From the NCBI GenBank assembly GCA_012735465.1, contig JAAYHJ010000072.1, positions 1-33,739 on the forward strand: 33,739 bases of DNA, given 5' to 3'. The notes under the pieces are model-generated. The model made no database searches. It was not told the origin of the DNA and worked only from the letters and a program-made list of their open reading frames with translations. Below, in pieces: positions 1 to 33,739 of the stretch; position 1 is the stretch's first letter; every line of letters starts with the position of its first letter. Made by a program: the position numbers and the translations under genes. The DNA comes from Clostridiaceae bacterium (GTDB lineage Bacteria > Bacillota > Clostridia > SK-Y3).

Positions 1-1
1 A

Positions 2-589
2 GAGCTGATTACAGTTGTAATGGGCGGAAAAGCAGTGGACGGCAAACTTCAAATATATGAAGATACCATTAAATTGCTTGAGTATGGTTTTAATAATTTC
101 AGCACTCAAACCATCGTACGTCCCGGTGACATTGTAGAAGAATCTCCTGTGGCAGAAGCAAAAGACAGTGATTATATTATTCTGCAATCGGATCAATACC
201 TGGAAGCATTATTGCCAAAGGATGTTAAGAAAGAAGAAATTGAAAAGGATATAACACTTTTATCCGATATACGGGCACCCATAAAAAAAGGAGATGTGAT
301 TGGAACCGTCACCTATAAATACCAGGGGCAAGTGCTTGGAAAGGTAAACCTGATTTCTGACCGCAGCATAGAAAAAGAGCCCATAGTAGCTGTAACAAAT
401 CAAACAATGTCCATAGCAAGTTCTTTAACAAATAAGCTATGGTTTAAGGCAGTCCTTGGAGCACTGGGTGCGTTTACAGTAGCTATACTGATATTGAAAA
501 TAGCCAGCTCAAGAAGAATTAAGAGAAATAGGTACATATATGTTAATGACAGTAAAATCCGGTACATATACAAAGACCGCAGAAAATGA
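2..589 (+). CDS. dacF: D-alanyl-D-alanine carboxypeptidase, C-terminal part (5' end outside window)
   Basis: This is the C-terminal end of a penicillin-binding-protein-5-like DD-carboxypeptidase, which trims the terminal D-Ala from peptidoglycan stem peptides outside the membrane. The frame is open to the left edge, so the ATG at position 20 is internal: it falls in the family stretch reading roughly LITVVMGG...LLEYGFNNF, which closes the peptidase domain. After it comes the beta-rich PBP5_C domain (about 90 residues), then a hydrophobic segment (FKAVLGALGAFTVAILILKIA) and a basic tail, which fits the C-terminal membrane anchor of this family. The catalytic SxxK, SxN and KTG motifs lie outside the window and cannot be checked. 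The choice of DacF over another DacA-like paralogue is a guess. A strong hairpin follows the stop codon. Confidence 0.85.
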   Translation, partial: ELITVVMGGKAVDGKLQIYEDTIKLLEYGFNNFSTQTIVRPGDIVEESPVAEAKDSDYIILQSDQYLEALLPKDVKKEEIEKDITLLSDIRAPIKKGDVIGTVTYKYQGQVLGKVNLISDRSIEKEPIVAVTNQTMSIASSLTNKLWFKAVLGALGAFTVAILILKIASSRRIKRNRYIYVNDSKIRYIYKDRRK

Positions 590-604
590 ATCCAATACAT
601 ATTT

Positions 605-630
605 ACGGGACGCTTTGGGCAGCGTCCCGT
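605..630 (+). terminator. Hairpin between convergent dacF and leuS
   Basis: A perfect 10-bp stem (ACGGGACGCT, 605-614, with AGCGTCCCGT, 621-630) has a 6-base loop and starts 15 bases after the dacF stop. The following T-rich run (TTGATTTATC) is weak, so it is an imperfect intrinsic terminator. It may also limit read-through from leuS on the other strand. Confidence 0.6.
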
Positions 631-690
631 TGATTTATCTACACTCTATATATTATACGTATAATTGTTGGACAAGGATAAAACATAATT

Positions 691-3168
691 CTACCTAATT
701 ACAATATTAACCAATTTCTTGGGTACTGCGATAACCTTTACTACTTCCTTTCCATTAATCAATTCACGTATTCTGGCAGTTTCCATGGCTGCTTTTCCCA
801 TCTCCTGCTGGCTTAATCCTGCCGGAATCATTATCCTATCCCTGACCTTTCCGTTTATTTGAACAGCAATTTCAACTTCGTCCCTGGCAAGCGCTTTTGC
901 ATCGTAGGACGGCCATTTTTGCTTGTGAACACTTCCCTCTTTGCCAATCTTATGCCATAATTCTTCCGCTATATGCGGAACAAAAGGAGCAAGAAGCAGT
1001 ATCAGTTTTTCCATAGCATCCTTTAACAGTGAAGGCTTATAGTCTTCCTTTATAACCTTTTCTTTATACTGATAAAGGGCATTTACAAATTCCATAATAG
1101 CACTGATTGCAGTATTAAAATTAAACCTTTCACTTATATCTTCCGTAACCTTTTTGATGGCCGCATGCATGACATAAAGGAGTTCCTTATCCTCGCGGGT
1201 ATAGGCATCCGTTCCGCCTTCAGGTGCGTCCTTTATGGCTTCTGTCATATCTTCTACAATTCTCCAAACCCTGTTTAAAAAGCGGAAGCATCCTTCAACC
1301 CCCTGGTCACTCCATTCCAAATCTTTTTCAGGAGGTGATGCAAAAAGGATAAACAATCTTGCAGTATCTGCTCCGTATTTATTCACAATCTCCTCGGGGC
1401 TGACTACATTACCAAGGGATTTGGACATCTTAGCCCCGTCTTTTAATACCATTCCTTGTGTCAGCAAGTTTGTAAAAGGTTCATCCACCGATACATATCC
1501 AAGGTCATATAACACCTTTGTAAAGAAGCGGGCATATAAGAGATGAAGGATTGCATGCTCCACGCCGCCAATATATTGGTCAACGGGCATCCAATAGTCC
1601 ACAGCCTCCTTGGTAAACGGTTCCTTATCATTGGAAGGATCGCAATACCTCAAAAAATACCAGGATGAACATACAAAGGTGTCCATGGTATCAGTCTCAC
1701 GGGTTCCCATTTTACCACACTTAGGACATTTAGCGTAAACAAAGGTTTCGGAACCTTTAAGAGGCGATTCTCCTTTACCGGTAAACACCACATCGGTGGG
1801 CAATATTACCGGCAGGTCTTCTTCCGGAACGGGAACTATTCCACATTCATCACAGTAAATCACCGGTATGGGTGCTCCCCAGTATCTCTGCCGTGAAATA
1901 AGCCAATCCCTCAGCCGGTAATTTACTTTTCTGGTACCAATATTTTTCTTTTCCAAATCTTCAATAATCTTTACCATGGCCTCCCGATTTCTTAATCCGT
2001 CGTATTCTCCTGAATTGACCATAATACCTTCCGCCGTAAATGCTTCCGTCATGGTTGCCCCGTCCAGTTTTTGTCCTTCGGGCTGAATTACCACTTCGAC
2101 CGGCAAGTTGTATTTTCTTGCAAACTCAAAATCCCTTTGGTCATGAGCCGGCACACCCATAACGATACCGGTTCCATAGTCCAAAAGCACATAATTGGCC
2201 ATGTAAAGAGGAACCTTTTTGTTGTTCACAGGATTAATAACATATCTTCCAGTAAAGACACCTTCTTTTTCCGTCTCATTTGAAGTTCTTGTAATCTCAT
2301 TTAAGAACTGCATCTTATGTATAAATTCCAAACATTCTTTTTCCTGGGGCATTCCCTTGATCAATTCTCTGACAAGAGGATGTTCCGGAGCAATTACCAT
2401 ATAAGATACTCCAAAAAGGGTATCGGGACGGGTTGTATATACCGTAAGGGTTATATCCATGGAATCAACCTTAAATTTAACCTCTGCTCCTTCACTGCGC
2501 CCAATCCAATTGGACTGCATCACCTTTACCTTTTCAGGCCATCCGGCCAACTTGTCAATATCATCCAGAAGCCTTTGAGCATAATCGGTTATTTTAAAGA
2601 ACCATTGTTCCAAATCCTTTTTGCCCACATCCGATTTGCAGCGTTCGCACTTACCATTTACAACCTGTTCATTTGCCAAAACTGTGGCACAGGAAGGGCA
2701 CCAGTTAACAAAGGATTTTTTCTTGTATGCTAACCCATGTTTATATAATTGGAGGAACATCCACTGGGTCCATTTATAGTAGCTGGGATGACAGGTAGCT
2801 ACTTCCCTGTTCCAATCGTAGCTTATTCCCAGTTCTTTTAACTGTCTTTTCATGTTTTCAATATTGGACCAGGTCCACTCGTTTGGATGCACCCCATGCT
2901 TCATGGCAGCATTTTCTGCCGGAAGTCCAAAAGAATCCCATCCCATTGGGTGAAGAACATTATAGCCGTTCATCGTTTTGTACCGTGCAACCACATCCCC
3001 AATAGAATAATTCCGCACGTGTCCCATATGCAGGTTACCCGACGGATAAGGAAACATCTCAAGTGCATAGTATTTAGGTCTGTCATCGCTTTCCTGAACT
3101 TCAAAACAATTATTTTCTTCCCAGTATTTTTGCCATTTCTGCTCAATTTCACTAAAATTATAACTCAT
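691..3168 (-). CDS. leuS: Leucyl-tRNA synthetase
   Basis: Charges tRNA-Leu with leucine in the cytoplasm. The 825-residue length is normal for bacterial LeuRS. The class I HIGH motif is HMGH at residues 47-50 and the KMSKS loop is at 580-584. Two zinc-type Cys pairs are visible, C157/C160 with C174/C177 and C439/C442 with C481/C484. The CP1 editing domain carries TTRPDT (245-250) and GVPAHDQRD (338-346), so proofreading should be intact. The C-terminal anticodon-binding region is complete. The ATG has GGGGGAG just upstream and begins 18 bases after rsfS, so leuS is the last gene of the nadD operon. No T-box leader is present directly upstream; expression would come from the operon promoter. 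Confidence 0.97.
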
Positions 3169-3186
3169 TCTTTCTCCCCCTCGTCT

Positions 3187-3552
3187 TTATACCCTATTGA
3201 CAATAGACTCAATATCCACATGTTGTGCATCTGACCAAAGCCGTTCGAGATTATAAAATGCCCTGGACTCATGATGAAAGATGTGTACAACCACTTCGCC
3301 ATAATCCAACAGAATCCATCGTGCACTTGAGTATCCTTCTTTATGCTTGGGGAAATATCCTATTTCCCCAAGCTTTTCCTCCACAGCATCCGACAGCGCT
3401 TTAATTTGAGTAGCGGAATTACCTGAGCATATAACAAAATAATCTGCCAACAATGACACATCTTTGATGTCCAATAAATCTATATTTTGAGCCTTTTTTT
3501 CATCAAGGATCTCAACAATTTTAAAAGCCATTTTTCCTGAATCCAACTTCAC
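3187..3552 (-). CDS. rsfS: Ribosomal silencing factor RsfS
   Basis: RsfS (DUF143, formerly YbeB/iojap) binds ribosomal protein L14 (uL14) and blocks subunit joining when nutrients are short. The 121-residue product shows the family pattern: an N-terminal helix with KIVEILDEKKAQNIDLLDI, then LADYFVICSGNS, and the C-terminal WILLDYGEVVVHIFHHESRAFYNLERLW signature region. The frame opens with GTG at 3552, giving a KLDSGK N-terminus like homologues, with GGGAGG 12 bases upstream. An in-frame ATG at 3531 with a weaker AGGA is an alternative. It lies between the LCP gene and leuS, the usual order in Clostridia. Confidence 0.93.
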   Translation of the reverse strand: MKLDSGKMAFKIVEILDEKKAQNIDLLDIKDVSLLADYFVICSGNSATQIKALSDAVEEKLGEIGYFPKHKEGYSSARWILLDYGEVVVHIFHHESRAFYNLERLWSDAQHVDIESIVNRV

Positions 3553-3586
3553 TTTTTTCTGTTGCCTCCCAAAACAAATTTTTCAT

Positions 3587-4948
3587 TTAAACCGTCTTAC
3601 CACCTTTTAATAATTCTTCCATGTCTTCACCAATAATTACCGTTACATCCACTTCACTGCTTTTATCTATATCTTTGGCTGTTTCAACATTTCCCAATGC
3701 CTTCGAAACTTCTTTTGAGAATCCTTTTGATGAACGATCAATAATTTTTGTCTTGTTATAGAATACCCCTTCCAGTTTACCGGTATTAACAACTTTAAAC
3801 CCCTTGTCTTTAAGGTATTTAACCGTTTCATCAAAATACTCATCGTTCTCCGTCCCATTAATCACTTCAACCTTTATAAACCTGTTAATCCAACTGCCCT
3901 TGTAATCCTTTTTTGTATCCACCAAAGATGTGCTTTTTTCCTGTTCAGGTATTATTTCACTAGTATTTACCGATTGATCGTTTTTCATACCTTCTTCATC
4001 ATCTTCTTCATTAAGAAAATATTCATTTATTAACTTTTCCGTTTCTTCTTTGTCATGGATGAAATAGGAAATATCACCTATATAAAGCCCTTCCCCCGGA
4101 AGTATGAACATGTTAATTTTATTTCTGTCCAATTGAAGAGCATCATCTACATATTTCCAAATCTCCTGTATTGTAAAATTCGTTTTTACATTTTGTACAA
4201 TTACGGACACCAGCCTTGGAATCTTAAATATATTCCTCATGCTAAAAACTTTTTCAATCACAGCATTAATAAACTGCTGCTGCGCCTTAACTCTTCCAAG
4301 GTCTCCTTCAGGATAACCCGTACCGTCATTGTTTTGCCTAAATCTAACAAACTGTTCTGCTTTTGCCCCATCCAGAACCTGTTCTCCCTTTTTTAACTTA
4401 ATGCTAAGGCCCTGTACCGGGTCATCGTAATCCATATTAATAGGTACATATATTTTAACTCCGCCAATTTCATCGATTAATTCTCTAAACCCTTTATAAT
4501 TTAATAATATATACTTATCAACTTCCACACCCAGTAAATTCTTAATTGCTTTAAAAAGTTCTTGTTCCTTTCCAAAAGCATAAGCAGAATTTATTTTTTT
4601 ATCGCTTCTGTTCGTTTCTATCTTCGTATCCCTGGGAATCTGAAGCATATTTACCTGCTTTGTCTTCTCATTATACTGGGCCAGTATAATGGTATCCGTC
4701 CTATAACCATCCTTGTCCACACCAAGTATAAGAAAATTTATCACTTTATATTCTTTATCATCGGTTACCTCTTCCTGCTCATCAACAACATCGTCGGAAC
4801 TTTCTCCTACACTAAACTCCGGTTCCATCTGCTCCTCATTACCGGCAATTCGATAAGAAAGAGCAACACCACCTGCCACCACCCCGGCTACCAGTGTAAA
4901 GGTGATTGCGATTAACAACACTAATCGCACAAACACTTTAAAATTCAT
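3587..4948 (-). CDS. LytR-CpsA-Psr (LCP) family cell-wall glycopolymer ligase
   Basis: LCP enzymes transfer undecaprenyl-linked glycopolymers such as teichoic acids or capsule onto peptidoglycan. The protein has a short cytoplasmic N-terminus, one membrane segment (about residues 7-31) and an acidic linker. The LCP domain follows, with FLILGVDKDGYRTDTIILAQ, IPRDTK and the Arg-bearing GDLGRVKAQQQFI motif. A second extracellular domain of the LytR_C type (KVEVINGT... to VTVIIGED) closes it. The frame extends upstream to 5008, overlapping yqeK, but the ATG at 4948 has AGGAG seven bases upstream and starts 19 bases after the yqeK stop, so I chose it (453 residues). Its place in the nadD-leuS operon is typical of Clostridia; the actual polymer substrate is unknown. 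Confidence 0.9.
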   Translation of the reverse strand: MNFKVFVRLVLLIAITFTLVAGVVAGGVALSYRIAGNEEQMEPEFSVGESSDDVVDEQEEVTDDKEYKVINFLILGVDKDGYRTDTIILAQYNEKTKQVNMLQIPRDTKIETNRSDKKINSAYAFGKEQELFKAIKNLLGVEVDKYILLNYKGFRELIDEIGGVKIYVPINMDYDDPVQGLSIKLKKGEQVLDGAKAEQFVRFRQNNDGTGYPEGDLGRVKAQQQFINAVIEKVFSMRNIFKIPRLVSVIVQNVKTNFTIQEIWKYVDDALQLDRNKINMFILPGEGLYIGDISYFIHDKEETEKLINEYFLNEEDDEEGMKNDQSVNTSEIIPEQEKSTSLVDTKKDYKGSWINRFIKVEVINGTENDEYFDETVKYLKDKGFKVVNTGKLEGVFYNKTKIIDRSSKGFSKEVSKALGNVETAKDIDKSSEVDVTVIIGEDMEELLKGGKTV

Positions 4949-4967
4949 AATACCACTCCTATTATGT

Positions 4968-5537
4968 TCATTTTCTTTCGTGCAGCAAAATGTAATTTCT
5001 AGCTTCAATGGTATTAGGATGGATTAACTTTCTTCTTTCTAAAACATATTTCACTGTTGTATCAATGGCCACCAAAATTGACTCATTAAGATCTTTATAT
5101 GCGGCTTCTCTTATTTTTTCAACCCCCGGAAAATCCCTGTTTGGTTCAATATAGTCCGCCAGGTAGATAATTTTGCATAAACACGACATGTTTGCCTTTC
5201 CAACGGTATGATAATAAATAGAGTCCAATATTTCTTCATCCTCTATACCAAACTGTTGCTGAGCAATTTTAGCACCAAGAGGGCCATGAGCCAACTGGAT
5301 TTGGACTCTAGAAATTTCATCTAATACTATACCAAAATTGTCACATAATTGCAATATTTGTTGTTTTTCTATATCTTTAGCGCAGTCATGCAGTAGTCCT
5401 GCCAATCTTGCCTTCCCTACATCGCAATTATACAGTTTTGCAAGTTCTTCTGCCGTATCTCTTACGCCTATTGAATGTTTTAGTCTTTTCGGTGATATCA
5501 TTGTACTTAGTTTTTCAATAATTTGGTTTTCATCCAT
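4968..5537 (-). CDS. yqeK: HD-domain hydrolase YqeK (diadenosine tetraphosphatase family)
   Basis: YqeK-type HD proteins hydrolyse Ap4A symmetrically to ADP, a function shown for several Firmicute members. The protein has the HD superfamily metal ligands in order: H in LKHSIGV, the HD pair in LLHDCAKD, H in LAHGPLGA and H in YYHTVG, then LADYIEPNRDFPG near the C-terminus. The open frame reaches 5660, inside nadD, but its first 41 codons are hydrophobic and unlike the family. The ATG at 5537 gives MDENQIIEKLSTMISPKRLKHS, matches homologues and has GGGGGC seven bases upstream (189 residues). It follows nadD in the operon, a widely conserved pairing. Confidence 0.9.
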   Translation of the reverse strand: MDENQIIEKLSTMISPKRLKHSIGVRDTAEELAKLYNCDVGKARLAGLLHDCAKDIEKQQILQLCDNFGIVLDEISRVQIQLAHGPLGAKIAQQQFGIEDEEILDSIYYHTVGKANMSCLCKIIYLADYIEPNRDFPGVEKIREAAYKDLNESILVAIDTTVKYVLERRKLIHPNTIEARNYILLHERK

Positions 5538-5604
5538 AAAATAAGCCCCCATAATTATAGTAACATAAGTGACTAAGATTAATGCAGAAATCTGTATACA
5601 TTTT

Positions 5605-6258
5605 TTACATCCTGTAAAGAGCATTATCAATAATATACTTCTCAACCGATTCAGGCACAAGATACTTGATTGATAACCCTGCCTTTATTTTTTTTCTTAT
5701 AAGCGTTGAAGATATGTCCAATAACGGCACTTCAACCAAATTAATCTTGCCATTGTATTTTTTATTTAAGCATTCAATTTGTCTTAACAATTCTTTTTTA
5801 TCATACCCAGGTCTTGTTGCAACTGCAAATTCGCACATGCCCAGTAAAAATTGGGCATCCTTCCAGGTATGAAGCTGGCCAACCGTATCCGCTCCAACAA
5901 TAAAATAAAATCCAGTGTCATCTTCATACTGGGTCTTAAAATATTTTATTGTATCCACCGTATAGGTATATCCTTCCCGGTCAATTTCCACACTCGATAC
6001 TTTAAAAAAAGGATTAGTGGATATGGCCAGGCTGGTCATGGCGTATCTGTGCCTTTTATCCACAATTCGCCCTGCCTCTTTATGCGGAGGATCTCCAACA
6101 GGTACAAATAACACCTGGTCCAGGGCCAATGCTTCCCTGACCGCTTCAGCAGTGGCCAGATGACCATGATGTATAGGGTCAAAGGTTCCTCCCATTATTC
6201 CAATTTTCACAGAATATTTTTTATTGCATGATGATGTACAATGATTATCAGAAACCAT
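5605..6258 (-). CDS. nadD: Nicotinate-nucleotide adenylyltransferase
   Basis: Converts nicotinate mononucleotide and ATP to deamido-NAD, the shared step of NAD biosynthesis. The nucleotidyltransferase motif GGTFDPIHHGH and the C-terminal ISSTLIRKKI motif are both present, and the length (about 217 residues) is normal. The start is uncertain. Homologues begin at the KIGIMGGTFDP segment, but the GTG there (6210) has no ribosome binding site. The ATG at 6258 has GGGGTGG about 11 bases upstream, and a GTG at 6273 also opens the frame. The resulting N-terminal extension of about 16 residues with two Cys is unusual. It is the first gene of the operon; no obgE lies upstream, unlike many Firmicutes. 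Confidence 0.92.
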   Translation of the reverse strand: MVSDNHCTSSCNKKYSVKIGIMGGTFDPIHHGHLATAEAVREALALDQVLFVPVGDPPHKEAGRIVDKRHRYAMTSLAISTNPFFKVSSVEIDREGYTYTVDTIKYFKTQYEDDTGFYFIVGADTVGQLHTWKDAQFLLGMCEFAVATRPGYDKKELLRQIECLNKKYNGKINLVEVPLLDISSTLIRKKIKAGLSIKYLVPESVEKYIIDNALYRM

Positions 6259-6295
6259 TGTTAAGATAACCACCCCATTAGTTTTTACAAAAAAT

Positions 6296-6324
6296 ATTAT
6301 AACTGTATTTGTTTTAGCGGTAAA
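6296..6324 (-). promoter_or_regulatory. Sigma-A-type promoter of the nadD-leuS operon
   Basis: On the minus strand, TATAAT (6296-6301) is preceded by a 17-base spacer and TTTACC (6319-6324, 4 of 6 matches to TTGACA). It lies about 40 bases before the nadD start and after the thioredoxin terminator, so it is well placed to drive the five-gene operon. Confidence 0.6.
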
Positions 6325-6367
6325 GATGTAAAAAAGAGATAAAATAAATTATATGTATAAAAAAAGA

Positions 6368-6392
6368 CCGGAACTATACAAAAAAGTTCCGG
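6368..6392 (-). terminator. Intrinsic terminator after trxA
   Basis: An 8-bp stem (CCGGAACT at 6368-6375 with AGTTCCGG at 6385-6392) is followed on the minus strand by a TCTTTTTTTAT run. It ends the CsoR-family gene/trxA transcript before the nadD promoter. The opposite strand also has CTTTTT after the stem. Confidence 0.85.
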
Positions 6393-6438
6393 CTTTTTAA
6401 ACTCTTAACAATTTCTTAACTATTTTTTAATCATTTTA

Positions 6439-6768
6439 TTACAGGTGTCTTTCAATCATTGACACAAAATCCGATTTTGGTCTCGCACCAACTATCTTTT
6501 CCACTACTTCCCCATTTTTAAATAACATAATGGTCGGTATGCTCATTACACCATATCTAGCGGCCAAGTGCCTTTGATCATCCACATTGATTTTACCTAC
6601 TTTTGCCCTGCCCTGGAATTCATCGGCCAGTTCGTCTATTATCGGAGCTACCATACGACAAGGTCCGCACCAGCTAGCCCAAAAATCTACAAGCACAGGC
6701 AAATCGGAATTTTTTACTTCTGCATCAAAATTTTCGTTTGAAATGGTAAGTACCTTTTCGCTTGACAT
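6439..6768 (-). CDS. trxA: Thioredoxin
   Basis: A small cytoplasmic dithiol reductant. The 109-residue protein carries the canonical active site WCGPC within [20 protein letters not shown] and the cis-proline loop SIPT, so it should be redox-active. GGAGG lies ten bases before the ATG. It begins 51 bases after the CsoR-family regulator and shares that gene's promoter, with no visible promoter of its own. This suggests that the sensor's signal controls thioredoxin supply. No thioredoxin reductase gene is in the window. Confidence 0.95.
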
Positions 6769-6819
6769 AATGCATTGCCTCCTCTTAATAATCTATTTAA
6801 AATCCACCCTGCTAAAGGC

Positions 6820-7089
6820 TTATCTTATAAACTTTAAAACAATATCAATTAATTCATTAATGGTTTCTTCCTCGTCCTTTTTTTTAACTGCATCTTTTAT
6901 GCAGTTTCTTGAGTAGTTCTCCAGTATTAAGCCCCCTACCTTATTTATAGCAGCCCGTATTGCAGCTACCTGTACCAGAATATCCGAACAGCATTTATCC
7001 TGCTCCACCATTTTGTAAATTCCTTTTACCTGACCTTCTATGCGCTTCAAACGCTTAAGTATATCATCCTTACAACTATCATGCTGCAT
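6820..7089 (-). CDS. CsoR/CstR-family transcriptional repressor
   Basis: An 89-residue all-helical DNA-binding protein of the DUF156 family (CsoR, RcnR, FrmR, CstR). The family core RLKRIEGQVKGIYKMVE is clear. Placing it on the copper sensor CsoR, Cys34 and Cys63 keep the exact 29-residue spacing of the two ligand Cys. The His expected 25 residues after the first Cys is Tyr59. That C-x-C pattern without His is characteristic of CstR, the persulfide and sulfide sensor, rather than copper sensors. Additional Cys6, Cys33 and His3 leave some doubt. The ATG has GGGGG seven bases upstream. The promoter contains a palindrome typical of family operators, pointing to autoregulation of this gene and trxA. 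Confidence 0.88.
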   Translation of the reverse strand: MQHDSCKDDILKRLKRIEGQVKGIYKMVEQDKCCSDILVQVAAIRAAINKVGGLILENYSRNCIKDAVKKKDEEETINELIDIVLKFIR

Positions 7090-7103
7090 TATACCGCCCC
7101 CAT

Positions 7104-7120
7104 ATACCCCATAGGGGTAT
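7104..7120 (-). promoter_or_regulatory. Operator-like palindrome for the CsoR/CstR-family repressor
   Basis: ATACCCC (7104-7110), a 3-base centre, then GGGGTAT (7114-7120) form a perfect 7-bp inverted repeat. CsoR and CstR operators are known to be G/C-tract palindromes of this form. It lies just downstream of the predicted start site (about 7124), where a bound repressor would block initiation or early elongation. Confidence 0.75.
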
Positions 7121-7130
7121 CTTCAATACC

Positions 7131-7159
7131 ATTATATGCCCTTTTTCTTACAATGTCAA
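7131..7159 (-). promoter_or_regulatory. Consensus sigma-A promoter of the CsoR-family gene-trxA operon
   Basis: On the minus strand a perfect TTGACA (7154-7159), a 17-base spacer and a perfect TATAAT (7131-7136) are present. A full consensus promoter is strong and fits an operon held down by a dedicated repressor. It lies entirely between the CoA-binding protein stop codon and the regulator gene. Confidence 0.85.
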
Positions 7160-7176
7160 TACCATTATTAAAATAT

Positions 7177-7560
7177 TTATTTGTTCGCATTAAGTTCAAC
7201 CAATACACATGCCTGTACGGTATTCAATCCTTTTTCTTCCGCCAGCTTTATTATTTCATCATTGAATGTGCCCGGCTGAAACCAAATATTTTTAATCCCC
7301 TTTTCTGCCGCTTCTTCAATAACCTTCATGCCATGCTTAGGTGCAACCACCATATCCACCACATCGGGAACTTCAGGAAGGTCCAACACGCTGGCATAAC
7401 ATTTTTCTCCTTCTATTTGCTCATAATTGGGATTTACAGGATATACGGTATATCCATTGCTTTTAAGCTTTTTAAATATCTTGTAACCATATTTATCCCT
7501 ATTTTCGCTGGCTCCTACCACGGCCCAGGTTTTCATCTTCAAAAGCTCTTTTTCCTTCAA
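7177..7560 (-). CDS. CoA-binding domain protein (YccU type)
   Basis: A small single-domain Rossmann protein of the CoA_binding_2 family. The N-terminal nucleotide-binding stretch is TWAVVGASENRDKYGYKIFKKL, followed by GYTVYPVNPNYEQIEG and the late motifs KNIWFQPGTFND and ACVLVE. The biological role of stand-alone members is not well established; they resemble the CoA-binding domain of succinyl-CoA synthetase alpha. The frame opens with GTG at 7569, but AGAGGTGA overlaps that codon and is correctly spaced for the TTG at 7560, which I chose (127 residues). It follows yigZ by about 50 bases and is probably the last gene of the operon starting at the YtqB-type gene. Confidence 0.8.
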   Translation of the reverse strand: MKEKELLKMKTWAVVGASENRDKYGYKIFKKLKSNGYTVYPVNPNYEQIEGEKCYASVLDLPEVPDVVDMVVAPKHGMKVIEEAAEKGIKNIWFQPGTFNDEIIKLAEEKGLNTVQACVLVELNANK

Positions 7561-7609
7561 TTTAATCACCTCTTTTACCCAGTTTCCATTTATCCTTTTA
7601 CAGTTTTAT

Positions 7610-8269
7610 TCAAATTAACTGCCTTCCCTGCTCATCCACTGCAATGTATTTTGTATCTTGTTTTTTAATAATTACCCTTCCGTTTGTAATATCAACCATC
7701 TTTTTTATAAACTGGTCCGATTGTTCGGTGAGCACAAGAACATTTATAGTTACATCCTGTTCATACACGATTCCATCAATAATATGCCCAGAGTTAGATA
7801 TTTCATGCTGTATTTTGCCCAGCAATGTATAGTCCGACTTGATTTGGATACAATCGCAGAGCTGCATGGTAATTATGCCTGCAGCCACCAGTCCTTCTTT
7901 TGCACTCCTGCCATAAGCTCTAACCAACCCTCCGGCTCCCAAGAGAGTTCCTCCAAAGTAGCGGGTTACCACCACAACCACGTCATGAAGCTGCTCTTTC
8001 TTTATTACTTCAAGGGTTGGAATACCTGCCGTACCTGCCGGCTCTCCGTCGTCACTGTACCTTTGTATATTGCCGTCGCCAATAACATATGCATACACAT
8101 TATGAGTTGCATCCCAGTACCTTGATTTCATTTCATCTATGAAGCGGATAGCCTCTTCCTCAGTGGACACCGGCTTCACGGAAGCAATAAACCTCGACTT
8201 TTTTTCCACTATCTCAGCTTGTGCCTGACGATATACCGTCTTATAATTATGTTGTTTTTTCCCATACAC
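7610..8269 (-). CDS. yigZ: YigZ/IMPACT family protein
   Basis: This UPF0029 protein has the IMPACT N-terminal fold, with KKSRFIASVKPVSTEEEA, the DATHNVYAY segment, the RYSDDGEPAGTAGIP motif and the VVVTRYFGGTLLGAGGLVRAY motif, plus a DUF1949-type C-terminal domain. Length (219 residues) is normal. Its bacterial function is unclear; a role in translation regulation is suggested only by eukaryotic IMPACT. It starts with GTG two bases after the hflX stop codon, with GAGG inside the end of hflX, so translation is probably coupled. Confidence 0.9.
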   Translation of the reverse strand: MYGKKQHNYKTVYRQAQAEIVEKKSRFIASVKPVSTEEEAIRFIDEMKSRYWDATHNVYAYVIGDGNIQRYSDDGEPAGTAGIPTLEVIKKEQLHDVVVVVTRYFGGTLLGAGGLVRAYGRSAKEGLVAAGIITMQLCDCIQIKSDYTLLGKIQHEISNSGHIIDGIVYEQDVTINVLVLTEQSDQFIKKMVDITNGRVIIKKQDTKYIAVDEQGRQLI

Positions 8270-8271
8270 CT

Positions 8272-9564
8272 TTATCCCTCATCCCCAATTATATATCCTT
8301 TTATCTTTCCATAAATAGTTTTGTCTACAATAGCCTCCACCACTATTCCTTGTTCTACATACTGCTCCTGAAGAACATCACATGACTCGTGGATTTGAGA
8401 AAGGATGCTTCCGGCTGAATAAGGTAAGCATATCTTTACCTTTCTCTTTTGTTCAGGAATCACCCTTGCAAGAGTATTCTTTAAATCATCCAATCCTTGT
8501 CCTGTAACTGCCGATACTTCTACCCTTGCAGTGGCATGTCCATCCTTTGTCCAAATAAAAGAACAATCGTTTCTTCTTTTATCAACTTTATTATAAACAA
8601 GAATGATGGGCTTGTTGGATGCACCCAACTCATCCAATAATTTATCAACAACCATTACATGCTGTTCTGCGGCATCACTGCTTGAATCTACCACATGCAG
8701 CAGCACATCTGCCTCAACGGCTTCTTCCAATGTGGATTTAAAGGCTTCTATCAGATGGTGCGGAAGCTTCCTGATAAAACCAACAGTGTCCACCAATAAT
8801 ACCTTACCGTAATCCGGAAGCTCTATGCCCCTTACAGTAGGGTCCAATGTGGCAAAAAGCTTATCTTCGGTTAACACATTAGCATCTGAAAGGGCATTCA
8901 TCAAAGAAGACTTTCCTGCATTCGTATATCCTACAAGGGCTGCAACCGGAAGTCCTTGTTTTTTTCGCCTGCTTCGCAGCAGTTCACGATGCTTGCGCAC
9001 TTCCTTAAGCTCATTTTCCAGGTGTTTGATACGTCTCCAGATATGCCTTCGATCGGTTTCCAGTTTTGTCTCACCAGGGCCCCGGGTACCAATGCCTCCC
9101 CCCAACCTTGAGAGAGCAGAACCCATTCCGGTTAAACGCGGCAACATATACTTTAACTGAGCCAGTTCCACTTGTATCTTACCTTCTTTGGTAAATGCTC
9201 TGGCTGCAAAAATATCAAGAATTAATGTGCTCCTGTCAATAACCCTTACCCCGGTAGCTTCTTCAAGATTTCGTATCTGAGAACCACTTAATTCGTCATC
9301 GACTATGATCAGGTTTGCCCCAAGGCTTTTACATATCTCCCGTACCTCCTCCAACTTTCCCTGGCCCACATAGGTAGAGGCTTCAACAGACGGTCTGTTC
9401 TGAATCATGGTCTGAAGCACTTCAGCTCCCGCCGTATCCGCCAGCTGAGCAAGTTCTATCATTGACTCTTCGGTCGTATCCTCCAGTAAACTTCTATTCC
9501 CTGTATGCACTCCAATTAAAACCGCCCGTTCCTTTACCGGTTCTGTTTTTTCACTTAGATTCAT
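8272..9564 (-). CDS. hflX: Ribosome-associated GTPase HflX
   Basis: HflX is a GTPase that binds 50S and 70S ribosomes and splits stalled ribosomes under stress. The N-terminal HflX domain includes STYVGQGKLEEV and a long helical linker with the conserved RGPGETKLETDRR. G motifs are visible: G1 GYTNAGKSS (212-220), a G2 Thr segment, G3 DTVGF and G4 NKVD, with the usual C-terminal extension. The frame opens with TTG at 9582, whose following bases GGAGG are the ribosome binding site itself. The ATG at 9564, 11 bases after it, is therefore the start (430 residues). Downstream yigZ is nearly contiguous. Confidence 0.95.
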   Translation of the reverse strand: MNLSEKTEPVKERAVLIGVHTGNRSLLEDTTEESMIELAQLADTAGAEVLQTMIQNRPSVEASTYVGQGKLEEVREICKSLGANLIIVDDELSGSQIRNLEEATGVRVIDRSTLILDIFAARAFTKEGKIQVELAQLKYMLPRLTGMGSALSRLGGGIGTRGPGETKLETDRRHIWRRIKHLENELKEVRKHRELLRSRRKKQGLPVAALVGYTNAGKSSLMNALSDANVLTEDKLFATLDPTVRGIELPDYGKVLLVDTVGFIRKLPHHLIEAFKSTLEEAVEADVLLHVVDSSSDAAEQHVMVVDKLLDELGASNKPIILVYNKVDKRRNDCSFIWTKDGHATARVEVSAVTGQGLDDLKNTLARVIPEQKRKVKICLPYSAGSILSQIHESCDVLQEQYVEQGIVVEAIVDKTIYGKIKGYIIGDEG

Positions 9565-9652
9565 GTTATAATAATCCTCCAATGCAGTATTATTTTATTT
9601 ATTAATGTCTGTCCCATTACCAGGATATTAAATATGCTATAGAATTATTCCG

Positions 9653-10228
9653 CTATCTTAGTTTTTCAATACATACGGCAATAGGAGGACAGTTTATTTG
9701 ATTTATAAAATCGTGCATCAATACGCTGTATTTTTTATAATCTAAATTTTTAAGAAAAGACATAACCGCATCCTTTTCCTCAAAACCACTGTCTCCTCCG
9801 TAATAAATTACAATCATAACTATCCCGTTGGTTATGAGAAGTTCCAGGCTTTTTTTAATGGCTTCTATAGTGGTATCGGGCTTCGTGCAAATGCTATGGT
9901 CTCCCCCCGGAAGATAACCAAGATTGAACATTACCGCTTTTACCCCCCGCGGTACGTATTTGTCCATTTCCTGGTGTCCATCCTTAATCAGCGTTACGCG
10001 GTGCTGTAGGTTATGTGCACAAAGCCTGCTGTACGTAGCTTCAAGGGCCGCATCCTGTATGTCAAAACTGTAAACATGGCCCGAATCGCCCACCAGTTTT
10101 GCTAAAAAGAGGGTATCATGCCCATTTCCTGCGGTTGCATCTACCACTATATCTCCTTCTTTTACAATTTTTTCAACAATTTCATGGGATATACCAAGAG
10201 AATTTTTTAGAAAGCTCAATATCTTCAC
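9653..10228 (-). CDS. SAM-dependent methyltransferase, YtqB/rRNA_methylase family
   Basis: A 191-residue class I methyltransferase of the Pfam rRNA_methylase (YtqB) family. The SAM-binding motif I is VVDATAGNGHDTLFLAKLVG, motif II VYSFDIQDAAL, and the family motif MFNLGYLPGGDHSI follows. Some YtqB homologues act on tRNA, methylating a wobble-uridine derivative, so the Pfam name may mislead about the substrate. The start is GTG with GGTAATGGA upstream. It is the promoter-proximal gene of a probable ytqB-hflX-yigZ-CoA-binding operon, with 88 bases before hflX and no terminator between them. Confidence 0.85.
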   Translation of the reverse strand: MKILSFLKNSLGISHEIVEKIVKEGDIVVDATAGNGHDTLFLAKLVGDSGHVYSFDIQDAALEATYSRLCAHNLQHRVTLIKDGHQEMDKYVPRGVKAVMFNLGYLPGGDHSICTKPDTTIEAIKKSLELLITNGIVMIVIYYGGDSGFEEKDAVMSFLKNLDYKKYSVLMHDFINQINCPPIAVCIEKLR

Positions 10229-10379
10229 TCCATTACCTGATACTTTGTTAGAAAATTTTGTTCTTTAGAATATATATTACCGAATTTAACTTATCGAATC
10301 AAGAAGGGGATTTTACTGTAAAGCAAGCCTAAAGTCAGGTGGACCCATTTACAGGTGAATCCATTAAGGTAAATATGCA

Positions 10380-10403
10380 AAAGGCAGACCCATGTCTGCC
10401 TTT
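10380..10403 (-). terminator. Hairpin terminator after the yyaL-type gene
   Basis: A perfect 10-bp stem (AAAGGCAGAC, 10380-10389, with GTCTGCCTTT, 10394-10403) has a 4-base loop and lies 25 bases beyond the yyaL stop. On the minus strand it ends in CCTTT followed by TGCATATTTA, so the U-run is short. The rest of 10229-10427 is AT-rich without a convincing gene. Confidence 0.65.
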
Positions 10404-10427
10404 AAATGCTATTTAAGATATGCACTC

Positions 10428-12505
10428 TTATATGGAATCTGCTATTGACTTTATCAGCTCTTCCTTGCTCGTTACAGGCGACTGGCATGAAAAATTTTGA
10501 CATACATAAGCCGTTGCCTTGCCATTTAATTTTTTCTGGCCTTTTATGAAAGGGATCATATTGAGTAAGGTTTCCCCATCCTCTTCCTCTGCATTAAGTA
10601 TGCTTACCACATTGGGCAAAAAAGTTTTGTGAATAATCTTTATCATTTCACGGGTATCACTGCTGTTTCTTTCTCCTGCCACTACAATTTCCTTTGAACC
10701 ATACAGTGCAAACATCACCGCTATCAAAAAATAAGTATGTCCGCCCGGCACCTCACTGATAATGCCCCCAAAGGCACTAAGCTGCTTATCTGCAAACTGC
10801 TCAAGTTTTTGGTCTCCCGTCAAGCGTGACAGGCGCAGTAAATTCAGCGCTGCAACCGAATTGCCTGACGGAATTGCTCCGTCATATACTTCTTTTGGGC
10901 GGGCAATGAGCTGCTCCCCGTCCTTTCCATACAAAAAGAAGCCGCCCTTTTGATCATCCCAAAAGTACTTTATCATTTCCTCGTTTATAGCAACTGCCTT
11001 TTCAAGATAAAACGGTTTATAGGTGGTCTGGTACAGCTCAATAAGCCCCCATGTTAAAAAGGCATAATCATCCGCATAGGCAAGGTAAGCTGCCTGTCCG
11101 TCCCTGTATCGTGCCAGCAGCCTTCCGTCTTCTCTTACCAGATTTTTAAATATAAACCCTGCTGCTTTTTCGGCAGCTTCCGTATATGCATCATTTTCCA
11201 ATATGCGTCCGCCCATTGCCATTGCAGCGATCATCAGTCCATTCCAGGAGGTTAGAATCTTATCATCCTTATACGGATGTATTCTTTTAGCCCGATGGGT
11301 AAATACTCTATGTCTTAGAACCGAAATATTATCTTCCTTTTCATTAACATTTTCTTTTGCATGTATACGATTTGGAATGCTTTTGCCTTCAAAATTCCCC
11401 TTGTCGGTAATATCATAGTAACTGCAGAAAAGCTCTCCGTCTTCTTCTCCGAGAATGTCTATAATTTCCTTTTTAGTCCATAAGTAAAACTTTCCTTCTT
11501 CGCCTTCCGAATCGGCATCTTCAGCCGAATAGAAGCCGCCTTCTTCAGATACCATGTCCCTTAAAACGTAGGCAAATATTTTTTGTGCAACCTCAGCATA
11601 TATTTCTTTTTGGGTCGCCTGATATGCTTCCAAGTAAGCAATTGCCAAAAGCGCATTGTCATAAAGCATTTTTTCAAAATGCGGCACCAGCCATTTTTTA
11701 TCCGTGGAATACCTTGAAAAGCCTCCGCCTATGTGATCAAAAATGCCTCCCCTATACATCCCTTCCAATGTTTTTTCCACCATTTCCAAGGCCCTTTGTT
11801 TGCCTGTTGCCTTCCAATAGCGCAATAAATACAGCAGATTATGGGGTGTGGGAAACTTAGGTGCACTGCCGAATCCCCCATAAACCGGATCAAAAGAATT
11901 CTCCAGCCATTCAAAAGCTTCATGCAATACATCGGTGGATATTGTACCCCTTTTACTATCCTCCATGAAATGGTAAGAGATATTCCTGGCAATTTCTTCT
12001 CCCGAGCGCATTAATCTATCCTTATCTTTCCTCCACGCCTCACTCACCCGGTTTAATATATCTATTAAGCCGGGAATACCCATCCGCCCATGCTTTGGAA
12101 AATAGGTTCCTGCAAAAAACGGCTTCTGGGTGGGAGTCATAATTACAGTTAATGGCCAGCCTCCCTGGCCGGTCAGCGCCTGGCAGAAAGTCATATATAT
12201 ATTATCAATATCCGGCCTTTCTTCCCGGTCAACTTTTATGGAAACAAAGTTTTTGTTTAAAATCTCTGCAACCTCTTCATCCTCAAAGCTTTCTCTCTCC
12301 ATAACATGGCACCAATGACAGGTTGATTTTATAACCAACACTAGGAGTACCCAATAGACAGAAATATCGGCTTATCTTCGAGCTTGGCTTTATCAAAGGC
12401 TTCCTGTCCCCAGGGGAACCAATCCACCGGATTATAAGCGTGCTGCAAAAGATAAGGCGATTTCTCATTTATCAATCTATTGGGTACAGCATTATTGTTA
12501 GCCAT
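10428..12505 (-). pseudogene. yyaL: YyaL-type thioredoxin-domain protein (DUF255), split into two frames
   Basis: Homologues are single proteins of about 680 residues with an N-terminal thioredoxin-like DUF255 domain and an (alpha/alpha)6-barrel resembling N-acylglucosamine 2-epimerases; their function is unclear. Here the N-terminus ([20 protein letters not shown]..., ATG at 12505 with AAGGTG upstream) runs to FLSIGYS and stops at TAG (12343-12341). The family sequence resumes 20 bases later in another frame as STCHWCHVMERESFEDEE, then runs uninterrupted to 10428. A GTG overlaps the stop by one base (TAGTG) and could restart translation, giving a 637-residue second piece that keeps the CHWC active site but lacks the first strand and helix of the thioredoxin fold. 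The rest of the gene shows no decay, so it is either a recent lesion, a functional split, a recoding site or an assembly error. Confidence 0.85.
12324..12343 (-). other. About 20 extra bases interrupting yyaL before the CxxC motif
   Basis: On the minus strand, codons ATT GGG TAC TCC (I-G-Y-S) are followed by 20 bases beginning TAGTG and ending ATCA, then ACC TGT CAT TGG TGC (T-C-H-W-C). Removing the 20 bases restores the expected family sequence exactly. The segment is not an obvious clean duplication of its flanks. Confidence 0.8.
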
Positions 12506-12562
12506 CTTATCACCTTCTTTCATAACTATATAATTATAATATTTTATTATGTCCCAAAAAAT

Positions 12563-12589
12563 AAAGGATACTAATTATTAGTACCCTTT
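12563..12589 (-). terminator. Terminator after the copper-amine-oxidase-like protein gene
   Basis: AAAGG-x-TACTAAT (12563-12575) pairs with ATTAGTA-x-CCTTT (12577-12589) with one mismatch, and the minus strand continues TTTATTTTTTGG. It separates the surface protein gene from yyaL. Confidence 0.75.
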
Positions 12590-12616
12590 TATTTGCAAGT
12601 TATTTAAATTTCCGTT

Positions 12617-14059
12617 TTATTCCAATACAATAATTCTGCTAGGTGTTGTTTGTGCAGGAATACTCTTTGTTGTAGCGCCATAAAAAACAATTAGTTTTTT
12701 ATTTGCTATCAGGTCGGCAAGCTGTTCAATTGTAGGCTTTGCAGGTAAAGATGCTTTCGTACTACCTGACCACTCTATTTTCGTTTCCTCGGAAAGATTA
12801 AGTTTTAGGGTCTTATCCGCACTCAGCAAATCACTGTCAAACTTGTCCGCCTTAATATTTTGCCCTTCTATTACACCGGTAACAATATCTATGCTGTAAT
12901 GCGGAGGATAAATCATAATCATCGGTCTGCCCGCCTCATAATAGCCAGTAATCTCTTTACCTACTTCAATCTTGACATCATCAAGATAAAACGTATCCTT
13001 TGACAGCTTAAAATATGCCTGTTTTCCTTCTTTATCCTCTACAAAAACAGTCTTTATGTCTTCCTTTTCACCGCTTATTTCCTTAACGGTTCCGGTAAAA
13101 GAATTATAAAATGCTTGTGGCTCGGTATTTTCACTTTCTTCATCGGCATTATATTCCTGGTCTAATAAAATGCTGCCTACCTCGGGGCTCATAATACAGT
13201 ATGTTGCATATTCACCGTTAATTTCTACTGACATAACAACATAATCCCTGGAACCAAAGCTTGTCAACAGGATGCTGCCTCCGTTATTTAATTCGATCTT
13301 TATATTATTACCTGCCAGCATTTCAATGTATGCTCCGTTAAATGTCGGACTGGTATTCAGAGAATTAATAATCTTTTCAATTTCTTCCCTGGATAAGGTT
13401 TTAATTTCTTCCTGCATCAAGCTATACAATTTCATTTCTTTGATTGAATCAACCGATATGGCTTTTCCCATACTCTCCAGTGACTCACCAATGTCTTCTT
13501 GTGCTATACCATCAAAATCCGTAGTTCTGATTTTAACAGTCATATTCTTTTCATCCCAACCTACATCGGCTCCTAAAGCTTCAGCGACCAACCGGACCGG
13601 AATAAATGTGCGGTCATCCACAATTTTAGATGGTACATCCAATTCAATAATCTCTTCCTTTGGAACCCCGTCCTCGTTTTTCACTACTTTTGCCGTAGTT
13701 TCTCCAACAACCAATTCAATGCTTATACCATCTTTTTGCACCTTAACGGTCTTCTGCTCGGCAAACCATTCAACTACAGCGCCTAGCTTTTCCATAACTC
13801 CCCTTAACGGTACTAATGTACGGCCATTTTCCAAAAAGGGTTTGACATCCAATTCAAGCAATTGACCATTTATTTGTATTCCAATATCCTGTTTCTTTTG
13901 TACAGTGTTATCAGTTGCTCCGTATCCCATGCCAACTTCCACGCTTACAGGCGTATCATTTAATGAAATAACTCTCGGCATTGCCAAAACTGAACCCGCT
14001 GAAATAATTGAACAACACAAACCCACTGCTACCGCTTTTTTTAAACTAAATTTATTCAT
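12617..14059 (-). CDS. Secreted protein with copper amine oxidase N-terminal-like domain
   Basis: An exported protein of about 480 residues. It has a basic N-terminus and hydrophobic core ending SVLA, a good signal peptide. Two stalk-type repeats of the Cu_amine_oxidN1 family follow, with IQINGQLLELDVKPFLENGR, TLVPLRGVMEKLGAVVEW and then RTFIPVRLVAEALGADVGWDE. These domains are common on clostridial surface proteins and do not imply amine oxidase activity; the catalytic domain is absent. The C-terminal half contains a beta-rich segment (GTVKEISGEKEDIKTVFVEDKEGKQ) of no clear family. The start is the ATG at 14059, with GGAGG seven bases upstream; the ATG three bases earlier sits too close to it. 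It appears monocistronic. Confidence 0.8.
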   Translation of the reverse strand: MNKFSLKKAVAVGLCCSIISAGSVLAMPRVISLNDTPVSVEVGMGYGATDNTVQKKQDIGIQINGQLLELDVKPFLENGRTLVPLRGVMEKLGAVVEWFAEQKTVKVQKDGISIELVVGETTAKVVKNEDGVPKEEIIELDVPSKIVDDRTFIPVRLVAEALGADVGWDEKNMTVKIRTTDFDGIAQEDIGESLESMGKAISVDSIKEMKLYSLMQEEIKTLSREEIEKIINSLNTSPTFNGAYIEMLAGNNIKIELNNGGSILLTSFGSRDYVVMSVEINGEYATYCIMSPEVGSILLDQEYNADEESENTEPQAFYNSFTGTVKEISGEKEDIKTVFVEDKEGKQAYFKLSKDTFYLDDVKIEVGKEITGYYEAGRPMIMIYPPHYSIDIVTGVIEGQNIKADKFDSDLLSADKTLKLNLSEETKIEWSGSTKASLPAKPTIEQLADLIANKKLIVFYGATTKSIPAQTTPSRIIVLE

Positions 14060-14222
14060 CATACTACCTCCTTTAAACACTTTTTAAAAACTAAACATTT
14101 TTAAACAATTCAGTTCTCAATATGTACTTTACATTTGTTTCATCATTCGTATTTATAGACGAGTATATTTTATAAAGGTTCCATACTTAATGGCATGCTT
14201 TTTGCAATATCTAAATAAAAAG

Positions 14223-14251
14223 TGCTGTCAATCAGCTTTTTGATGACAGCA
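14223..14251 (-). terminator. Terminator after the 267-residue membrane-anchored protein gene
   Basis: TGCTGTCA (14223-14230) and TGACAGCA (14244-14251) form an 8-bp stem extended by A-T pairs, with a CTTTTTATTT run on the minus strand. The opposite strand has CATTTTTT after the stem. Confidence 0.85.
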
Positions 14252-14265
14252 TTTTTTACTAACTG

Positions 14266-15069
14266 CTATATTGTCCATTGATTGTGAATGATACCAACCA
14301 AATACCAATTGCCTTCGTATTTCTCAAACACTAACCTGAGACTCTTCCAGTCCATACCTTCATATTCAGGATTGAATCCGGAAAAATAATATTCTACTAC
14401 AATTGGATTATCATATACTTCAAATTGGTTTTCCAGCATATTGCCACTGCTTAACACTTCATTATACCCTATCTTTTCTGCATTCTTAAAATCTTCCGAA
14501 TACACAAACCTTTCATAATATTCACTGGGTGTTAAGTAAATTTCCTCTCCCGAACCGTCATAATGTCCCCATAAATAAGCCTCTTTATCTTCAAAGAAGT
14601 TTATAATTTCTCCTTTTTTAAATACCACATCCTTTTCCAATGAAACATAGGTATACGGAGTAAATCTTACACCTTTAACCGGATGAACCAAATCAGAAAT
14701 TGTTTTTGCGTCTTTTCTGCTTATTGCATCAATTGCCTTATCTGCAGTTTCCTTTATGATTTTCTTTGCCAATTCAGGTTTTATTATACCTGTCCCCGGT
14801 TCATCCATACCAGATTCCACATCGGTTTCCGACCGACTTTCTTCTTTACCTTCTTCATTATAGTTTCCTCCAGTTTCAAACCTTTCCTCCGTTTCAGATT
14901 GTGCAGTACCTGGCTTATCTTCTACTCCTTTATCCGTTTTATTGGATATTAGATTATCATTCTTGGTAAATTCAGGTGATTCATCTTTATTCAGCAAAAA
15001 TAATGTAATTATAAGCGCTGCACATAAAACTCCAAGTACAATTGTATTTCTAAGTACATTATTCTTCAT
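14266..15069 (-). CDS. Hypothetical membrane-anchored extracellular protein
   Basis: I do not recognise a named family. The 267-residue product has a short basic N-terminus, a hydrophobic segment (TIVLGVLCAALIITLFLL) that fits a signal anchor, and about 70 residues of charged, low-complexity linker rich in Glu, Lys, Thr and Ser. A folded domain of about 165 residues follows, from IIKETADKAIDAISRKDAKTIS to the end. Features of that domain are LVHPVKGVRFTPY, YYERFVYSEDF and a closing WKSLRLVFEKYEGNWYLVGIIHNQW. This layout resembles small extracytoplasmic domains of clostridial and bacillar surface proteins. There is no lipobox. AAAGGAG precedes the ATG. It lies between other surface protein genes and has its own terminator. 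Confidence 0.75.
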   Translation of the reverse strand: MKNNVLRNTIVLGVLCAALIITLFLLNKDESPEFTKNDNLISNKTDKGVEDKPGTAQSETEERFETGGNYNEEGKEESRSETDVESGMDEPGTGIIKPELAKKIIKETADKAIDAISRKDAKTISDLVHPVKGVRFTPYTYVSLEKDVVFKKGEIINFFEDKEAYLWGHYDGSGEEIYLTPSEYYERFVYSEDFKNAEKIGYNEVLSSGNMLENQFEVYDNPIVVEYYFSGFNPEYEGMDWKSLRLVFEKYEGNWYLVGIIHNQWTI

Positions 15070-15162
15070 TTCCTCTACTCCTTTATTTTTTATTTATTTT
15101 TAGACGTAAAACTACCGGATTTGTTCCATAATAAAACTTATTTGGCGTTTTACATAATCAAA

Positions 15163-16254
15163 TTACTTATTACCCTTTCCCCTAATATCAACAAACCTAT
15201 CCTTAATATCATTTCCTATACCCACATCTTCAAAAGTAGCCATATTATTTACCACGTATAACGCCGCTTCTATAATATTAAAAGCAAGAGGACATCCACT
15301 ACCCTCCCCAAGCCTCATATTCAAATGAAGCATGGGCTTTAATCCCATATATTCAAACACATAATTTACGGCTTTTTCATCCGATTTATGGGAAGTAAAC
15401 ATGTAATCCTTAACTTCCGGCTTTAAAATATAAGCACACAAAGCTGCCGCACCGGAAATAACACCATCTATTACTATGGGTTTTTTATTTTTGGCTGCCG
15501 ATAAAAAACATCCGCACATTCCTGCAATATCAAAGCCCCCTACCTTGCTAAGCACATCCAAAACATCCTTTTTATCGGGCTTATTAATCTCCAGCGCCTT
15601 CTTTAAAACCTTTTTCTTATTTTCAAGCTGCTCATCGGTTAAACCAGCGCCTGCCCCCACCAGTTTATTAATATCGATTTCCAGGAGAGCGGATATAACC
15701 GCTGCACTTGTGGATGTATTCCCTATTCCCATTTCCCCGGTTCCAAATAAATCATAGCCTTTATTGCTTAGCTCATCCGTAATTTCTATACCCACCTCCA
15801 CCGCCTTAACTGCCTCATCTCTACTCATGGCCGGCCCTTTGCAAATGTTTTTTGTTCCATGATTAATCTTCCTGTTTATAACCTTAGGGTTTAAAATAAC
15901 CCCTTTTACTCCCACATCAACAACCGTTAACTCCGAACCAGCAAAAGAGGCAAGCACACCTACCCCCGTCTTCATCTCCGGCATGCTGTTTGTCATTAAC
16001 CGTGTTATTACTTGATCCGCAGAGCTTACACCTTCTTCGCATATACCATTATCGGAACACATAATTATTATGTTTTTCTTATGAACCTTATTAAAAATCT
16101 GTCCTGTAATTCCGGCATATTTTATTGCAATTTCTTCAAGCATCCCAAAGCTTCCAAGCGGTTTAGCAAGGCTGTCAATATATTTTGCGGCTTTTTGCAT
16201 TGCATCCCTGTCGGAAGCGGTTATGCTGTTAATTGTTTCGTATAATAAACTCAT
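15163..16254 (-). CDS. cobT: Nicotinate-nucleotide-dimethylbenzimidazole phosphoribosyltransferase
   Basis: CobT activates the lower-ligand base of cobalamin by transferring phosphoribose from nicotinate mononucleotide to give the alpha-ribazole phosphate that CobS later uses. The 363-residue length is typical. The N-terminal DSLAKPLGSFGMLEEIA, central DLFGTGEMGIGNTSTSAAV and NMRLGEGSGCPLAFNII motifs are present. The Glu of GEGSG falls at residue 317, the position of the catalytic base in Salmonella CobT. AAAGGAG lies nine bases before the ATG. It is the last gene of cobU-cobS-cobT. Which base is used cannot be told from sequence. Confidence 0.95.
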   Translation of the reverse strand: MSLLYETINSITASDRDAMQKAAKYIDSLAKPLGSFGMLEEIAIKYAGITGQIFNKVHKKNIIIMCSDNGICEEGVSSADQVITRLMTNSMPEMKTGVGVLASFAGSELTVVDVGVKGVILNPKVINRKINHGTKNICKGPAMSRDEAVKAVEVGIEITDELSNKGYDLFGTGEMGIGNTSTSAAVISALLEIDINKLVGAGAGLTDEQLENKKKVLKKALEINKPDKKDVLDVLSKVGGFDIAGMCGCFLSAAKNKKPIVIDGVISGAAALCAYILKPEVKDYMFTSHKSDEKAVNYVFEYMGLKPMLHLNMRLGEGSGCPLAFNIIEAALYVVNNMATFEDVGIGNDIKDRFVDIRGKGNK

Positions 16255-16282
16255 ATTTCAAAACTCCTTTATATTTTATGTA

Positions 16283-17044
16283 TTAGCTGTTTAAACCAAG
16301 CAATGCGCTTAATATTATTATACTAAATAACGTTACCAGTTCATTGTTGGCTCCCAGGCAGTCACCTGTAACTCCATTGATTTTACTGTTACAAAGAAAA
16401 TTAAATAAAAGGGTTATAACCACTGCAGAAAGCATTAAAATAATTGTCTCAAGCCAGTAACCCACCAAAAATCCTATGGCCAAGGCAATCAATGCATTTA
16501 CCAATACTTCTTTTAAGGTCACCGTATTTATAAATAGATTTCCGGAACCCTCTTTTTTGGCAGGCTTTCCAATACAGCTTAGAAGTATAACAGAAAACCG
16601 GCTTATCATATGTATAATGGGTATTGTCATGATTTTTGTACTGCCCGCAAGAATTAAATAACCTTCATACTTGATTAACAGGTTCAATGCTATACCTATA
16701 CATGCAAAAGTGCCTATCCTGCTGTCTTTCATAATTTCCATGATCTTGTCCTTGCCCTTAAAAGCAAAGAACCCATCGCAGGTGTCGCCAAAGCCATCTA
16801 TATGCATGGCGCCAGTAATAACTACATCAAATATTATCATTGACAGGACAGCAAAACTTACATGTATTATTTTTTCTAAAAAAATAAATAAAGTATACTG
16901 ACTTAATCCGATTAAAAAACCTATAATAACAAAAAAATTTGCACCATTTTTGAAGTTATCCTTTTCACAAGGAAGTTTTTTATTTACAGGTATTCTTGTT
17001 AAAAGCTGAAGCATAAGCAAAAAATCCAAATAATGCCTTTTCAT
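16283..17044 (-). CDS. cobS: Adenosylcobinamide-GDP ribazoletransferase
   Basis: CobS is an integral membrane enzyme that joins adenosylcobinamide-GDP and alpha-ribazole (phosphate) to make adenosylcobalamin (phosphate). The 253-residue protein is strongly hydrophobic with several membrane segments, and carries the Asp-rich HIDGFGDTCDGFFAF motif (from residue 81), which fits Mg-nucleotide binding, and the C-terminal GVTGDCLGANNEL motif. The N-terminal FLLMLQLLTRIPV is typical. GAGGG lies six bases before the ATG. It begins 15 bases after the cobU stop and is followed by cobT 28 bases later. Confidence 0.93.
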   Translation of the reverse strand: MKRHYLDFLLMLQLLTRIPVNKKLPCEKDNFKNGANFFVIIGFLIGLSQYTLFIFLEKIIHVSFAVLSMIIFDVVITGAMHIDGFGDTCDGFFAFKGKDKIMEIMKDSRIGTFACIGIALNLLIKYEGYLILAGSTKIMTIPIIHMISRFSVILLSCIGKPAKKEGSGNLFINTVTLKEVLVNALIALAIGFLVGYWLETIILMLSAVVITLLFNFLCNSKINGVTGDCLGANNELVTLFSIIILSALLGLNS

Positions 17045-17059
17045 AATTTTCCCTCATAT

Positions 17060-17608
17060 TTATTTAATCTTTACCGGCAGGCCTGATACCAGCAGATAAG
17101 CTTCATCGCTCACTTTGCCTAAGTATTGATTAATTCTACCGGATATATCGGTAAATATTCTTCCAAGCCTATGTTCGGATATCAGCCCAAAACCAACTTC
17201 ATTGGTAACCACCACAAGTTCTTTATCGTATTCCCTGACAGCAGAAATCATGGTTCTGAATTCTTCTTTTATATATTCTTCTAAATCTTTAATTTCCTGT
17301 ATCGATAGATTGTCAAAATCCACGTATTTATCAAACATCAGGTTTGTCATCATGGTAGTAGCACATTCAAGCAAAACATGCTTGTACCTTGATTCTTTTA
17401 CAACAGATTTCAGGTTTTTGTAGCCCTCAAAAGTCTGCCAATGTTTATTCCTTCTTTTTTTATGTACAGCAACCCTTTCTTTCATCTCATCATCAGTTAT
17501 GATTGATGTAGCAATATACAAAACATCGTCTTTTCCCTTTAGCAGCTGTTCGGCAAAACTGCTTTTACCGCTTCGGCTGCCACCTGTCACTAAAATTATT
17601 TTACTCAT
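17060..17608 (-). CDS. cobU: Adenosylcobinamide kinase / adenosylcobinamide-phosphate guanylyltransferase
   Basis: CobU phosphorylates adenosylcobinamide and then adds GMP, forming the activated corrinoid for CobS. The N-terminal P-loop GGSRSGKS spans residues 9-16 and the VHKKRRNKHW segment contains His49, the region of the guanylylated His in characterised enzymes. VVTNEVGFGLIS and GRINQYLGKVSDEAYLLVSGLPVKIK close the protein. Length (182 residues) is normal. It is the first gene of cobUST. The three genes allow salvage of cobinamide or late de novo assembly; no corrin-ring genes are in the window. No B12 riboswitch fits the leader of fewer than 90 bases. Confidence 0.95.
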   Translation of the reverse strand: MSKIILVTGGSRSGKSSFAEQLLKGKDDVLYIATSIITDDEMKERVAVHKKRRNKHWQTFEGYKNLKSVVKESRYKHVLLECATTMMTNLMFDKYVDFDNLSIQEIKDLEEYIKEEFRTMISAVREYDKELVVVTNEVGFGLISEHRLGRIFTDISGRINQYLGKVSDEAYLLVSGLPVKIK

Positions 17609-17697
17609 TTTTGCCTCTCTCCTGGAACCAAATTATTCTTTTATCCTATTATACCGCAACAACCTCCCTTACACCTACGGTATTTGTAAAATAAAAA

Positions 17698-17730
17698 AAC
17701 TGACAAAGAGGATTGCCCTCACTGCCAGTT
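17698..17730 (-). terminator. Terminator after the SLH protein gene
   Basis: AACTG (17698-17702), a short bulge and GAGG (17708-17711) pair with CCTC (17717-17720) and CAGTT (17726-17730), followed on the minus strand by TTTTTTATTTT. It separates the surface protein from cobU, whose expression would need a promoter in the next 90 bases. A TATAAT at 17648-17653 on the minus strand is a candidate -10 without a good -35. Confidence 0.75.
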
Positions 17731-17739
17731 TTCCTTTTT

Positions 17740-18891
17740 TTATTTTCGTCCCCAGTTTCTCCAGAAATCAAAGAATCCTTTTAATGTGTTTGCAATTTTA
17801 CTGGTAAAGGTTTGGGCCGTCTGTTGGCTTTCTTTATATTTTATTACCTGATACAACATCTGTGCCGCTTCAGCCCTTGTTACCTTATTAAAAGGACGGA
17901 GTGTATTGTCTTCATATCCGGTTATAATACCATATCCCTTCATATTTTTTACAGCTTGTACTGCCCACAGCGGAATCTGGTCCTTGTCAGCAAAAGTGAG
18001 CGGGTCTTTATTTTCAGCATCGGGGTCTATGGCATTGTTTAAAACCATAATTGTTTCTATCCTTGTCAACTGGCCGAACGGATGGAAGTAAATGCCGTCA
18101 GCTTCCTGTGAGCCGTTCATAACCCTTGCTTTCCTTGCCGCTTTTGCTTCCATAATAACCCAATGGGGTATATCGGCTTCATCTGCAAATTTAATTTCAT
18201 TAAGGTCTTCGTCATCTAAATCAAGCTGCAATGCTGCCGACACAAACAACAGGAATTCTGCCCTGTTCATAACTTTATCCGGATCAAAGTAGTATTTATC
18301 CCTAATCTTTTGACCCACAATTATGCCTTTTTCTGCAAGCTTGCTTGCAGGATAATGGGCCCAGTGGGTAAGAAGGTCTTTATAGGGGAAAGTGATAACC
18401 GGTTCCTCAGGCTTTTCCGGCTCTTCCGGTTCTTCAGGTTCTTCAGGCTCTTCCGGCTCTCCCTGTTCAGCTTTAATTAGTACTGTAACTGTTGCTACAT
18501 TGGAGTCCAATTCCCCATCATTGGCTTTAAATTCAAATGAATCTTCCCCTTCAGCACCTTCGTTCGGAGTATAGATAAAATTACCCGTTCCCGTATCCTG
18601 CAGGGAAACAGTCCCTTTGGAAGGTTGGGTGACAATCTCAAACACAAGAGGATCACCATCAGGGTCAGTTGCTGTTAGTGTCCCTTCTACAGCGGTATCT
18701 TTTTCTGTTTCTATTGTCATATTGGCTGCTTCAGGCTGTTTATTTTCTTCCTGTGCTAAAACAGCGGTATCAAAAGGGACAAAAAACATAAACAACATAA
18801 GTAGTACCAGTATTGATGCAAAATGTCTTTTAAAATTTCTTCTATTCTTAGCTTGGTTTAAATACTTTTTCTGTATATTTTTGCTGTTCAA
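17740..18891 (-). CDS. SLH-domain surface protein with cadherin-like module
   Basis: An S-layer-anchored protein of 383 residues. The signal peptide (hydrophobic core SILVLLMLFMFF, cleavage near VLA-Q at residue 46) is followed by a cadherin/Ig-like module (about 54-140) with TATDPDGDPLVFEIVTQPSKGTVSL and GEDSFEFKANDG. A Glu-Pro linker (145-164) comes next, then three SLH repeats (about 169-220, 234-290 and 298-350), each with the helix pattern and TR-E or NRAEF segments that bind pyruvylated cell-wall polymer. It carries no catalytic domain, so it may be an adhesive or structural cell-surface protein. The start is TTG at 18891, supported by AGGAGG seven bases upstream. It is divergent from the MATE gene. 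Confidence 0.9.
   Translation of the reverse strand: MNSKNIQKKYLNQAKNRRNFKRHFASILVLLMLFMFFVPFDTAVLAQEENKQPEAANMTIETEKDTAVEGTLTATDPDGDPLVFEIVTQPSKGTVSLQDTGTGNFIYTPNEGAEGEDSFEFKANDGELDSNVATVTVLIKAEQGEPEEPEEPEEPEEPEKPEEPVITFPYKDLLTHWAHYPASKLAEKGIIVGQKIRDKYYFDPDKVMNRAEFLLFVSAALQLDLDDEDLNEIKFADEADIPHWVIMEAKAARKARVMNGSQEADGIYFHPFGQLTRIETIMVLNNAIDPDAENKDPLTFADKDQIPLWAVQAVKNMKGYGIITGYEDNTLRPFNKVTRAEAAQMLYQVIKYKESQQTAQTFTSKIANTLKGFFDFWRNWGRK
18400..18459 (-). repeat. Glu-Pro-rich 9-base minisatellite in the SLH protein linker
   Basis: Six to seven imperfect 9-base units encode EPE/EEP tripeptides (residues 145-164). Third-position changes (CCT/CCG, GAA/GAG) break the identity, which suggests an older expansion kept for linker function. 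Unit number could still vary by slippage. Confidence 0.8.
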
Positions 18892-19038
18892 GACACTTCC
18901 TCCTTAGCATTTAATCTTATTATTTTTTTGCAAGGAACAATTTATATACCTTATTCATTATTTATTGTTTACTTATTTTTTTGTATTATGTAGATATCCT
19001 TTTCCATATTATTGAATCAAAATACACTGCAATAGTGA

Positions 19039-19067
19039 TTGACAAGCTTTTAGAAGGACGATAAAAT
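19039..19067 (+). promoter_or_regulatory. Promoter of the MATE transporter gene
   Basis: Perfect TTGACA (19039-19044), a 17-base spacer and TAAAAT (19062-19067, 5 of 6) lie upstream of the only complete plus-strand gene. The predicted start near 19074 leaves a leader of about 125 bases before the ATG. It is AT-rich with a T9 run (19127-19135) but no stable hairpin that I can see. The rest of the divergent spacer (18904-19038) should hold the SLH gene promoter. Confidence 0.75.
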
Positions 19068-19200
19068 TTTCAATAAGTGTATGTTTAAAATTGTATAAAA
19101 AAATATTACTGCTTGCCGGGATATTTTTTTTTGCATTGTTTACATACTAAAAAAGAATAATTAATCCTGGAACATGTCGCTAAAACGGAGGATTTATGAA

Positions 19201-20562
19201 ATGGAATACGTCAATCCATTAGGTGAAGAAAAAATATCAAAGCTATTAACAAAATTTTCCATACCCGCCATTGTAGGTATGGTGGTGAATTCCTTATATA
19301 ATATTGTTGACAGAATTTTCATTGGAAACAGCAAGGATCTGGGAGAAAACGGCCTGGCAGGAATTACAATTTGCTTTCCCATTATGATAATACTACTGTC
19401 GATAGGTATTTTATTTGGAGTGGGCGGAGCAACCTTGTTTTCCATCAGACTTGGACAAAAGCAAAGGGAAGAAGCGGAAAACGCCCTTGGAAATGCTTTT
19501 GTGCTATTGGTAATTGCAGGAACCTTGTTTACTATTTCCGGTCAAATATTTTTAGAACCTATTTTAACTTTGTTTGGTGCCAGTGAGACAATACTGCCTT
19601 ACTCGATGGAATATATGAGGATTATTTTTTGGGGATCCATATTTCAGGTTTTAAGCATAGGCATGAACAACTTTATACGGGCCGACGGTAATCCTAACAT
19701 AGCAATGTTCACCATGTTTCTGGGCGCCGGTTTGAACACCCTGCTGGACCCTTTATTTATATATGCATTTAAAATGGGCATGGCCGGAGCAGCCTTTGCC
19801 ACCATCCTGGCCCAGTTCATTTCAGCATCGTGGGTAGTATTCTATTTTATAGGAAAACGCAGCAGGAATAAACTAAGGCTCAAGCATATGAAACTAAAGC
19901 CATCATTAATTATAAAAATAACTTCCCTGGGGGTGCCCGGGTTCTTACTGCAACTTGCAAACAGTCTATTAAATATAATTCTCAACAGGAATCTTATTAT
20001 CTACGGAGGTGATATAGCCGTATCAGGAATGGGCATAGTGAATAGTATTCAGACCATTCTTTTGATGCCTATTATTGGTTTAAACCAGGGAGTTCAGCCT
20101 ATCATAAGCTTTAACTACGGGGCACGAAAGTACGATAGAGTAAGAAACGCAGTAAAACTGGCTGTCATGGCTGCAACTGCAATTGTAATCATAGGCTACA
20201 TTATTACAAGGTTATTTCCAAAGCAACTGATTGCCCTATTTAACCGCAATCCCAGATTGTTGGAATTCGGAAGTCATGCCTTAATTACCTGGTTCTTATT
20301 ACTGCCCGTTGTTGGATTTCAAATTATTTGTTCTAACTTTTTCCAGGCAATCGCCAGACCAAGGTCGGCAATGTTTTTAAACCTTACAAGGCAGATAATC
20401 TTCCTCATTCCTGCAATCATTATATTCCCAAAATATTGGGGTATGAACGGGTTACTCCATGCAGCACCCTTTGCCGACTTCTTATCAGCTTTGCTGACCG
20501 GCATATGGTTTTACTATGGAATTAAGGATTTAGAAAAAGATTCAAAATTGACTTTACATTAG
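19201..20562 (+). CDS. MATE family efflux transporter
   Basis: A polytopic membrane protein of 453 residues, probably an Na+- or H+-coupled multidrug or metabolite antiporter. The MatE domain occurs twice. The first half opens KLLTKFSIPAIVGMVVNSLYNIVDRIFIGN, matching the MepA-like branch of the family, and has the GVGGATLFSIRLGQ motif. The second half repeats the pattern with SLGVPGFLLQLANSLLNIILNRNL and GLNQGVQPIISFNYGA. The open frame begins at an ATG at 19174, but GGAGG at 19187-19191 lies inside it and is nine bases before the ATG at 19201, so I chose the latter. Substrate cannot be predicted. It is monocistronic and convergent with the aldolase gene. Confidence 0.93.
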   Translation: MEYVNPLGEEKISKLLTKFSIPAIVGMVVNSLYNIVDRIFIGNSKDLGENGLAGITICFPIMIILLSIGILFGVGGATLFSIRLGQKQREEAENALGNAFVLLVIAGTLFTISGQIFLEPILTLFGASETILPYSMEYMRIIFWGSIFQVLSIGMNNFIRADGNPNIAMFTMFLGAGLNTLLDPLFIYAFKMGMAGAAFATILAQFISASWVVFYFIGKRSRNKLRLKHMKLKPSLIIKITSLGVPGFLLQLANSLLNIILNRNLIIYGGDIAVSGMGIVNSIQTILLMPIIGLNQGVQPIISFNYGARKYDRVRNAVKLAVMAATAIVIIGYIITRLFPKQLIALFNRNPRLLEFGSHALITWFLLLPVVGFQIICSNFFQAIARPRSAMFLNLTRQIIFLIPAIIIFPKYWGMNGLLHAAPFADFLSALLTGIWFYYGIKDLEKDSKLTLH

Positions 20563-20569
20563 CAAAAGA

Positions 20570-20587
20570 GCAGGCTTATTTGCCTGC
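20570..20587 (-). terminator. Short terminator overlapping the aldolase stop codon
   Basis: GCAGGC (20570-20575) and GCCTGC (20582-20587) form a 6-bp stem with the stop codon in the loop, followed on the minus strand by TCTTTTGC. It could serve both the aldolase and MATE transcripts, but the U-run is poor. Confidence 0.5.
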
Positions 20588-21229
20588 CCAAAATTTCTCC
20601 CTTATTTTAATAAGCTCTTTTACCTGACTCTCATTTAGTTCATTTGCTTTACCAATAATATATCCTGTATACATAAGTACCGTGGCATAGTGTTCCAAAG
20701 ACTCCATCCGATAGTACGCCTCAAATACATCTTTCCCCCACGTCAGCGCCCCATGATTTGCAAGCAATACCGCATTATGGGACCTGCAGTAGGGAGCAAT
20801 GGATTCAGCCACACCTCCGGTTCCCGGAGTGGCATACGGAGCAATGGGCACGGAACCCAAATTGACAATTGCTTCCGGCAAAATTGGCTTATCCAGGCTT
20901 ATACCTGCTATTGCAAAAGAAGTAGCAACGGGAGGATGGGCATGGGTTACCGCCATAACATCAGGATTTTCTTTATAAACCCTGAGATGCATTCTTATTT
21001 CCGATGACGGTTTTTTTACCCCTTCCAATATGTTGCCGTCCATATCAGTTTTAACCAGCATATCCGGAGTCATATAACCCTTGGATACACCGGTAGGGGT
21101 GGTCCAAAGAGCATTTTCACCCACCCTTATACTGATATTGCCGTCATTTGAAGCCACAAATCCCTTGGCATACATTCTTTTTCCCACTTCGATAATGGCT
21201 TCTTTTGCCTCATGATCTGAAATATACAT
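20576..21229 (-). CDS. Class II aldolase (fuculose-phosphate aldolase family)
   Basis: A zinc-dependent aldolase of the adducin/class II family, 217 residues. Residues equivalent to those of E. coli L-fuculose-1-phosphate aldolase are present: SNDGNIS (27-33), Glu77 in PSSEIRMH, His96 and His98 in THAHPP, and His159 in ANHGAL. The family accepts several sugar 1-phosphates. The ATG overlaps the mtnA stop codon (TAATG), so the two are translationally coupled. That context argues for cleavage of 5-deoxyribulose-1-phosphate or 5-methylthioribulose-1-phosphate to dihydroxyacetone phosphate and an aldehyde (the DHAP shunt), rather than fuculose metabolism; no fucose genes are nearby. The substrate is inferred from context only. 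Confidence 0.9.
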   Translation of the reverse strand: MYISDHEAKEAIIEVGKRMYAKGFVASNDGNISIRVGENALWTTPTGVSKGYMTPDMLVKTDMDGNILEGVKKPSSEIRMHLRVYKENPDVMAVTHAHPPVATSFAIAGISLDKPILPEAIVNLGSVPIAPYATPGTGGVAESIAPYCRSHNAVLLANHGALTWGKDVFEAYYRMESLEHYATVLMYTGYIIGKANELNESQVKELIKIREKFWAGK

Positions 21230-22323
21230 TACTTATCCTTCCTTTGTGCGGCTGCTTTTTTATTAAATATTTCCTTAAGCGATTCACTATAGGGTGCCCT
21301 TGCAATACCATACTCCGTTATAATTGCAGTTACCAGGTCATTATCCGTAATGTCAAAAGCAGGATTATATACCTTTACGCCTTCAGGAGCCATACGCTGT
21401 TTATACCACATTTCGGTAACTTCTTCCGCTTTTCTTTCTTCAATATGAATATCGTCTCCGGTAGGACATTTCATGTCTATCGTGGATGTGGGGGCACAAA
21501 CATAAAACGGTATGCCATATCGTTTGGCCAAGATAGCCACAACCGATGTACCTATCTTATTTGCCACATCCCCATTTGCTGCGACCCGGTCGCAGCCTAC
21601 AAATACCGCTTGCACCCATCCGTTTCTCATAACAAGGGATGCCATGTTATCACAAATGAGGGTCACGTCAACCCCTGCCGCAAGAAGTTCATAAGCCGTT
21701 AATCTTGCCCCTTGCAAGAGAGGCCGGGTTTCATCCACAAACACTTTAAATTTGTACCCCTTTTCCTGGCCCAAGTATATTGGTGCCAGAGCCGTTCCGT
21801 ATTTTGCAGTTGCAATTTGGCCTGCATTGCAGTGGGTTAAAATACCCATCCCCGGTTCAAGCAATGATAAACCGTATTCTCCAATGGTTTTGCATACCCA
21901 TATATCCTCTTCTTTAATTGCTACAGCTTCATCATGCAATAGTTTTTTGATTTGCTGTACCGGTTTATCCCTATTATCCTTAACAACCCTTTCCATGCGG
22001 TCAAGAGCCCAAAAAAGGTTTACCGCTGTTGGCCTAGCCGAAGCCAAATACTCCTTTGCTTCTTTAAACTTTTTATAAAACTCATCATAATCCTTTACAT
22101 CCATTCCTTTAGCTTCAAGATATATTCCCATTGCGGCCGCTATTCCAATGGCCGGGGCACCTCTCACCTGCAACAAATAAATTGCAGTCCAAATTTCTTT
22201 TAAAGTTTTAAGGTATAAAAATTTTGTTTCATAAGGTAACCGGGTTTGGTCGAGAATTATCAGCTGATTATTTTCATCATCCAGTCTCACCGACTCATAT
22301 CCAAGTATATTCTTTTCTTCCAT
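21229..22323 (-). CDS. mtnA: Methylthioribose-1-phosphate (5-deoxyribose-1-phosphate) isomerase
   Basis: MtnA converts the aldose 5-methylthioribose-1-phosphate to the ketose in methionine salvage; some homologues also act on 5-deoxyribose-1-phosphate. The eIF2B-like fold is clear, with [13 protein letters not shown] (54-66), catalytic Cys165 in [13 protein letters not shown] and Asp245 in [17 protein letters not shown]. The open frame reaches a TTG at 22362, but the ATG at 22323 has AAAGGA eight bases upstream and gives the normal length (364 residues). The gene ends with TAATG shared with the class II aldolase. No mtnB, mtnC, mtnD or mtnK is present, so the classical methionine salvage pathway is not encoded here. 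Confidence 0.92.
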
Positions 22324-22422
22324 TTCAACAATCCTTTCCTGAGATATATATTTATCTTTCAATCACTAGTAGTTTACATCGTACCAAAAAAAGTTTCAAC
22401 GCAGAAACAAAATTTTATAATA

Positions 22423-22456
22423 AAAATGGTGCATCCTTTATAAGATACACCATTTT
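22423..22456 (-). terminator. Terminator after gdhA
   Basis: AAAATGGTG-x-ATC (22423-22435) pairs with GAT-x-CACCATTTT (22444-22456), a 12-pair stem with one mismatch, followed on the minus strand by TTATTATAAAATTTT. It isolates gdhA from mtnA. Confidence 0.85.
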
Positions 22457-22483
22457 ATCCAAATAACAATATATAACTTATAA

Positions 22484-23833
<1,350 letters not shown>

Positions 23834-23942
23834 TTATTTATCCCTCCAATAACTATATCTATCAATCGAGCTATCTGCATTATCAATATATATTGGCCAC
23901 CGATTGATAATCCAAAATCAAAGATAATACATTTTTACCCAA

Positions 23943-23965
23943 TTATTGCTATAAATTTGCAATAA
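23943..23965. repeat. 7-bp inverted repeat in the gdhA leader
   Basis: TTATTGC (23943-23949) and GCAATAA (23959-23965) are separated by 9 bases and begin about 4 bases downstream of the predicted gdhA start site. It could be an operator or an early RNA hairpin; no regulator is identified. Confidence 0.5.
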
Positions 23966-23975
23966 ACTAATTCAT

Positions 23976-24004
23976 ATTATAAAGCATATCAATTGATTTT
24001 GCAA
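23976..24004 (-). promoter_or_regulatory. Promoter of gdhA
   Basis: On the minus strand TTGCAA (23999-24004), a 17-base spacer and a perfect TATAAT (23976-23981) give a good sigma-A promoter with a leader of about 135 bases. Farther upstream (24102-24117) there is a second TATAAT directly next to a perfect palindrome CTGTATACAG (24108-24117), without a convincing -35. The remaining sequence between gdhA and nfnB (about 400 bases) has no gene that I can support. Confidence 0.7.
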
Positions 24005-24197
24005 CAGTTTTGATGAAAAATTTCATTTTAAATAAAATGCCCGTGATGCCAACAACACACATGTATTTCACCAAATCCAGTATACATCAAGGTTTCATGC
24101 GATTATACTGTATACAGCGGTTTTGTTTGTCATTCATTTAACCTAGCTAATGCAACAAATAAATAAAATGTTGCAAAATATTGTATTCATAATAAAA

Positions 24198-24220
24198 ACC
24201 TCGGACAAAATCTCCGAGGT
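24198..24220 (-). terminator. Terminator after nfnB
   Basis: A perfect 8-bp stem (ACCTCGGA, 24198-24205, with TCCGAGGT, 24213-24220) is followed by TTTTTATT on the minus strand, 17 bases beyond the nfnB stop. Confidence 0.88.
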
Positions 24221-24236
24221 CTTTGTAAAAAGCATA

Positions 24237-26472
<2,236 letters not shown>

Positions 26473-26649
26473 CTTATCCCTCCTTAAAGGTAAACTTTGC
26501 TGCTACTTCATGTGAAGCAATCCTAATTTAATGCATTACTTACATAAATTTACATCAAATTGGACAACCGTACCACATGAACCAATCAATAATCTAAATA
26601 TATATTATATCAAATAATTTTTCAAGTACAGAGAATTTTTCCAATAAAA

Positions 26650-26693
26650 AAGGTTTCAATAAAAGCTGCATAAACTGCCTTTATTGAAACCTT
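26650..26693 (-). terminator. Strong terminator after the DUF4015 protein gene
   Basis: A perfect 14-bp stem (26650-26663 with 26680-26693; arm AAGGTTTCAATAAA) is extended by further pairs and followed on the minus strand by TTTTTATTGG. The remaining spacer to nfnA (26473-26649) should hold the nfnAB promoter, but no convincing -35/-10 pair was found. Confidence 0.9.
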
Positions 26694-26709
26694 CCATTGG
26701 ATTTATGTT

Positions 26710-28059
26710 TCATTCTTTTAACAGCCCATCCACTGTATATCTGTTTGAAGGATCCCACAATATCCATTCTTCCAAACCTGCATCATAGGTTGCCTGTATT
26801 TGATCTCTTATCTGTTCCGCTCCATATTGCTGGTAATTGCCTTTTCCCAGATAAGACGCCGTAAAATCCTGCAGGTAAGGCCTTATTTTTGCCTTTGCTT
26901 GGCTTGCCTCCAGCCTTTTCTTTGCCAGCACCAGTGTATTATAAACCACGCCATAAGGCTCCAGGTCGGGATATTTATACAATATTCCGTTAATTTCCTG
27001 CCCCACACCATTTTGGGATGCATTGGCATAATGGGACGGATATACCATGGGACAGATGTAATCAATTTCACTGGATATTTCTTCAAGATGCTGTCCTATC
27101 TGTTCATAGTCACCTTCTACCACCGGAACAATACCAAAAATATCGGCAGACACATGTACACCAAAGGGTGACAGTTCTTTTTTTGCATAGGCAAGAAACT
27201 CAGCGATTGCCTGCGACTTTGTCTTTGTTTTTTCTGCATCGCCATAATCAATTGTTTTAATATTTCCGTCGGTAGGAAAGCGAACGTAATCATATTGGAT
27301 GTCCTTAAACCCCAACCGGGCAGCTTCCTTTGATATATCTACGATATACTTCCACGTTTCTTCATTATAGGGATTAAGCCAGGTATTGCCTTTGTTGTCC
27401 CTCCAAAGGCTCCCATCCTTTGTTTTAATGGCCAAATCAGGTAACCTTCCACTGGCAAGGGGGTCTTTAAAACATACAATTCTTGCAATTGGGTATATAT
27501 TCTTTTCCTTAAGAGTAGCCATAATCTTTTGTATGTCCCCCACCATATTTATTGATGCATCAATCTCTTTAACAAGGGGCACATCTGATAAATAGGTTAT
27601 GTTTCCCTTATCTTCCTTTACATCAATGACCATCGAATTTAATTCGGTAGTTTCTATCAACTCCACCAACTCATCAAATCGTTCCTTGGTCCCTGCAATC
27701 CATCCGGAAACATAAATTCCTTTTACCTTTACATGTTCTTCCTTCACCGGCTTTCCTTCTCCGGCAGGTTCTTCTACCGGCTGCCCATCCTGCTCCCCTT
27801 TTTTATGTTCCGGCAAATCATCCGGGTTTACCTTTTCAGCTGGTTCGGGTGGTACACTTTCCCATTTTCCAGACCCACCAGGTATGCCCTCTCTTGTAAT
27901 TCCCGGTTCTTCAATATTGTCTTCTACCCTTGGTACCTCTTGCTTTGAATACATTCGGCTGCGTATGATTTTTACAGTTGCAAAAGCCAGTAATGTACTT
28001 ATAATTATCAGTCCTACTAAAGCGAAAAATATCTTTTGTTTCTTAAAATAGTTTCCCAT
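26710..28059 (-). CDS. Membrane-anchored putative glycoside hydrolase (DUF4015)
   Basis: A 449-residue protein with a short basic N-terminus, one membrane anchor (FFALVGLIIISTLLAFATVKII) and an acidic, Pro-rich linker to about residue 110. The rest is a TIM-barrel domain of the DUF4015 putative glycosyl hydrolase family. It starts KVKGIYVSGWIAG and contains SMVIDVKEDKGNITY, YPIARIVCFKDP, the strand GFKDIQYDYVRFPTDG with acidic residues at the expected active-site end, VSADIFGIV, YICPMVYPSHY and EEWILWDPSNRY. The fold resembles GH13/GH66-type barrels, but activity and substrate are not known for this family. GGGTGGG precedes the ATG. It has its own terminator and stands between nfnAB and rnf. 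Confidence 0.85.
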   Translation of the reverse strand: MGNYFKKQKIFFALVGLIIISTLLAFATVKIIRSRMYSKQEVPRVEDNIEEPGITREGIPGGSGKWESVPPEPAEKVNPDDLPEHKKGEQDGQPVEEPAGEGKPVKEEHVKVKGIYVSGWIAGTKERFDELVELIETTELNSMVIDVKEDKGNITYLSDVPLVKEIDASINMVGDIQKIMATLKEKNIYPIARIVCFKDPLASGRLPDLAIKTKDGSLWRDNKGNTWLNPYNEETWKYIVDISKEAARLGFKDIQYDYVRFPTDGNIKTIDYGDAEKTKTKSQAIAEFLAYAKKELSPFGVHVSADIFGIVPVVEGDYEQIGQHLEEISSEIDYICPMVYPSHYANASQNGVGQEINGILYKYPDLEPYGVVYNTLVLAKKRLEASQAKAKIRPYLQDFTASYLGKGNYQQYGAEQIRDQIQATYDAGLEEWILWDPSNRYTVDGLLKE

Positions 28060-28209
28060 AGCCCACCCTACATTTCATAATTTTTTATTATATATCTAAT
28101 TCGACATTAAGATACAAATTCCTTTACCTAGTACAATTTTTTTATTTATATTTATTAGTTTACATATATTTTGTCCACATTGGACCCATTAAATATGTCA
28201 TCATAAAAA

Positions 28210-28233
28210 AAGGCAGCCGAATTCGACTACCTT
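28210..28233 (-). terminator. Terminator of the rnf operon
   Basis: AAGGCAGCCGAA (28210-28221) pairs with TTCGACTACCTT (28222-28233) with mismatches, followed on the minus strand by TTTTTTTATGA. It is 15 bases past the rnfB stop. Confidence 0.85.
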
Positions 28234-28247
28234 ATTTTACATATGAA

Positions 28248-29222
28248 TCATCTCATTTCAATGCATTTCCTAGGACACTTGATAACGCACTGCTCACAAC
28301 CCACACATTTATCTTCTATCACCCTGTGCTTGCTTTTTAGCTCCCCTTCTATCGCATCAAATTTGCACTGTTTCTTACAAATGGTACAACCGATGCATGC
28401 ATCTTCATTAATATATGCTTTTTTAATTTCTGTCTTGCCCTGGATAATCTTGGTAGGGCATTTCACAACACACTGGGAGCAATTTACGCATTTGGAAGCA
28501 TCAATAACTGCAATATTATCTATAACATGTATTGCATCAAATTTACATGCCTTTTCACAAATTTTACATCCAATGCAGCCGACCTGGCAGTAGCTTTTTA
28601 CCACTTTGCCCATGTCCCTGGACTTACACCTTACCCAGGTCTGCTGGCTTGCCGGCATAAGCTCAATTATATTTTTGGGACAGGCTTTTGCGCATCTGCC
28701 ACAGGCAGTGCATTTTTCCGGGTCGATAACCGCAATACCGTCAACAATTTCAATGGCATCAAACATGCATACCTTTACACAGGTTCCCAAACCCGTACAC
28801 CCATAAGAACAGCCTTTAGAACCTCCCCACAGCTTGGAAGCGGCAACACAGTCATCTATACCATAATATTCATATTTTTCCTTAGCCTTATCCTTTGTAC
28901 CACGGCATAAAACCCTGGCAACCTTTTTTTCCATTTTTTCAGCTGTTACACCCATGATATCAGCAATAACTGCCGCACAGGACGCCCCACCTACCGGGCA
29001 ACCGTTTACCGGAGCTTTTCCTTCTACCACTGCTGCTGCAAAAGCAGCACATCCTGCAAAGCCACAACCTCCGCAGTTTGCACCGGGTAGTGCCTCGGTT
29101 ATACGCGGAATCCTTTCGTCCACTTCAACCGCAAACTTCTGGGATGCATAAGCCAGAAGCGAACCAAACGCAAGTCCCATTCCACCTAAACTGAGTACCG
29201 GTGCAAGTATTTTATCTATCAT
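28248..29222 (-). CDS. rnfB: Rnf complex subunit RnfB, iron-sulfur protein
   Basis: RnfB is the likely ferredoxin-facing subunit of the Rnf complex. An N-terminal hydrophobic anchor (residues 4-26) is followed by the four-Cys Fe-S domain C50, C53, C58, C75 (GANCGGCGFAGC). Six further [4Fe-4S] motifs are visible, with first to last Cys about 138-152, 171-181, 216-226, 245-255, 276-286 and 306-316. The total of seven is far more than the three of the roughly 190-residue enterobacterial RsxB. Long clostridial and acetogen RnfB proteins are known, so this is an expanded but not unique form. It is the last gene of rnfCDGEAB. Confidence 0.95.
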   Translation of the reverse strand: MIDKILAPVLSLGGMGLAFGSLLAYASQKFAVEVDERIPRITEALPGANCGGCGFAGCAAFAAAVVEGKAPVNGCPVGGASCAAVIADIMGVTAEKMEKKVARVLCRGTKDKAKEKYEYYGIDDCVAASKLWGGSKGCSYGCTGLGTCVKVCMFDAIEIVDGIAVIDPEKCTACGRCAKACPKNIIELMPASQQTWVRCKSRDMGKVVKSYCQVGCIGCKICEKACKFDAIHVIDNIAVIDASKCVNCSQCVVKCPTKIIQGKTEIKKAYINEDACIGCTICKKQCKFDAIEGELKSKHRVIEDKCVGCEQCVIKCPRKCIEMR

Positions 29223-29251
29223 ATATATACACCCCCAATTCTACCAATAAG

Positions 29252-29833
29252 CTATAGTTTCAGTCCTTGGAAGCCCAAAAATGCTATAGAAAGCAGCGCT
29301 GCGGTAATAAGCGCAATGGGAAAACCCTGCAATGCTTTAGGAATATTGGAAAGTTCCAGCCTTTCCCTTACTCCCGCAAACAATACGATAGCCAACGTAA
29401 ATCCAAGGGCTGCCGCTGTACCATTAAAAAGTGAACTTATAAAATTATACTCTTTTTGAATATTCAAAATTGCTACCCCTAACACCGCACAGTTTGTTGT
29501 TATAAGGGGAAGATAAACTCCTAAAGCCTGATACAAAGTCGGGCTTATCTTTTGAATTACCATTTCTACAAACTGCACTAAAGCAGCAATAACCAATATA
29601 AAGGCAATGGTCTGCAAATATTCAATATTAAAAGGTACTAGTATAAATGTCTGCACCAGCCAGGTAATCATGGAAGCTAAAGCCATTACAAAAGTAACAG
29701 CCATTCCCATTCCAATGGCGGTTTCCACTTTCTTTGATACGCCCAGAAAAGGACAAATACCTAAAAACTTTACCAATACAAAATTTTCAATTAAAATGGC
29801 TCCCAAAACAATTGCAATCAGTTCCCTAATCAT
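29252..29833 (-). CDS. rnfA: Rnf complex subunit RnfA
   Basis: Integral membrane subunit of 193 residues with six predicted membrane helices. The conserved first-helix region [21 protein letters not shown] carries the Cys that helps bind a membrane [2Fe-2S] cluster together with RnfE, and [11 protein letters not shown] carries the second. It is homologous to NqrE. The ATG shares bases with the rnfE stop (TGATG), so translation is coupled. Confidence 0.95.
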
Positions 29834-30438
29834 CAGGTTTCACTCCTTCCTTTCCTTTGCGACCACCAGTTTATAACACCCAGTATGGTTCCAAGAGTTA
29901 GAAATCCCCCCGGTGCCAGAATCATAATGATAGCTGGTTGAAATCCTTCACCAAATAGTTTTAGTCCCAGAAATGTTCCATTACCTAGTATTTCTCTTAT
30001 ACTGGCAATAACTATAAGGGCAAGCGTAAAACCCAGACCCATACCCAGGCCGTCTGCCGCAGACCTGGCAACGTCGTTTTTTGACGCAAAGGCTTCTGCC
30101 CGTGCAAGTATAATGCAGTTTACAACAATCAGCGGTATAAAAATACCCAGCGATTTAGAAAGGGACGGAAAATACGCTTTAAGTATCATGTCAATCAAGG
30201 TAACAAAACCTGCAATTATTACAATAAACGCAGGAATTCTTATCTTGGAAGGAATGAATTTCCTTAACAGAGAAATAACCACGTTTGACCCAATCAACAC
30301 CATCGTTGCCGACAGGCCCATACCTATTCCATTTGTTACAGAAGTGGTAACCGCCAGAGTAGGGCACATGCCAAGAAGCAGTACAAATGTTGGGTTTTCC
30401 TTTATAATACCGTTCAAAATATCCTTATGCACACTCAT
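29833..30438 (-). CDS. rnfE: Rnf complex subunit RnfE
   Basis: Integral membrane subunit of 201 residues, homologous to NqrD and inverted in topology relative to Rnf[21 protein letters not shown] and [16 protein letters not shown] contain the two membrane Cys that complete the cluster site with RnfA. The gene begins 13 bases after rnfG and ends in the rnfA start codon. Confidence 0.95.
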
Positions 30439-30451
30439 TGTGTTATCCCCC

Positions 30452-31030
30452 CTACTGATTTATCTTTTCTTTTATAACTTTTACAGCACTGTTCACACCC
30501 TGTGTAACCGCATTGGACGTGATGGTAGCACCGCTTATAGCAACTATCTCATTATCTGCAGGTGTGCCACTCTTTATAACCTTTAAGGGACTGTCTGTAG
30601 ACTTACCCTTGTACTGACCTTTGAACTTGGGCTCTGCAGCCTTGGAACCCAATCCCGGGGTTTCGGAGGAATTTACAATGGTAACGCCCGTAACCTTTCC
30701 CTCACTGTCTATTCCCACAACCATTTCAATGGGTCCGCCAAATCCGCTTGGCGCAACTCCCACACAATAACCAACCGCATTACCGTCATTCTTTCCTACA
30801 TAAACATTTTGAACCGTTTTATAATCACCTTCTCCAAGCCCTTTAACCTTGATTTCTTCAAATTCGGTTGCAGAAGGAAGTACTTCCTGCCTGGCCTCAT
30901 TTTGCGTTTTTATATTCAACTCATTAATCCTGTCTTCTGTTAATAGATTGCCCAGCGCCAGCATCAACGCTACTGCAAAGGTGATTGCAAATAAAATAGC
31001 GCCCAACCTTACAATTTCATTATTACGCAC
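30452..31030 (-). CDS. rnfG: Rnf complex subunit RnfG, FMN-binding
   Basis: Extracytoplasmic flavoprotein subunit of 192 residues with one N-terminal membrane anchor (GAILFAITFAVALMLALGNLL). The FMN_bind domain contains VGIDSEGKVTGVTIVNSSETPGLGSKA and the SGATITSNAV motif, whose second Thr is the expected site of covalent FMN attachment. The start is GTG at 31030, supported by GGAGGTG upstream, and overlaps the end of rnfD by 8 bases. Confidence 0.94.
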   Translation of the reverse strand: MRNNEIVRLGAILFAITFAVALMLALGNLLTEDRINELNIKTQNEARQEVLPSATEFEEIKVKGLGEGDYKTVQNVYVGKNDGNAVGYCVGVAPSGFGGPIEMVVGIDSEGKVTGVTIVNSSETPGLGSKAAEPKFKGQYKGKSTDSPLKVIKSGTPADNEIVAISGATITSNAVTQGVNSAVKVIKEKINQ

Positions 31031-32012
31031 GGGACTTCACCTCCCCAAACTTTACAGGTGCCGTATAGCGGTCAATAAGCGGTGTTGCAACGTTCATTAT
31101 AAGGATGGAATAGGAAACACCTTCCGGATACCCTCCATACAAGCGAATAATGGAAGTAATTAATCCGCAACCAATACCCATGATAATTTGTCCTTTAGGT
31201 GTAACAGGAGAAGATGCATAATCGGTTGCCATAAAAAAAGCACCCAGTATTAAGCCGCCCGAAAGTATATGATAAAGGGGATCTCCTGTAAACAATCCGT
31301 CTTTACCAAATACAAAGGTAAATACCGCTACCGTCGCAATAAACGTAACAGGAATTCTCCAACTTATTACCTTTTTATATATTAAATATAAGCCGCCAAG
31401 AAGCAGCATTATAACCGATGTCTCACCAATACAACCTCCAATATTTCCCATAAAAAGATCCAGATAGCTGACAGAAACCTGGCCTACTGCTTCCGTTCCC
31501 TTTATAATGGCCAGGGGAGTAGCAGTGCTTACAACATCCGCAGTGTTACCAAGGGGAAGCTTAGTAAAAGGTTCCACCCACCTGGTCATGTCAACCGGCC
31601 ATGATGCCAGCATAAAAGCTCTTGCGGCCAATGCCGGATTCATAAAATTTTGGCCCAGTCCGCCAAAGAACTGCTTTACAACGATAATCGCAAAAAAGCC
31701 ACCTATCACAGGCATCCATAATGGTATTGTAACAGGAAGATTAAAAGCAAGAAGTATACCCGTTACCACGGCACTCCAGTCATTTATCGTAACCGACCTT
31801 TTTGTAAGCTTTTGCCATATATATTCTGCTGCTACACAGCTTATTACCGATACGGCTGTCACCAGCAACGCCCTTATCCCAAAGTAATATGCTCCTGCAA
31901 TCAGAGCAGGGCAAAGCGCAAGTACAACATCAAACATAATGCTGCTTATCGTTTCATCCGACCTCACATGAGGAGATGAAGAAACAACTAATCTATTGTT
32001 AATCATTTGCAA
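31023..32012 (-). CDS. rnfD: Rnf complex subunit RnfD, FMN-binding membrane protein
   Basis: Polytopic subunit of 329 residues homologous to NqrB. It begins with the cytoplasmic SSPHVRSDETISSIMFDVVLALCPAL typical of RnfD. The motif DVVSTATPLAIIKG carries the Thr expected to bind FMN covalently. FFGGLGQNFMNPALAARAF and ATDYASSPVTPKG are conserved. RnfD is thought to take part in ion translocation. It lies 42 bases after rnfC. Confidence 0.95.
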   Translation of the reverse strand: MQMINNRLVVSSSPHVRSDETISSIMFDVVLALCPALIAGAYYFGIRALLVTAVSVISCVAAEYIWQKLTKRSVTINDWSAVVTGILLAFNLPVTIPLWMPVIGGFFAIIVVKQFFGGLGQNFMNPALAARAFMLASWPVDMTRWVEPFTKLPLGNTADVVSTATPLAIIKGTEAVGQVSVSYLDLFMGNIGGCIGETSVIMLLLGGLYLIYKKVISWRIPVTFIATVAVFTFVFGKDGLFTGDPLYHILSGGLILGAFFMATDYASSPVTPKGQIIMGIGCGLITSIIRLYGGYPEGVSYSILIMNVATPLIDRYTAPVKFGEVKSRA

Positions 32013-32054
32013 ACCCCCACTTTTTCCCCTTTTTTTAGCAGTAAATTGCCTTAA

Positions 32055-33377
32055 CTATTTTGCTTTCCTTTGTGCAAGAATTAATTGTTTAGCCTCCCGT
32101 ATATATTGTACCAGATGCCTCTTGGACGGACAAACATATGAACAGCTACCACATTCAACGCAATCTGCGCAATTATAGGCCTCTGCTTTTTCCAAATCCT
32201 TATTGCCGGCATAAGCGCTCATATAAACAGGGAGCAAATTCATAGGACATGCTTCCACACATTTCCCGCAGCGTATGCACGGCTTTTCCGGCTGTAATTC
32301 CACCTCTTTAGCGGTAAATGCAAGCAGTCCCGATGTGCCTTTAACAACAGGTACATCCAGAGAAAACTGGGCTATTCCCATCATCGGTCCACCCATCACA
32401 ATTTTAGCAGGTTCTTCTACAAAACCCCCCGACTGTTCAAATAATACCTTAAAAGGAGTACCAATTCGTACAGCGTAATTTGCAGGATTACGGACAGCAG
32501 AACCGGACACCGTCACAATTCGCCTTATCAAAGGCATTCCAGTTTTAATTGCACGTGCAATAGAAACACAAGTATCTACATTGTTAACAATTGCACCTAC
32601 ATCGGCAGGCAACCCTCCCGATGGCACTTCCCGCCCGGTAATTACCTTTATAAGCTGTTTTTCCGCACCCTGTGGATATTTGGTCTTTAACACTACAATT
32701 TCAATTCCCTTTTCTTTATCTGCATACTCCTTAAGTTTTTGGATGGCATCCATCTTATTGTCCTCAATGCCTATATATCCTTTATTCAATCCAAAAACCT
32801 TCATCATGGCTTTTAATCCATAAATAATCTCTTCGGGTGACTCCAACATAACCCTATGGTCTGAGGTCAAATAGGGCTCACATTCCGCACCGTTTACAAT
32901 CACATATTCAATTTTTTTATCCGGTGGTGGAGATAGCTTTACATGGGTTGGGAATCCGGCACCGCCCATGCCTACAATACCTGCTTCCCTCACAATTTCG
33001 ATAATCTTTTGGGGTGTAAGAGAGGCAATATCCCCCTTTGGAACCACACTTTCGTGTACGGTATCCTGGCCATCATTTTGTACAATAATGGACATTACCT
33101 TGGTTCCATTTGGAGCGAGATATGGTTCAATTGCAACTACCTTTCCCGACACGCTGGCATGAATAGGCGCACTTACATATGCTTTTGAATCTGCAATCTT
33201 TTGCCCCAACTTTACTTCATCTCCCACGGCAACCAATGGTTCACAAGGCGCACCAATATGCTGCTGCAAGGGGAATATCAATTTTTCCGGCGCTTTCAAA
33301 TCGGTAATCGGTATTTTTTCTGTTAAATGTTTATTATACTTAGGATGAATACCACCCTTGAACGTTAAAATCTTCAA
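32055..33377 (-). CDS. rnfC: Rnf complex subunit RnfC, NADH-binding
   Basis: Peripheral subunit of 440 residues that exchanges electrons with NAD(H). The N-terminal RnfC domain (FPLQQHIGAPCEPLVAVGDEVKLGQ) is followed by the NuoF-like flavin/NAD region with GMGGAGFPTHVKL, INGAECEPYLTSDHR and the SLBB-type segment. Two ferredoxin-type Cys motifs close it, from CIRCGKCVEACP (residue 367) and CADCVECGSCSYVCP (403). The N-terminal lipoyl-like fold (HASVSGKVVAIEP) is present. The start is TTG with GAGGTGA about nine bases upstream. It is the first gene of the operon. Confidence 0.95.
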   Translation of the reverse strand: MKILTFKGGIHPKYNKHLTEKIPITDLKAPEKLIFPLQQHIGAPCEPLVAVGDEVKLGQKIADSKAYVSAPIHASVSGKVVAIEPYLAPNGTKVMSIIVQNDGQDTVHESVVPKGDIASLTPQKIIEIVREAGIVGMGGAGFPTHVKLSPPPDKKIEYVIVNGAECEPYLTSDHRVMLESPEEIIYGLKAMMKVFGLNKGYIGIEDNKMDAIQKLKEYADKEKGIEIVVLKTKYPQGAEKQLIKVITGREVPSGGLPADVGAIVNNVDTCVSIARAIKTGMPLIRRIVTVSGSAVRNPANYAVRIGTPFKVLFEQSGGFVEEPAKIVMGGPMMGIAQFSLDVPVVKGTSGLLAFTAKEVELQPEKPCIRCGKCVEACPMNLLPVYMSAYAGNKDLEKAEAYNCADCVECGSCSYVCPSKRHLVQYIREAKQLILAQRKAK

Positions 33378-33419
33378 AATAGCCTCACCTCTTTTTTTAT
33401 CTATATATCACATAAGAAC

Positions 33420-33448
33420 ATTATACAACTATTGTATACAAAATACAA
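33420..33448 (-). promoter_or_regulatory. Candidate promoter of rnfCDGEAB
   Basis: On the minus strand TATAAT (33420-33425) has TTGTAT (33443-33448) at a 17-base spacing; the -35 is weak. A palindrome TTGTATACAA (33432-33441) lies in the spacer. A second TATAAT at 33473-33478 could be an upstream alternative promoter. Confidence 0.55.
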
Positions 33449-33489
33449 ACTAATTAAAATTTTAACAATGATATTATACAAAATACAAA
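33435..33489. repeat. Exact 15-bp direct repeat upstream of rnf
   Basis: TATACAAAATACAAA occurs at 33435-33449 and 33475-33489, offset by exactly 40 bases (close to four helical turns). The proximal copy overlaps the -35 region and the distal copy overlaps the upstream TATAAT. Confidence 0.7.
33451..33468 (-). promoter_or_regulatory. Rex-like operator upstream of rnf
   Basis: Read on the minus strand the site is TTGTTAA-AATT-TTAATTA. The Rex consensus is TTGTTAA-N4-TTAACAA, so the first half-site matches fully and the second in 5 of 7 positions. It sits between the two candidate -10 boxes. Rex represses redox genes and releases DNA at high NADH/NAD. Confidence 0.45.
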
Positions 33490-33656
33490 TACTATATTTA
33501 TTCAGTTATACTGCAAAATACTATGTTTTTTTGCTATTATTACAAAACAGGGGCCAATTAACAGGTAATTTTATTGAATTTTTTAAAAATTTATTGAAAA
33601 ATTTTTTTACAGAAACATAGTGTAAAATAATTGTAGGACATTTTAAGGATAAAAAA

Positions 33657-33725
33657 ACAAGAGATCCTCACTTTTTGATACAATAGAATCACCATCAAAA
33701 ACCTTTGAAAAGGAGGATCTCTTGT
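33657..33725 (+). repeat. Nested inverted repeat over the start of an edge ORF
   Basis: ACAAGAGATCCTC (33657-33669) and GAGGATCTCTTGT (33713-33725) are perfect 13-bp complements; inside, TTTTTGAT (33672-33679) and ATCAAAAA (33694-33701) pair as well. The right arm includes most of the AGGAGG ribosome binding site and the first two bases of the GTG start. A transcript entering from upstream would bury the start signal. The stretch from the rnfC start to here (33378-33656) holds only the rnf control region and AT-rich DNA. Confidence 0.75.
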
Positions 33726-33739
33726 GAATACTATTGTAA
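33724..33739 (+). CDS. Start of an ORF cut by the window end (possible transposase)
   Basis: GTG AAT ACT ATT GTA (M-N-T-I-V) follows AGGAGG (33711-33716) with a 7-base gap. Only five codons are visible, so no family can be assigned from the protein. The hairpin over the start is what suggests an insertion-sequence transposase. Confidence 0.45.

Follow-up and report, generated by a model that had tools for sequence, protein, structure and literature searches.

A clostridial CsoR-family protein as the candidate repressor of a thioredoxin and thiol-redox regulon

The csoR-trxA locus

The window, that is, the whole stretch of DNA analyzed, comprises 33,739 nucleotides of a Clostridiaceae genome. 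A CsoR-family gene, termed csoR here, and the thioredoxin gene trxA are found in it together with the following features.

7131..7159, minus strand: promoter of csoR-trxA, TTGACA-17-TATAAT, matching the consensus at 12/12 positions
7104..7120, no strand: candidate operator, the 17-bp palindrome ATACCCC-ATA-GGGGTAT, from its sequence and its recurrence upstream of csoR
6820..7089, minus strand: csoR, gene of a putative repressor of the CsoR family (DUF156), 89 residues, from PF02583 and the translation
6439..6768, minus strand: trxA, 109 residues with a WCGPC motif (TIGR01068, 135.1 bits for a cut-off of 96.8)

The span up to 7159 singled out by an earlier sequence-only reading consists of the csoR gene and its promoter. 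The perfect consensus promoter and the ATACCCC/GGGGTAT palindrome at the start, both described in that reading, were confirmed. The promoter is the only 12/12 site within the 1.7 kb scanned, and the same perfect consensus precedes the orthologue in all five other genomes of the same family. The palindrome sits 10 nt beyond the -10 box.

The gap between csoR and the downstream trxA is 51 bp, and no terminator-like site was found by a scan of positions 6300-8000, from which we infer a single csoR-trxA transcript. The previous statement that trxA belongs to the same transcript therefore holds for the gene arrangement, co-transcription being deduced from it. Apart from this trxA, the assembly has no full-length PF00085 match; one further match is weak and partial. 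As had been noted, no rhodanese, copper ATPase or copper chaperone gene adjoins csoR; rhodanese and copper genes are present elsewhere in the genome.

Homologous loci were collected from named genomes (38 loci) and from relatives, of which 172/291 genomes had a match and 30 loci were fetched. C. tyrobutyricum is among the species with the orthologue (L034). Counts over 60 distinct loci were made after dropping eight duplicate or broken ones (L053, L057, L062, L063, L064, L065, L074 and L049). A trxA gene on the same strand follows csoR in 6/6 genomes of the family and at 21/60 distinct loci, in some cases with an RseC-like gene (named by eye) in between. In the five same-family relatives, a cysK-like gene is located upstream of csoR; one of these was confirmed as a PALP enzyme. 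Other csoR genes are found near aspS-like or housekeeping genes, or beside glutaredoxin-like or CcdA/TlpA-like genes (by eye). In the window, 18 bp separate the csoR promoter from the end of a gene for a CoA-binding-domain protein (7177-7569, minus strand). As this gene is found upstream of cysK-csoR-trxA in the relatives, the genome of the window seems to lack cysK at this place.

Metal-ligand positions of the CsoR-family protein

The csoR product matches PF02583 with 98.8 bits (cut-off 22.8), which places it in DUF156 (CsoR/RcnR), and it is the sole PF02583 match found by profile search in the assembly (2.32 Mb, 98.6% complete). None of the NCBIfam cut-offs for FrmR (52.2 of 133 bits), RcnR (41.5 of 138) or RicR (65.5 of 175) was reached. 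The closest sequence match in the PDB is 4m1p (E 7e-22).

The fingerprint of copper CsoRs, in the part of the source consulted (PMC4235346), consists of Cys-His-Cys at positions X-Y-Z, with second-shell Tyr (A) and Glu (B); the ligands of M. tuberculosis CsoR are Cys36, His61 and Cys65, with Tyr35 at A. Counting on the translation and alignment with the M. tuberculosis protein, the corresponding X-Y-Z residues are Cys34, Tyr59 and Cys63 with the same spacing, as had been read from the sequence; the ligand His is replaced by Tyr59. In the second shell, Tyr is replaced by Cys33 at A, and Glu79 is kept at B. The protein has the two conserved cysteines without ligand His that mark CstR-type members. 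It is a tested member of DUF156 only, and a likeness to CstR or TTHA1953 would be one of analogy at most.

Cys6 and Cys33 had been called atypical. This does not apply to Cys33, since 35/75 relatives have a cysteine there; Cys6 is rarer, with a cysteine in 3/68 aligned rows, and 13/60 orthologues have a cysteine somewhere within the first 12 residues.

Variation of position 59 and phylogeny

Of the 68 rows, 67 retain both Cys34 and Cys63; the exception (L049) is a frame-broken copy. Position 59 is Tyr in 47 rows and His in 20. All five same-family orthologues have His at this position, with trxA downstream and cysK upstream. At least nine changes between His and Tyr were counted among the 75 rows of the clade (53 Tyr, 22 His) on one weak tree, built without columns 33 and 59. 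A candidate operator with at most one mismatch and the trxA linkage were each found at 8 of the 16 His loci, and at 12 and 13, respectively, of the 44 Tyr loci. As operator and trxA linkage occur with His and Tyr alike, the missing His cannot carry a functional argument, and the original deduction of sulfur sensing from its absence was abandoned. Tyr33 and His59 appear to be coupled (12/5/10/48 rows, Fisher p 7e-5), which is only suggestive as the rows are related and include only two independent starred pairs.

The full tree comprises 117 rows and 93 columns, and 51 of its 114 inner branches are open, so its resolution is weak; L025 was left out. The 75-row clade was cut from it by hand, leaving out 37 copper-side rows and five CstR, FrmR and L188 rows. 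In this weakly resolved tree the window protein groups with the same-family rows (support 81), and the placement proposed as a check separates it from its family's copper-linked paralogues.

Two CstR rows form a starred branch of their own, apart from the window protein, in the same weakly resolved tree; the position of this branch is unsure because it is long. Membership of the CstR subfamily, which the missing His might suggest, was rejected, as the CstR rows branch apart and the same-family orthologues keep His with trxA downstream.

Occurrence of the candidate operator

An exact search for ATACCCCNNNGGGGTAT found no second copy in the window or in the genome. A near-match in the window (18155-18171) and an exact match to ATACCC-N5-GGGTAT on another contig (C70:14387) both lie inside coding sequence. 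Upstream of csoR, a site with at most one mismatch is present at 20/60 distinct loci, against 0/60 for the reversed pattern. Within the family of six genomes, G005 lacks a site of two or fewer mismatches in front of csoR.

Exact ATACCC-N5-GGGTAT sites were counted in 28 genomes chosen for carrying the orthologue, with the reversed pattern as control. There were 40 exact sites versus 9 reversed; in 20 genomes without a CsoR match, the numbers were 3 and 5 (40:9 versus 3:5, Fisher p 0.017). Ten genomes with weaker CsoR matches only had 7 versus 3, six of the seven belonging to tandem pairs at csoR-copA. One genome without CsoR match (G043) has an exact copy of the 7-3-7 palindrome (C17:50893-50909), with no gene of at least 50 residues starting close by.

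All 40 contexts were read by eye. Thiol-redox or iron-sulfur genes follow 30 of the sites, six of which are the promoters of csoR itself, some genomes being close relatives. The targets, classed by eye with ten proteins checked against Pfam and ten against NCBIfam, were as follows.

csoR-trxA: 6
ccdA, or its divergent promoter with a glutaredoxin or CoA-disulfide-reductase-like gene: 7
trxA and/or trxB-like gene: 6
small ferredoxin: 4 (one followed by glutaredoxin)
membrane 4Fe-4S proteins: 5
glutaredoxin: 1
rhodanese: 1 (in G085)

With TIGR01292 (cut-off 343), the trxB-like proteins reach 200-217 bits; the CoA-disulfide-reductase-like protein, clipped by a contig end, scores 525 against 579. 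Five further sites lie inside coding sequence and five have ambiguous contexts, near a ZIP transporter gene, an MgtE-like gene (far off), a hydrolase gene, an arsenite-methyltransferase-like gene and a contig end. These ten leftover sites are about as many as the nine of the reversed control. The site at the arsenite-methyltransferase-like gene (L230, G260 C41) is a possible link to arsenic, as is one at a second trxA with an Acr3-like neighbor (by eye; L154, G001 C120). Elsewhere in the latter genome (L144, C23), a DUF302-like gene (by eye), in two pieces, lies between the operator and a trxB-like gene.

Only exact sites were considered enriched, because those with at most one mismatch number 55 versus 55 reversed in the five relatives and 14 versus 9 in the genome of the window. 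Of the 14, two are the csoR-trxA and ccdA promoters and ten fall within coding regions; the last two precede an ABC ATPase gene and an ilvB-like gene. The context was viewed for 28 of the 55. One-mismatch sites also precede membrane 4Fe-4S proteins (G001, G004) and a rhodanese (G003).

A scan of ccdA starts found this gene in 24/28 genomes, with a site of at most one mismatch within 300 bases in eight of them (G000, the genome of the window, and G063, G089, G156, G159, G219, G221 and G260); by the same scan, the ccdA genes of G002-G005 have none. No operator within three mismatches was found in the 500 bases scanned at the rhodanese gene of the window's genome. Next to csoR there is no gene of the kinds linked to CstR, for a sulfurtransferase, persulfide dioxygenase or sulfite exporter.

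Copper genes and copper-linked paralogues

Besides the orthologue, each of the five same-family relatives encodes one or two additional DUF156 proteins. Five of these (L085, L086, L088, L090 and L091, from G002-G005) adjoin copA- and/or copZ-like genes and keep the His. In 4/5 relatives, copper-linked CsoR paralogues are thus separate from the orthologue. In the remaining one (G001), L089 groups with the copper-linked paralogues in the tree, with no copper gene seen in the stretch examined. L087 adjoins another metal P-type ATPase. G/C-rich palindromes precede L085, L086 and L089, with different flanks and spacing by reading; ATACCC-N5-GGGTAT was not found there within one mismatch, the closest site having two mismatches and a spacer of 6 (L085). 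Cross-binding between these palindromes and ATACCC-N5-GGGTAT is conceivable.

The genome of the window has its own copper cluster (L099, C34:15000-30000), with a two-component system, an HMA-TauE-like protein, copA and copZ; the HMA was identified by profile and the rest by eye. This cluster lacks a CsoR, whereas the relatives carry one at their copper genes. No operator within two mismatches was found between its genes, the closest sites having three. The proposed genome search for further operator copies thus returned promoter copies at csoR-trxA and ccdA, and none at the copper cluster. The pattern that would have counted against the initial proposal, with operators only at copper genes, was not seen either: no copper gene was noticed at any of the 40 exact sites of the 28 genomes. 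The same exact site is however found in tandem at csoR-copA of copper CsoRs of other Clostridia (L238, L239, L242), so the kind of sensor cannot be told from the site alone.

Discussion

As the operator recurs before thiol-reducing genes in many Clostridia, the regulator probably senses sulfur-chemistry stress rather than copper. We consider it fairly probable, judging from gene contexts and operator sites, that csoR encodes the autorepressor of a clostridial thioredoxin and thiol-redox regulon, released by sulfane-sulfur or disulfide modification of Cys34 and Cys63. The sequence-only reading already included thioredoxin control and a thiol or sulfur theme; they are retained on other grounds, namely operators before thiol-redox and iron-sulfur genes and none seen at copper genes in the 28 genomes, while its arguments from the missing His and from CstR are not. 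Weighing against the autorepressor reading are the equal one-mismatch counts in the five relatives, the lack of a site at csoR of G005 and at ccdA of G002-G005, the use of the same site by copper CsoRs of other Clostridia, and the failure of TTHA1953 to respond to NaHS.

By occupying ATACCC-N5-GGGTAT at the start of the very strong promoter, a tetramer, as expected from the family, would keep csoR-trxA expression low. In the genome of the window, a further probable target is ccdA, whose product is a transmembrane electron carrier of the DsbD type. In relatives, the targets would include trxA with a trxB-like flavoprotein devoid of NADPH motifs, glutaredoxin, a small ferredoxin, membrane 4Fe-4S proteins and rhodanese. 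Release from the DNA would follow when sulfane sulfur (persulfide, polysulfide) or disulfide stress modifies Cys34 and Cys63' across the dimer interface. The thioredoxin then made would reduce persulfides and disulfides, and it may reset the repressor by a feedback like that of thioredoxin-2 with SqrR. TrxA of S. aureus is reported to reduce the persulfide of a protein in vitro (PMC6196236).

All four trxB-like proteins that were read keep one CxxC and lack both GGGxS[AG] and HRR. These are the motifs of NADPH-type thioredoxin reductases. Retention of CxxC without them suggests ferredoxin-linked reductases, which we take such proteins to be from work on clostridial FFTR. With ferredoxin, glutaredoxin and CcdA, the regulon looks like an electron route to disulfides and persulfides.

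With the Cu(I)-sensing CsoRs of M. tuberculosis (2hh7) and G. thermodenitrificans (4m1p), the protein shares the fold family, Cys at X and Z, Glu at B and a G/C-tract type of palindrome. It differs by Tyr in place of the ligand His, Cys in place of the second-shell Tyr, and trxA and ccdA rather than copA and copZ as targets. The persulfide sensor CstR (S. xylosus L109, S. pneumoniae 7mq1) has in common with it two conserved cysteines, no ligand His and a sulfur theme, but has Asn instead of Tyr at the ligand position, occupies its own tree branch and regulates cstA, cstB and tauE. SqrR of Rhodobacter is reset by thioredoxin-2 (TrxC), in the part of the source consulted, and resetting of a sulfur-sensing repressor by thioredoxin is also proposed here. 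SqrR belongs to the unrelated ArsR family, and here the thioredoxin gene would itself be a target of the repressor.

The excerpts available on two-Cys DUF156 proteins describe responses to thiol chemistry for TTHA1953 of Thermus, which controls the thioredoxin gene SoxW (PMC10318464), and for YrkD of B. licheniformis, whose cluster contains the thioredoxin gene YdfQ (PMC9918477). They report cysteine modification for CstR and, by disulfides, for TTHA1953 (PMC9918477, PMC10318464), and no response of TTHA1953 to NaHS (PMC10318464). According to the same excerpts, TTHA1953 and YrkD resemble the present protein as CsoR-family members with two cysteines and thioredoxin genes under control or in the cluster, but they govern sox or sqr/pdo sulfur oxidation, whereas here the set is thioredoxin, ferredoxin and ccdA, with trxA in the csoR operon. 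No clostridial CsoR-thioredoxin regulon was found in the literature searched, judging by titles and abstract openings.

The protein could still be a Cu(I) sensor, binding copper through Cys34 and Cys63', together perhaps with one of His3, Cys6 and Cys33, and raising thioredoxin because copper oxidizes thiols. The family, the Cys34/Cys63 spacing and Glu79 are all compatible with this, same-family orthologues have the full Cys-His-Cys set with Tyr at A, the genome carries copA and copZ with this protein as its sole DUF156 member, and copper CsoRs elsewhere share the operator letters. We nevertheless hold copper sensing to be quite unlikely. The ligand His is Tyr59, and Cys33 replaces the second-shell Tyr that hydrogen-bonds it, in the excerpt of PMC4235346; the promoters of the copper cluster lack the operator, 4/5 relatives have separate copper-linked paralogues, and no copper gene was seen at the 40 exact sites. 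Sensing of another thiol-reactive agent (arsenite, an electrophile or formaldehyde) through Cys6, Cys33, Cys34 and Cys63 is unlikely too. It would fit the two sites with an arsenic context (L230 and, by eye, L154), the N-terminal cysteines of some orthologues and the partly consulted report on FrmR, a sensor of an aldehyde with the same fold (PMC5016687). The arsenic context is however limited to 2/40 sites, no arsenic or formaldehyde gene adjoins csoR in the window, and a cysteine equivalent to Cys6 is as rare as noted above.

A true CstR-subfamily member that recruited trxA seems very improbable. The two cysteines without His at the ligand position would agree with it, as would the rhodanese genes that follow the operator in G085 (L222) and, at one mismatch, in G003 (L159). 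Against it, the two CstR rows carry Asn there and branch apart, on a long branch of unsure place, the nearest relatives are His-bearing clostridial proteins, and no cstA, cstB or tauE gene adjoins csoR.

Beyond the thiol-redox autorepressor favored for this genome, a broader reading, for and against which we see the balance as even, is that a widespread and so far unnamed clostridial DUF156 lineage runs the thioredoxin regulon as a sulfane-sulfur or thiol-stress switch. The regulon would consist of trxA, a probably ferredoxin-linked trxB, glutaredoxin, ccdA, ferredoxin, membrane 4Fe-4S proteins and rhodanese. In this lineage the His/Tyr swap would leave operon and operator unchanged, so that the ligand fingerprint would not predict function. 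To our knowledge, little has been described of the regulation of thioredoxin systems in strict anaerobes. A switch made of a single protein, with an operator that can be read from sequence, would allow tests of this regulation across Clostridia. Since orthologues with and without His share operon and operator here, the His position alone should not be used to assign CsoR-family proteins to copper or persulfide.

Other redox genes were noticed by eye on the minus strand of the window. A DUF255/YyaL-like gene with a thioredoxin domain (10428-12500) looks frame-broken in the assembly, as the reading frame of its N-terminal part, near 12330, is a different one. A GltA/NfnAB-like pair (24237-26472) and an Rnf-like cluster (28248-33377) are both ferredoxin-linked.
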